Below, piece after piece: positions 1 through 54,729 of a stretch of 54,729 nt of DNA (its first letter is position 1; each line of letters opens with the position of its first letter). Made by a program: the position numbers and the translations under genes. This DNA is from a virus. The notes under the pieces were generated by a model, which had not been told where the DNA came from, did not search any database, and was given only the letters and a program-made list of their open reading frames with translations. The DNA is taken from the IMG/VR virus record IMGVR_UViG_3300032093_000178, positions 1 through 54,729 of that record; one strand, 5' to 3'.

Positions 1-21
1 TCTTTCGGTGGTTCGGGCCAT
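1..21 (-). CDS. Start of a gene running off the left edge (partial)
   Basis: Only the first codons are inside the window. An ATG at 21 (reading M-A-R-T-T-E-R) has a GGGAAG purine stretch just upstream that could be its ribosome binding site. Another ATG at 29 in a different frame (M-G-R-W-P-E-P-P-K) is also open to the edge. A Bacteroidota-type promoter at 46-77 points at it. Too little is visible to assign a product, and a non-coding transcript cannot be excluded. Confidence 0.35.
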
Positions 22-45
22 CTTCCCATAAAAAAACAATTTGTA

Positions 46-77
46 CAAATATACGAAAAAATCCCCAAATTACCAAA
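46..77 (-). promoter_or_regulatory. Bacteroidota-type promoter (TTTG-N20-TATATTTG)
   Basis: Reading the minus strand, TTTG (77-74) is followed by exactly 20 bases and then TATATTTG (53-46). This matches both boxes of the primary sigma factor consensus of Bacteroides and Flavobacteria, TTTG and TAnnTTTG, at the usual spacing. It lies between the tmRNA 3' end and the left-edge gene. The same words TTTGGTAAT and TTCGTATATTT recur in the tmRNA promoter, so the two are near copies. Confidence 0.7.
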
Positions 78-101
78 TGTAAATTGAGGATTTTAAAAAA
101 A

Positions 102-488
102 TGGTGGAGATGAGGGGAATCGAACCCCTGTCTTACGAAGTAATCATAATACCAGTATATCACACGTTTAGGATAAAGTTTAATCTTATTCACTTTCCAA
201 AATAATTGGGGCCGTATGGTTAGTACAGCTTTCCACCAACCTATCAGTTTTTAAGAGCCGATAGGTAGAGCTCCTTTTTGTTCACTTCTTTTTTAAACCC
301 CATGAGTGATACGGGAGGTGATTAGGCTGCTACAGCTAAATCAGCACCCATGAATGACATTACATCATCAAAGGTCCAAGTAGATAATTCTACGTCAGTT
401 ATTGTTTTGTACAGATTTAAAGACATCTAGCACTTCTGTCTACGTGTGGTACTACCATTCTCATCGCAATCAAATCCATGGCATCCCC
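102..488 (-). ncRNA. ssrA: tmRNA (transfer-messenger RNA), phage-encoded
   Basis: A complete one-piece tmRNA of 387 nt. The 5' end (488) reads GGGGATG and the 3' end reads CATCTCC-A-CCA with the CCA encoded, so the two ends form a seven-pair acceptor stem with one G-U. The T arm is AGGGG-TTCGATT-CCCCT. The 5' part contains TGGATTTGAT, the counterpart of the conserved TGGATTCGAC of bacterial tmRNAs. An internal reading frame ends in ...L-A-V-A-A-stop, like known proteolysis tags. An A-rich stretch precedes it, as after pseudoknot 1 in E. coli tmRNA. Just beyond the CCA the minus strand has seven Ts, which may help end transcription. tmRNA with SmpB rescues stalled ribosomes and tags the unfinished protein for ClpXP. 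A Bacteroidota-type promoter lies immediately upstream. Confidence 0.93.
322..393 (-). other. tmRNA proteolysis-tag reading frame (resume codon inferred)
   Basis: The stop TAA is at 324-322 and the frame reads back through D-L-A-V-A-A. The most likely resume codon is GTA at 393-391, because AACAATAACTGAC just before it resembles the A-rich UAGUC context before the E. coli resume codon. That gives a 23-residue tag beginning V-E-L-S-T-W-T-F and ending G-A-D-L-A-V-A-A. The terminal A-A is the ClpX recognition feature. A resume codon at GGT (giving GADLAVAA, 8 residues) is the alternative. The stop is certain; the start is not. Confidence 0.6.
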
Positions 489-499
489 ATATAATTATG

Positions 500-531
500 T
501 AAATATACGAATAATAATTTAGATTACCAAA
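500..531 (-). promoter_or_regulatory. Bacteroidota-type promoter for tmRNA
   Basis: The minus strand has TTTG (531-528), 20 bases, then TATATTTA (507-500), one base off TAnnTTTG. It ends 11 bases before the mature tmRNA 5' end, which RNase P would generate. It shares TTTGGTAAT and TTCGTATATTT with the promoter at 46-77. Its upstream edge touches the stop codon region of the preceding structural gene. Confidence 0.65.
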
Positions 532-897
532 TTATTTTACTTTTGCGAACTGCAAAAGATTTGGAAGATATAATGAAAGTTTTGGCATGTTTTCCAAAAC
601 TAAAGAAATTGATTTTTTATTAGAATCCATAATGTCTTGAGGAGTTCCTGTAATTCTCCATTTAATAGATTGAACTTTATACAAACCATTTGATTCTATT
701 ACTTCCAAAAAATAACTATTTATTTCATATATAGTAGCATCCGAATCGTTTATTTTTTGTAAAAAAAATCGAGTAATATATCCAACCTCATAATCGTTTT
801 CTTCCGGAGTTGGAACATATGTTTGTATATCCAATTGTGAAATCTCATCGGTGGCCGTTGTTTTGGCTCTTACATATGTAATAATATCTATTGCCAT
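532..897 (-). CDS. Conserved phage structural protein, 121 aa, function unknown
   Basis: The start chosen is the ATG at 897 (M-A-I-D-I-I-T-Y), which shares one base with the stop of the hub gene (TAATG); a longer frame inside the hub gene is unlikely. The protein is mixed alpha/beta with no membrane segment. It has a central stretch I-T-R-F-F-L-Q-K followed by Y-E-I, then Y-K-V-Q-S-I-K-W-R-I-T-G, and it ends in M-P-x-L-S-L-Y-L-P-N-L-L-Q-F. I recall this layout (W-x-I-x-G in the middle, M/I-P-x-L near the end) from small unnamed proteins next to baseplate genes in T4-like phages of marine bacteria, but cannot give a function. Its coupling to the hub gene suggests a baseplate or virion role. 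It is the last structural gene before the tmRNA. Confidence 0.75.
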   Translation of the reverse strand: MAIDIITYVRAKTTATDEISQLDIQTYVPTPEENDYEVGYITRFFLQKINDSDATIYEINSYFLEVIESNGLYKVQSIKWRITGTPQDIMDSNKKSISLVLENMPKLSLYLPNLLQFAKVK

Positions 898-3608
898 TAT
901 GTTGATTTTATTTGTTGAAAGTATTGACCAGTAACGGTTGTGTACCAACTATTACCCTCAACGGTTTGTTCCATTTGAGTTATTTGAAAAAATCCAAAAT
1001 CTCTATATTTTTTAGGAATACCAATAATATTAAAAGTATCACCCCTTCTTAAACCACTTTTTCCTAAAATCTTAAATGTATATTTTATTGGAAGTGGATG
1101 TGATGTTTTTTCCGTACCACTATATGATTCAAAAGCGTTATTTTTTAAAACATCAAATAGTTGAGTATCATCACAACAATAAATTTTAAAGTTTTTATTG
1201 AATTCAGTAAATCCTGCGGTTGGTTTCAACGTCATTGGTACAATTATATTTGTATCTGGATTTGGTATAACATCAATTTTATTTAAATTGGTACTTAATG
1301 CAGTTTCCGCTATACTCTTAGCTTCAGCACTAACTTTGGCAAGTTCTTTTTTCAAATCTAATAATTTATCAGCTTCCGATATACCATTATTATATTTGTT
1401 TGATGTAATCGTACCACCCATTCTCGTTTCAGTATAAACAAGATTACCCGTAGCATCTTTATATGTATCGGTTGTATATGTTATTCCAGTACGGGCACCT
1501 CTTGTAGATGTAGTTTTAACTAAACTTGCCAATAATACATCAATTTCAGCTTGCACATCCGCGGGTTTACGCGATGGTGTTGCGGCAGTTTTTTTAGCGG
1601 TGCCGGTTACCGAGGTCTTTCTGTAATCAACCTCATCAAAAAATCTGTCTTTTGATTTACCAAATAGGCCTCCCATATCCAAACCATGTGAATCAGGGTT
1701 ACTTGAATAGTTTTCTCTTTTTAAAACAATTTGATTCGTCATTTCTTGTGGAATATCTATATCCAACGTTGCTTCCAAAAATACGGATTGCTCTCCAGAA
1801 TGAAAAAATTCTTTTACAATTCCTTTTTTATTGTTAAGATATCCTCTCCAGTTTTCATCGACTATTTGTAACTTAACACCATCTTCCATTGGTATTTCAA
1901 TAATTTGTAAATTCCAAAACGAATTTACTGCTGATGACATTTCATTACACAACTCAATTAACACATCTCTCATTGATTTGTTTGATGAGTTTTTTAATGC
2001 GTTTGCAAATACATTAAAATTTATATATAAGTTTTCCAATTTACCATAATACCCTGCTCTTTCATAAAATCCATTATAATATGCTCCAGGAGCTACAGTA
2101 CCTGGTATATCTACATCCTGTACGAAGGATATCAAGCTCGCCACATATTTACCGGTACTTCGATTAAACGCATATCCGTTTATACGATTATCAATAAAGT
2201 TTTTTGTTAAAACATCGTCAATACTTACGGGTGATGGATTACAATAATACTCATAAAAGTTTGGCATTTTTCCGGGTATTATCAATTTATTAGGCTTTGT
2301 AGAAAACATATTTGGAAATGCACCAATAAGCCCATAGTTGTTTACCCTACATGTAACAGATTTAGTTCCCATTTTATACGCCCATAACCCATTGTTTGCA
2401 TTAAGTATATCAAGTGCAACTCCAAAACGTATGTATCTATTTTCAGAAACTAATTTATCTTTTGGAACGGTCAATCCACCAACACTAAATTCTTTTTGTC
2501 CAAACAATTCTTTTATAGAAGTAATAAATGTATCTGCCAATGCATTAGCAACATCTTGTTGAACTTTATAATCAAAATTTAATAAATCAAACCAACCGTA
2601 TTCATCGGTACTATATACCTTTTCAATTATACCTTTAACTTCCGGTGTTTGTCTATTACCCGGTAATTTATTAAACATCCATTTATACCTTCTACCACCC
2701 ATAGTTTTAGCACGACCTGCACCAGTAGCTATCTCATCAATATCGTTTATCGAATACGTTTGTGTAGTAGGTACATTTGTAACCTGTTTAGTACCACTAT
2801 CCAATTCCATAATCGTATGCTGTCCTTGAAGAAATACCGGCAATCCAGGTGCACCTCTTAAATTAATGGTCAAATTAAATATATCATTTTCAGAAGTCAA
2901 AGAACCCCCTACTATAAATCCGTAAAACGCATCATAATCACCGTATGCAGTTATACGTTTGGTTTGTAATAAGGAGTAATCCAGTCCTACATCGGTTGCT
3001 TCAGATATAATTGTTCCAGGAGTAGAAGTATCTATTAATTCTGCGGTAGCTGCATCCGTGTTCCAACCATATTCAACAAATAGAGTATGCCCTGGTTCCA
3101 TCAAATATTCTTGCAACATTTCAGCTTGAGCAAGTGAAAAACATTTAACAGTCAATGTACAATGCCTTGATATTTGGTCTTTTCCTTCTTTTATTTCCAT
3201 AGCAGTTACCAATGGACCTGGTCTTAATACAAGGTCTCCCGTCCATGGTGTTAAGTAAGGATAAACGGCATTACCCATAAAATCCCTACCAAGCATACCA
3301 CTACTATATCTTCCCCCATATAAACTCGGAGTTTGATTTACCGCCGTAATTTGATTATTTGCATCTTTTGTAAATGAAAGATAATCTGAAAACATTGGTA
3401 CATCTGGATTTGAATAAAGTATCAATCCAAAATCGTTTTTATTTTTCGGAGTTCGTAATCTATCCGTTGCAGATATAATACGAACCCATGACACCAATTC
3501 CGATGAAGCCTGTGTTATATCTACAGCTCCGCCACTAGGTGCTTTACCCGATGTTTGTATGTTGTTATAGATACTGGTATCAATACTACCAAATACTGGA
3601 TATGACAT
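897..3608 (-). CDS. Baseplate hub protein (putative)
   Basis: 903 residues, soluble, no signal peptide. Residues about 100-260 form a beta-rich domain (G-D-L-V-L-R-P-G-P, then M-E-I-K-E-G, L-F-V-E-Y-G-W-N). A long middle domain follows, with a linker near 660-760 that is rich in K, T and A. The last 70 residues read G-L-R-R-G-D-T-F-N-I...F-G-F-F-Q-I-T-Q-M-E-Q-T-V-E-G-N-S-W. Such a closing beta-barrel with 'F.V..M.....G..W.T.V.G' is typical of hub proteins that sit under the tube of contractile tails (T4 gp27 and relatives). The place after tape measure, two baseplate genes and the LysM wedge protein fits. It is much longer than T4 gp27 (391 aa), so it may include extra domains. The exact T4 equivalent is uncertain. 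Confidence 0.55.
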   Translation of the reverse strand: MSYPVFGSIDTSIYNNIQTSGKAPSGGAVDITQASSELVSWVRIISATDRLRTPKNKNDFGLILYSNPDVPMFSDYLSFTKDANNQITAVNQTPSLYGGRYSSGMLGRDFMGNAVYPYLTPWTGDLVLRPGPLVTAMEIKEGKDQISRHCTLTVKCFSLAQAEMLQEYLMEPGHTLFVEYGWNTDAATAELIDTSTPGTIISEATDVGLDYSLLQTKRITAYGDYDAFYGFIVGGSLTSENDIFNLTINLRGAPGLPVFLQGQHTIMELDSGTKQVTNVPTTQTYSINDIDEIATGAGRAKTMGGRRYKWMFNKLPGNRQTPEVKGIIEKVYSTDEYGWFDLLNFDYKVQQDVANALADTFITSIKELFGQKEFSVGGLTVPKDKLVSENRYIRFGVALDILNANNGLWAYKMGTKSVTCRVNNYGLIGAFPNMFSTKPNKLIIPGKMPNFYEYYCNPSPVSIDDVLTKNFIDNRINGYAFNRSTGKYVASLISFVQDVDIPGTVAPGAYYNGFYERAGYYGKLENLYINFNVFANALKNSSNKSMRDVLIELCNEMSSAVNSFWNLQIIEIPMEDGVKLQIVDENWRGYLNNKKGIVKEFFHSGEQSVFLEATLDIDIPQEMTNQIVLKRENYSSNPDSHGLDMGGLFGKSKDRFFDEVDYRKTSVTGTAKKTAATPSRKPADVQAEIDVLLASLVKTTSTRGARTGITYTTDTYKDATGNLVYTETRMGGTITSNKYNNGISEADKLLDLKKELAKVSAEAKSIAETALSTNLNKIDVIPNPDTNIIVPMTLKPTAGFTEFNKNFKIYCCDDTQLFDVLKNNAFESYSGTEKTSHPLPIKYTFKILGKSGLRRGDTFNIIGIPKKYRDFGFFQITQMEQTVEGNSWYTTVTGQYFQQIKST

Positions 3609-3627
3609 ATTTTATATATTTTATTTT

Positions 3628-3912
3628 TTAGTAACCCAATTGAGAAAGTATGGCCTTATACGCTAATGGTATTCGTAATATTGTCCCATCAGGAAACCCA
3701 ATTGGAGCATTATGAATTTTGTTTGCAGCAGCTATAATCCACCATAAGTTTGAATCTTTGTAAAAAGTGTATGCCAATGAATCTAATCTATCACCAGTTT
3801 CCGTAGCAACATATATATCACTCGGTGATTCTGGAATATCTGGTAAGATTCTTGGCAAATAAACTTCTTTCCCGTCTATTGTTTGTTTTATTGAATTAGT
3901 TCTATATCTCAT
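3628..3912 (-). CDS. gp53: Baseplate wedge protein with LysM domain (gp53-like)
   Basis: 94 residues. Almost the whole protein is one LysM-like fold: V-A-T-E-T-G-D-R-L-D-S-L-A (residues about 35-47), then Y-K-D-S-N-L-W-W-I-I-A-A-A-N, then the closing strand F-P-D-G-T-I-L-R-I-P. This is the arrangement of T4 gp53 and of small LysM proteins of other contractile tails, which join baseplate wedges or hub to wedge. It lies between an unknown 567-residue protein and the hub gene, with short gaps on both sides, consistent with one baseplate operon. Confidence 0.75.
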   Translation of the reverse strand: MRYRTNSIKQTIDGKEVYLPRILPDIPESPSDIYVATETGDRLDSLAYTFYKDSNLWWIIAAANKIHNAPIGFPDGTILRIPLAYKAILSQLGY

Positions 3913-3923
3913 ATAATTAATTA

Positions 3924-5627
3924 TTATCTTTCTTTTGCGCTTGGATTTGCATAAATTTTGGCACGTGCTGCATCACCGGAACGTATCCCCCTTTGACGAT
4001 TGAATTCTGCTGGTGCAAATTTTGGATTCGCGTCATAAAAGAAAGGAAGAATATCTTTATTCCATTTTCCTTTTACCAGAGTTGGATTATTTTTCTTAAA
4101 GTTTGCGTAAGCTTCGGTGGCGGCAGACTTATTTGAATCGTTTATAAGCTTCCATATAGCAGGTTCGTTACCCTTTATTTGTTTTAAACGAGCTTGTACA
4201 TTACCCATAACCACTTGACTTGTTCCAGATTTTCCGCTTAGTCCTGCATTACTGTTAGTAGTAATGGATAAAGTTGTTACCGGGGGTTCGGATGGTGTTA
4301 TAGGTTGTGGGGGTGTTTTAATACTAAAAGTTCCGTTTGGTTGAATTGTAAATGTTCCACCCGCAGCTTCCAAATCGGTTTTGTATGCTGCCAACAGATT
4401 AACAAATGTAGAATTATAATCGATTCCAGCATCTAATTTACTTGCACCAGAATACCCTTTACCTATCTTTTCTAATGATTTTGCAATATCTCCAATTGTA
4501 ACATCTACAAAAAACGCCAATACGGCCGAAATTTTTTGAGCACCATCTTTTGGTACTTTGCTTAAGGCCTTTAATTCTTTTTTTGCTTTGTCATAATTTG
4601 CGTACACTTCTGGTTGAAATATTCTATCCAATCGTTCAATCCATATATTTTTTGATTTTTTATCTTCAAACCCCGATATAAAGCTTTCTAATTTTTGCTT
4701 AGTGGTTCGAGAATCGCCTAACATACGTGGTACATATCTGGTGTTATCTATTTTTTGTTTTTCTTCAATTGCCAGGCCGTACGCATCGACCATTATTCCT
4801 TGTTTTTGTACGTTATTAAATGTAAAATCTCTTTTAAGATTTAAGTTTAAAGAATTTTCCGGATCAGTTGAGCTATACTTATTGTTTTCAAGAAAAGTTT
4901 TATTAACAACATCCGTACTCTTATTATACCCATCATACTGCTTTTTATAAGGTACTATATTTTTTGCAATATAAGTTTTTGAAATCGCTGCTTCGGTTAG
5001 TGGTGTTATATTTGCAAGTGCAAGTGAAAATGGGTAGTGTGTTTTACCATTATGAACATGTGGCTTTCCTAGATGCAACGCAGGTCCTGTGTGGTAAAAG
5101 TCATGAAGCTTCTGACCAACAGTTTGCCATGCACCTACCGCGTTTCCAGCTATTTTAGATGTAATATCACCTTGTGCTATCAACTTATCTTTAGCGTTCT
5201 TAAATATTGGTTTAGTAGCATCGTATGTTGCAAAAGACGGTTTACCAATCAATGTGGTCAGACTTAACGCAAACGCATTTACAACTTTCACATCATCCGC
5301 AGCTAAACTGACGGTTGATGCTACTACTCTTCCCCCATTTAATGTAATTTGTGCAACCTTTCCTTCAACCGTTATTAATAATAATGTGTTATATACTAAT
5401 CCCGCTGTACCCGATAGTATTTTTTTATAAAAATCGCCTGCGGTTAAACGTTTTCCGGTATCTGGATCAATTAGTGTACCTCTATTTTGATAATAAAAAT
5501 CCGATGTAACTGAATATGAAACCGTTTTAGTTTCAATTACAGCCTTATCACCATTAGTAGTTGTTGGTGATTTGGTGGGTTTATCTCCTTTATTATTTTT
5601 TACGGGCTCCGTACTATATACACTCAT
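3924..5627 (-). CDS. Unknown baseplate-region protein, 567 aa
   Basis: I do not recognise this protein. It has a polar, disordered N-terminus rich in K, T and P (residues 1-35). A domain at about 60-230 contains T-L-L-L-I-T-V-E-G-K-V and a histidine-rich stretch G-K-P-H-V-H-N-G-K-T-H. A charged helical region follows at 260-390. A proline/threonine linker (K-T-P-P-Q-P-I-T-P-S-E-P-P-V) lies near residue 450, and the basic C-terminal part contains R-Q-R-G-I-R-S-G-D-A-A-R-A-K. The P/T linker suggests two independently folded parts. The position between a tube/baseplate protein and the gp53-like gene points to a baseplate component or a tail-associated enzyme; no catalytic motif is evident. Confidence 0.7.
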   Translation of the reverse strand: MSVYSTEPVKNNKGDKPTKSPTTTNGDKAVIETKTVSYSVTSDFYYQNRGTLIDPDTGKRLTAGDFYKKILSGTAGLVYNTLLLITVEGKVAQITLNGGRVVASTVSLAADDVKVVNAFALSLTTLIGKPSFATYDATKPIFKNAKDKLIAQGDITSKIAGNAVGAWQTVGQKLHDFYHTGPALHLGKPHVHNGKTHYPFSLALANITPLTEAAISKTYIAKNIVPYKKQYDGYNKSTDVVNKTFLENNKYSSTDPENSLNLNLKRDFTFNNVQKQGIMVDAYGLAIEEKQKIDNTRYVPRMLGDSRTTKQKLESFISGFEDKKSKNIWIERLDRIFQPEVYANYDKAKKELKALSKVPKDGAQKISAVLAFFVDVTIGDIAKSLEKIGKGYSGASKLDAGIDYNSTFVNLLAAYKTDLEAAGGTFTIQPNGTFSIKTPPQPITPSEPPVTTLSITTNSNAGLSGKSGTSQVVMGNVQARLKQIKGNEPAIWKLINDSNKSAATEAYANFKKNNPTLVKGKWNKDILPFFYDANPKFAPAEFNRQRGIRSGDAARAKIYANPSAKER

Positions 5628-5630
5628 CTA

Positions 5631-7586
5631 TTAAACTTTTGTATAGTTAGGTGGAACTGGTTTGCCGTTTTTATCTACACTATTAAATGTTGCAGGTAAT
5701 TCATATCCATATAGATTTGAACCTTCAATTGATTGTCTAGATTCCAGAAATTTAAGCGATACATCAATATCCATTATCATTGGAAGTTTATGATTTTTTG
5801 AAGTCAATCCAGTATCAATAAAAGCAGCAAATCCCCCAACATTTGGAATAGGTAACATTTGTGTACCATTTGCTATTTTTTCATTTAGTCCAATTTCCCA
5901 AGGACTATCCTGATTGATTGCAAACGAAAGCGTTTCAACAATCGCCGGTTTTGCAACATACAAATCACCTAATGTAAATTTAATAATAGGTGGTACAACC
6001 GCACCCGCTGCTCCTTTAAATCCTTGCGGCATCGTTAGTTTTCCTAAAAAATCAAGTTTTTTCCAAACGTTCATATGTTCAACTAGATTCAAAGAAAAAA
6101 CTTTAAAACTAAAAGTACATGTTCTTTCAACACTGTCATATGTGTAGAATGGAAATGGGTTTCCTATAAATTTATGCGATTCCCATGATGGTGTAAATGT
6201 TTCGGTAAAATCGGTTACGGTGCATCTAAATTGTACCGTTTGGTCTAATCCGATTGAATAAAATTTTAAAGCAATAAAATCAAAATTATCAAAAGACTTG
6301 TTTGTACCTACATCAATAACTTCAACACCAGAATAAATCGCATCATCTGAAAGATTTATTACATCACCTTTTGTTGATAACCCTCTACTGGTATCTCTGG
6401 AATTATCGACAACCGCTGTTTTGGTACTGTATGATTTCGGCTCTTTATTTAAAAAATTCAGTAGGTCTTCATCCGCTTGTTTTTGAGGTGTGGCGGGTGA
6501 AGATGCAGGTAATTTTATATTTGGGTCTGATTTTAGTTCTTCCGCTACTCTTTGTAAAAAAATTGCTTTAAGTGTAGTTTGTTCACTTAATGGTCTAATA
6601 GTTTCATAATCCGCGGATTTTCCATATGGATTATAACTTGACCAAGGAGTATCTTCTTTTCCTAATGGTGTTTTACCAGGAACTCCACCGGCAGCTTGTA
6701 ATTTATTTGCAGCGATTTTCTTTTTTGTTACAGCATTTACTCCCAAATTTATTAATGACCTTACGCCAGATTTTACAAGTCCGGATGCAATCCCAGCGAC
6801 AGTAGATTGAATAACCCCTCCCGTTTGAGATAATAAATTTTTATTTTCTTTTAAAAGATTTGCAAAGAATCCAGGAACTTTTGATGAATTTGCCAATGTT
6901 ATTATGGCCTTATCTCTATTATATTCTCTATTGAAATCGGTTGCCTTATTAGCACTGCCCGCCTTTCCTCTTTTTTGTAATTCGTCTGCAACTTTTGAAG
7001 GGACCATTGGCATTGGTAAAACCGAACCCAATACTCCACCGGCCACATTTACTGCCAATTGTGTTCCGAGTGCAGTTAAATCTGGTGCAGGTGGTCTTGC
7101 ATCTTTTCCTTTTTTACCGGCAAATAAATTATTAATATAATCATTTGCCATATTACCGGCCGCATTCGCAATAGTATCGGTAATACCAGAAAGACCATTG
7201 CTTAAATTCGCTTTTTGTTTAATATAACTTAAACTTGTTGTTCTTTTATTTAGAATTCTGAAAATATCACCACCATAAATCAAAGGTCTTGCAGTAATTG
7301 CAAATTGTTGTAACCCTACCTGTTCCTGTTCTACAAATGATTCACCTTCTCTAATACTAAACTTTTTTCTTCTTTCGTTTATTTTACCAATGAAATCAAA
7401 ACTTTTAATAACACCACCCAAAAGACTAGGGTTTGTGTTTTTATTAATTGCTCTTAATAAAAAATTCGAAGATTGTATAGGCAAATCTTTACTGTTCCTA
7501 ATAGAATATGCATCTTCAGCAGTTTTTCCAGTATTTGGACCTTCGGTTATTACTTTATTTTTAAATAATTCTTCTAAAGTTGGCAT
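5631..7586 (-). CDS. Baseplate / tail-tube-initiator protein (gp48/gp54-like, tentative)
   Basis: 651 residues. The N-terminal half is low in complexity, rich in A, G, N and K, with hydrophobic glycine-rich stretches (A-V-N-V-A-G-G-V-L-G-S-V-L near 180). The C-terminal half (about 420-651) is a beta-rich domain with F-I-A-L-K-F-Y-S-I-G, then T-F-T-P-S-W-E-S, then P-P-I-I-K-F-T-L-G-D-L-Y, I-V-E-T-L-S-F and P-W-E-I. The order 'phi-G-D-x-Y ... P-x-I-V-E-x-L ... W-E-I' is seen in proteins that cap the tube on the baseplate (T4 gp48 and gp54). The gene follows the tape measure gene, where such proteins are expected. The assignment rests on remembered family features. Confidence 0.5.
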   Translation of the reverse strand: MPTLEELFKNKVITEGPNTGKTAEDAYSIRNSKDLPIQSSNFLLRAINKNTNPSLLGGVIKSFDFIGKINERRKKFSIREGESFVEQEQVGLQQFAITARPLIYGGDIFRILNKRTTSLSYIKQKANLSNGLSGITDTIANAAGNMANDYINNLFAGKKGKDARPPAPDLTALGTQLAVNVAGGVLGSVLPMPMVPSKVADELQKRGKAGSANKATDFNREYNRDKAIITLANSSKVPGFFANLLKENKNLLSQTGGVIQSTVAGIASGLVKSGVRSLINLGVNAVTKKKIAANKLQAAGGVPGKTPLGKEDTPWSSYNPYGKSADYETIRPLSEQTTLKAIFLQRVAEELKSDPNIKLPASSPATPQKQADEDLLNFLNKEPKSYSTKTAVVDNSRDTSRGLSTKGDVINLSDDAIYSGVEVIDVGTNKSFDNFDFIALKFYSIGLDQTVQFRCTVTDFTETFTPSWESHKFIGNPFPFYTYDSVERTCTFSFKVFSLNLVEHMNVWKKLDFLGKLTMPQGFKGAAGAVVPPIIKFTLGDLYVAKPAIVETLSFAINQDSPWEIGLNEKIANGTQMLPIPNVGGFAAFIDTGLTSKNHKLPMIMDIDVSLKFLESRQSIEGSNLYGYELPATFNSVDKNGKPVPPNYTKV

Positions 7587-7605
7587 TATTTCTATTTATT
7601 TTTTC

Positions 7606-10020
7606 TTATCTTTGTCCGTAACTAAAATTGTTTCTTGTAGAATTTTCGGATACATTCGATATACCTGATGTAATCTTTATGCCATCCAAGAATGCACTTG
7701 CCTTAATTTTACCCGAACCCATATCTTCTCTTAACTTCTTCACTTCGTTTATTAAGATACTTACACCACTATTTGCATTCAATCCTCCGCCTTGCATTCC
7801 ATTTCCCACATTTGACATATTTGCCATTCTTGATGCTTCATTTAATTTTGAAATCGCATTTGGAGCAGCCACCAAATCATCGTTTGGAGATATTTGTACT
7901 AAACCACCTTCTTTTGTTGATATTTGAGTTCTACCATTTGCAGGAGATAATACATCCCCAGCATCGCTAACTTTTGCACTACCCATATATGCCATCAAAG
8001 AAGCTATACCAGCACCCGCTGCTATCAATCCCAATGGTCCTAATTTTGAATTACCAGCAAAAATGGATGCAATTGCTTCTTTCATTTTTAACAATGCTGT
8101 TTTTTTACTTAAAATATACATTGTTGTCAATCCACCAATAAGTGCAGGGAATAGACCTGGTATTGAATTTAATGCCCCAAATATCCCACCAAATACATTT
8201 CCTAAAGTAGTTACTATCGGTGCTAAAGCCTCCATTAATGGTAACAATCCTTCACCAACAGCTGCGACGATACCCTTAAATGAATTTTCCATTTGAGTTA
8301 TCTTATCAGCTATTTCTTCTTGTTTTGCTAATTCTTTTGTTTTTGCATTTAATTGGTCTTCACTCATATTGGTAATATCCAATCCAGCATCCATAGCTTT
8401 AGAAACTCTTTTTTGTTCCTCTTCGCTAAGATGTCCAAGCTTTTCTTGCATAAGAATTTGCTTAGTTAATTCCTCAACCGTTTTACCAGTAGCATCTGCT
8501 AACGCCTTTTTGGTAAACATATCTTGGTCAGCAAACTTACCACTTCTCTCAACTTGTCTTAATAATTCTTTTTGTGCATCAACATGTCTTCCGGCATATG
8601 CTAAAGCTCTGGCTTGTGATAAATTAAATTGTCCACCAACAAAAGTTGCTGCAACTAATTCCTTTTCAATACCAGTTTCAAAATCTAATAAACTTTCAGT
8701 TGTTTCTAATACATCTTTCAATGTAATACCCAATCTTCTAGCTTCAATGGCTTGTTTAGCAATAAGATTTACATCACCTTTAAAATATGTATATGTATCT
8801 GCTGCCGAGTCTGCTATATCTTTAAACACTTGCGATGGAGCAACACCAGCTAACTTAGCCATATCAGCTACTTGCTGTGAAACTCCTTGTGCAGTTTCGG
8901 CAGATAAGCCAGCCATACTTTGAAAAATCATATTAACGGCTGCCGCATCTTTTTGTGCAACTCCAAAGTTTTTGTTTAATACAGATACGTTGGCCGCTAC
9001 TGCTTTTGATACTGGAACTGTATCACCAAATTCACTTTTAAATGCCGCAATACTATCATATGCAACTCCAGCATCCACACCTAATTTAGCAAAATCAACT
9101 CCAATACTATGTGCATCTTTTTGAATTTGCTTTGTTTGAGAATTTGTTAAACCAGTTTCTTCTCTAAACTTCTTACTTGCTTCTTGTATTTCAGTAAACG
9201 ATGATAATGCGGCTGCAAATAATGCACCCATTATTACAATTGGACCCAATCCCGCTGCAATCCCTTTTATCATATCCTTTACAACAGTTAAAGCGGATTG
9301 TAATCCTTCCGGTAATTGCTGTACTAATCCATCCTGTTGCTTTTGTAATTCAACTAATCGTTCCGATTGTTTTATTAAATTTTCGTTTGATTGGAATATT
9401 TGTTCTGATAACTTTCTATCTTCCTCATTCATTCCTATAATAGATGCTTGAAATTCTTGTCTTCTTCTTTGTGCATCAGTTATACCAAACACATTTTCTC
9501 TTTCGGTTGCTAACCCTTCAGCCGCATCTACCTGTGTACTTCTTATACCTTCTAATGCTTTTCTTCTTTCCTGCAGCGATTCTAATTCGTCTCCGGATGC
9601 ATTTATTTCCTGCTTTTTAAGACTTAATATTCTAGCCGTTATTGCTGCAAATTGATTACCACCATTATTAGAATCTGTTAAAAGCTCTTTTACTTTTGGT
9701 GTCATTTTTGCAAATGATGATGCAAAATCATTTGAGGTTTCCCAAAAATCTTCTTGCTTTTCTGCCGCATCTGCCCAAAACTTTACATAATCGCTTGCTT
9801 TATCTTCAACCTCTTTTAAACTTTTTAATTGTTCGTCTAAATTTTTACCATGAGTTTTGTCTTCTTCATTTCTTTTTTTGAGACGCTTGATTTCTTCATG
9901 ACCAGCAACAGCCATTCTTTTATTTCGCTCTTCTATTCGCTGTTCAATCTGCTCTCGCTCTTTGAGTAATTGATTTTGTCTTTCTAGCTCTTGAGCGGAT
10001 AAACTTCTTACATCTGCCAT
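7606..10020 (-). CDS. Tail tape-measure protein
   Basis: 804 residues. Residues 1-245 are almost continuous charged helix with coiled-coil character, rich in E, K, Q and R. A hydrophobic segment follows at about 250-275 (I-A-A-G-L-G-P-I-V-I-M-G-A-L). A helical alanine-rich middle comes next, then two more hydrophobic stretches near 597-655 and 660-678. The C-terminus is flexible and rich in G, N and S. This is the usual composition of tape-measure proteins, which set tail length and leave the tail during DNA entry. At about 1.5 angstrom per residue it predicts a tail near 120 nm (inference). The gene sits downstream of sheath, tube and the tail chaperone pair, the standard order. Confidence 0.85.
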   Translation of the reverse strand: MADVRSLSAQELERQNQLLKEREQIEQRIEERNKRMAVAGHEEIKRLKKRNEEDKTHGKNLDEQLKSLKEVEDKASDYVKFWADAAEKQEDFWETSNDFASSFAKMTPKVKELLTDSNNGGNQFAAITARILSLKKQEINASGDELESLQERRKALEGIRSTQVDAAEGLATERENVFGITDAQRRRQEFQASIIGMNEEDRKLSEQIFQSNENLIKQSERLVELQKQQDGLVQQLPEGLQSALTVVKDMIKGIAAGLGPIVIMGALFAAALSSFTEIQEASKKFREETGLTNSQTKQIQKDAHSIGVDFAKLGVDAGVAYDSIAAFKSEFGDTVPVSKAVAANVSVLNKNFGVAQKDAAAVNMIFQSMAGLSAETAQGVSQQVADMAKLAGVAPSQVFKDIADSAADTYTYFKGDVNLIAKQAIEARRLGITLKDVLETTESLLDFETGIEKELVAATFVGGQFNLSQARALAYAGRHVDAQKELLRQVERSGKFADQDMFTKKALADATGKTVEELTKQILMQEKLGHLSEEEQKRVSKAMDAGLDITNMSEDQLNAKTKELAKQEEIADKITQMENSFKGIVAAVGEGLLPLMEALAPIVTTLGNVFGGIFGALNSIPGLFPALIGGLTTMYILSKKTALLKMKEAIASIFAGNSKLGPLGLIAAGAGIASLMAYMGSAKVSDAGDVLSPANGRTQISTKEGGLVQISPNDDLVAAPNAISKLNEASRMANMSNVGNGMQGGGLNANSGVSILINEVKKLREDMGSGKIKASAFLDGIKITSGISNVSENSTRNNFSYGQR

Positions 10021-10031
10021 TTACAAAAATT

Positions 10032-10265
10032 TTATTTTACGAACCCATGTTTTTGCAAATACTGATAAATATCCGGCTCATCTTTCTTTACTTTATCCAA
10101 ATAATCAGCGGCTTTATCGTGTATCTTTCTTAAATCAGATTGTAACTTTTGTAACACCGGGTCATTGTTTACAATGGTTTGAAGTTTTTCAGGTGTTTTG
10201 TTACTACGAAACAACCCCCAAAATTCCGATAGGTTGTTTTCTGATATTTTATATTTTTTTGCCAT
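10032..10265 (-). CDS. Small helical protein before the tape measure, 77 aa
   Basis: The protein is short and highly charged, probably all helical (K-I-S-E-N-N-L-S-E-F-W-G-L-F near the N-terminus, then repeated L-x-x-L and K/D residues). No known domain is recognised. It lies between the tail assembly chaperone pair and the tape-measure gene, only 11 bases before the latter, so it may be a tape-measure partner. It starts the transcription unit that follows the terminator at 10313-10345, and an ATATTTATA motif lies 27 bases before its start codon. Confidence 0.7.
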   Translation of the reverse strand: MAKKYKISENNLSEFWGLFRSNKTPEKLQTIVNNDPVLQKLQSDLRKIHDKAADYLDKVKKDEPDIYQYLQKHGFVK

Positions 10266-10292
10266 TTTATGTTTATTTACACTTATTCAAAC

Positions 10293-10301
10293 TATAAATA
10301 T
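10293..10301 (-). promoter_or_regulatory. ATATTTATA motif, candidate late promoter
   Basis: Exact copy of the 9-base motif, read on the minus strand, 27 bases before the start codon at 10265 and just after the terminator at 10313-10345. See the finding on this motif. Confidence 0.5.
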
Positions 10302-10312
10302 CTATTAAAAGA

Positions 10313-10345
10313 AAAAGTTAGGACTATCTTTTAATCCTAACTTTT
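10313..10345 (-). terminator. Intrinsic terminator after the tail chaperone pair
   Basis: On the minus strand, AAAAGTTAGGA pairs perfectly with TCCTAACTTTT around an 11-base loop (11 pairs), followed by TTTCTTTT. The stop codon TAG of the 55-residue gp51-like frame (10326-10324) lies in its loop next to the stem. Confidence 0.75.
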
Positions 10346-10491
10346 GAAGATGTATTACCTTTTTGAGCCTGTTTAACATCTTCTGCTTCTTTCTTTTTAG
10401 ATTCAACTAATTTTTCATAGTAAAACATCCTTAAATACGTTGGCATTTTGTATAGTTCCATGATTGTAAATCCGTTACTATATTCAACCAT
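10324..10491 (-). CDS. gp51: gp51-like tail/baseplate assembly protein, 55 aa (may be made by frameshift)
   Basis: A short frame between the gp26-like gene and its terminator. From the ATG at 10491 it encodes 55 residues: M-V-E-Y-S-N-G-F-T-I, then M-E-L-Y-K-M-P-T-Y-L-R-M-F-Y-Y-E-K-L, then a charged K/E-rich end. The 'MP.YLR.FY...L' core followed by a charged helix resembles T4 gp51 and the cyanophage proteins that follow gp26. The frame is open upstream without a stop into the last codons of the gp26-like gene, in the +1 (equal to -2) frame. It could therefore be a separate gene or the C-terminal extension of gp26 made by programmed frameshifting, as for tail assembly chaperones of many phages. 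Its stop lies inside the following terminator hairpin. Confidence 0.65.
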   Translation of the reverse strand: MVEYSNGFTIMELYKMPTYLRMFYYEKLVESKKKEAEDVKQAQKGNTSSKVRIKR

Positions 10492-10519
10492 TTCAAATAT
10501 TTGAGTATGTAGATGAACA

Positions 10520-11284
10520 CTATGATTCCTCGGAAGGCCAAAAAAACCCTACTCCAATTGGAATAGGCGCCTCCTCCACCTCACCATCTTCATGTGTATA
10601 TTTAAATACCATGTTCATATCAGGTGAAACTTTCTTAACATAATCTCTGAATGCTTTACTATCTCTAGCTAAAAATTCATTGTTGATAAATTTATTAATT
10701 CTACCAAGATCTGTATTACCATCAACCGATTTAATCATATATCTCAATCGTGTTGTAATTTCAAATGAAGTATCCTTATTTATTTTTTCTAATGCTTGGA
10801 TATCTTTATCAATTGCTCTTTCATCACCATGTGTAAGTAACTTAAATGTTAATTTATTTTTACCAACCGGTGTTTCAAATTGAAATTCATTAATATTTGC
10901 AATATCTGATACATCAATATCTTTTGTTCTAATTTCAGATAAATCTACAGTTGCTTCAATAGTTTTACCGAGTTTGTTAGAATAAAACGATATTTTGTAA
11001 TTTGGTCCATATCCCAAAAGTCTTGTTGCAAGAACAATTGCGTTTTTATCACCGATTAAGATATCATCAATATTAACATCATCTACTATAATTGATTCAA
11101 AAAGTTTATCTAAAACAATACCTTTTTTAATTAAGTTTGCAGATGAAAGAATATCCTCTTCCTTTGCCGTCATATACTTTATTGTAATATTACCAGAGGA
11201 TAATGGATTGTTTTTTGGGTAAAGTTTTCCTTTAGATGGAAGCTCAAGTACCTGTGTTGGAAAATCAAATTGCTTTTCACTCAT
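10520..11284 (-). CDS. gp26: gp26-like baseplate hub / tail assembly chaperone
   Basis: 254 residues. The N-terminus reads V-L-E-L-P-S-K-G-K-L-Y-P, then a short gap, then I-K-Y-M-T-A-K-E-E-D-I-L-S. This is the hallmark of the T4 gp26 baseplate family (PF12322, from memory). The middle has G-D-K-N-A-I-V-L-A-T-R-L-L-G-Y-G and K-L-T-F-K-L-L-T-H-G-D-E. The end is D-G-E-V-E-E-A-P-I-P-I-G-V-G-F-F-W-P-S-E-E-S. In T4-like phages gp26 and gp51 act with the hub and tape measure during assembly. The gene precedes the tape measure and ends over a T7 run and a second frame, the layout of frameshifted tail chaperones. A terminator lies upstream and an ATATTTATA-like motif 27 bases before the start. Confidence 0.8.
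   Translation of the reverse strand: MSEKQFDFPTQVLELPSKGKLYPKNNPLSSGNITIKYMTAKEEDILSSANLIKKGIVLDKLFESIIVDDVNIDDILIGDKNAIVLATRLLGYGPNYKISFYSNKLGKTIEATVDLSEIRTKDIDVSDIANINEFQFETPVGKNKLTFKLLTHGDERAIDKDIQALEKINKDTSFEITTRLRYMIKSVDGNTDLGRINKFINNEFLARDSKAFRDYVKKVSPDMNMVFKYTHEDGEVEEAPIPIGVGFFWPSEES
10540..10546 (-). other. T7 slippery run, candidate +1/-2 programmed frameshift site
   Basis: Near the end of the gp26-like gene the minus strand reads GGG-TTT-TTT-TGG. A tRNA-Phe in the P site on the second TTT can re-pair perfectly one base forward or two bases back. Either shift enters the frame GGC-CTT-CCG-AGG, which stays open to 10324 and carries the gp51-like sequence. The fusion would extend the chaperone by about 70 residues. 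The site is six codons upstream of the zero-frame stop. No downstream stimulatory structure was established. Confidence 0.5.
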
Positions 11285-11311
11285 AACTTTGTGTTTTATT
11301 TTGTTTGTATA

Positions 11312-11320
11312 TATAAATAC
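11312..11320 (-). promoter_or_regulatory. ATATTTATA-like motif (one mismatch), candidate late promoter
   Basis: Minus strand GTATTTATA: the 8-base core TATTTATA is exact and only the first base differs. It is 27 bases before the start codon of the gp26-like gene and follows the terminator at 11343-11374. Confidence 0.45.
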
Positions 11321-11342
11321 ATAAATTTAAAAAATTTGAAAT

Positions 11343-11374
11343 AAAAAAAGGGATACCTTTTGAGTATCCCTTTT
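11343..11374 (-). terminator. Intrinsic terminator after the tail tube gene
   Basis: On the minus strand AAAAGGGATAC pairs perfectly with GTATCCCTTTT (11 pairs, 7-base loop), and the T tract continues as TTT beyond the stem. It starts about 20 bases after the tube stop codon and should end the sheath-tube transcript or reduce read-through into the chaperone genes. Confidence 0.85.
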
Positions 11375-11393
11375 GTTATATCTAAATGTATTA

Positions 11394-11897
11394 TTAGTAC
11401 TCTAATATAGCGTAATCGTATGTAAGAGTTAATTCTATCGTTGCAGGTTCGTTTTCGCTTGAGAAATCAAGTTCACCAAACGCAGCTCTTGAAATGAATG
11501 CACCCATAATAGTCCATTTTTCAATCTTATCACCAACAGGTCCTAACATATAAAAGTTAAGATTTTTCTTATAGAATTCAGCGTATCCATCTCTACCGGT
11601 AATAGATTCATGAGATAAACGTACCCACTCCATTACATATTGTGCCGCTGATGGAACAATTGGGTCATAAAGTGTAATAGTTAAATCTTGCCACTCACCT
11701 TTACCTTTTAGTTTTCTATAAACGTTAATGTGGTCAATCTTTACAGTTTGAAACTGAATTTCTGGTCTATTTGCCGCCTTTACCATATATGCTGGAATGC
11801 CAGTATCTGCCATTTCCATATAGTAACGATTCTTCATCTTTGGCTCAAACTGAGCGAAAGTCATTTTATCATACGATAATATTAAATCATCTGCCAT
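11394..11897 (-). CDS. gp19: Tail tube protein (gp19-like)
   Basis: 167 residues, close to T4 gp19 (163). The N-terminal part contains F-E-P-K-M-K-N-R-Y-Y-M-E-M, a typical opening of gp19 relatives. It is followed by V-K-A-A-N-R-P-E-I and I-D-H-I-N-V-Y-R-K-L-K-G-K-G-E-W, then D-L-T-I-T-L-Y-D-P-I-V-P-S-A, and a C-terminal strand E-P-A-T-I-E-L-T-L-T-Y-D-Y-A. Stacked hexamers of this protein form the inner tube inside the sheath. It directly follows the sheath gene, has a strong AAAGGAAAG ribosome binding site, and is followed by an intrinsic terminator. Confidence 0.9.
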   Translation of the reverse strand: MADDLILSYDKMTFAQFEPKMKNRYYMEMADTGIPAYMVKAANRPEIQFQTVKIDHINVYRKLKGKGEWQDLTITLYDPIVPSAAQYVMEWVRLSHESITGRDGYAEFYKKNLNFYMLGPVGDKIEKWTIMGAFISRAAFGELDFSSENEPATIELTLTYDYAILEY

Positions 11898-11921
11898 TTT
11901 TCTTTCCTTTTAATTTATATT

Positions 11922-11930
11922 AATAAATAT
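11922..11930 (-). promoter_or_regulatory. ATATTTATA-like motif (one mismatch) before the tube gene
   Basis: Minus strand ATATTTATT, differing only in the last base, 24 bases before the tube start codon. It could add tube transcripts beyond those from the sheath promoter. As a one-mismatch copy in an AT-rich gap it is weaker evidence. Confidence 0.3.
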
Positions 11931-11951
11931 TCAATTTATTTCTTTCCCATA

Positions 11952-14288
11952 TTATGCTGAGAAACTTGCTCCAGTTGGTAAGATGTTGAAATCTATTACA
12001 ATAAATTCCGCTGTCTTTGTTGGTTGGAGGAAGATAGCTCCCGCTAATATGTTTCTATCAATTACATCTGGTGTATTATTTGTGTCATCCATTACAACGT
12101 TGAAAGCGTATAAGCCTTGTCTTTGTTGAATTGATTCCAAATAAGGAGTTACAGTATTGATAAATCTGCTTCTCGTTTCAGAAGTATTTTGTTCAAATAC
12201 TAAATATCTAGATGTAGATGCAATAAATTTCTTCACAGCAATCAATAATCTTCTTACGTTGATTCTATCTAATGCCGATGCTTTATCTTGCAATGTTTTT
12301 TGTCCGAATGCTACAATACCTTGACCAGGGAAAGAAGCGATTGGGTTTACTTTGTTCTCATATAGAGTATCTCTTTCAGCGTGTGTAAGTCTATTTAATA
12401 CACTCACAGCACCGATGATACCACCTCTATTTAAACCAGCAGGTGCAAACCATTCTGCCGATAATCTATCACTACTTGCAAATACTGCAGGTAATAATAC
12501 TGATGGTGGAACAGTTGTCATCTTATTGGTATTAACATCAATTGTTTTTAACCAAGGATAGTAACAAGCTGCGTAGTTTGAATCAACTGCGTTTGCTTGT
12601 TCAGTTGCAGTTGTAATGTCAGAATCGTAATCAGTAAAGTCAGCGATATAGAAACAATCTTGTCTATCTTCACACATATCGATAATTCTTTGTGTGATTG
12701 CTGGATGTAATTCTCTATTAATACCAGGTGCTGCCACTAAATTGATATCATATTCATCAGGGTTTGATAAAGCGTTGATTGCTTTAGTATATCCTACCGA
12801 ACCAGATGCGGTGGATGTTCCACAGTTAAATCCTTGATTGTTAGCCGCTCCCCATATATCAACATTATTTAAATCTTTATCACCAGCTTTAGCGATAGGA
12901 ATTGTTGGATTAACACCATCAAACCCTCCTTGGAATGCTACCAAGAATTGTCTTTTAACCATATCAACAGCGGCTGAACCGGTCATTTTATAAGTCAATT
13001 GAGAATCGAATGCAAATAGTGTGTTTGCACCAGTTGTTGCTCCGTCAGGAATTGGTTTTAAATATTGTTGGTTATCAATAACAACTCCAGTTGTTTCATA
13101 ATCAAATCCAGCAAAATAAAGTGGAGATGAAGATGTGTTATTAGCAGAACCGGTTTGGAAAACAACTGCTGGGATTAAACTATCACTTGCAGTAGTTTTA
13201 ATTGGTAATTCATATGCTTTGTGTCCAAATGGTGCTGCTGAAATTGGGAATGAACCTTCTTTAGCAACTTCAACTCTTATATGAAGTGATTTGTTTGAAT
13301 AATCACCGAATTCAGTAATTTTACCATTTGCATCAGTTTCAAAATATCTGTCACCGATTACTCTAGCAATATATCTAGGAGATGATGGGTCAAGGTTTAC
13401 ATTATTCCATGTTTCCATTACACTCTTTCTCTTATCGGTATCGCCATATGTTCTAAGCGTTACAGAGAATACAGCATAATCAGTTGAACCATCTTCACCA
13501 GCTGCTCTTACATTTGAAATTCCAATTTTATATTTTCTATTATAAAGATTACCATGTCCAATCGTATGGAAACGGAAAAGTTCATATCTTAAATCGTTGT
13601 TATCTTTTTGTGATAATATCCAAGGAGTAGTTGCTGTTGTTGCATCGTATGCAAAATCTTGTGTTGGTAATTGTACCACACTAATCACAACTCCTTGTGC
13701 ACCACCACCATCGGTATCGTACTCACTTGCTACATTTTCAAAATAAGTGTATGAATATGCATGTTTAGAACCAAATGGAGATTCACCAAATACATCTCTA
13801 ATATCATTTTGAGATGATGGTAATACAGATGCAGAAACCAAACCTATACCAGAACCAGAAAGTAAGAAAGAACCAGAGAATGCCGCTCTACCATCGCTAG
13901 TTAAAACCGATGATGGGAATCCTACTCCTTCATCACCAACTCTTGTTGAATGTAGAGTTGCAACGATTTTTTCTCCAAACGAACCAGATGCTTTAATTGC
14001 AATTGGTGCGGTTTGTAAATATCCACCGATTCCACCAACTCTTACGATTGTTGCTGAACCTGCTTCTCTTAAATAATTTTGTACTGCGTATTCAGTATAA
14101 TAGGTCCCATCAGGTGTTCCAAAAATAGTTTCAAACTCTGATTGAGTTCTTACTACAGTTGGTACATATACAGGTCCTTGTTTGAAAGGTCCTATAAATG
14201 CGCCACCAATTTCACCTACTCCCTGTGCTAAGAAGGACAGGTCATTTTCTCTTGTGAATACACCAGGTGATACAATTCTTTCTGCCAT
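11952..14288 (-). CDS. gp18: Tail sheath protein (gp18-like)
   Basis: 778 residues, somewhat longer than T4 gp18 (659). The N-terminus has V-S-P-G-V-F-T-R-E-N-D-L-S-F, the conserved sheath start. Residues about 25-60 carry G-A-F-I-G-P-F-K-Q-G-P and the F-E-T-I-F-G-T-P 'slot' motif. The C-terminal 250 residues hold the conserved sheath core: S-A-E-W-F-A-P-A-G-L-N-R-G, I-A-S-F-P-G-Q-G-I-V-A-F-G-Q-K-T-L, then I-N-V-R-R-L-L-I-A-V-K-K-F-I, and A-E-F-I-V-I-D-F near the end. A variable middle probably faces outward. The sheath contracts to drive the tube through the cell envelope. The gene begins a new unit after a terminator and an ATATTTATA motif, with GGAG 9-12 bases before the start. Confidence 0.95.
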   Translation of the reverse strand: MAERIVSPGVFTRENDLSFLAQGVGEIGGAFIGPFKQGPVYVPTVVRTQSEFETIFGTPDGTYYTEYAVQNYLREAGSATIVRVGGIGGYLQTAPIAIKASGSFGEKIVATLHSTRVGDEGVGFPSSVLTSDGRAAFSGSFLLSGSGIGLVSASVLPSSQNDIRDVFGESPFGSKHAYSYTYFENVASEYDTDGGGAQGVVISVVQLPTQDFAYDATTATTPWILSQKDNNDLRYELFRFHTIGHGNLYNRKYKIGISNVRAAGEDGSTDYAVFSVTLRTYGDTDKRKSVMETWNNVNLDPSSPRYIARVIGDRYFETDANGKITEFGDYSNKSLHIRVEVAKEGSFPISAAPFGHKAYELPIKTTASDSLIPAVVFQTGSANNTSSSPLYFAGFDYETTGVVIDNQQYLKPIPDGATTGANTLFAFDSQLTYKMTGSAAVDMVKRQFLVAFQGGFDGVNPTIPIAKAGDKDLNNVDIWGAANNQGFNCGTSTASGSVGYTKAINALSNPDEYDINLVAAPGINRELHPAITQRIIDMCEDRQDCFYIADFTDYDSDITTATEQANAVDSNYAACYYPWLKTIDVNTNKMTTVPPSVLLPAVFASSDRLSAEWFAPAGLNRGGIIGAVSVLNRLTHAERDTLYENKVNPIASFPGQGIVAFGQKTLQDKASALDRINVRRLLIAVKKFIASTSRYLVFEQNTSETRSRFINTVTPYLESIQQRQGLYAFNVVMDDTNNTPDVIDRNILAGAIFLQPTKTAEFIVIDFNILPTGASFSA

Positions 14289-14345
14289 TTTATTTCTCCG
14301 ATTTGATTTTGATTGTTGGTATTATTTTTTGTATAACAATACACA

Positions 14346-14354
14346 TATAAATAT
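14346..14354 (-). promoter_or_regulatory. ATATTTATA motif before the sheath gene
   Basis: Exact copy on the minus strand, starting eight bases after the terminator at 14362-14403 and 57 bases before the sheath start. It is the longest spacing of the set, leaving room for a leader of about 45 nt. Confidence 0.5.
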
Positions 14355-14361
14355 AATGAAA

Positions 14362-14403
14362 ATACCCAAAACACAATTTTATTAGTTAAAGTGTTTTGGG
14401 TAT
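14362..14403 (-). terminator. Intrinsic terminator before the sheath gene
   Basis: On the minus strand ATACCCAAAACAC pairs perfectly with GTGTTTTGGGTAT (13 pairs, 16-base loop), followed by TTTCATT. It closes the unit of the 3068-residue fibre and the 142-residue protein. The T tract is short, so termination may be partial. Confidence 0.75.
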
Positions 14404-14422
14404 ATACTATTTTTAAATTAAC

Positions 14423-14851
14423 CTATTGAGCTGCTTGAGATGCATATAATGCCTGACCGGATAATGGGTCTGGCGTTACTGAACCAGATAATGACCCGGT
14501 ATACCAAGGTAATTCGGTTTCTCCAACGATTTGTACAACATTTCGCTGACCATCTATATCTTTTTGGATTCTACCAATTATATGGTCCCAATAGTTTGTT
14601 GCAGTATTTGAACCACTAACGTGATTTTTTATCCATCCTAATACTTGCTCTTCTGTTAGTTCATTATATGATGTAAAAGTACTTACATTAACGTCAGATG
14701 CTTTAAATGGAGTTGCACCAGTAAATTTTCCACTATATCCATCATCATCAGTAACTACTACTTCCCAGTTAGTTCCAATGATAACTCCCTCTAGACCTTC
14801 ATGATTTTGTTTTCTTAGTCCTTTTAATGACCAACTTTGTGTATATGCCAT
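14423..14851 (-). CDS. Small virion protein between fibre and sheath genes, 142 aa
   Basis: The first 60 residues are beta-rich (S-W-S-L-K-G-L-R-K, G-T-N-W-E-V-V-V-T-D-D-D-G), followed by Y-N-E-L-T-E-E-Q-V-L-G-W-I-K, then a short helix pair, and a tail rich in G, S and A. The 'Y..LTEEQV.GW.K' stretch is common in a family of small proteins of T4-like marine phages whose role is not known to me. A tyrosine/tryptophan-containing C-terminus (L-P-W-Y-T-G-S-L-S-G-S) looks like a short adhesin tail. An ATATTTATA motif lies only 16 bases before the start, and no clear ribosome binding site is present. Confidence 0.7.
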   Translation of the reverse strand: MAYTQSWSLKGLRKQNHEGLEGVIIGTNWEVVVTDDDGYSGKFTGATPFKASDVNVSTFTSYNELTEEQVLGWIKNHVSGSNTATNYWDHIIGRIQKDIDGQRNVVQIVGETELPWYTGSLSGSVTPDPLSGQALYASQAAQ

Positions 14852-14867
14852 AGCTTACTATTTTATC

Positions 14868-14876
14868 TATAAATAT
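14868..14876 (-). promoter_or_regulatory. ATATTTATA motif before the 142-aa gene
   Basis: Exact copy on the minus strand, 16 bases before the start codon, the shortest spacing of the set. If it is a -10 type element the transcript would have almost no leader. Confidence 0.5.
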
Positions 14877-14902
14877 ATGTGTTTTTAAAAAAAGTAACCA
14901 AT

Positions 14903-17900
14903 TTAGTTTTTATTTAAAATTTTATGAACTATTGTTTTTAGTTCTTCAATTTCTTTGTTTTGTTTTTCTATAATTTCTTGCTGCTCTTTAACTGATTGTA
15001 TCAATACAGGTACAATCTTTTCAAGTTGTACAGTTTTATAGTTTTGTCCGGATATTGATTTACCATCGGATAATGCATCAAACGGAGCAGGTTTAATAGC
15101 TTGTGGTATTACTTTCTCAACTTCTTGTGCAATTACCCCAATATCATGCCTATCAACCGGATTAAATCCTAAATCATCAACAATATCTTTCCAATCAAAG
15201 TAAACACCTCTCAATCTTTTCAACATTCCTAATGCATCTGAAATTGTAGTGATATTTTCTTTTAATCTTTCATCCGATGAATATGCAATAATGTTACCTG
15301 CTGCATACATATCACCACCCGGTGTCAATTGCCATCTATTTGCACCCATTGACCATCCACCGATACGAATTACGTTATCAACATCAAGTCCCATATTAGT
15401 TGCAAATACACCGTATTTATGCCAAGAGAAGAATGCGGTTAAGTTACTATTTGCACAGGCTTGTAAGTTTGCAGTATTGGTATCGTTTACATAATATGCT
15501 CTATTTGTTACAAATTGGAATTCATAGTTTGGTTGAGAGAAACCACCATTTGTGTTGGTGTATCTAAATCTACCATCACCAGAACTACTACCAAAATAGT
15601 ATCCAGTATCGTCAAGATCGTAATAAATTCTAGCCTGTACATCGCTGTTTATAAGAACGGTATTACCGGTATGCCAGTTAAGATACATTGGATATCCCGG
15701 TCTAGCATCAATGTGTAAGTTACCATTTGATGTAAACATTTGTGCCCAATCACCTATATGGTTATTAGCACCAACTCTTAAATAAGCTCCCCACCACCAG
15801 TTAGGTCCGTGAAGTGTACCACCTCTAATTCTTAAACCTTGGTTATCAGTATTGTGTTGGTCTAAATAATATCCAGTATCTTGGTTATCATAGAAAATTG
15901 GCGCTCTTAATGAACCACCTGCTTCTAAATATTGGTCTACATAAACACCCCATCCAGTAGTAACCATTCTTCTAGAACCAGCATAGTACATATTCAACTC
16001 AGCTCCACTCATGTACCAAATCCAACCTCTAGCACTATCGTGAAGACCAACGTTATCACCCATAGTACTCATAAAGGTATATCTACTACCAATACCATAC
16101 CCATACCATCCATTTCTACCACCACCATAAGTTGCTATATGGCCATATGGATTGCCCTCACACTCTGGAGACCAAATACCTCTACCATAAGATTCCCAAT
16201 AAACACCGGTACATCCTTGTGGTCTGAACCAGTTGTTTGCTAATACATAGTGTAATTGAGATGTACCATTCGGGTCTAATCTATAACCAGAATCGTTTCT
16301 ATCATAAAAAATATTAGAATATATTTCACCAACACCATAAATACCATTTCCATAATATTCAGATGGTCCAAAGTATCTCATCCATTGATTGGTATAATAG
16401 TTCATATAGATTGAATATCCGCAATACGAATCTATATGTAAGTTACCAGGAAGATAAATTCTACCACAACCGTTTCTAGAAATAATTTCACTGTCTACGG
16501 TAATACGGCTTAATGCAGATGTACCATTAGGGTCTGAATAGAATCCGGTATTATTTGAATCATAAACGATAGTTGCATAAAAATCACTAGAATATTCATT
16601 CAGACCATACATTGCAATCTTTCTCCAACCAGACGGTGAAGACCAAACATTTCTAAACCACAATCCACTAATAGGTCCACCAACCATTTGCCAACCGTAT
16701 CCACAACCATATCCACAAGTATAGTGAGCGGTTTGAATACCGGTCCAGTGAGATGTACCCGCTGGTTGGTTACCAGGATTACCCCAGCTATCAAAGAATC
16801 CACTACCCCAGTTCCAAACGGAGTTAAGGTCAGTTGTACCCCAACCCATTGAACCAACCCAATAGTTACTATCACCGGTGAAATCCCAACGAGGTGAATT
16901 ATATTTTGCGGTATTACCCATAGAAGCTTTTGTTCTATCGGTAAATCTATTCATATTCGATGTACCATTACCATCAAAATAATATCCAGTATCGTGGTCA
17001 TAATATATGGCTGCTCTAACATCGGAATGTGCATAAATACCATGTGACCTCATCGATGCTCTATCCGAACCGGCATAATATAAGTTTAGTTCGCCACCAC
17101 TCATATACCACACCCATCCTCTAGCACTGTCATGCATACCAACGTTGTCACCACCGGTACTCATCAGGGTATAACGGCTGAATATACCATATCCACCCCA
17201 TCCGTTTCTACCACCTCCGTTTGTTGCAACGTGCCCATAAGGATTACCCTCACATTCAGGTGACCATAGTCCTCTACTATATGATTGGAAATAGAATCCA
17301 GCACAACCTTGTGCTCTGAACCAGTCATTTGCATATACCGCACTCATTTGAGAAGAACCATTCGGGTCTATATAATATCCGGTGTTATTACCATCATACC
17401 AATATCCGGCATAGAATGTACCACCACCTATGTTTCTATCGTACAACATCACCTCATACCAAGGATATGTTGTACCACCCCATTTACCTCTTAACCACCA
17501 ACGGCTTCCTGCGTCATGCGCACCTACCATTTGCCAACCATACGCAGAACCACCATCAGATGATGCGTAGTGTTGACCCGAAACTATACCTTGTGCGTGA
17601 ACATAACCACCGCCTTGAGGGTGACCAGTTCCACCACCCCAAATATCCCATCCCCCAAAACCAGATTTCCAAGCGTTATCCCAGTTTCCAGCAGATGTAC
17701 CCCATCCAAAAGTACCCGTCCAATAGTTTACATCACTTGTATAATCGAATCTAGGAGTAATCCAATGATAACCCCTATTCATTGCGGCATGTGTTCTTTG
17801 AGTAAATCTATTTAAGTTAGATGTACCATCCATATTAAGATACCAGCCATTATCATTATAATCGTAAATTATTTGAGGTCTAATACCACCACTACCAGGT

Positions 17901-20900
17901 ACTTGAATAGTATTACTACCCTCACCCATATACATTGTCATAGATGAGTTGTTACCATACCAATGTTGTGCCTCAACTACATATGCTGAGAAATCCCAAC
18001 GAGGTTCGTTGTTTACGTTATTAACAAGTTTAATTCTATTACCAACAATATAGTTTGTACGAGATGTTGATGCAAAATCACCATAATAACCACCATCATT
18101 TGAATCGTAATAAATTGGAGCGTACATTGCACCACCAACGGATACAGTACCACCAATAAATGCACCACCTGCAAAACCTAAACGAGAATAAGTTGTACCA
18201 TTATCTTTTAATGCCAAATGATGTCCATATCCACTTCCATACTCATAACCCAATCCGTACATATTACCAAGTGGCCAAGATTCACCAATCGTCCAAATTA
18301 CTTTTGCCGATGTACCTGCGTTATTATAATCACCCATCAAACCACCACTATTTCTACTTACCAAATAGTTACTATACCACATTCTACCATTTTGCTCCGT
18401 TTGATTGAAGTTATTAGTAGAAGCAGGGTCTGAATAATATCCTGTGTTATTTTGGTCATAGAATATCGGAGAACGCATTGAACCATACGCCCATAGATTA
18501 CCAGATGTATCACCTTCTACAACATTACTACCACCAGAATTTCTAAAAATAAAGTAGCTAGCATATTGGAAATACCAGTTACTACTATGATATTGAATTT
18601 TTCCAGCATATTCACCATCCCATCCAGAAGAGTCTGCTCTCCAACTACCATGAGTTCTTATCGCAGTTGTACTATCACCATTAAAATAATAAGTTGAGTT
18701 TGTATCGTAGAATATTGGAGCTTGTACATAGTTTACACCATAAATGTCTCTACTTCTTAATACCTGAAGGTCACCAGAAATCCAGCTATATGAATCAGAT
18801 TCGATTGCCGCCGAATATCCTTCAGCAACATCCATTACACCATCGTAATATGTACCATTTTGTATTTTACGAAGAACAACTTGTCCATAAGACCAAGAAG
18901 AACCACCAGTACCAATTACGATACAATATCTACCATCTTTAACACCAACTCTAACTTGCTTATCAGTATATCCTACTACGTTTGCGTTATAGTTATACCA
19001 CGCACCATTCCAGTTATGTCCACCAACAATTACAGTTGCTGCCGCATTTCCATTATATTCATAAATGTCAATTACGGCGTGAATCATACCATAGTTACCG
19101 GTTCCACCAGGGAATTTAATAATTACGGCACCGGTTGCACCAGTTGCACCCCAAACTGCGTATGGTCTACCAACAATATTTCTTTGTTTAATACCACCTT
19201 GAATTCTTAAAGATGTTGCGGTTGAAGCTGGATTTAAGAAATATCCAGTATCATCATAATCATAAAATATACTTGCTCTTACATCACTAAAGTTTGTAGC
19301 AGAATTACCACCACCATTTATACCACCATACAACCAGTTATATCCGGCTGAATAGATACCATTTGGATGCCAAGAAGCATTACCCGTTCCACCAACGTTA
19401 CCATTACCTCTATAAGAATAAGCGTAAACTTCATTCAGATTAGATGTAGATGCCGGGTCTAAATAATATGCAGTAGATGTGTAATCATAATAAATTGGAG
19501 AACGAACCGAACCGAAAGAATATAGGTTAGATGAACTATCCATATATCCTTTTTGTGAGTTTCCAATTCTAAATTCAACATAGTTTTCAGAACCCAACAT
19601 TAAATACGTTGATGAATATACACCAGGTGCTCCCCAAGCTGCTCCTAACCTTACATCACTTACACCATTACCTTCTGGATTTTGAACTCTAAACCCACTA
19701 TCGTTTGTGTAGAATTTAACTCGATTTGATGACCCACCTTGTAGTACAAATCCGCCATTTGCAGGATTTGTATAATATGTTGAATCATCTAAATCATAAT
19801 AAATTGGTGCGTACATTGAATTATACGAAATAGTCGCATCTGGTTGTAATCTAAAATCTTCGGAGTTGTTATACGCAAATCTTAAATAATCGGATGCACC
19901 ATTATCAACTAATAAGTTCCATCTATTACTTTCATCAGAAGAATATAAATTCAATCCATCATCCCAACTCGTACCACTTGCTACTAAATTAGTTTTTCTA
20001 ATTCTTGAAGTACTATTTGGGTCAATATAATAGTTTCTATCATCATAATCATACATAATACTATGCATTGCATATGTTGATGTAGTTTGATTATAAGTTG
20101 TATTGTTACCAATTACACCAGAACCTAGTGGAACTCTTGGTACACCACCCGGATCAGCTACACTATATTCAATTGAACCAATGTTATCATTATTGAAATT
20201 CATGTCCGCAGATACAGACATTCTATAACGAACTCCATCTAATAATAACATATAGAACCAATATCCACTACCGGCTAAATCTCTTGGACCAGCTTGGTAG
20301 ATATAATATCCATATGGATTTTGGTTAGCGTTGTAAGAACCATGTTCAGTATAGAAATACCACATATTTTCTTGCCCACTATGCCATTCTCTAGAATTTA
20401 TTACAAATTCCGCAGTACAACCACCATACGGGTTACTACCATTATCACTAATTGCACGAGATATAGAAAGTCTAACTGGTGAACCACCACTATTGAATCT
20501 ACTAATACTAAATCTTACCCATCTTCTATTACCATTAAATGTACCAGGAACATCAATATATTGTTCGTTCTGATAAGTTTTATTTACTTGTAATGCGTTT
20601 AATCTAGATGTTGATAATGGATTGGTATAATATGATGTATTATCGGAATCATAAAATATTGGTGCTCTAAAATCAGAAGATGCATATGCGACACCACTTT
20701 CATTTACAGAGAATAATTCATTCGTTGATTTAATTGCATTATTACCAACTATAAATCTTACACCGGTATCATTATTATTAGAATCAATACTTACACGAAC
20801 ATCACCGGCACTTGCTAAGTTTAATATATTACCAGATGAATTATTTTGTATAACGGTTACATCATAGGTATTATCTCTATAAATACCAGCCGCTGTATCC

Positions 20901-23900
20901 GATAAATAAAATGCCCCACCATTTCCGGCTGCATTTGAATATACTGAACTCTTTGCCCAAACAATACCATCATTTCTAACTTCTAATGCAGCTCCACCAG
21001 TACCAACTCCACTTACGGCAAATCCTTCATTAGTACCACCACCTGTCCAAATAATATTTTTAAGTTGTGCTCCTAAATTTGTAGTAGAAGTAGTTGTTCT
21101 AAATCTTGCTCCCCAAGTGTTTGGTTCATTATTTACAGATAATAATCCGTCATTTGGTATATTAATTGAACCACCAACATTTAATCTATATGAATTATTT
21201 GGTGCAGTACCTATACCAGTATTACCTGCTATGTAAGCCTGTTTTGTACCTAAACTTTGGTCAGTTCCAGAGAATAAATAAAAATCAACTATATTATTTT
21301 CATCTTCAATATAAACTGGATAAACACTATCGCCTGCATCATTTGAATATCCTTCAATATACAACATTACCGAATTACCACTATTCCATGTACTATTGTA
21401 ACTTCCGCCACCTAATGAGAAGTTTTTGATATGACCCGCCACAGTACTACCAGCAGTACCACCCGTTATACTTCTATGCGTTAAAAGGCCTGTGTTTGAT
21501 ATTGTAAATCTATTTGCATTATTTGTTACGTCATAAACAACAAACGAACCATCCGCATTTATAATAGAATAATCGGAATCATTATTAGTATCCGTTAAAT
21601 TAATTCTTGGATATGTGTAAGATAAAGTTAAATCACCATTAAGTGTAAGTCCAGCAAAAGTTGGAGAATCAGTTGTTCTTATATTCTGATTCATTAAGTA
21701 AACTTCGGTTGCACCTTGTCCTGTATCAATCGTACCACTCAAAACTACATTTCCACTTACTGATAAAGTGTTATCTGCTGTCCATCTATCATTTGATTCA
21801 TCCCAATAGAATGAAACAGTTGATAATGAACCTCTTCTAACTTCAATACCCGCATTTTCAGTTGGTGTGCCAGTTGTGAAGTTTGAATTAAGAGTTATAA
21901 TATTATCCGCTAATAGGATTGTTTCAGTATTAATTGTAGTTGTTGTACCACTAACTGTCAAGTCACCGGTAATAACCGCATTACCAGTAACTGTCAATAA
22001 AGTTCCATTAAAAGTTAAATTACTTTCAACCGTTCCATTTGGTGCAGTTCCGTTTAATGTAATTACACCATTATCAGTTGTACCAGTTAATGCTAATAAT
22101 CCAGATGAACCAGATGTACCTTGTGTACCAGATGTTCCAGATGACCCGGATGAACCACTACTTCCAGATGTTCCAGATGAACCACTACTGCCTGATGAGC
22201 CACTGCTTCCAGATGAACCAGAAGTACCGCTACTTCCGGATGAACCGGATACTCCAGATGAACCTGATGTGCCTGAACTACCACCGGTGCCTCTTGTTCC
22301 AGATGACCCGGATGTACCAGAACTACCACTCGTGCCATCTGCTCCAGTTTTTCCACTTGTACCAGAACTTCCACTACTACCAGATGTGCCACTACTACCA
22401 GATACTCCAGAAGAACCAGATGAACCTGAACTTCCCGATGTACCTACTGCACCATCTTTACCAGATGTACCACTACTTCCATTACTTCCACTTTGTCCAG
22501 AAGTACCAGATGAACCAGAAGTACCTGAACTACCAGAAGACCCTGCAGAACCTCCCGTACCACCCGTTGAACTTGTACCAGATGAACCAGATGTACCAGA
22601 ACTTCCAGATGAACCAGAAGTACCCGAACTACCCGATGAACCTGAACTGCCACTCGCTCCACCTACTCCACTACTACCAGAAGAACCAGATGAACCAGAT
22701 GTGCCACTACTTCCAGAAGAACCAGAACTACCAGATGAGCCACTCGTTCCCCCACTACCAGCAGTACCAGAACCACCACCTGCTCCAGTTAGACCAGATG
22801 AACCTCCGCTACCAGAAGTACCAGATGAACCAGATGTTCCGTTACTTCCATCTTTACCAGAAGTACCAGATGACCCGGATGTACCAGATGAACCAGAAGT
22901 ACCAGGTGTACCCGTTCCTCCCGATATACCAGAACTTCCCGATGAGCCAGAAGAACCTCCACTACCAGATGTTCCAGATGAACCGGAAGTACCTGAACTA
23001 CCAGATGAGCCACTTATACCAGATGTACCATCTTTACCAGAAGAACCAGAAGAACCGTCTTTACCGGATACTCCACTAGTTCCTGATGAACCAGAACTTC
23101 CAGATGAACCAGAAGAACCTGATGTTCCCGATGAACCAGATGAACCCGATGAACCACCGCTTCCCGATGTACCAGAAGAACCTGAACTACCTGAACTACC
23201 AGAAGAACCTGAACTACCTGAACTACCAGATGTACCACTACTTCCAGATGAACCAGAGGTACCAGATGACCCGGATGTTCCAGAAGAACCAGAACTACCA
23301 GAAGAACCTGATGTTCCAGAAGAACCAGATGAACCTGAGCTACCTGAAGTTCCTGAAGAACCCGCAGAACCAGTTGTACCAGAGCTGCCACTTGTTCCAG
23401 ATGTACCAGAAGTACCAGAAGTTGCTGCTGCAAATCTTCTACTAACTCTACCAGTAGTTGTATTTAATACCAACACTTCATTTGTTGTGTTATCGGTTGG
23501 TATCGTATCAGGAGTTCCAACGAATATAGAACCACTTATGTTTAAACTACCTGTGATTTCTTGTCTATCGGATGTAGCATCCCCAAATTTATTTGAACCA
23601 GATGAATAAATTACGGATGATGAAATAAATGTTGTACTTATTTCAGTTGATGTAATCTTACCACTAACATTAATATTACCAATTATATTTGCATTACCGG
23701 TTACATTTGCATTTCCAGTTAGAGTTAATCCACCACTTATATTTGTTGGTACATTTACTACCAATCCGTTATTAGGTGAAATTTGTGCAACTGCAGAACC
23801 TGATTTTATTCTATTGATATCACCAATCGAATCCGCTTGTATATTAAATAGTCCACTACCATCTCCTCTAAATATTGATGCCGATACCGACCCAGTTATT

Positions 23901-24109
23901 AATGTATTTGCATTAATTGTAAGTGTTTCTGATGCTGGAGTATCGATTATTGATGTTTCAATTTTAGAAGCAGAAAAAGGTATCGCGTTTACAATACTAA
24001 TTGAATTTGGGGAAGCACTTATAACAGGGCTTCCACTAACATAAAGTGATATTACGCTAGAACTTACTTGATTTAATCCATTTGGGTCAATACCTATAAA
24101 ACTACTCAT
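14903..24109 (-). CDS. Giant tail fibre with collagen-like region and S74 chaperone, 3068 aa
   Basis: Modular fibre. Residues 1-225 hold short beta-strand repeats of the I-T-G-S-L-N-I-S-G-S type, including V-I-Y-S-S-G-S-N-K-F-G-D. Residues about 227-673 are collagen-like G-x-x triplets made mostly of S and T. A module E-S-N-L-T-F-N-G follows, then predicted beta structure. Residues about 1150-2840 contain 15 copies of a 'YD..DTGYY.DP..TS' repeat separated by aromatic, glycine-rich segments. The C-terminus is a peptidase S74 intramolecular chaperone: S-D-E-R-L-K-E-N-I with the Ser2945/Lys2950 dyad, then D-I-G-V-I-A-Q-E-V-E-K-V-I-P, and a final coiled coil. S74 domains help fibres trimerise and then cut themselves off. 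The product is probably a host-binding side or tail fibre. Confidence 0.9.
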   Translation of the reverse strand: MSSFIGIDPNGLNQVSSSVISLYVSGSPVISASPNSISIVNAIPFSASKIETSIIDTPASETLTINANTLITGSVSASIFRGDGSGLFNIQADSIGDINRIKSGSAVAQISPNNGLVVNVPTNISGGLTLTGNANVTGNANIIGNINVSGKITSTEISTTFISSSVIYSSGSNKFGDATSDRQEITGSLNISGSIFVGTPDTIPTDNTTNEVLVLNTTTGRVSRRFAAATSGTSGTSGTSGSSGTTGSAGSSGTSGSSGSSGSSGTSGSSGSSGSSGTSGSSGTSGSSGSSGTSGSSGSSGSSGSSGSSGSSGTSGSGGSSGSSGSSGTSGSSGSSGSSGSSGTSGVSGKDGSSGSSGKDGTSGISGSSGSSGTSGSSGTSGSGGSSGSSGSSGISGGTGTPGTSGSSGTSGSSGTSGKDGSNGTSGSSGTSGSGGSSGLTGAGGGSGTAGSGGTSGSSGSSGSSGSSGTSGSSGSSGSSGVGGASGSSGSSGSSGTSGSSGSSGTSGSSGTSSTGGTGGSAGSSGSSGTSGSSGTSGQSGSNGSSGTSGKDGAVGTSGSSGSSGSSGVSGSSGTSGSSGSSGTSGKTGADGTSGSSGTSGSSGTRGTGGSSGTSGSSGVSGSSGSSGTSGSSGSSGSSGSSGSSGTSGSSGSSGSSGTSGTQGTSGSSGLLALTGTTDNGVITLNGTAPNGTVESNLTFNGTLLTVTGNAVITGDLTVSGTTTTINTETILLADNIITLNSNFTTGTPTENAGIEVRRGSLSTVSFYWDESNDRWTADNTLSVSGNVVLSGTIDTGQGATEVYLMNQNIRTTDSPTFAGLTLNGDLTLSYTYPRINLTDTNNDSDYSIINADGSFVVYDVTNNANRFTISNTGLLTHRSITGGTAGSTVAGHIKNFSLGGGSYNSTWNSGNSVMLYIEGYSNDAGDSVYPVYIEDENNIVDFYLFSGTDQSLGTKQAYIAGNTGIGTAPNNSYRLNVGGSINIPNDGLLSVNNEPNTWGARFRTTTSTTNLGAQLKNIIWTGGGTNEGFAVSGVGTGGAALEVRNDGIVWAKSSVYSNAAGNGGAFYLSDTAAGIYRDNTYDVTVIQNNSSGNILNLASAGDVRVSIDSNNNDTGVRFIVGNNAIKSTNELFSVNESGVAYASSDFRAPIFYDSDNTSYYTNPLSTSRLNALQVNKTYQNEQYIDVPGTFNGNRRWVRFSISRFNSGGSPVRLSISRAISDNGSNPYGGCTAEFVINSREWHSGQENMWYFYTEHGSYNANQNPYGYYIYQAGPRDLAGSGYWFYMLLLDGVRYRMSVSADMNFNNDNIGSIEYSVADPGGVPRVPLGSGVIGNNTTYNQTTSTYAMHSIMYDYDDRNYYIDPNSTSRIRKTNLVASGTSWDDGLNLYSSDESNRWNLLVDNGASDYLRFAYNNSEDFRLQPDATISYNSMYAPIYYDLDDSTYYTNPANGGFVLQGGSSNRVKFYTNDSGFRVQNPEGNGVSDVRLGAAWGAPGVYSSTYLMLGSENYVEFRIGNSQKGYMDSSSNLYSFGSVRSPIYYDYTSTAYYLDPASTSNLNEVYAYSYRGNGNVGGTGNASWHPNGIYSAGYNWLYGGINGGGNSATNFSDVRASIFYDYDDTGYFLNPASTATSLRIQGGIKQRNIVGRPYAVWGATGATGAVIIKFPGGTGNYGMIHAVIDIYEYNGNAAATVIVGGHNWNGAWYNYNANVVGYTDKQVRVGVKDGRYCIVIGTGGSSWSYGQVVLRKIQNGTYYDGVMDVAEGYSAAIESDSYSWISGDLQVLRSRDIYGVNYVQAPIFYDTNSTYYFNGDSTTAIRTHGSWRADSSGWDGEYAGKIQYHSSNWYFQYASYFIFRNSGGSNVVEGDTSGNLWAYGSMRSPIFYDQNNTGYYSDPASTNNFNQTEQNGRMWYSNYLVSRNSGGLMGDYNNAGTSAKVIWTIGESWPLGNMYGLGYEYGSGYGHHLALKDNGTTYSRLGFAGGAFIGGTVSVGGAMYAPIYYDSNDGGYYGDFASTSRTNYIVGNRIKLVNNVNNEPRWDFSAYVVEAQHWYGNNSSMTMYMGEGSNTIQVPGSGGIRPQIIYDYNDNGWYLNMDGTSNLNRFTQRTHAAMNRGYHWITPRFDYTSDVNYWTGTFGWGTSAGNWDNAWKSGFGGWDIWGGGTGHPQGGGYVHAQGIVSGQHYASSDGGSAYGWQMVGAHDAGSRWWLRGKWGGTTYPWYEVMLYDRNIGGGTFYAGYWYDGNNTGYYIDPNGSSQMSAVYANDWFRAQGCAGFYFQSYSRGLWSPECEGNPYGHVATNGGGRNGWGGYGIFSRYTLMSTGGDNVGMHDSARGWVWYMSGGELNLYYAGSDRASMRSHGIYAHSDVRAAIYYDHDTGYYFDGNGTSNMNRFTDRTKASMGNTAKYNSPRWDFTGDSNYWVGSMGWGTTDLNSVWNWGSGFFDSWGNPGNQPAGTSHWTGIQTAHYTCGYGCGYGWQMVGGPISGLWFRNVWSSPSGWRKIAMYGLNEYSSDFYATIVYDSNNTGFYSDPNGTSALSRITVDSEIISRNGCGRIYLPGNLHIDSYCGYSIYMNYYTNQWMRYFGPSEYYGNGIYGVGEIYSNIFYDRNDSGYRLDPNGTSQLHYVLANNWFRPQGCTGVYWESYGRGIWSPECEGNPYGHIATYGGGRNGWYGYGIGSRYTFMSTMGDNVGLHDSARGWIWYMSGAELNMYYAGSRRMVTTGWGVYVDQYLEAGGSLRAPIFYDNQDTGYYLDQHNTDNQGLRIRGGTLHGPNWWWGAYLRVGANNHIGDWAQMFTSNGNLHIDARPGYPMYLNWHTGNTVLINSDVQARIYYDLDDTGYYFGSSSGDGRFRYTNTNGGFSQPNYEFQFVTNRAYYVNDTNTANLQACANSNLTAFFSWHKYGVFATNMGLDVDNVIRIGGWSMGANRWQLTPGGDMYAAGNIIAYSSDERLKENITTISDALGMLKRLRGVYFDWKDIVDDLGFNPVDRHDIGVIAQEVEKVIPQAIKPAPFDALSDGKSISGQNYKTVQLEKIVPVLIQSVKEQQEIIEKQNKEIEELKTIVHKILNKN
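15965..16240 (-). repeat. Second copy of a ~92-residue duplicated module
   Basis: It encodes W-F-R-P-Q-G-C through L-N-M-Y-Y-A-G-S, closely matching the copy at 17055-17330 (shared W-S-P-E-C-E-G-N-P-Y-G-H, G-G-G-R-N-G-W and D-N-V-G-x-H-D-S-A-R-G-W). The DNA has diverged, so the duplication is not recent. Confidence 0.8.
17055..17330 (-). repeat. First copy of a ~92-residue duplicated module
   Basis: Partner of 15965-16240. It begins W-F-R-A-Q-G-C-A-G-F-Y-F and ends L-N-L-Y-Y-A-G-S. Two conserved cysteines (in Q-G-C and P-E-C-E-G) are kept in both copies. Confidence 0.8.
22090..23440 (-). repeat. Collagen-like triplet repeat region of the 3068-aa fibre
   Basis: About 450 residues of G-x-y triplets, mostly G-S-S and G-T-S, with occasional G-K-D, G-G-S and G-V-S. 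Only one triplet (G-T-P) contains proline. The DNA is correspondingly repetitive, so all other frames and the opposite strand also stay open over long stretches; those are not genes. Confidence 0.92.
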
Positions 24110-24127
24110 CTACCTAATTTACTTTTT

Positions 24128-24460
24128 TTATGATAACTCTAACGCTGAAATGATTACATCTGCAGACGATGCCACAGATGATACTACTGCTAAAGTATCT
24201 GTTGCTTCCATAACTATTTTTTGTTCGCCACCTACAAGAACTACTGATGACCCTTGGGTAATAAGTACATCTTTTACTAAATATACGGTTTTAGTTGCCG
24301 AAGTATCCGTCAATCTAACACTTACCGATATATTTTGTGTTGCTACATTTGCAACATTAACTCCAATAATAGTAGTAGTGGTTGCAGATGGAACTGAATA
24401 CACTATTGTATTCGATGTTCCGATTGAACCTGTAATACTATTTTTAAATACGTTTGCCAT
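24128..24460 (-). CDS. Small beta-sandwich virion protein, 110 aa
   Basis: Nearly all beta strand: Y-S-V-P-S-A-T-T-T-T-I-I-G-V-N-V-A-N-V, then V-Y-L-V-K-D-V-L-I, G-S-S-V-V-L-V-G-G-E-Q-K-I-V and A-D-V-I-I-S-A-L-E-L at the end. The order 'VP....TIIG.NVAN ... KDV.IP.GSS..LVGG.QK.V' is familiar from small structural proteins of marine tailed phages, often placed next to fibre genes. Function is unknown; it may decorate the fibre or act as an adaptor. It sits 18 bases before the 3068-residue fibre gene. Confidence 0.75.
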   Translation of the reverse strand: MANVFKNSITGSIGTSNTIVYSVPSATTTTIIGVNVANVATQNISVSVRLTDTSATKTVYLVKDVLITQGSSVVLVGGEQKIVMEATDTLAVVSSVASSADVIISALELS

Positions 24461-24473
24461 CTATATTTTTATT

Positions 24474-24755
24474 TTATCCTAAAGCAATAGCATATGCTAA
24501 AGAGGTATCTAGTACATCTACTCCATCTACTAAATATCCACCCGCAGTTAGGTTCATAGAACCCGTCAAAATTACCGAGCCAGTTATGGATAATCGGTTA
24601 TTTACATTTAGGTTATCAAATGATGCCTGCTGTACATCGATAGTTCCTTTAAAAGAACCCGTCAATGAACCTGTAAACGAACCGCTTAAATCCGCAAAAG
24701 CGAAATTTCTATCCTGTGAAATTGAACCCGAAAATATGGGATTGTGTATTACCAT
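24474..24755 (-). CDS. Small fibre-repeat protein, 93 aa
   Basis: The body is F-T-G-S-L-T-G-S-F-K-G-T-I-D, then L-S-I-T-G-S-V-I-L-T-G-S, the same short strand repeats that form the N-terminal parts of the giant fibres. It looks like a free-standing piece of fibre shaft or an attachment adaptor. It has an AGG-type ribosome binding site and an ATATTTATA motif 25 bases upstream of the start, making it the first gene of the unit containing the 110-residue protein and the 3068-residue fibre. Confidence 0.7.
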   Translation of the reverse strand: MVIHNPIFSGSISQDRNFAFADLSGSFTGSLTGSFKGTIDVQQASFDNLNVNNRLSITGSVILTGSMNLTAGGYLVDGVDVLDTSLAYAIALG

Positions 24756-24780
24756 TTTACCTGCTTACTTTTGTTATAGG

Positions 24781-24789
24781 TATAAATAT
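24781..24789 (-). promoter_or_regulatory. ATATTTATA motif before the 93-aa / 3068-aa fibre unit
   Basis: Exact copy on the minus strand, 25 bases before the start codon at 24755, the same spacing as the copy before the neck genes. Confidence 0.5.
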
Positions 24790-24804
24790 AAACGAATCCT
24801 TCTT

Positions 24805-25248
24805 TTAAGGTTTTATTGGCCATTCAATATTAAACGGGTCTATTTGGTTTGTTATATCTCTTAAATTTTGTCTATATTCTGTCCAAACTGATTTAATTTC
24901 AGTTGGTATGTCCGATAATTGAGTCCAATCACACTCCGATAATAGCTCGTTTCTAATATCTCTAATATTAGCCCATTTTTCTTCTACTCGTGTATTGATT
25001 AGTTCCTGTGTTGCATCGGTTATTACCCAATTTTGATAATAAACTCCTTCAATTAGTATAGGAGTTTCTTCGGACACTATTTTTGTGTAGTTATTTGGTT
25101 TAGGAGTCTGTCTTACTTCATACATATCCCACGATAATAAATCGTTTTCAGTAAGTTCCAAAGGGAACGTTACATTTTTATTATCCGTTTTTAAATTTTC
25201 AATAGAATACGGATATTGAATTTCGTTATTTATAATTCTTAAATACAT
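24805..25248 (-). CDS. Tail fibre assembly chaperone (Phage_tail_APC-like)
   Basis: 147 residues. The C-terminal half has the family pattern: R-D-I-R-N-E-L-L-S-E-C-D-W-T-Q-L, then T-E-Y-R-Q-N-L-R-D-I-T, and it ends I-E-W-P-I-K-P. This matches the phage tail assembly chaperone family usually numbered PF16778 ('R..LL...DWTQL.D......W..YRQ.LRDI......WP..P'). The N-terminal half is a beta-rich, fibre-specific part. Such proteins normally act on the fibre encoded next to them. Here both the 3609- and 3068-residue fibres and the leucine-rich-repeat protein are candidate clients. Confidence 0.8.
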   Translation of the reverse strand: MYLRIINNEIQYPYSIENLKTDNKNVTFPLELTENDLLSWDMYEVRQTPKPNNYTKIVSEETPILIEGVYYQNWVITDATQELINTRVEEKWANIRDIRNELLSECDWTQLSDIPTEIKSVWTEYRQNLRDITNQIDPFNIEWPIKP

Positions 25249-25249
25249 A

Positions 25250-26149
25250 TTATTTCCAAATTGTAGGTATTGAAGCGTAATTTGATAAATTTATACAATT
25301 TCTAAAAGCATCCGTTCCAAATGGAGTAGGAACTCTATTCCATAAATCGGGTGCCGTTCCAGTCATTGCATTAGCAGTTGTTGCCATATTATATACGTTT
25401 ACAAAAGTACTCACCGAAGTATTATATGTAAATTGTAAAGGTTGAGTTACAGCATAGCAGTTTCTAAAAGTTGAAGCAAAACTAATTGCGTTTATATTCA
25501 AATCAAAAAGAGTTGATGGTACAGTACTCAATGAAGTACAAGTACTAAAACATGCTGCAAAGTTTGTAGCTGATACGTTTTCATCAAATAATCCCGTAGG
25601 TATTGATGTAATTGGTGTATTTGTAAAAGTATCGGTAAAAGTAGTTGCGTTTGGAGAATATGCAAACAAATCCGCAGGGATTGATGTTAATCCGGTATTT
25701 CTCATAAAACTAGCAAAGGTAATAACTTCTGCTAATCCAGTATATCCACCAACTCCACTTAAAGAAGCACTACCAGGAATAGTTGTTAAATTAGAACAAC
25801 CATAAAAATCAATTGCTCTCAATCCAACAGTACCCCATTGTATTAATGCAACAATAAGAGGACGAATCGCCGCATTATTATTAACCTTAAAATACGGCAT
25901 AAACCCGCTTATACTAATATCATATGTACCAGCACTAACGTATGTATGCGTTTTATCCAAATCAGTTGATGAGGTAATTGTAGAAGAACTACTATCTCCC
26001 CAATTAACCGTAAAGGTAGGAGTAAACCCAGCATAATCAGCAATAGGTAAAGTAAAAATAGTATTAGCAGATGTTGTAGTAATTCTGATAATAAATGGGA
26101 ACTCTTGTCCCCCTTCTGCTGATGTTATTAATCTTCTAAAAATTCCCAT
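25250..26149 (-). CDS. PKD-like plus BspA-type leucine-rich repeat protein
   Basis: 299 residues. Residues about 25-85 form a PKD-like beta-sandwich (F-T-V-N-W-G-D-S-S-S, then K-T-H-T-Y-V-S-A-G-T-Y-D-I-S-I-S-G). From about 110 the sequence shows BspA-type repeats of 23-26 residues: L-T-T-I-P, L-T-S-I-P-A-D-L-F, I-T-S-I-P-T-G-L-F and L-S-T-V-P-S-T-L-F, each followed by a F-x-x-x-F turn. BspA-like repeats bind surfaces and are common in Bacteroidota and their phages. There is no signal peptide. Likely a receptor-binding or fibre-tip protein, lying directly after the 3609-residue fibre with the fibre chaperone after it. Confidence 0.75.
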   Translation of the reverse strand: MGIFRRLITSAEGGQEFPFIIRITTTSANTIFTLPIADYAGFTPTFTVNWGDSSSSTITSSTDLDKTHTYVSAGTYDISISGFMPYFKVNNNAAIRPLIVALIQWGTVGLRAIDFYGCSNLTTIPGSASLSGVGGYTGLAEVITFASFMRNTGLTSIPADLFAYSPNATTFTDTFTNTPITSIPTGLFDENVSATNFAACFSTCTSLSTVPSTLFDLNINAISFASTFRNCYAVTQPLQFTYNTSVSTFVNVYNMATTANAMTGTAPDLWNRVPTPFGTDAFRNCINLSNYASIPTIWK

Positions 26150-26154
26150 AACTA

Positions 26155-29100
26155 TTAACTAAAGTTTTTACCACTAACAAATCCATAATATGTAGTACCG
26201 CCATCATAAGTATAGAATACCAAAATATCAGTTCCAACGGATGTTAATGTTGGTTGGCTACCACCAGCCCAATCTACATTACCAGGCCAAGTTATCGTAT
26301 ATGCTCCAGCATTCACAGTAACTAATGTAAATCCAAATGCGTTTGAACCCGGTGCGTTTGTGAATGTAACGGTTGAATTGGTATTAAATTGTCTTCTGAA
26401 GTTATTTCCGGTTGAAAGGTCTATTGTTACACTTCCACCTGTCCCTTGGTCTGCATAAGTTTCTCTAAATGTAGTTGCCGAAACGAATGTAGTTGCCGCT
26501 AATGATGTTGTTACCGTTACATTACCAGTTACACTTAACGTACTACCATTGAATGTTAAATTCGATTCAACGTTTGCACCAAATGAAACGGCATTATAAG
26601 TTAAGATACCATCTTCGGTATTACCCGCTAATGGGAACCCAGATGTACCTGATGTACCTGATGTAAATCCAGGTGCAGATGTACCGGATGTACCACTTTG
26701 TCCAGAAGTACCAGATGTAAAACCAGGAGGAGTTGTACCAGATGTACCAGCCGTGCCACTTATTCCAGAAGTACCAGATGTACCAGATGTGAAACCAGGA
26801 GGAGTTGTACCAGATGTACCAGCAGTACCACTTTCTCCAGAACTACCCGATGTACCGGATGTGAAGCCCGGAGGCGTTGTACCCGATGTACCAGATGTTC
26901 CAGTTTCACCAGATGTTCCCGATGTAAAGCCTGGAGGTGTTGTACCCGATGTACCAGATGTTCCTGCTTCACCGGTTGCATTTGTACCATCTTTACCAGA
27001 TGTACCACTACTACCAAAATATGTTCCATCAAATCCAGAAGTTCCAGATGTACCATTTGTACCTAATCCAGAAGTTCCAGATGTACCACTTACGCCCGAT
27101 GTACCAGATTCACCAGATGTACCACTACTTCCAAATAAAGTTCCATCTTTACCAGATGAACCAGATGTACCAGTAGTTCCACTCACACCAGATGTGCCAC
27201 TTTGTCCAGAAGAACCCGAAGTTCCACTTACACCCGATGTACCAGATGAACCAAAATAAGTACCATCTAACCCAGAACTACCCGATGTACCAGAAGAACC
27301 AGAAGTTCCTGATGTGCCACTTTCTCCACTGGTTCCAGATGTACCACTTTCTCCACTAGTTCCAGATGAACCAAATAATGTACCATCTTTACCAGAAGTT
27401 CCAGAAGAACCCGATGAACCACCACTACCATCAGTTCCACTTTGTCCAGAACTACCCGATGTACCGGCTGTACCACTTTCTCCAGAAGTTCCTGAAGAAC
27501 CAAAGAATGTTCCATCTTTACCAGAACTACCTGATGTGCCACTTACTCCCGAAGTACCACCCGTTCCAGCACTACCAGATGAACCAGTTGTACCAGATGA
27601 GCCACTACTTCCAGATGTACCAGAAGTCCCTGAAGAACCAAAGAATGTCCCATCTTTACCAGAACTACCTGATGTACCCGCTGAACCAGATGTGCCATCA
27701 GAACCAGAAGTTCCTGATGTGCCACTTTCTCCAGAAGAACCAGAAGTACCGGATGAACCTTCCGCGGAAGTACCAGATGAACCAGATGAACCAGATGTGC
27801 CACTTTCTCCAGATGTACCCGAAGTGCCACTTTCTCCAGAAGTTCCTGCAGAACCAGTTGAACCACTACTACCAGATGTACCATGTGAACCAAAGAATGT
27901 TCCGTCTAAACCAGATGTACCAGATGTGCCATCTTTACCAGATGAACCAGAAGAACCTGATGTACCCGAAGTGCCACTTTCTCCAGATGTTCCCGAAGTA
28001 CCATGTGAACCAAAGAATGTTCCATCTTTACCGGAACTACCCGAAGTACCATCGGTACCAGATAAACCAGATGAACCGGATGTGCCACTACTACCAGAAG
28101 AACCAGATGTACCAGCACTACCGAAGAATGTTCCATCGATACCACTACTACCAGATGTTCCAAATGAACCATCAACACCAGTTGTACCAGAAGTTCCTGT
28201 TAATCCTGATGAACCCGATGTACCAGATTCACCGGATGTACCACTACTTCCAAAGAATGTTCCATCAACACCGCTTGTTCCAGAAGAACCCGATGTACCA
28301 GATGTGCCACTGCTTCCAGATGAGCCAGAAGTACCCGAAGTTCCTGAAGAACCAAAATAAGTTCCGTCTAATCCAGAAGTTCCAGATGACCCGGATGAAC
28401 CACTACTTCCAGATGTTCCAGATGAACCCGATGTTCCATCTTTACCAGATGTGCCGCTACTACCAGATGAGCCACTACTTCCAGATGTACCATATGAACC
28501 AGTTGTACCAGAACTACCAGATGTACCAGATGAACCTGAAGTTCCTGATGTTCCATCTACCCCTGAACTTCCACTGCTTCCGCTACTTCCAGAAGAACCA
28601 GATGAACCGGTTGTACCAGATGAGCCACTACTTCCACTCGTGCCACTACTGCCAGATGTACCATCGGTACCAGATGTGCCAGATGTGCCACTGCTTCCAG
28701 ATGAACCAGAAGTTCCTGCAGAACCAGTTGAACCACTACTACCAGATGAACCAGATGAGCCACTACTTCCACTACTTCCTGCGGTTCCAGATGAACCAGA
28801 ACTACCAGAAGAACCTGCTGAACCGTTTGTACCAGAAGTTCCTGCAGAGCCAGATGAACCCGAACTTCCTGATGTTCCAGATGACCCATCTTCTCCGGAT
28901 GAACCAGATGTACCAGAAGAACCGGAAGAACCCGCTGACCCGGTTGTACCAGAGCTACCAGATGTACCGGTTGTACCAGATGAACCACCACTACCATCGG
29001 AACCAGATGACCCGGATGTACCAGAAGAACCAGATGAACCAGATGTACCAGATGTGCCGCTTTGTCCAGAAGTTCCAGAGGTACCAGATGTACCTGCTGA

Positions 29101-32100
29101 ACCACCGGTACCAGAAGATGCCGATGTTCCAGATGTAGCAGATGTTCCGCCACTACCAGAAGAACCAGATGTACCAGATGTGCCACTCGTACCTGATGTA
29201 CCAGAGGTGCCAGATGTCCCGGCAGTACCACCACTACCAGAAGATGCAGATGTTCCGGAACTACCACTAGTACCCGATGTTGCAGATGAACCAGAAGAAC
29301 CCGATGTACCAGAAGTTCCTGAACTACCTGAACTACCTGAACTACCAGATGAACCTCCACTTCCAGATGAACCAGAAGTTCCTGCAGAACCAGTTGAACC
29401 ACTACTACCAGATGAACCTCCACTTCCAGAAGAACCAGAAGAACCTGATGTGCCAGATGTTCCTGATGAACCAGATGACCCGGATGTACCAGATGTTCCT
29501 GAACTACCTGAACTTCCTGATGTTCCCGATGACCCGGATGTACCAGATGTTCCAGAACTTCCGTCCGAACCGGATGTACCAGATGTGCCACTAGTGCCAC
29601 TAGTACCGGAACTTCCAGATGAACCAGAAGAACCAGATGTACCAGAGCTTCCAGATGAGCCAGAAGAACCAGATGAACCACTACTACCACTACTTCCAGA
29701 TGAACCAGAAGTTCCAGTTGAACCTGAACTTCCCGAACTACCGGATGAACCAGATGTACCATCTACTCCCGAACTTCCACTGCTTCCAGATGTACCAGAA
29801 GAACCAGAACTACCAGATGAACCAGATGTACCGGTAAATCCAGATGTACCAGAAGAACCAGAAGAACCACCGGTTCCAGATGAACCTACAGCAGCTGCTA
29901 CGTTTCTATATCCTAATTTTTTAGTTATTGGGTCCCACGTTACAACCTCATCATATGATGCCGATACGATTCCCCCAAGCATTATACTACCACTAACACC
30001 TAAACTTCCACTAATTGTAAGTGATGCGTTTATTGTTTGGTCTGTGTTAATTTGTAAGAATGAAGATGTATCAGATGATGGAGTACTTAATGCAAATAAT
30101 GCGTATGATGCGGTTCTTGAAAAAGTTATACTATCCATTCCCAACGGTCCATCTACTCCAGTTGATAAAATATAAGATGCCGTTTGAGATGATTGAGCTG
30201 CTCCACCATTTATTGTTACCAATACTCCATCCGAACCAGATGAAATCACATCTACCCCAGAACCACTAAAGTTTATTTTTGCGGTTTGAGATTTTACTAA
30301 CGAACCAGTATGATAAATAAATAATTCAGTTCCACCACCACCGCCATTTAAAGCGAAAGATGCGGTTAATGCGTAAGAAGAACTTACTGCACTAAACACA
30401 CTCATTGATGCGGTTTGATTGTTTCTTACATATTGAGATGAATCCCCTAATGAAGCGGATAACGATGCTAAAGATGCAGAATCAAATCCTTGAACAGATA
30501 CAGCAACTTCAGCTCTACGAGCATATGATGCTGATAATACTTCACCAAATACTCTATCTCCATTTATAGTACCATTAATCAAAGAACCACCACTACCAAT
30601 TACAACATGTCCAGAAGTTAATCCAGCAAATTTAATTTGAATTGTATCTTCATCGATTGATTTAATTGTACCAGGGATAATTTGGTCTTCCGAACCAGTT
30701 GCGTAAACCTGTACCATTGGGTAAAGGATTCCTAAATTGTGTACAATTGTTAAATCACTTATATTACTAAATGATACGGTTTCAGTTAATGATGTCTCAG
30801 GTTGAGGAACAAAATATCCTCTATTTTCATCAAACCTTAACATATCGTATTCAGCAGATGCAGTTGGTCCTACTCCTTGGAAATTGTATGTACCAATTAA
30901 ACCACCACTTACGATTGGTGCGAATACTGCGTGTGAACCAGTTATATCTACCGCCGATATATTATGTGTTACGGTTAAGTTACCATCAATTGAAGATGAA
31001 GTACTTACTCTAAATCCTAAATCAGGAGATATTTCTGCAAATTGAGAACCCGATTTTAATATTGATGTTTCAAATGCTAAATTCGCAATGTTAATATTTC
31101 TTAACCCACTACCATCTCCCACATATCTACTTCCAGATTGAAGTACAACATCTGAACCAGTTACAAATATACCACCACTCACTGCCAACGAACCAGAGAA
31201 TATTCTTACTGATGTGTTTATTTCTAATCCTTTATTTGGAGAAATAACTGCCTCAACAGATCCAGATATAATTCTATCTAATTGTAAATCTTCCAATGCT
31301 TCCGCAGGGATATTAAATAATCCACTACCATCTCCATCGTATCTTGCAGCAGTTATTGGTACGTTTACATCCAATTTAGATGGGTCAATAATTGCTCTTG
31401 CAGAACCAGAATTAATTTTATCTAATTCAAGATTCTCAATCGCTTCAGGTGGGATGTTAAATAATCCACCACCATCTCCAATGAATAAAGATGCAGTTAA
31501 TGAACCGGTAATTGAAACCGAACCGGTAATTTGTGTTCCTATATCAGAACCAGTAACTCCGGTTACCACTTGGAAGAACTTACCACTTGCTACCGATGCA
31601 GTTGCCGAACCACTAGCAATTAACGGAGCTGCTGCCGCTTGTACATTTGTGATATATCTACCATCACCAAATAAGAATCCTCTTGCAGTTAAATCATCGG
31701 CAGTTAATGAACCACTAACTGAAACACTACCAGTAAATTCAGAACCAATTTCAGAACCAGTTGCCGAAGTTATTACTCTAAAATCAAATCCATTAGCTAC
31801 CGATGCAGTTGCCGAACCACTGGCGATAAAAGGTGCTGCGGCTGCAACTACGTTTGTGATGTATCTACCATCACCAAATATAAATTCAGATGCGTAAAGT
31901 GAACCACTAATTCCTACACTACCAGTAAATTCAGAACCAATTTGAGAACCAGTCTTTGCTGTTATTACTATAAAAGATTCACCACTTGCTACCGAAGCAG
32001 TTGCACTTCCACTTGCTATCAATGGTGCTGCTGCCGCTTGTACGTTTGTGATGTATCTACCATCACCGAATAAGAATTCAGTTGCTCTTATACTTCCACT

Positions 32101-35100
32101 AACTTCAATTGAACCGGTAAATTGAGAACCAACATCCGAACCAGTAAATGGAGTAATTACTTTGAATCCAAAATCAGGTGATACTGATGCGGTTACCGAA
32201 CCAGATTTAATTTCAGTACTAATAAGTGCATCTTCGGTTAATGCTGATTTAGGAATATTTCTTAAAAATGTACCTTCCGCATAAATGAATGAAGAAGAAT
32301 CTATGAATAAACCACCACTTGGGTCATTAACATAGATACTTCCGCTTACTGAAATTGAACCAGTAAATTGTGATGCTATTTGCGTACTAAATGAACCGGA
32401 TTCATCAATAGATGATGTAAATGGTGTTAAAACCCTAAACCCATCAACTGGACTTACTGATGCTGTTACTGAACCAGATTTGATTTCCGCTGATATTAAT
32501 GCGTCTTCGGTTAATGCCGAACGAGGTATATCAAAGAATAATCTACCAGATGAACTAATAAATGAACCACTAGCCATTGTAATACTTCCACTAAACGTAG
32601 AACCACTTTCCAATGATTCAACCAAAAATCCTCTTTCTGGAGTTACAGATGCGGTAATACTACCGGTTGCAATTCTAAATACTTCTTCTGATAATGCCGA
32701 ACGAGGAATATCAAATAATCCTCTACCACTACCACTAAACATAGAAGCCGAAATTGGACCAGATACATCTAAACTTCCGGTAATTTGTGTATCACCTATT
32801 AATGTTATTTCTGATGGTATTTCTAAAAAATCAACAATATTCAATTGTCCCGCCATTGACGAATGCAATTGGCAGTTATAATATAATGTGTTAGGTGAAC
32901 CAGAATACGGAGTAAATACAATATTTCCACTATCATCTCCGTTATTTGTAATACTTTGACTAACGGCATTAGAAGTACCAAATGAATTAACAAACTTAAT
33001 CCACAATGGATGACCTACTGCGTTTACATTAAAAGTATATTGAACACCCCTTACTAATGTTAATGTTGCGTTTGAACCAGATACATTTCCATTACTCACT
33101 ACATACGCACTACTTCCATCGTTAGTTACATATATGATATTATCTATTAATTCGTTAGGCAATGGTCTTGCAGATGATGATACGATAAAACTACCATCAA
33201 ATCTAGAATGAACATTTACTTCAAATCCTTCGTTTGGTGAAATAGATGCCGTTGCCGAACCACTAAATATTTTTGTAGAATCAATTGCTAAATTAGCTAA
33301 TGTAATATTTGATAAGTATCTACCATCACCGATGAAATAAGAACCACTAGTTGAAGTTACATCACCTCTTACTAAAAGACTTCCGGTTATATCAACACTA
33401 CCAGTAAATTCAGAACCACTATCAAATGATTGTACTTTAAATCCAAATAGAGGCGAAACGGATGCAGTTACACTACCACTTGCAATTTTATTTGGTGCAA
33501 ACGATAAAGCAGATTCTGGAATATCAAATAAATTTCTACCACTACCACTAAATGCCGAACCACTTTGTAATTCTATATTTCCAAATGCAAATAAACTACC
33601 ACTAATAGAAACACTACCAGTTAATTGAGAACCAAGTAAACCAGATTCAACAATAAATCCTCTATTTGGCAATGCTGAAGCCGTTACGGATCCAGATGCA
33701 ATTCTAAATAATTCTTGAGATAATGCCGAAAATGGTATATCCGTCAATCCTCTACCACTACCACTAAATACCGATGATGAAATACCAGATTTAAATAAAG
33801 CAGATTGGTTTACTACTAAAGAACCCGTTACAACTAAATTAGATTTTAAATCAGTTGAACCTGTTACAATTAGGTAATCTCTAACGGTTACACCGGTATT
33901 TACTAAAAATCCTTTATCAGGTGAAATAGATGCCGTTGCCGAACCACTAAATATTTTTGATGTATCTAAATCAGATAATGCCGCTACTGGTATATCAAAT
34001 AATTTTCTACCACTACCAGAGAATGATGAACCTGTTATTACTCTAACTTCTCCATAGAATGTAGAACCGGTTTCAATTGAAGTTACAACAAATCCAAAAT
34101 TAGGAGATACTGATGCGGTAACACTACCACTTACAATTTTTTCACTAAATAATGCGTCAGGAGCTAATGCTGTTCTTGGAATATTAAATAATCTTGCACC
34201 ACTACCGGAATACGATGAACCGGATGCAAGTTCTATACCTAAACTACCACTTACAAATATAGAAGATGAAAATTCCGCTCTTTCACCGCCTTCTAATCTA
34301 AATCCATAAATTGGAGAAACGGATGCAGTTACAGAACCAGAAACAATTCTAGTTCCTTCTATCGATGGTACATTTCTTAATCTACTACCATCACCTTCAA
34401 ATGAACCTGTAAAATCCGCTGAAAATATTCTTTCCGCAGTAATTGAGCCAGATACAATAATACTACCCGTAAATTCACTACCTCTTTCTAAAGATTCTAC
34501 TTTAAACCCATAAACAGGCGAAACAGAAGCCGTGACAGAACCACTTGCAATTCTAAATGCATCACCGGTAAATGCCGATTGTGGGATATCAAATAACCCT
34601 CTACCACTACCACTAAAGAATGAACCACTTCCTAAAAATATACTTCCACTTACTCCTAAACTTCCTGTTATATTAGTTTTTCCTATGAATGTAATTTCTG
34701 CAGGTATTTCAATTGAATTAACAATTGTAATATCGCCATTCATAGTACTATGATTCTGACAAATATAATATAGGTTATCCGGTGTTAGTTCATCTGGACT
34801 AAATATAATAGTTCCATTATCAGTACCATTGTTTGTAACATTTGTATTATATGCATCATTCGTTCCGCTAACTTTACTACTTCCTGATTTTATCCAAAAA
34901 GGATGTCCAAGTGCGTTTACGTTAAAAGTATAAGTAACTCCTCTTACTAAAGTCAATGTTGGATTTGAAGCACTTATTGCGTTTGTAAACAAATATGCAC
35001 TAAATCCATTATTTGTTACATCATATACTGTATTTAATGATTGACTTGGTATTGCATAGTTTGAAGATGAAACAATCATACTTCCACTAAACTTACTATA

Positions 35101-36984
35101 AATGTTTACATTAAATCCTTTTACCGGGTCTATTGATGCAGTTGCCGAACCGGAAAATATTAAATTTGTATCTAAATTCGAAATAGCCGAACGAGGTATA
35201 TTAAATAATTTTTCACCACTACCACTAAAAAATGAACCAGATGATAGAAAAATACTACCACTAAATGTAGAACCACTTGCAGTTGATTTTACAACAAATC
35301 CTTCCGAATCGGAAACTGATGCGGTTACACTACCACTCGCTATTAAGTTTGAAATAAGTGCGTCTGGTGATAAAGCCGTTCTTGGAATATTAAATAATCG
35401 TTCACCACTACCACTAAACGAAGAACCAGAAGATAATTCAACACCACCACTTACAAATAATGAACCAGTGAATTGAGAACCACTTTCTAATGATTCTACT
35501 TTAAATCCTTCGGTTGGTGAAACGGATGCAGTTACACTGCCACTCGCAATACGGAATACTTCTTCCGATAATGCAGAACGCGGGATATCAAATAACCCTC
35601 TACCACTACCACTATATTGTGATGCAGAAACCGAACCGGTTACTACTAAATATCCATTTATCGCTGCTGATGTGTTAATTTCTAATCCTCTATCCGGTGA
35701 TATCGATGCAGTTGCAGAACCACTTGCAATTCTCGGTGCTACTAACGATGGTACATTTATTAACTTACTACCATCTCCCACAAAGAAAGATGCAGTTACC
35801 GCACCATCAACATTTACCGAACCGGAAATATCCACACTACCAGTAAATTCAGAACCACTTGCCGCAGATTCTACTCTAAACCCATAAACAGGAGAAACGG
35901 AAGCAGTTACCGAACCACTTGCAATTCTAAAAGGTGCAAATGATAAAGCGGATTCTGGAATATCAAAAAGAAATCTACCAGAACCACTAAAGAATGAACC
36001 AGACGATAGTTTAATACTACCAGTAAATTCAGAACCACTATCAGGTGATTCAACTCTAAATCCATAAACTGGAGAAACAGATGCGGTTACACTACCACTT
36101 GAAATTCTAAAAGGTGCAAATGATAAAGCGGATTCAGGTATATCAAAAAGGTCTCTACCACTACCACTAAATACAGAACCGCTACTTAATTTTACACTAC
36201 CACTAAATATCGAACCGCTTTCTAATGAAATAACTAAAAATCCATTTTCAGGACTAACTGATGCGGTTACGCTACCACTTGCCAATTTTGTAGCCTGTGG
36301 GAGATTGATTAAATTTGCACCATCTCCAAAAAAAGAACCAGTAAATGATGCCGAAATAGAAGAACCCGTAGCTTCTCCAAATATAATTTGATTTTCTACT
36401 GCTAAAGAACCTGTTATAGTTACGCTACCAGTAAATTCTTGCTTATCACTTAATTCATCACCAAATTTGTTTGAACCAGATGAATAAATTACCGATGATG
36501 AAATTATACTAACAACTAATTGTTCGGCGTATATTGATTTTGATACATATAAGTTTTCTGCAATCGTTGTATCAACATTTATTTGTAATCCAAAATTAGG
36601 TGAAATAGAAGCAGTTGCAGAACCACTTGCTAATCTAATTGTATCTGGTAAATTAAATAAACCAGCACCATCACCAAAATATGAACCAGAAAACGAACCA
36701 GTATAAGAACCAGTAAAACTACCGCTCAAAGATTCGGCACTACCGGTAAAAGACCCCGTAAATTGTCCACTTACTCTATCTAAATCAAGGCTTCTTACAA
36801 ATCCTCTATTACCCTGGTCATCCGAAACTACGATAGCCGGTGAACCAGAAAGTGAAGCAGAAAAGTTTGGAACACCCAAATTAGGTTCAACTTGAGATAA
36901 ATCAACGAATTGATACCTATCTTGTGTTACGTTTTTTGGGGATACTACCCTTACCCTACCTGATAATAGATTACTAATTGCCAT
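26155..36984 (-). CDS. Giant tail fibre with beta repeats, two cupredoxin domains and a collagen-like region, 3609 aa
   Basis: Residues 1-110 lead into short strand repeats (F-T-G-S-F-T-G-S). From about 115 to 1990 there are 24 copies of an 'I-A-S-G-S-V-T-A-S-V-S-P..G-F-x-V' unit, usually alternating with 'F-S-G-S-G-R-x-L-F-D-I-P'. Two cupredoxin-like domains are inserted at about 637-758 and 1269-1390. A module with V-Q-G-F-D-S-A-S-L-A-S-L-S-A follows near 2160. Residues about 2369-3449 are collagen-like G-x-y triplets, interrupted 11 times by G-x-D-G-T-[F/Y/L]-F-G-S. The C-terminal 160 residues are a compact beta domain starting E-S-N-L-T-F-N-G and ending Y-Y-G-F-V-S-G-K-N-F-S. Probably a very long host-binding fibre. 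A GGAAAG ribosome binding site and two ATATTTATA motifs precede it. Confidence 0.88.
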   Translation of the reverse strand: MAISNLLSGRVRVVSPKNVTQDRYQFVDLSQVEPNLGVPNFSASLSGSPAIVVSDDQGNRGFVRSLDLDRVSGQFTGSFTGSAESLSGSFTGSYTGSFSGSYFGDGAGLFNLPDTIRLASGSATASISPNFGLQINVDTTIAENLYVSKSIYAEQLVVSIISSSVIYSSGSNKFGDELSDKQEFTGSVTITGSLAVENQIIFGEATGSSISASFTGSFFGDGANLINLPQATKLASGSVTASVSPENGFLVISLESGSIFSGSVKLSSGSVFSGSGRDLFDIPESALSFAPFRISSGSVTASVSPVYGFRVESPDSGSEFTGSIKLSSGSFFSGSGRFLFDIPESALSFAPFRIASGSVTASVSPVYGFRVESAASGSEFTGSVDISGSVNVDGAVTASFFVGDGSKLINVPSLVAPRIASGSATASISPDRGLEINTSAAINGYLVVTGSVSASQYSGSGRGLFDIPRSALSEEVFRIASGSVTASVSPTEGFKVESLESGSQFTGSLFVSGGVELSSGSSFSGSGERLFNIPRTALSPDALISNLIASGSVTASVSDSEGFVVKSTASGSTFSGSIFLSSGSFFSGSGEKLFNIPRSAISNLDTNLIFSGSATASIDPVKGFNVNIYSKFSGSMIVSSSNYAIPSQSLNTVYDVTNNGFSAYLFTNAISASNPTLTLVRGVTYTFNVNALGHPFWIKSGSSKVSGTNDAYNTNVTNNGTDNGTIIFSPDELTPDNLYYICQNHSTMNGDITIVNSIEIPAEITFIGKTNITGSLGVSGSIFLGSGSFFSGSGRGLFDIPQSAFTGDAFRIASGSVTASVSPVYGFKVESLERGSEFTGSIIVSGSITAERIFSADFTGSFEGDGSRLRNVPSIEGTRIVSGSVTASVSPIYGFRLEGGERAEFSSSIFVSGSLGIELASGSSYSGSGARLFNIPRTALAPDALFSEKIVSGSVTASVSPNFGFVVTSIETGSTFYGEVRVITGSSFSGSGRKLFDIPVAALSDLDTSKIFSGSATASISPDKGFLVNTGVTVRDYLIVTGSTDLKSNLVVTGSLVVNQSALFKSGISSSVFSGSGRGLTDIPFSALSQELFRIASGSVTASALPNRGFIVESGLLGSQLTGSVSISGSLFAFGNIELQSGSAFSGSGRNLFDIPESALSFAPNKIASGSVTASVSPLFGFKVQSFDSGSEFTGSVDITGSLLVRGDVTSTSGSYFIGDGRYLSNITLANLAIDSTKIFSGSATASISPNEGFEVNVHSRFDGSFIVSSSARPLPNELIDNIIYVTNDGSSAYVVSNGNVSGSNATLTLVRGVQYTFNVNAVGHPLWIKFVNSFGTSNAVSQSITNNGDDSGNIVFTPYSGSPNTLYYNCQLHSSMAGQLNIVDFLEIPSEITLIGDTQITGSLDVSGPISASMFSGSGRGLFDIPRSALSEEVFRIATGSITASVTPERGFLVESLESGSTFSGSITMASGSFISSSGRLFFDIPRSALTEDALISAEIKSGSVTASVSPVDGFRVLTPFTSSIDESGSFSTQIASQFTGSISVSGSIYVNDPSGGLFIDSSSFIYAEGTFLRNIPKSALTEDALISTEIKSGSVTASVSPDFGFKVITPFTGSDVGSQFTGSIEVSGSIRATEFLFGDGRYITNVQAAAAPLIASGSATASVASGESFIVITAKTGSQIGSEFTGSVGISGSLYASEFIFGDGRYITNVVAAAAPFIASGSATASVANGFDFRVITSATGSEIGSEFTGSVSVSGSLTADDLTARGFLFGDGRYITNVQAAAAPLIASGSATASVASGKFFQVVTGVTGSDIGTQITGSVSITGSLTASLFIGDGGGLFNIPPEAIENLELDKINSGSARAIIDPSKLDVNVPITAARYDGDGSGLFNIPAEALEDLQLDRIISGSVEAVISPNKGLEINTSVRIFSGSLAVSGGIFVTGSDVVLQSGSRYVGDGSGLRNINIANLAFETSILKSGSQFAEISPDLGFRVSTSSSIDGNLTVTHNISAVDITGSHAVFAPIVSGGLIGTYNFQGVGPTASAEYDMLRFDENRGYFVPQPETSLTETVSFSNISDLTIVHNLGILYPMVQVYATGSEDQIIPGTIKSIDEDTIQIKFAGLTSGHVVIGSGGSLINGTINGDRVFGEVLSASYARRAEVAVSVQGFDSASLASLSASLGDSSQYVRNNQTASMSVFSAVSSSYALTASFALNGGGGGTELFIYHTGSLVKSQTAKINFSGSGVDVISSGSDGVLVTINGGAAQSSQTASYILSTGVDGPLGMDSITFSRTASYALFALSTPSSDTSSFLQINTDQTINASLTISGSLGVSGSIMLGGIVSASYDEVVTWDPITKKLGYRNVAAAVGSSGTGGSSGSSGTSGFTGTSGSSGSSGSSGTSGSSGSSGVDGTSGSSGSSGSSGSTGTSGSSGSSGSSGSSGSSGSSGSSGTSGSSGSSGSSGTSGTSGTSGTSGSDGSSGTSGTSGSSGTSGSSGSSGTSGTSGSSGSSGTSGTSGSSGSSGSGGSSGSSGSTGSAGTSGSSGSGGSSGSSGSSGSSGTSGTSGSSGSSATSGTSGSSGTSASSGSGGTAGTSGTSGTSGTSGTSGTSGSSGSGGTSATSGTSASSGTGGSAGTSGTSGTSGQSGTSGTSGSSGSSGTSGSSGSDGSGGSSGTTGTSGSSGTTGSAGSSGSSGTSGSSGEDGSSGTSGSSGSSGSAGTSGTNGSAGSSGSSGSSGTAGSSGSSGSSGSSGSSGSTGSAGTSGSSGSSGTSGTSGTDGTSGSSGTSGSSGSSGTTGSSGSSGSSGSSGSSGVDGTSGTSGSSGTSGSSGTTGSYGTSGSSGSSGSSGTSGKDGTSGSSGTSGSSGSSGSSGTSGLDGTYFGSSGTSGTSGSSGSSGTSGTSGSSGTSGVDGTFFGSSGTSGESGTSGSSGLTGTSGTTGVDGSFGTSGSSGIDGTFFGSAGTSGSSGSSGTSGSSGLSGTDGTSGSSGKDGTFFGSHGTSGTSGESGTSGTSGSSGSSGKDGTSGTSGLDGTFFGSHGTSGSSGSTGSAGTSGESGTSGTSGESGTSGSSGSSGTSAEGSSGTSGSSGESGTSGTSGSDGTSGSAGTSGSSGKDGTFFGSSGTSGTSGSSGSSGTTGSSGSAGTGGTSGVSGTSGSSGKDGTFFGSSGTSGESGTAGTSGSSGQSGTDGSGGSSGSSGTSGKDGTLFGSSGTSGESGTSGTSGESGTSGTSGSSGTSGSSGLDGTYFGSSGTSGVSGTSGSSGQSGTSGVSGTTGTSGSSGKDGTLFGSSGTSGESGTSGVSGTSGTSGLGTNGTSGTSGFDGTYFGSSGTSGKDGTNATGEAGTSGTSGTTPPGFTSGTSGETGTSGTSGTTPPGFTSGTSGSSGESGTAGTSGTTPPGFTSGTSGTSGISGTAGTSGTTPPGFTSGTSGQSGTSGTSAPGFTSGTSGTSGFPLAGNTEDGILTYNAVSFGANVESNLTFNGSTLSVTGNVTVTTSLAATTFVSATTFRETYADQGTGGSVTIDLSTGNNFRRQFNTNSTVTFTNAPGSNAFGFTLVTVNAGAYTITWPGNVDWAGGSQPTLTSVGTDILVFYTYDGGTTYYGFVSGKNFS
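26640..29880 (-). repeat. Collagen-like region of the 3609-aa fibre
   Basis: About 1080 residues of G-x-y triplets, mainly G-S-S and G-T-S. Eleven interruptions of the form G-[K/L/V/I/F]-D-G-T-[F/Y/L]-F-G-S break the triplet phase, concentrated in the C-terminal half. Near the end, T-T-P-P-G-F-T-S-G-T-S-G recurs four times and holds nearly all the proline. Assembly of such DNA from short reads is error-prone. Confidence 0.92.
32820..33180 (-). other. Cupredoxin-like domain 2 with complete type-1 copper ligand set
   Basis: Residues about 1269-1390 of the 3609-residue fibre. T-L-V-R-G-V-Q-Y-T-F-N-V-N precedes His1325 (G-H-P-L-W-I-K). The ligand loop is Y-Y-N-C-Q-L-H-S-S-M with Cys1371, His1374 and Met1377. 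C-x2-H-x2-M is the amicyanin loop spacing, and the 46-residue His-to-Cys distance is near that of plastocyanin. Fold and ligands are read from sequence; copper binding is an inference. Confidence 0.65.
34712..35075 (-). other. Cupredoxin-like domain 1 with complete type-1 copper ligand set
   Basis: Residues about 637-758 of the 3609-residue fibre. T-L-V-R-G-V-T-Y-T-F-N-V-N precedes His694 (G-H-P-F-W-I-K). The loop Y-Y-I-C-Q-N-H-S-T-M-N-G carries Cys742, His745 and Met748. It lies 631 residues before the second copy, in the same repeat context. Confidence 0.65.
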
Positions 36985-37003
36985 TCGTACTTTCCAGCTT
37001 TAT

Positions 37004-37012
37004 TATAAATAT
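37004..37012 (-). promoter_or_regulatory. ATATTTATA motif, proximal copy before the 3609-aa fibre
   Basis: Exact copy on the minus strand, 19 bases before the start codon at 36984. It is one of two copies in this 68-base gap. Confidence 0.45.
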
Positions 37013-37025
37013 GAAAAAAATCACC

Positions 37026-37034
37026 TATAAATAT
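37026..37034 (-). promoter_or_regulatory. ATATTTATA motif, distal copy before the 3609-aa fibre
   Basis: Exact copy on the minus strand, 41 bases before the start codon. It is followed by GGTGATTTTTTT. Two exact copies in one short gap may mean a strong or doubled promoter for the largest collagen fibre. Confidence 0.45.
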
Positions 37035-37052
37035 TAATAGATAATATTATCG

Positions 37053-37970
37053 TTATTCATTAGCAGATTCAAGTAGAGATAGGACTACCGATAATTTGGT
37101 TGAGCCCGAAACTATAAAGCCGTAACCTTCTTCTAATACTAATTTACCAGAAACTACCGGTGAAAGAGAATCGGCTACCGGAATTGTTACATTTGTCACC
37201 AACTCAACAGGTGGTTGTTCGGTAAATACTGGATTTTCAATGGTTGCCTTAATAACATCCACTAAACTATTAACCAAATATATAGATGCCGAAATTCCCG
37301 CTACACTTCCGTTTGTAAATCCAGTTAGTACAGATTGAGTAACTACATTTTGAAATAAAAGTGGAGAATCGACTGAACCCGTTGTTGATTCGTTTTTTAT
37401 AATTTGAGTAGACAGTGTTTTTAAATAATCTAATGCAAATATTGATGCGGAATATTCAGTTGTTGCAATTGCAGATACACCATTTTTATCAAAGTAAGCT
37501 TTTGCTGCTTTATTTGTTCTAATAGTTGTATTATTTACAATATCATATTTTATTGCATCCACATCATCTAAAGTATTTTGTTCAAAGTATGATGATATAA
37601 AAGTAAATGGAGTTTCAGATAAACTATTTTGATTATTAGTATATGCTGCTATTTCTTTTCTTAAAAATTGTCTATTTGCATTTAATAATAAAGATGCACT
37701 CGCAAAACTACCACTAAAATCTAATAAAGACACAGAAGAACTAATAAATGAACTACCATTATATATGTCAACAAATTGTGGTACAGGCAATTCTCTATTA
37801 GATGTAACTAATATAGTAACCGGCTGTGTCACTAAACTATTATTTGTAATTTGACAAGATAGTACAATAGATGAAACTCCTAATGGAGTTGCATATATTT
37901 CATCTTGTTCTCCAGTCAATCCTGTTACTACTGACTGGAACCGATTTAAGGGTACAAAAACTTCTGCCAT
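37053..37970 (-). CDS. Phage structural protein with two beta domains, 305 aa
   Basis: The start V-F-V-P-L-N-R-F-Q-S-V-V, followed by a strand-rich domain (Y-A-T-P-L-G-V-S-S-I-V-L-S-C), resembles small beta-sandwich virion proteins such as the 110-residue protein encoded at 24128-24460. Residues about 115-240 are mixed helix. The C-terminal 60 residues form another beta domain ending G-Y-G-F-I-V-S-G-S-T-K-L-S-V. Function unknown. It lies between the two largest fibre genes, 25 bases after the 4184-residue gene, and probably belongs to the same transcript and structure. Confidence 0.7.
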   Translation of the reverse strand: MAEVFVPLNRFQSVVTGLTGEQDEIYATPLGVSSIVLSCQITNNSLVTQPVTILVTSNRELPVPQFVDIYNGSSFISSSVSLLDFSGSFASASLLLNANRQFLRKEIAAYTNNQNSLSETPFTFISSYFEQNTLDDVDAIKYDIVNNTTIRTNKAAKAYFDKNGVSAIATTEYSASIFALDYLKTLSTQIIKNESTTGSVDSPLLFQNVVTQSVLTGFTNGSVAGISASIYLVNSLVDVIKATIENPVFTEQPPVELVTNVTIPVADSLSPVVSGKLVLEEGYGFIVSGSTKLSVVLSLLESANE

Positions 37971-37995
37971 TTCTTTTTATTTTTTATTTTCTTTT

Positions 37996-40900
37996 TTATA
38001 TTTGTAGTGCCAATGAGAACGGAGTTACTAATGAGAATAGAGATTTACTAAATGTTCTACCCACAAGAGTACCAGTTGCCTGATTAATACTCAATCCCGT
38101 ACCAATTCTAAAGTCACCATCTTGGTTTCCAGAGGTAAAGAATATTCTACCACCACCCAATTCGGTAATTTCAAACGCCGGATTAGCTACACCACTACCA
38201 CCTTGATTTGGTGGAAGTGCTTTAAATGTCACACCACTACCATTATAAGAGTAGTCAATACCAGTTGCCACAATTAAAGAACCAAATGCTTCCAATGGAG
38301 CTCCCGCTGCTATAAACTCTGCTCTAGTTCTTAGATAACGATTTGTTTCCAATGTTTCTAATAATTGGTCTCTAGTCACAGCGATTGCACTTCCATACTG
38401 ACCATCGTAGTATGAAGATGCTGCTCTAATTCCTCTTTCATTTCCACCATATAATAAGTCTGTCACACACGCATCTACAATAAATCCAGTATCACGTGAA
38501 CAACTCGCCTCATTATATACTAAATATGGGAAAGCTCCATTTGTATATCCAATTGCTCTTTGTTTTAATTCTTCTTTACCAAGTTTTAATCTTTCAGCCG
38601 CTTGTCTTCTTTTAGTTGATGGAGCTAAATAATTTAATAGAGTATTTGCAACTATCTTTTCAGAAAGTCCTCTTGCGAAGTTAATACCATCTACGGTTTG
38701 TTTTTTCTGTCCATTATTATCACCATAACTCTCCACAATCGCTACCGATGGGAATTTATAGTAGTATGAACCCGCTTCAATACTTCTTTCGTTACCACCA
38801 TAAACTAAGTCAGTTCTGATTGCATCTATGATAAATCCTAAGTCACGCGAACAACTTACTTCATTGTACTTTAATCCACTCCAAGATGAAGATAAGAATG
38901 TTATAGTTTCTTTTTGTATCAATTCTTTATTATCTGTCAACAATTTTGCAGTTGTTAATAACGATGCAGATGGTACTAAATAGGTTGGATTAGTTATTAC
39001 CTTTTTAGATAATTTTCCAGCGTATCTGATACCAGTAAGTGTTGGGTCTAATTGGTTTTGAGTTGATGGAACACCCGAATTAATTGCGTTAGAAGGATAT
39101 AAATAATAATACTGTCCTGCTATTACACTTCTTTCTTGTCCACCATATAATACATCAGTTGCTGCTGCATCTATTAAGTATCCAACATCTCTCTTACACG
39201 TTGCCTCATTATAATATACACCACTCCAAGATGAAGATACATATTTAATTGTTTCTTCTGCTACGAATGTTTTATTTTTTCTTAACAGGTCAAATGATGC
39301 AGATGCCTCTAATGATGCGGTTACAAATACTATGTTTTTTACAACTTTTTGTGCCAATCTACTTGCGTAGTTTATACCATCAATTGTTTGTCCTAATTGA
39401 CCAAGTCCATCACCATCTCCTTCAACAATTGCCAAAGATGGATATTTGTAATAGAACTCGCCATTTAATACACTTCTCTCATTACCACCATATAATAAAT
39501 CGGTAGTAACACCATCTAATATATAACCAACATCTCTCTTACACTTATCTTTATCATACTCAAATGTACTCCAGCTAGCAGTTAAGTAAGCTAAAGTTTC
39601 ATTTTGTATAAACTCTCTATTCTTTCTCAACAAATTAACCGATGCTGATACTATTTGTGATGCAGTTACATAAGTTAATGATGCTGCAACATTCTTAGAA
39701 GTTTGTCCTGCGTAATTAACACCCGTTAATGTTGGTTGTAATTGTGAGCCTTGCGCTTGAGATGGATATAAGTAATAGAATACCCCAGCGTTTGTACTTC
39801 TTTCATTACCACCATATAATAAATCGGTAGAAACTGCATCTATGATATGACCAACATCTCTCTTACAAGTTACCTCATCATACGATGCCGTGCTCCAAGA
39901 AGAAGATATGTACGCGATAGTTTCATTTTGAATAAACTCTCTATTGTTTCGTATCAATTCGTATGATGCCGATACATTTGCTGATGCGGTTACATAAGTT
40001 ACATTTTGTACTATATTTTGTGCCAAACGGCTTGCATAGTTAATACCATCCAATGTTTGATTTAGTTGTGCACCTTGTGCTTGAGATGGATATAAGTAAT
40101 AGAACACACCATTGAATATTGATGCGGAATTTGCATTAAATAATAAGTCTTCGGCAGAACCACTTAATATAAACCCTAAATCACGTCTACACTTACTTTC
40201 ATCGTAAGATGCAGTTGACCAAGATGAACTCAAATATGCAATACTTTCCGATACTATGAATCCAATATTTGCTTTTAATAAATTATATGCGTATATTACA
40301 TTAGTATCAACGGATGCAGTTGTATATGGAATTAAAGTTGGTAATGAACCAGTACCATTTCTTACTATATCTGTTACAATAGAAATAGATGCGGATATTG
40401 TGTTAGCTTCGGTAATAGTTCCAAATAACGATGATGTTATAAATTGTTGAGCGTTAGTTACTTTAATATTTGCTAACGTATTAGGTATAACAGAAGGTGT
40501 CCCTATCAATATACTACTAATAGATGCCGTTGTTATTCTAGCTGCGTACTTAATTGCTTCCACTGTCTCCACAACTTGCGAACCAGACCCATTAGCTTGA
40601 GATGGGAACTGATAATAGTAATCCGCATTCTTTCTACTTCTTTCGTTACCACCATAAAGTAAATCAGTTGCTACACCATCGATGATATATCCTAAATCTC
40701 TATAACATTTACTTTCACTATAATCTAAATTAGGGTATTTAACATTTACAAATGCGATACTTTCACTTTGTATGAATCGTTTGTTAGCCTTTATTAAATC
40801 ATAGGTATATTGAACTTCTAATGATGATGTAAATATCTCTTTATTAACAACTACATTCATAGCTGTTCCTTTTGCGTATCTTACACCAGTTAATGTTGGT

Positions 40901-43900
40901 TCTAATTGTGAATCGGTAGCTTGTGATGGGAAATCATAATAGTATCTTCCAGCCACAACACTTCTTTCGTTTCCGCCATATAAAAGGTCAGTTGCTACAG
41001 CATCTATAATATATCCGATATCTCTTTTACAAGTTATTTCATTATAATCAAAATCACTCCAAGAAGAAGATAGATACGCAATTGATTCACTTTGTATAAA
41101 TTCTTTATTAGCTCTTAATGAATTCCAAGATGCCGATGTTTGTTGATTAATCGATGCTGATATATGTGTAAACGGAATGTTCAACACCACCTTCTCTGCC
41201 AATCCACTTGCGTATTTAATTGCAGTGATTGTTTGGTCTAATTGTGAACCAGTAGCTTGTGATGGGAAATCAAAATAGAACTTACCATTAAACAAAGATG
41301 CTGAGTTACCACCGTATAAAAGGTCAAATGCAGAACCACTAAGGATTCCAGTCAAATCTCTTTCACATTTACTTTGTGTATATTCAAATCCACTCCAAGA
41401 TGAACTCATATATGCAATAGTTTCATCAACTATAAATTTAGAGTTACTTACTAATAAGTTATATGCCGAATTTATCTTTGTATTTGTATTTGCTATTGGA
41501 TATGTTGATGGTCTATATGCGATTGAACTTGTACCATTATTTAATAACACATCAATTACCAACGATAATGATGCTGATATTAATTTGCCTTGCAATCTTC
41601 CTGCTGCACTTCCACTTATTAATTGTGGAGTATCAGTTACTTTAATACTTGCAGATGTATTTGATACGATTGTTGGTAGAACCGATGTTCCATTTTCAAT
41701 TACATTTAGTATCAAATCAAATCCACTTGCAATCTTATTAGTATCAAATGATGATGCCGATATTACTTGTCTTATAGGATTTGCATTTGTTACTTTTAAT
41801 GATGAAGATGTACTAGCTACTAATGTAGGTAATACACTTAATCCATTTTTAAGAACGTTTACAACAGTACCATAAGAAGAACTTATATTTGTAATTTGAG
41901 TTGATAAGTTATATGAACCAGTTCCAATTACTTGTTCTTGTGAACTTATATGTAATAAAGTTGGTGTAGATAATTCAAACCCATAATTATAGTTTCTTGC
42001 CAATGAATCCGGTACAAATGCAACACCATTTTCAATAATATCAGCCACATGCTTAAATGATGATGTGATAATATCTAATTCAACTCCACTTGCTGATATT
42101 GATGATGTGTATTGAATGGTATTACTTACTTTAATTAAACCATTTCCATTTTCAATAATAGTTGGTATTGTAGATAATCCATTTTCAATAATATTAGTAA
42201 CTAACGCAAATGATGAACTAATTTGATTTACTTCGTTTATACTTGCACTCAACGATGTTGTATATTGTGTTGTATCGGTTACTTTAATATTTCCATCGGT
42301 ATTTGTTGTTAATGCCGGTGAATTTAATTTAATGTTTTGAGCAATTGCTTTAGAAAGTGCTTTTGCGTATTCAACACCCTCTACAGTTTCTCTAACTTGC
42401 GTACTCTTTGTTGCTAATGATGGATATAAGTAATAATACTGTCCTGCTATAACACTTCTTTGATTTCCACCATAGAAAGTATCAGTTATAACCGCATCTA
42501 AAATATAGCCAACATCACGTCTACATTTTTCTCTTAAATAAACTAAATTAGGGAAGAATGCATCTATATATTGTACCGTTTCGTTTTGTATAAATCGTTT
42601 ATTCTGTCTCAACAAATTAACCGATGATGTTACAAATCCAGTTGGTGCTATCAGTTCTTTATTTGATATCACATTTTGAGCAGTACCAGCTACATATTGT
42701 ATTCCATCAAGAGTAGGTCCTTTTTGAGTTGCTGTAGTTGGTGAAATAGAACCGGTTAGAATTGCCGCTGATGGATATAAATAATAATACTCTCCAGCTT
42801 TAGAACTTCTTTCGTTTCCACCATATAAAAGGTCAGTTCTTACCGCATCTATAATATAGCCAATATCTCTCTTACAAGTTGTTTCATTATAACTAAATCC
42901 ATCATCACCACTCCAAGAAGAAGATAGATAAGCAATTGATTCGCTTTGTATAAACTTCTTATTATCCGTTAATAAATTAAATCCAGTTAATTCAGATGTT
43001 GTTGGTGATTGTAATAATATGTTTGCTACAATTTTTTCAGTAATTCCTTTAGCGTATTTTATACCATCTAAAGTTTGATTTAATTGTCCACCAGTATCAC
43101 CGTCATTACCTATGATTGCTAATGAAGGATATAAGTAATAATACTCACCAGCTTCAGCTACTCTTTCATTACCACCATAAAGAATATCAGTTGCTACTGC
43201 ATCTAAAATATATCCAACATCTCTCTTACAAGTTGTTTCATTATAAGGGAATGAACTCCAAGAAGAAGATATATATGCAATAGTTTCATTTTGTATAAAT
43301 GCCTTATTATTGAATATTAATTCGTATGCTAAAATGCTAGAATTTGATGCCGATACAAATGTTGAATTCTTTAATACTTTATCAGTTAAATCTTTTGCAT
43401 ATTTGATTCCACTTAATGTTGCTCCTAATTGAGATGTTGTAGCTTGTGATGGATATTCATAATAGAATACTCCAGCATTAATACTTCTTTCATTACCACC
43501 ATAAACTATATCAGTTGTTACCGCATCTAAAATATGTCCTACATCTCTCTTACAAGTTGTTTCATTATAAGATGTTGTACTCCAACTTGCCGATACATAA
43601 CTTATAACTTCGTTTTGTATAAATTCTCTATTGTTATAAATTAATTCTTTTGCTTGTAATTTATTTTGTGATACTTTAATAAATGTATTTCCTTTAAGAA
43701 TTTTGAATGCGATATCTCTAGCATATTGGATACCGGTAACAGTCTCCTGTATTTGTGAACCCGTTGCTTCTGATGGATATAAGTAATAGAATACCCCAGC
43801 ATTTATTGTTCTTTCGTTTCCACCATATAATAAATCCGTAGAAACTGCATCTATAATATGTACTATATCTCTTTTACACGTTGATTCAACGTACTGATGC

Positions 43901-46900
43901 GTGCTCCAAGATGAACTTATATAAGGTATTACTTCATTTTTAATAAAATCTTTGTTATTAACTAAAAGGGCATATGCATCTTTAACTTGTGCCGATTGAG
44001 TTACAAATGTAGTATTTAATACTATTTTTTGTGCCAAACGTGATGCGTAATTAATACCATCTAAAGTTTGATTTAATTGTGCTCCTTGTGCTTGTGATGG
44101 GAACTGATAGTAATATGCCCCATTAAATACGGATGCAGAATTTGCATTCCATAACAAATCTTCTGCTGAACCGCTCAATATAAATCTTAAATCACGTCTA
44201 CACTTACTTTCATCGTAAGATGCAGTTGACCAAGAAGAACTTAGGTATGCAATTGATTCAGAGACTATAAAATCTAAGTTATTTTTTAAGATAGTATAAG
44301 CTGCTATTACATTTGAAGATGATATTGATGATGTATATAAAGTCACAGTTGGCAAAGAACCCGTACCATTTGCTATTATATTTGTTACAATAGAAATAGA
44401 TGCAGATATTGCATTAGCTTGTGTTTGTGTTGCTGGCGTTCCTCCAAAATATTGAGTAGCATTAGTTACTTTAATATTATTTACATTTGAAATAATAGTA
44501 GGTAATGAACCAGTACCATTTTCTAATATGTTTATAATTTTATCAAAACTTCCAGATATATTTCTTGCCAATGAAGATGATATAATTACAGAAGATGTAT
44601 ATTGATTTGTATTTGTTATTTTTACTAACCCATCAACATTTTTAATTGATACAGGCAATGAACCAGTACCATTTTCAACAATATCTAAAACAATATCAAA
44701 ATTATTATTTGAAGATGTAAGATATGTAGATGATATTGATGCGGTTGTTATATATCTATTTGTAGGAGTTCTTCTAATTAAAGAATTTACATTTGTTACA
44801 ATAGTTGGAATTGAACCTGTGCCATTTTCTACAATATCAAGTACGATATCAAATCCGGTAGTTACTTTTACGTTTTCAGTATTAGATGGAGTTATTGATG
44901 ATGTTATTTGTGCACCACCCAAAACATTTACCCCTTTATTTGTATTTTTAACAATAGTTGTTGGTATTGAACCAGTTCCGTTTGATAGGATATTAAGTAT
45001 GTTACCAAAAGAAGATGATACAATAGATTTATCATTTGTACCTACTGATATAGATGATGTAATTTGTTGAGCGGTAGTTGCTTTAATTCCAGCTGAAGTA
45101 TTTAATACCACATTAGGTGCTGAATTACTTCCGCTTTCAATTACGTTTGCTACAATATCAAAACCATCTTCTATTGATTTTCCACCAATTGCTACTAACT
45201 TTGCTAAACCTTTTGTAAAGTTTAATGAATCAATTGTTTCTTCAGATTGAACTCCGGTAGCTTGAGATGGATATAGGTAATAGAATCTTCCAGCAGTTAT
45301 ACTTCTTTCATTACCACCATAAACTAAGTCAGTAATTACAGCATCTACAATAAATCCAGTATCTCTATAACACTTACTTTGGATATAATCTAAATTAGGA
45401 TATGTTTCATTTGCATAATCAACGGTATTTTGTTGTAAAAATGCTCTATTAGTTTTTAATAAACTTGCTGCGTTTAATACTGATGTAGATGGTGCTGATA
45501 ATACAACATTAGTAATTATATTTTGTACTAATTGATTTGCATAATTTACACCAGTTATAGTTGGGTCTAATTGTTGTGTTGCCGAAGGTACTCCACCTAC
45601 AATTGCCGCCGATGGATATCTATAATAGTATTCTCCTGCAAATCTAGTTCTTTCGTTACCGCCATATACCAAGTCAGTTCTTACTGCATCTAAAATATAT
45701 TTTGTATCTCTTAAACACTTAGCCTGATTGTATTCTGCTGTACTCCAAGATGAAGATACATATGCAACTACTTCATTTGCAATTAAGTTTTTATTTCTTG
45801 ATATTAAATTACTTGCATTTAATTTGTTTTCATCAGCCGAAAGGAATACCGAACCAGTAACAATCTTTTGTATCATTCTACCTGCATAGTTGATACCATC
45901 TAAAGTTGGAAGTAATTGTGAACCAGTTGCTTGAGATGGATATAAGTAATAGAATATACCAGCATTTCTACTTCTTTCGTTACCACCATAAACTAAGTCA
46001 GTTCTGATTGCATCTATTATATGTCCTACATCTCTCTTACAAGTTAATTCAATATATGGATGCTCACCCCAAGAAGAACTCAAATAAGCGATTGTTTCAT
46101 CTTGTATGAATACTTTGTTGTTTACTAATAAGGATGCCGCATTTAGGATATTAGCCGATGCTGTTATGAATTCTACATTTTGAATTACTTTTTGTGCCAA
46201 ACGCGATGCGTAGTTAATACCATCTAATGTTTGTTGAAGCTGAGCACCTTGCGCTTGTGATGGGAATTCCCAATAGAACAATCCGTTAAATACAGATGCA
46301 GAATTTGCGTTCCATATTAAATCTTCAGCTGAACCACTCAATATAAATCCTAAATCACGTCTACACTTACTTTCATCATATTCAAATCCAGCCCAAGAAG
46401 AACTTAGATATGCAATTGATTCAGATACTATAAATGGAATATTGTTTTTAAGAATTTCATAAGCCGCTACTGAATTAGATGATGTTATTCTATTTGTATA
46501 TGTTTGGAAAGCCGGTGCTGAAAACTCACCACCTTCAATTATCTTTGTTACAATTGATATTGATGACGATATAAAGTTTACATCACTTGCACTTGCCGAA
46601 TAAGATGCCGAAATATATTGTGATGCGTTTGTTACTTTAATACTTGCACTTACATTTGATGTAAGAGTAGGTACAACAGATAATCCACCTTCTAATATAT
46701 CGGTGATTATTTTTATTGAAGAACTTAATTGTGTACTTTCAGTATTTGTTCCATAGTAACTAGAACCAGTTATGTATTGTGGTGTTTGAGTTACCTTTAC
46801 ATTTGAATTTAAGTTTGAAACTAATGTACCCAATGAACCAGTACCATTTGTTATTATAGTTGCTACATACGCAATTGATGCTGATATATCATTTCCAACC

Positions 46901-49900
46901 GAACCACTAACTACAAGTGAAGCTGTTATTTGTGGTGTTCCAGTTACAGCAATTGCTGCTGCTTGAGATGCGGTGAATAAAGGTTCTGCTATTAACCCAC
47001 CACCAATAATAGTATTTACAATATCAAAATTTCTAGCAATTGTATTTACTTCATTTGGCGTTGTAAAAGATGATGTTATTTGAGAACCAGTAGTTACATT
47101 TATTGGATTATATTTGTTCCAATTTAGTCCAGTATTTTGTGCCAACAAAGATTTAATTGAACCTAACCCCCTTTCCACAATTCCTTCTATAATTGAAAAC
47201 GAATTACCAACCGAAGTTTGTTCGTTAGTACCACCACCAAAAGATGATGTTATATTTGTTACACCAGATAATCTAAAGTTTTTCTCATCATTATAAACAA
47301 TACGAGGTGTATCTAATATTTGATTTTGAACAATCGTGTCTCCAATAATTTTTGCATAACGAATACCGGCAATAGTTGATGATTTTTGTGTTCTTGTAGC
47401 CTGTGATGGGAAATCATAATAATATCTACCCGCAATCACACCTCTTTCAAGACCACCATAAAGTAAATCAGTTGCTACATTATCAACGATATAACCAACA
47501 TCTCTCCTACAAGTTGCTTGATTATATTTTAAGTTTGGAAATGCAACGTTAATAAATTGAATTGTTTCGTTTTGAATTAATTCCTTATTATTTATTAAAT
47601 TATTATACGCAGATAAAGTTGATGCATCAGGTGATGTAAATGTTTTTCCTTTTAATAGATTATCAACTAACCCACTAGCATATCTTATGCCATCTACTGT
47701 TTGTCCTAATTGCCCAACACCGTCACCATCTCCTTGTACAATTGCTAATGATGGATATAAATAATAATATTCACCAGCAGTTATACTTCTTTCATTTCCA
47801 CCATATTTTATATCAGTTGCTACCGCATCTAAAATATACCCAGTATCACGTCTACACTTTACTTCATTGTAATAAAAATTAGACCAAGATGATGATAGAT
47901 AGGTTATAACTTCATTTTGTATAAATGTTTTATTATCTCTAATCGTATCCCAAACATCAACCACCTCATTCGTTGGTTCTACATATATCTTACCTCTAAT
48001 TAAATTCAATGCAACACCGGCCGCATGTTTAACTGCCGTTAGTGTTGGTCCTAATTGAGTAGTAGTTGCCTCCGATGGATACTGATAATAAAACAAACCA
48101 TTTCTAATACTTTCTTCGTTTCCACCAAATAAAAGGTCTTTTGCTACACCATCTATGATATACCCAACATCTCTCTTACAAGTTTCTTCTGGATATGAAA
48201 AATCACTCCAAGACGATGAAACAAATTGAATAACCTCATCTTTAATAAATTCTTTGTTGTTTATTAATATTTCGTATGCAGTTATAATATCAATACCCGT
48301 TTTAGCTACCGAACCACTTTGTATTGTAGCAGGATATGTTAATGTATTTTTAATTAAATCAAATGGAGTTGTAGATGAATTTACTATATTAATTTCACCA
48401 CCCATAGAACTCCTATTCTGAGATACATAATATAATTTATTTGGTGCATTGTATGGTACCGTAAAGGTTATTGTGCCTCTACTATCACCATTATTAACCA
48501 TGCCAATATTATAATCAAATCTTTCTCCAATACCTTCTATTTGCTGTGTTCTAATCCAAAACGGATATTCAAGTCCACCAAATGTTTCTATCGCATCTAC
48601 ATTAAATTTGTAAGTTTCTCCTCTAAATAAAGTTAATGTAGGATTACTACCAATTCCTTCGAAATCAAATGAAGAACTATTTGTGTTTGTTATTACAAAT
48701 GATTTTTGATGATTTCCAGGTATTGGTAAAATATTACTACCAGTACCATTTGCTAAAATATTATAAACAATACTAAAACTTGCACTTACTGAATTTATTG
48801 TTGCTAAAGATGATGTTACACCAAGCATTATTTGTTCAGTATTTCCCGCTTTAATACTACCACTTGTATTTGCTACATATGTTGGTTTAACAGAAAGTCC
48901 TGATTTAATAATATTAATTATATTATTAAAAGATGAACTTACTGATGATGTATAGTTTGTTGCTACACTACCTATTGGTTGAATTATATCGTTACCTATT
49001 TGTTTACTAGCACTGGTATTTGGTCTAAAATTAAATGAACCTGTACCATTTGCTAATATACTCAAAATAGCCGCATAAGATGCACTTATTTGAGTTAAAT
49101 CTGCATTTGTTGCAGATATAGATGATGTTATTTGCTCTGCTCCTAAAATATTGTAAGGAGAATCAAACCCATATCCTTTTATAGAACTTTTTGCTAATAA
49201 CGTTGGGAAGTTTGATGCACCACTATCAACGATAGCACTAATCAATTTATAATCGGCTGATATTTCTTCGGCTGCTGCGGTTGATAATGCAGTTCCAGCA
49301 GATACTCTACTTTGTGTATATAAAGCCGGTGATGTTAAACGAATACCTTCATCAGTATTTAATTTTGTTATTGTAGGTAATCCGTTTTCTAAACCTTTAT
49401 TTAATACATCAACAACACAACTCCAAGTTCCTCTAACAGAATCTCTAGCTGCTATATTACCACCACTACCAGATATAAAACGAGAACCAGATGCATACAT
49501 ACCATATAAACCAAACGAAATGTTTGAGTTGTTTAGGGTAGCATGTCCACCATTGTTTACTCTAATAGAATAGTATGAGAAGTTATTAAAGAAAGATACC
49601 AACTGAATGAAACCTCTACCGTTTACCAAACAACCTACGCCATTTGGAGAAATTTGAGTGTACGCATCCAATACCATTGAAGCCAACGGAGAATCTGGAT
49701 CTATCACATCACCATTTACATAAAGACCTCCGCCGCCTGGTGGAATATCTTCGTAGAGTTCGGTGAATGAATTTTCTTGATTAGAAATCTGCGAACAGTT
49801 CTGAACGTATGGGGAAGTTGTAATAAATGCACCCGGTTGGAAAGCAACCGCAAATCCCTTTTCAGGATTTATTTGGTCTGGAAATAATCTCAAACCACCC

Positions 49901-50550
49901 ATCGTAACTTCCGCAATATAACATCCAGAGTTTACATAGAAAAGGTCTTCTGTAGGGTTTTTAGCGTTAATCTTGGTGATACGCAATCCCGCACCCCAAA
50001 TGGTTGTGTTTTTAGGAAGAATCACAGGATTATCCTCTAAATACGTTCCAGCCTGTACCTTAATTACATATCCGTTGAATATTGAACCAGTATCAAACCC
50101 ATATCTACCATCGTATCCTGGAGATGCCAATGAAGCTGCTCTTTTAATTGTACGAAGTGGGTATTGAATACTTCTACCATCGTTATTATCATCACCATCA
50201 GTTGAAGATACATAAAGTGTAGGAACGTTAGCACCAAAATCTTTTGCAAGAATTCCTGCGTATCGTTGAGTGTTTAATGATTCAGATGAAAATGATGCCG
50301 TAAATGAAAGAATTGTATCCGGAGCACTTACTCTTAAATCTCCATCAATTGTTAATGAGCCGGTTAAAAAAACCGAACCAGTTATTTCACTTTTATCATT
50401 TTCATTGTTGCCTAAAAAGAAACTTTTAGATACGAATAATGAGCCAGATATAATAGCGTCATTACCAACATTAACATCTTGTCTAATGTTGAGTGAACTA
50501 CTTATATCCTGTTGTTCTTCAATTTGTTTACGTGGTATCAGTCTTGCCAT
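37996..50550 (-). CDS. Giant repeat-rich tail/adhesion protein, 4184 aa
   Basis: Residues 1-105 hold short strand repeats (S-E-I-T-G-S-V-F-L-T-G-S). Residues about 110-385 are a pectin-lyase-like right-handed beta-helix (V-S-S-T-D-G-D-D-N-N-D-G-R-S, Y-P-L-R-T-I-K-R-A, V-I-K-V-Q-A-G-T-Y). A cupredoxin-like domain lacking most copper ligands lies at 611-726. From about 765 to 4070 there are 22 copies of a ~110-residue unit around C-[K/R]-R-D-V-G-Y-I-[I/L]-D-A-V-x-T-D-L-x-Y-G-G-N-E-R-S, grouped in five blocks. The blocks are separated by ~40-residue 'E-N-G-T-G-S-L-P-T...I-K-V-T' spacers. The C-terminus (I-V-A-T-G-I-D-Y-S-Y-N-G-S-G, then G-R-I-F-F-T-S-G-N-Q-D-G-D-F-R-I-G) matches the end of very large structural proteins I know from marine T4-like phages. 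Probably a peripheral baseplate or long fibre protein. Confidence 0.85.
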   Translation of the reverse strand: MARLIPRKQIEEQQDISSSLNIRQDVNVGNDAIISGSLFVSKSFFLGNNENDKSEITGSVFLTGSLTIDGDLRVSAPDTILSFTASFSSESLNTQRYAGILAKDFGANVPTLYVSSTDGDDNNDGRSIQYPLRTIKRAASLASPGYDGRYGFDTGSIFNGYVIKVQAGTYLEDNPVILPKNTTIWGAGLRITKINAKNPTEDLFYVNSGCYIAEVTMGGLRLFPDQINPEKGFAVAFQPGAFITTSPYVQNCSQISNQENSFTELYEDIPPGGGGLYVNGDVIDPDSPLASMVLDAYTQISPNGVGCLVNGRGFIQLVSFFNNFSYYSIRVNNGGHATLNNSNISFGLYGMYASGSRFISGSGGNIAARDSVRGTWSCVVDVLNKGLENGLPTITKLNTDEGIRLTSPALYTQSRVSAGTALSTAAAEEISADYKLISAIVDSGASNFPTLLAKSSIKGYGFDSPYNILGAEQITSSISATNADLTQISASYAAILSILANGTGSFNFRPNTSASKQIGNDIIQPIGSVATNYTSSVSSSFNNIINIIKSGLSVKPTYVANTSGSIKAGNTEQIMLGVTSSLATINSVSASFSIVYNILANGTGSNILPIPGNHQKSFVITNTNSSSFDFEGIGSNPTLTLFRGETYKFNVDAIETFGGLEYPFWIRTQQIEGIGERFDYNIGMVNNGDSRGTITFTVPYNAPNKLYYVSQNRSSMGGEINIVNSSTTPFDLIKNTLTYPATIQSGSVAKTGIDIITAYEILINNKEFIKDEVIQFVSSSWSDFSYPEETCKRDVGYIIDGVAKDLLFGGNEESIRNGLFYYQYPSEATTTQLGPTLTAVKHAAGVALNLIRGKIYVEPTNEVVDVWDTIRDNKTFIQNEVITYLSSSWSNFYYNEVKCRRDTGYILDAVATDIKYGGNERSITAGEYYYLYPSLAIVQGDGDGVGQLGQTVDGIRYASGLVDNLLKGKTFTSPDASTLSAYNNLINNKELIQNETIQFINVAFPNLKYNQATCRRDVGYIVDNVATDLLYGGLERGVIAGRYYYDFPSQATRTQKSSTIAGIRYAKIIGDTIVQNQILDTPRIVYNDEKNFRLSGVTNITSSFGGGTNEQTSVGNSFSIIEGIVERGLGSIKSLLAQNTGLNWNKYNPINVTTGSQITSSFTTPNEVNTIARNFDIVNTIIGGGLIAEPLFTASQAAAIAVTGTPQITASLVVSGSVGNDISASIAYVATIITNGTGSLGTLVSNLNSNVKVTQTPQYITGSSYYGTNTESTQLSSSIKIITDILEGGLSVVPTLTSNVSASIKVTNASQYISASYSASASDVNFISSSISIVTKIIEGGEFSAPAFQTYTNRITSSNSVAAYEILKNNIPFIVSESIAYLSSSWAGFEYDESKCRRDLGFILSGSAEDLIWNANSASVFNGLFYWEFPSQAQGAQLQQTLDGINYASRLAQKVIQNVEFITASANILNAASLLVNNKVFIQDETIAYLSSSWGEHPYIELTCKRDVGHIIDAIRTDLVYGGNERSRNAGIFYYLYPSQATGSQLLPTLDGINYAGRMIQKIVTGSVFLSADENKLNASNLISRNKNLIANEVVAYVSSSWSTAEYNQAKCLRDTKYILDAVRTDLVYGGNERTRFAGEYYYRYPSAAIVGGVPSATQQLDPTITGVNYANQLVQNIITNVVLSAPSTSVLNAASLLKTNRAFLQQNTVDYANETYPNLDYIQSKCYRDTGFIVDAVITDLVYGGNERSITAGRFYYLYPSQATGVQSEETIDSLNFTKGLAKLVAIGGKSIEDGFDIVANVIESGSNSAPNVVLNTSAGIKATTAQQITSSISVGTNDKSIVSSSFGNILNILSNGTGSIPTTIVKNTNKGVNVLGGAQITSSITPSNTENVKVTTGFDIVLDIVENGTGSIPTIVTNVNSLIRRTPTNRYITTASISSTYLTSSNNNFDIVLDIVENGTGSLPVSIKNVDGLVKITNTNQYTSSVIISSSLARNISGSFDKIINILENGTGSLPTIISNVNNIKVTNATQYFGGTPATQTQANAISASISIVTNIIANGTGSLPTVTLYTSSISSSNVIAAYTILKNNLDFIVSESIAYLSSSWSTASYDESKCRRDLRFILSGSAEDLLWNANSASVFNGAYYYQFPSQAQGAQLNQTLDGINYASRLAQKIVLNTTFVTQSAQVKDAYALLVNNKDFIKNEVIPYISSSWSTHQYVESTCKRDIVHIIDAVSTDLLYGGNERTINAGVFYYLYPSEATGSQIQETVTGIQYARDIAFKILKGNTFIKVSQNKLQAKELIYNNREFIQNEVISYVSASWSTTSYNETTCKRDVGHILDAVTTDIVYGGNERSINAGVFYYEYPSQATTSQLGATLSGIKYAKDLTDKVLKNSTFVSASNSSILAYELIFNNKAFIQNETIAYISSSWSSFPYNETTCKRDVGYILDAVATDILYGGNERVAEAGEYYYLYPSLAIIGNDGDTGGQLNQTLDGIKYAKGITEKIVANILLQSPTTSELTGFNLLTDNKKFIQSESIAYLSSSWSGDDGFSYNETTCKRDIGYIIDAVRTDLLYGGNERSSKAGEYYYLYPSAAILTGSISPTTATQKGPTLDGIQYVAGTAQNVISNKELIAPTGFVTSSVNLLRQNKRFIQNETVQYIDAFFPNLVYLREKCRRDVGYILDAVITDTFYGGNQRSVIAGQYYYLYPSLATKSTQVRETVEGVEYAKALSKAIAQNIKLNSPALTTNTDGNIKVTDTTQYTTSLSASINEVNQISSSFALVTNIIENGLSTIPTIIENGNGLIKVSNTIQYTSSISASGVELDIITSSFKHVADIIENGVAFVPDSLARNYNYGFELSTPTLLHISSQEQVIGTGSYNLSTQITNISSSYGTVVNVLKNGLSVLPTLVASTSSSLKVTNANPIRQVISASSFDTNKIASGFDLILNVIENGTSVLPTIVSNTSASIKVTDTPQLISGSAAGRLQGKLISASLSLVIDVLLNNGTSSIAYRPSTYPIANTNTKINSAYNLLVSNSKFIVDETIAYMSSSWSGFEYTQSKCERDLTGILSGSAFDLLYGGNSASLFNGKFYFDFPSQATGSQLDQTITAIKYASGLAEKVVLNIPFTHISASINQQTSASWNSLRANKEFIQSESIAYLSSSWSDFDYNEITCKRDIGYIIDAVATDLLYGGNERSVVAGRYYYDFPSQATDSQLEPTLTGVRYAKGTAMNVVVNKEIFTSSLEVQYTYDLIKANKRFIQSESIAFVNVKYPNLDYSESKCYRDLGYIIDGVATDLLYGGNERSRKNADYYYQFPSQANGSGSQVVETVEAIKYAARITTASISSILIGTPSVIPNTLANIKVTNAQQFITSSLFGTITEANTISASISIVTDIVRNGTGSLPTLIPYTTASVDTNVIYAYNLLKANIGFIVSESIAYLSSSWSTASYDESKCRRDLGFILSGSAEDLLFNANSASIFNGVFYYLYPSQAQGAQLNQTLDGINYASRLAQNIVQNVTYVTASANVSASYELIRNNREFIQNETIAYISSSWSTASYDEVTCKRDVGHIIDAVSTDLLYGGNERSTNAGVFYYLYPSQAQGSQLQPTLTGVNYAGQTSKNVAASLTYVTASQIVSASVNLLRKNREFIQNETLAYLTASWSTFEYDKDKCKRDVGYILDGVTTDLLYGGNERSVLNGEFYYKYPSLAIVEGDGDGLGQLGQTIDGINYASRLAQKVVKNIVFVTASLEASASFDLLRKNKTFVAEETIKYVSSSWSGVYYNEATCKRDVGYLIDAAATDVLYGGQERSVIAGQYYYLYPSNAINSGVPSTQNQLDPTLTGIRYAGKLSKKVITNPTYLVPSASLLTTAKLLTDNKELIQKETITFLSSSWSGLKYNEVSCSRDLGFIIDAIRTDLVYGGNERSIEAGSYYYKFPSVAIVESYGDNNGQKKQTVDGINFARGLSEKIVANTLLNYLAPSTKRRQAAERLKLGKEELKQRAIGYTNGAFPYLVYNEASCSRDTGFIVDACVTDLLYGGNERGIRAASSYYDGQYGSAIAVTRDQLLETLETNRYLRTRAEFIAAGAPLEAFGSLIVATGIDYSYNGSGVTFKALPPNQGGSGVANPAFEITELGGGRIFFTSGNQDGDFRIGTGLSINQATGTLVGRTFSKSLFSLVTPFSLALQI
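38330..48260 (-). repeat. 22-copy 'CKRDVGYIIDAVATDLLYGGNERS' array in five ordered blocks
   Basis: Each unit encodes F-I-Q-N-E-T-I-A-Y-[L/I]-S-S-S-W-S, the Cys-[K/R]-R-D core, G-x-[Y/F]-Y-Y-x-[Y/F]-P-S-x-A and Q-L-x-x-T-L-x-G-I-x-Y-A. The central C-x-R-D is present in all 22. Blocks hold 3, 4, 6, 3 and 6 units, at roughly 47340-48260, 45190-46440, 42350-44280, 40530-41445 and 38330-40270. The stretches between blocks carry shorter ~40-residue repeats. Confidence 0.88.
48380..48720 (-). other. Degenerate cupredoxin-like domain
   Basis: Residues about 611-726 of the 4184-residue protein. T-L-F-R-G-E-T-Y-K-F-N-V-D and Y-P-F-W-I-R align with the fibre cupredoxins. The ligand positions are Tyr662, Ser710, Arg713 and Met716 instead of His, Cys, His, Met. 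Spacing is identical to domain 1 of the 3609-residue fibre, so the fold is probably kept without copper. Confidence 0.6.
49400..50240 (-). other. Beta-helix (pectin-lyase-like) domain of the 4184-aa protein
   Basis: Residues about 105-385. The opening is typical of phage beta-helices: L-Y-V-S-S-T-D-G-D-D-N-N-D-G, Y-P-L-R-T-I-K-R-A, G-T-Y, then T-I-W-G-A-G and regular short strands with N/G turns (N-N-G-G-H-A-T-L-N-N-S-N-I-S). Such domains can bind or cleave glycans; no catalytic residues could be identified. Confidence 0.65.
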
Positions 50551-50936
50551 TATAGTATTTCAGATATTTTACCTTTTATTTCAAAATCAGTTGCCACAAC
50601 GGAAGCAGGAGCTAATGTTATAGGAACAAGAAATATAACCTCTATATTATTTTCATCCACACCGATATCATATCTATCTTGAGGTTGCTTTACTCCAAAT
50701 AAATATACATCAATATAATCTTTCACACTATCTATTTCCAAAATATCTATATTAAACTTTTTATTCAAAAGATACAATGTAAATAACTGTCCACTTTCAT
50801 CTAAATTTATGTAATTTGGACTAAATGAATATATAAAAGTATCGATATTCACATCTAAAACAAATTGTTTAAATGCCAATCTATCTCTTTTTTGAAGAAT
50901 ATTAGTTCTATTTATAGTTGGTACTTTTCTTGCCAT
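50550..50936 (-). CDS. Small virion protein with shared C-terminal module, 128 aa
   Basis: The start and stop overlap the neighbours by single bases (upstream 118-aa gene, downstream 4184-aa gene), so translation is probably coupled. The N-terminal part is basic (A-R-K-V-P-T-I-N-R-T-N). The C-terminal 55 residues read Y-I-D-V-Y-L-F-G-V-K-Q-P...Y-D-I...I-E-V-I-F-L-V-P...F-E-I-K-G-K-I-S-E, the same beta module as the ends of the two preceding proteins. Function unknown; probably a neck or fibre-attachment adaptor. Confidence 0.7.
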   Translation of the reverse strand: MARKVPTINRTNILQKRDRLAFKQFVLDVNIDTFIYSFSPNYINLDESGQLFTLYLLNKKFNIDILEIDSVKDYIDVYLFGVKQPQDRYDIGVDENNIEVIFLVPITLAPASVVATDFEIKGKISEIL

Positions 50937-51292
50937 TATTTAATATTTTCTACATCTCCGGTTATTTTTACCTCATCGGAATCAATTAAAGCGTATGGAT
51001 TACCAAAACGGTCAAATTCTGGAAATTGACTTCTAATAAACTTTATGATTAACCCATTTCCTTCCGTTTCTAAAATATAATCTTGCTCTCTTATAAATAA
51101 ACCATTTATAAAAACATCAAATCTTGCTGTTGTTTTTCTGAATTTAGTAAGTGGTTCGTATAACGTTTTAACTCTAACATTATCAAGTTTATAAATCCAA
51201 TAATAAGGATGATTCAAATCATATGAAAAAAATTCATATTCATTTGGCTCATTTACCTCTTTCATTATATTTTTTAATAATTTTATATTCAT
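50936..51292 (-). CDS. Small virion protein with shared C-terminal module, 118 aa
   Basis: The gene overlaps the gp15-like gene by four bases (ATGA-type coupling). The protein carries F-D-V-F-I-N-G-L-F-I-R-E-Q-D-Y-I-L followed by G-L-I-I-K-F-I and D-E-V-K-I-T-G-D. 'V.[VI]NG.......DY......I.F......DEV.I.G' is a common beta module of phage virion proteins. The N-terminus is amphipathic helix. Probably a structural adaptor; not otherwise recognised. Confidence 0.7.
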   Translation of the reverse strand: MNIKLLKNIMKEVNEPNEYEFFSYDLNHPYYWIYKLDNVRVKTLYEPLTKFRKTTARFDVFINGLFIREQDYILETEGNGLIIKFIRSQFPEFDRFGNPYALIDSDEVKITGDVENIK

Positions 51293-52347
51293 AGCTCTTG
51301 GAATTTACCGGTTATCAAAACTTCATCAGTAATTTCTATTGGATATGGTAAACTAAATGTAAATGTAATTTCTTTAGTATTTCCATCGTAAGAATATGTG
51401 TAATATGTTGGAGATATAAAATCACCATTAAGATAAACTCTAAACCAATTGACAACATCAAATACACCAAGCAATTCATTTGGTAAAGTTGGTTGTTTTA
51501 CGTTTGTTAGTTTAACCGTTGTTGAATTAACAAATGTAGCTTGTTGATGACCTCTAATTGCAATAAAGTTTACAACATCTGCATATTCTTGATATACGTT
51601 TAATCCTGTAAAATTTCCTCCAGAAAGGTCTGTCTCAACTCCCCAAACAACTCTTTTTGGGGTGAATGATTTATTCATAGTTGGTTTGTTATCAACAATT
51701 TCAGGTAAAAGATATGCGTTTACGGTTGTAGTGAATGAAGTTCTAATAACTCTTTCAGTCCCTTGTGCAACTTCTTGTGAAGTTTCAAATGAATTGATTG
51801 AACTTTTAAATTTAAATCCATCTTCCATTCCCCAATATCTTTCACTTTGATTTTGAAAAGCTTCAACTAATACATTCATATGTTCGGTAAAAGATGTCCA
51901 AATTACCATCTCATATTGTATAGTTACATATGAAGGAATCGATACACTATAAATTTCATAAACAGGTTGAGCACCAGTCATTATTGAAAATCTATCATAT
52001 CTATTTTTTGCAGAATATTTTTTAGCATATTGAATTGTCCCAGCTTCTTTAAAAACTGGCATGGATTCATTTTTTTGAATACTACTTCTTCTGAACATTA
52101 CCATTGGTATTTGAATTCTACCTCTAGCATCTCTTAAATATCCTTGAACTCTAGCACCTTCCCATCTTTCCGCATTTCCGTAAATCAATGGAACTTTTAA
52201 TAAATTTCCATTTTCTTCTAAATTAGGAATAATAACTTTAGACATGTAATCAGCTATCGCAGAATCTACATCTATTATCTTAACTCCTTTTTGGAATTGT
52301 TTATCTATCGATAATTGTTTGGCTCTATTTGTTTCTCTTTTTTCCAT
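51289..52347 (-). CDS. gp15: Tail terminator / proximal sheath stabiliser (gp15-like)
   Basis: 352 residues. Residues about 50-90 read K-V-P-L-I-Y-G-N-A-E-R-W...I-Q-I-P-M-V-M-F-R-R-S-S-I, and 140-175 read Y-V-T-I-Q-Y-E-M-V-I-W-T-S-F-T-E-H-M-N-V-L-V-E. The pattern 'Y....R.......P.ISF.R ... Y.....YD..IW....E.MN.L.E' is that of T4 gp15, which caps the tube and holds the top of the sheath. The order gp13-gp14-gp15 supports this. It is longer than T4 gp15 (272 aa) because of an extra C-terminal beta module (F-R-V-Y-L-N-G-D-F-I-S-P...D-E-V-L-I-T-G-K) shared with the next two genes. It overlaps the preceding stop by one base. Confidence 0.6.
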   Translation of the reverse strand: MEKRETNRAKQLSIDKQFQKGVKIIDVDSAIADYMSKVIIPNLEENGNLLKVPLIYGNAERWEGARVQGYLRDARGRIQIPMVMFRRSSIQKNESMPVFKEAGTIQYAKKYSAKNRYDRFSIMTGAQPVYEIYSVSIPSYVTIQYEMVIWTSFTEHMNVLVEAFQNQSERYWGMEDGFKFKSSINSFETSQEVAQGTERVIRTSFTTTVNAYLLPEIVDNKPTMNKSFTPKRVVWGVETDLSGGNFTGLNVYQEYADVVNFIAIRGHQQATFVNSTTVKLTNVKQPTLPNELLGVFDVVNWFRVYLNGDFISPTYYTYSYDGNTKEITFTFSLPYPIEITDEVLITGKFQEL

Positions 52348-52802
52348 TATACAATTCTCATTTCAGTTTGTATCGTGCTTCTTCTAGTCATAAATGTAGA
52401 ACAAATAATTGAAAATTTATTATCCACTTGACCACCAATTAATTGGTCTTCTCTTATATTATCGATTTCAAAATATCCATTATTATGAAAAATAATATCA
52501 CCCACTTCTGGATAAAATCCTTTTTCTTCCAATGTGAATCTATTAAAACGGAATTCAACTAATTGATTTTTATCTGCACCAAATCCTTCATAATCGGTTG
52601 TAGAACTCTCTCTTTCAATCATAGCAGTACACTCTAATCCCTGATAATATGTTTTATTTAAGGATTCTCCATATAGATTGGTCTTGCTATCCTCAATAAT
52701 TAATTTATAAAGAACAACACTCGTTTCTACAACAACATCAACCAGTTCTCTGGCTATGCTTTCAAAGAATTTTATATCTCTTGATAATGCAAATCTAGCC
52801 AT
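52347..52802 (-). CDS. gp14: Neck protein (gp14-like)
   Basis: 151 residues. It includes S-K-T-N-L-Y-G-E-S, then E-C-T-A-M-I-E, V-E-F-R-F-N-R-F-T-L-E-E and Y-P-E-V-G-D-I-I-F-H-N-N-G-Y-F-E-I-D-N-I. 'VGDII......FEI..' is the signature I associate with gp14 neck proteins, although T4 gp14 is longer (256 aa). The gene is placed between gp13-like and gp15-like genes, with a five-base gap upstream. gp14 joins the head connector to the tail. Other head-completion families share this general fold. Confidence 0.6.
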   Translation of the reverse strand: MARFALSRDIKFFESIARELVDVVVETSVVLYKLIIEDSKTNLYGESLNKTYYQGLECTAMIERESSTTDYEGFGADKNQLVEFRFNRFTLEEKGFYPEVGDIIFHNNGYFEIDNIREDQLIGGQVDNKFSIICSTFMTRRSTIQTEMRIV

Positions 52803-52806
52803 AATA

Positions 52807-53973
52807 TTAACCTATATAAATTGCTAGTGGAACTTTTCGTAACATTTCCTGGTGAGCAGTAGCTTCCGTGTTTCGGTTTTCAAACTGTTTAGTTCTACTC
52901 AATTCTTCTAAAGTTTCTCTTAATTGTGTCATAAGAGATTCCTTTTCGGTTTGTGCTTCACTTCTTAATGCGGCTCCATCTAAACTGATTTCCGCACCAG
53001 GTATTGGAATTTGTGAGTATTTCTCTCTTACAGCTCCTAACATTTCTTTTACTAATGCAAGAGTATATTTTCTAATCCATTGTTTACCCACATCATTAAT
53101 TCCACCATACTCCATAAAATCATATGGAATATCAGAATAATCCGAAATGACATCAGGAGTAATATTAGTTGAATTACTTACAAATTCATCTCTTACAAAA
53201 TAATCAAAGTATAATTTTCCATAAAGATTAATATGTTGAGAAGTTGGTCTTGGGAATACTCTAATCTTACCATTTACAATATTGAAAGTAAATGCCGATT
53301 TTCTGAATTGGTCATTAAATTCAATAGCTTGGATTCTTAACATATCCTCAAATATTGGCATCAATATAAATTGTGCCGCTGGTGAGAATGAACCAAATCC
53401 AAATTCATCAATTAAGTTTAATGTACCTTGTCCACTTACCGAATAAGGGTCAAAGAATCTATTAATTGCAGGTACTGGTTCGTGAAATATTTTTACAATT
53501 TCAATACGTTTTCCACTTTCGGAAACAGCTCCCCATAGTGTATCTAAATCATATTCCTGTTGTCCGGCTTGTAATTCTACATATCCCTTTTTGATATCAG
53601 TATTACCACCCACACCGGCTAAAGTTCCATATGCATCCGAAATACCAATTAATGTTGGAAGATTTGAACCTTGAACTAATTTACTTGAAAGATTTGTAGT
53701 TTTAGATTTTCCTCTTAAAGTATCTAAATTATTACGAATATTGAATTGATTAACCTGCGCACCATATTCCGATACGGCTTCTTCTAAACAAGCGTAAAAA
53801 TTTTCATCTAAAAGTTCAATGTTTTGAATAGGATATCCCAATCTCCTAGCACACCAAAGTGCTACTTTTGGAGCTTCTTCTTGGAACTCATAATCGTTAT
53901 CATATATTCCAAAAGGAGTTTGTCCCGGAAAGAACGAAGATGAACCAGGATATATTAAAGTTTCTAATGCCAT
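52807..53973 (-). CDS. gp13: Neck protein (gp13-like)
   Basis: 388 residues. The N-terminal third has A-L-W-C-A-R-R-L-G-Y-P-I-Q-N-I-E-L and F-Y-A-C-L-E-E-A-V-S-E-Y-G-A-Q-V-N-Q-F-N-I-R, both strongly conserved in gp13 of T4-like marine phages. The middle is beta-rich. The C-terminal part reads W-I-R-K-Y-T-L-A-L-V-K-E-M-L-G, then I-P-I-P-G-A-E-I-S-L-D-G, followed by a helical region with Q-L-R-E-T-L-E. gp13 and gp14 form the neck that closes the filled head. An ATATTTATA motif lies 25 bases before the start, making this the first gene of a neck unit that overlaps into the 4184-residue gene. Confidence 0.8.
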   Translation of the reverse strand: MALETLIYPGSSSFFPGQTPFGIYDNDYEFQEEAPKVALWCARRLGYPIQNIELLDENFYACLEEAVSEYGAQVNQFNIRNNLDTLRGKSKTTNLSSKLVQGSNLPTLIGISDAYGTLAGVGGNTDIKKGYVELQAGQQEYDLDTLWGAVSESGKRIEIVKIFHEPVPAINRFFDPYSVSGQGTLNLIDEFGFGSFSPAAQFILMPIFEDMLRIQAIEFNDQFRKSAFTFNIVNGKIRVFPRPTSQHINLYGKLYFDYFVRDEFVSNSTNITPDVISDYSDIPYDFMEYGGINDVGKQWIRKYTLALVKEMLGAVREKYSQIPIPGAEISLDGAALRSEAQTEKESLMTQLRETLEELSRTKQFENRNTEATAHQEMLRKVPLAIYIG

Positions 53974-53998
53974 TATAAGTACTTATTTTAACGTTACC

Positions 53999-54007
53999 TA
54001 TAAATAT
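53999..54007 (-). promoter_or_regulatory. ATATTTATA motif before the neck genes
   Basis: Exact copy on the minus strand, 25 bases before the gp13-like start codon. It would drive gp13-gp14-gp15, the two small adaptors and probably the 4184-residue gene, which all overlap or nearly touch. Confidence 0.5.
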
Positions 54008-54049
54008 TAGAAACCAAAAGAATAGTGTTTAGAAAGGGATTATGTAAAA

Positions 54050-54388
54050 TTATGCGATTGAACCTGTCACTAACCATTTCCAATCAGAACCATCGTAGAT
54101 ATATAAATTTGTTTTACCATACGATGCTGATGCTACTAACATTCCAGCTTGTCCATTTGGGAAAGTTTCTACCGGTGTTAATTTAATAACATTATCTATA
54201 TTAACCGAACCGGTTACATTAAAAGAACCAGTTATAGTTTGATTGCCATTGAATTGATTTGAACCTGTTGTTGCGAATGAACCACTATTTATTGAAAATC
54301 CAGATGTACCAGATGTACCACTTCCACCAGCCACACCGGCCGATGATATAGTTACTTGTGTAAGATTTTTAGTTATTTCTATTGCCAT
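54050..54388 (-). CDS. Small fibre-like protein, 112 aa
   Basis: After a short N-terminal strand (I-T-K-N-L-T-Q-V-T-I-S) there is a miniature collagen-like piece (G-G-S-G-T-S-G-T-S-G), then strand repeats Q-T-I-T-G-S-F-N-V-T-G-S-V-N-I, and a compact C-terminal domain with N-L-Y-I-Y-D-G-S-D-W-K-W-L-V. It uses the same building blocks as the giant fibres 4-40 kb downstream. It may be a short fibre or an adaptor. The start is the first ATG after the stop of the edge gene, four bases away. Confidence 0.7.
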   Translation of the reverse strand: MAIEITKNLTQVTISSAGVAGGSGTSGTSGFSINSGSFATTGSNQFNGNQTITGSFNVTGSVNIDNVIKLTPVETFPNGQAGMLVASASYGKTNLYIYDGSDWKWLVTGSIA

Positions 54389-54392
54389 TTTA

Positions 54393-54729
54393 TTATCGTG
54401 TTACATTTTTTGAAAGTTTCACTTTACCCTCTAATAATCGTGTAACCTCATTTCCTTTTACCAATTCTAAATCGTAAAATGCTTCACCAAAATTTAATGC
54501 CGATGAAGATGCCGCAGAAATATATATCCCAATAGAACCACTTTGGACAGGAGTTATAAAATTAGAACCACTTAAATTGATTCCTGTGTTATCGGACTTT
54601 AAAGATGATGAAAGTGAAAGAAAGACTTCAGATGATTCAACACCTGGTCTAATTTGCATTCTAGCGTGGTAACCACTCAAATCAATCGCTGAACCGCTCT
54701 CATCGTTCCAATTGATTTGAAAATTTGTT
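54393..54729 (-). CDS. Phage structural protein, N-terminus beyond the right edge (partial)
   Basis: The frame is open to the edge of the window. It reads F-Q-I-N-W-N-D-E-S-G-S-A-I-D-L-S-G-Y, then H-A-R-M-Q-I-R-P-G-V and onward, so a TTG at 54680 is not a credible start. The 'INW.D..G.PIDL.GY.A.MQIR' opening is familiar from a family of small beta-sandwich phage structural proteins, often near fibres or upper baseplate proteins. About 111 residues are visible, ending G-K-V-K-L-S-K-N-V-T-R. Only a few N-terminal residues are probably missing. Confidence 0.7.
   Translation of the reverse strand, partial: TNFQINWNDESGSAIDLSGYHARMQIRPGVESSEVFLSLSSSLKSDNTGINLSGSNFITPVQSGSIGIYISAASSSALNFGEAFYDLELVKGNEVTRLLEGKVKLSKNVTR

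Follow-up and report, generated by a model that had tools for sequence, protein, structure and literature searches.

The 3609-aa tail fibre of an uncultured virus contains two domains, A and B, which sequence and modelling indicate to be true cupredoxins, each with a type-1 copper site that is under selection and each inserted between shaft repeats. From their ligand sets and predicted fold, both domains are probably competent to bind copper, and copper is likely bound by the virion. The window, that is, the whole stretch of DNA analysed here, is the 54,729-base record of this virus. A first-pass annotation of the window had proposed a cupredoxin fold, complete type-1 ligands and a location in a fibre; all three are supported by the predicted structure, by fold and profile searches, and by conservation.

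The 3609-aa protein is regarded as a fibre because it matches PHROG tail fibre families and Pfam Collagen. It consists of shaft repeats with the two inserted cupredoxin domains, followed by a long collagen-like part rich in Gly, Ser and Thr. The window also encodes a tail sheath, a tail tube, a head-tail adaptor and a T4-type baseplate protein, and the phage is thus contractile-tailed. Its sheath is closest to those of a Microcystis phage (47%) and of Flavobacterium phages. A search for psbA in six related virus records was negative, and cyanobacteria are therefore not demonstrated as hosts of this phage. Additionally, a second giant collagen-like fibre of 3068 aa (window 14903-24109, minus strand) matches PHROG tail fibre entries and lacks a CxxH motif.

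The four ligands assigned earlier to each domain are found exactly at their positions in the translation of the 3609-aa ORF, and the annotated span, 32820-35075, corresponds to fibre residues from about 637 to 1389. Each ligand Cys is followed by His at +3 and Met at +6, which bears out the proposed C-x2-H-x2-M spacing and gives a loop of the same length as that of amicyanin. The distance from the first His to the Cys is 48 residues in domain A and 46 in domain B, both near the 47 of plastocyanin. Moreover, the flanks of the two domains match, with an 'SGSATAS..P..GF.V' repeat before and an 'EIP.EIT.IG.T.ITGSL' stretch after, and each domain therefore looks inserted between shaft repeats. Both are situated within the initial 40% of the fibre, away from the tip.

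Table 1. Cupredoxin domains, their ligand codons and the proteins that carry them (window coordinates).
Feature	Position	Strand	Evidence
Tail fibre ORF, 3609 aa	26155..36984	(-)	ORF; PHROG tail fibre families; Pfam Collagen 7e-98; repeats
Cupredoxin domain A, residues 652-758, intact H694/C742/H745/M748	34711..35031	(-)	sequence; pLDDT 97.5; fold search
Domain A His694 codon	34903..34905	(-)	
Domain A Cys742-His745-Met748 loop	34741..34761	(-)	
Cupredoxin domain B, residues 1283-1388, intact H1325/C1371/H1374/M1377	32821..33138	(-)	sequence; 53% identical to A
Domain B His1325 codon	33010..33012	(-)	
Domain B Cys1371-His1374-Met1377 loop	32854..32874	(-)	
Virion protein with degenerate copy, 4184 aa	37996..50550	(-)	PHROG short tail fibre / tail fibre families
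Degenerate cupredoxin domain, residues 620-727 of the 4184-aa protein; Tyr662, Ser710, Arg713, Met716	48370..48693	(-)	sequence; fold pLDDT 92.0

AlphaFold2, supplied with an alignment of the window and IMG/VR relatives, predicted domain A as an eight-stranded structure with high confidence (pLDDT 97.5, pTM 0.89). In the model, which starts at residue 652, the ligands are H43, C91, H94 and M97. C91 is the final residue of strand 86-91, and the loop that leads from there to the last strand contains H94 and M97; H43 sits between strands 34-39 and 45-48. We take these to be the places of the plastocyanin ligands. When the model was searched against the PDB, the best 50 matches listed were all copper proteins of the cupredoxin fold, including rusticyanin, AcoP, plastocyanin, auracyanin, pseudoazurin, nitrite reductase, cytochrome oxidase subunit II and multicopper oxidases. 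The TM-scores to solved cupredoxins are moderate, mostly 0.5-0.6, which counts against the copper explanation. Matches of the model in BFVD also include proteins from Marseillevirus- and Pithovirus-like records that are predicted to be beta-sandwiches. The hallmarks of a type-1 cupredoxin are thus present in domain A, namely a predicted beta-sandwich with equatorial His, Cys and His and an axial Met in canonical order and loop, and the structure prediction proposed in the first-pass annotation places the ligands in strand and loop positions consistent with such a site.

A single-sequence PDB search and a first profile were too weak, and isolate and bacterial relatives were added to give profile A3, built on 34 phage and bacterial relatives. 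This profile matched copper nitrite reductase (3.6e-5), plastocyanin (1.9e-4) and amicyanin (5e-4), with its Cys, His and Met columns falling on the ligands of the matched proteins. For the Pfam plastocyanin/azurin family Copper-bind (PF00127), the window copies gave no match, and 4 of 38 relatives matched, with an E-value of 0.0015 at best. The At5g54830-like domain (PF25489) is the best Pfam match for 24 of these 38 (best E 5.8e-7); the window copies score 20.3-21.6 bits against it, below its 27-bit cut-off. A specific amicyanin identity was rejected because the cut-off of the NCBIfam amicyanin family (TIGR02657) was not attained: the window domain gave no match, and the domain of phage syn9 scored 14.1 bits against the required 110.2. 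PHROG 677, the cyanophage gp9-type connector family, gave matches of 7e-21 and 4.5e-17 that cover positions 286-412 of its 412-position profile, which establishes homology of the window domains to the C-terminal part of this family.

Ligand conservation was analysed in 164 different domains from IMG/VR, phage isolates and bacterial genomes. Thinning to 70% identity left 61 domains with the Cys, with a mean pairwise identity of 46%. In these 61, five columns are invariant, namely the equatorial ligands H, C and H together with one Pro and one Tyr; the axial Met is present in 93%, and the median column is 61% conserved. Invariant ligands against such a median column led us to reject chance resemblance. 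The same five columns are invariant in a set of 34 phage and bacterial domains. Among ligand-bearing domains, exceptions occur at the axial position only and in bacteria only, one with Gln and three with Phe (L062, L080, L082 and L083); the loop of the Phe group is one residue shorter. Axial variation of this kind (Phe, Gln) is known for type-1 sites. Because some search seeds contained ligand residues and thus biased the sample, copies without any ligand-bearing seed pattern were recounted: the equatorial set is complete in 38 and incomplete in 16, and one search that targeted degenerate copies inflates the latter number. A tblastn search of phage isolates without ligand-bearing patterns returned HCHM in all 16 isolates read.

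The first-pass annotation counted two copies, and both stand; it overlooked a third, ligand-less copy in the neighbouring 4184-aa ORF. In the AlphaFold2 model of this degenerate domain (pLDDT 92.0), the cupredoxin fold is kept, and the best PDB matches are rusticyanin and AcoP. Orthologues were found in ten IMG/VR contigs, with an eleventh from a further search. In all of them the first His is Tyr, the Cys is replaced by Ser or Ala, the second His by Arg, Lys or Asn, and the Met position holds Met or Leu. A 274-kb relative encodes one degenerate copy and three intact ones. In a tree of 104 rows, which was built without the ligand columns and leaves many forks unresolved, the state of the site changes three times, in the window's group, in a second group (L045-L055 type) and in the single domain L192. 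The second group (L045, L046, L048, L049, L051-L053 and L055) comprises phage proteins that keep the initial part of the domain, 'NPxITLVRGVTY ... FWIQTEPG', with the whole copper loop gone. Collectively, these sequences indicate that the ligands of a site share one fate: they are either all present or almost all gone, and the fold persists after the loss. This is the pattern expected of function, and it argues that the intact site is used. The degenerate copies also reveal that the fold does not require the ligand site and that virions can use the one without the other, which counts against the copper explanation.

The latter point leads to an alternative, in which the cupredoxin fold is a mere Ig-like spacer and the site, being either a relic or a rigid core of hydrogen bonds, is at no time occupied by metal in the virion. 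Ig-like domains serve as spacers in other phage fibres, and the degenerate copy, which retains the fold without the ligands, is stably inherited. Nevertheless, we consider a mere spacer unlikely, given that H, C and H are strictly invariant in the ligand-bearing domains while the median column is not, and that the ligands are lost together rather than singly.

Cysteine use bears on the nature of the site. The 3609-aa fibre has only two Cys residues, C742 and C1371, and both are ligands. Across 25 different IMG/VR fibres of at least 1500 residues, 52 ligand Cys and 9 others occur in 62,484 residues, and 22 of the 25 have no Cys beyond the ligands. The 4184-aa neighbour contains 27, which indicates that the virus does not avoid cysteine everywhere. 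Many of these 27 are regularly spaced, at about 108-117 residues, which points to a Cys-containing repeat. The same ligand set binds other soft metals in vitro, and the site might accordingly hold Zn, Ag or Hg; alternatively, the single Cys might be a thiol that cross-links fibre chains, a reaction that would be specific because the ligand Cys is the only Cys of the fibre. Both versions appear improbable to us: the axial Met/Gln/Phe variation among relatives points to a copper site, and a reactive thiol would not need the co-conserved two His and Met.

The domain is far more widespread than implied by the first-pass annotation, which had rightly suspected similar motifs in marine phage virion proteins. 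A query based on syn9 matched 338 phage records, of which 332 are Synechococcus, Prochlorococcus or 'Cyanophage' records, and two queries based on the window matched 127 and 284. The commonest carrier among the phage records is gp9, the baseplate/fibre connector; further carriers are 'tail fiber' and 'long tail fiber proximal' proteins, proteins of the T7-like podoviruses P-GSP1 and P-SCSP2, and an Actinomycetia phage. Bacterial relatives (Acidobacteria, Bacteroidetes, Verrucomicrobia and others) keep the same ligands, several of them with signal- or lipoprotein-like N-termini. In addition, the baseplate wedge protein adjoining gp9 (syn9, S-CAM8, P-RSM4 and ACG-2014d) contains further, more divergent cupredoxin-like domains with weak profile scores (L061 from 4321, L205 from 2345, L207 from 2267 and L208 from 2288), some of which show an 'HP ... 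C-x2-H-x2-M' pattern.

This distribution also bears on the adsorption model of the first-pass annotation, in which fibre copper would be bait for a host outer-membrane receptor of copper or a copper carrier. Its published analogue, and the nearest published concept, is the Trojan Horse idea for iron on phage tails, in which HxH motifs in the fibres bind the metal (PMC11705849). We regard copper bait as very unlikely, since the domain also occurs in gp9-type baseplate/fibre connectors and is carried by phages of unlike hosts, including the Actinomycetia phage. Moreover, a simple version of the model is weakened by the placement of A and B away from the fibre tip. The weakest reading, a redox-active site for electron transfer or for copper or radical detoxification at the host surface, is suggested by the closest solved folds, which are electron carriers or domains of oxidases and nitrite reductases, and is most improbable for a domain fixed on an extracellular shaft with no second copper centre, partner domain or evident redox partner seen.

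To return to copper binding, the chances seem to us about even that copper is bound and that it serves chiefly for stability or adhesion rather than catalysis. The fibre is presumably synthesised in the cytoplasm, where copper is scarce, and the apo-domain would for that reason fold first and take up copper later, presumably after lysis, from the lysate or the water. The metal would then lock the Cys-His-Met loop and rigidify the lateral domain, and perhaps a contact patch on its surface; the domain may serve the fibre structurally or in surface binding. An assumed trimeric fibre, each chain of which has two intact domains, would have six copper sites. The supply of copper to a cytoplasmically assembled fibre is uncertain and counts against the copper explanation.

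The original observation thus holds, and more strongly than it was first put. The fold and the site are known, the location is unexpected, and the domain is common rather than peculiar to the window fibre. No description of a cupredoxin in a phage fibre was found in the open-access literature searched, where one viral copper-motif paper concerns NirK. Within that literature, the sequence-based observation that complete type-1 copper ligand sets are widespread in the virion proteins of cyanophages appears to be new. Copper binding, if real, would make metalloprotein particles of a large share of cultured cyanophages, tie phage stability or adsorption to the copper available in lake and ocean water, and widen the discussion of phage-tail metals beyond iron. 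More tentatively, and in our view less likely than not, most cyanophages, and relatives that infect other hosts, might have copper-containing virions, with several type-1 sites per fibre or baseplate that are loaded from the water after lysis and needed for stability or attachment; they would then be an uncounted organic copper ligand. Virion copper is open to study in laboratory phages such as syn9 and P-SSM2, and the window virus has its own natural negative control in the ligand-free paralogue.

Domains A and B resemble the type-1 cupredoxins plastocyanin, amicyanin, rusticyanin and auracyanin in predicted fold, in the places of the His...Cys-x2-His-x2-Met ligands and in profile match. Those proteins are soluble electron carriers of the periplasm or thylakoid, whereas A and B are set in a giant phage fibre, fall below the Copper-bind cut-off and have no known redox partner. 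The cyanophage gp9-type 'baseplate wedge tail fiber connector' (PHROG 677) contains the same domain with the four ligands kept; there, however, a single C-terminal copy ends a protein of ~400 aa, while in the window two copies lie inside a 3609-aa fibre. Finally, the iron-binding HxH fibres of T4 (gp37) and alterophage R22Y similarly combine metal-ligand residues in a phage fibre with a proposed ecological meaning (PMC11705849). In contrast to their iron sites, which are located in the trimeric shaft, the window fibre carries a folded copper-protein domain.
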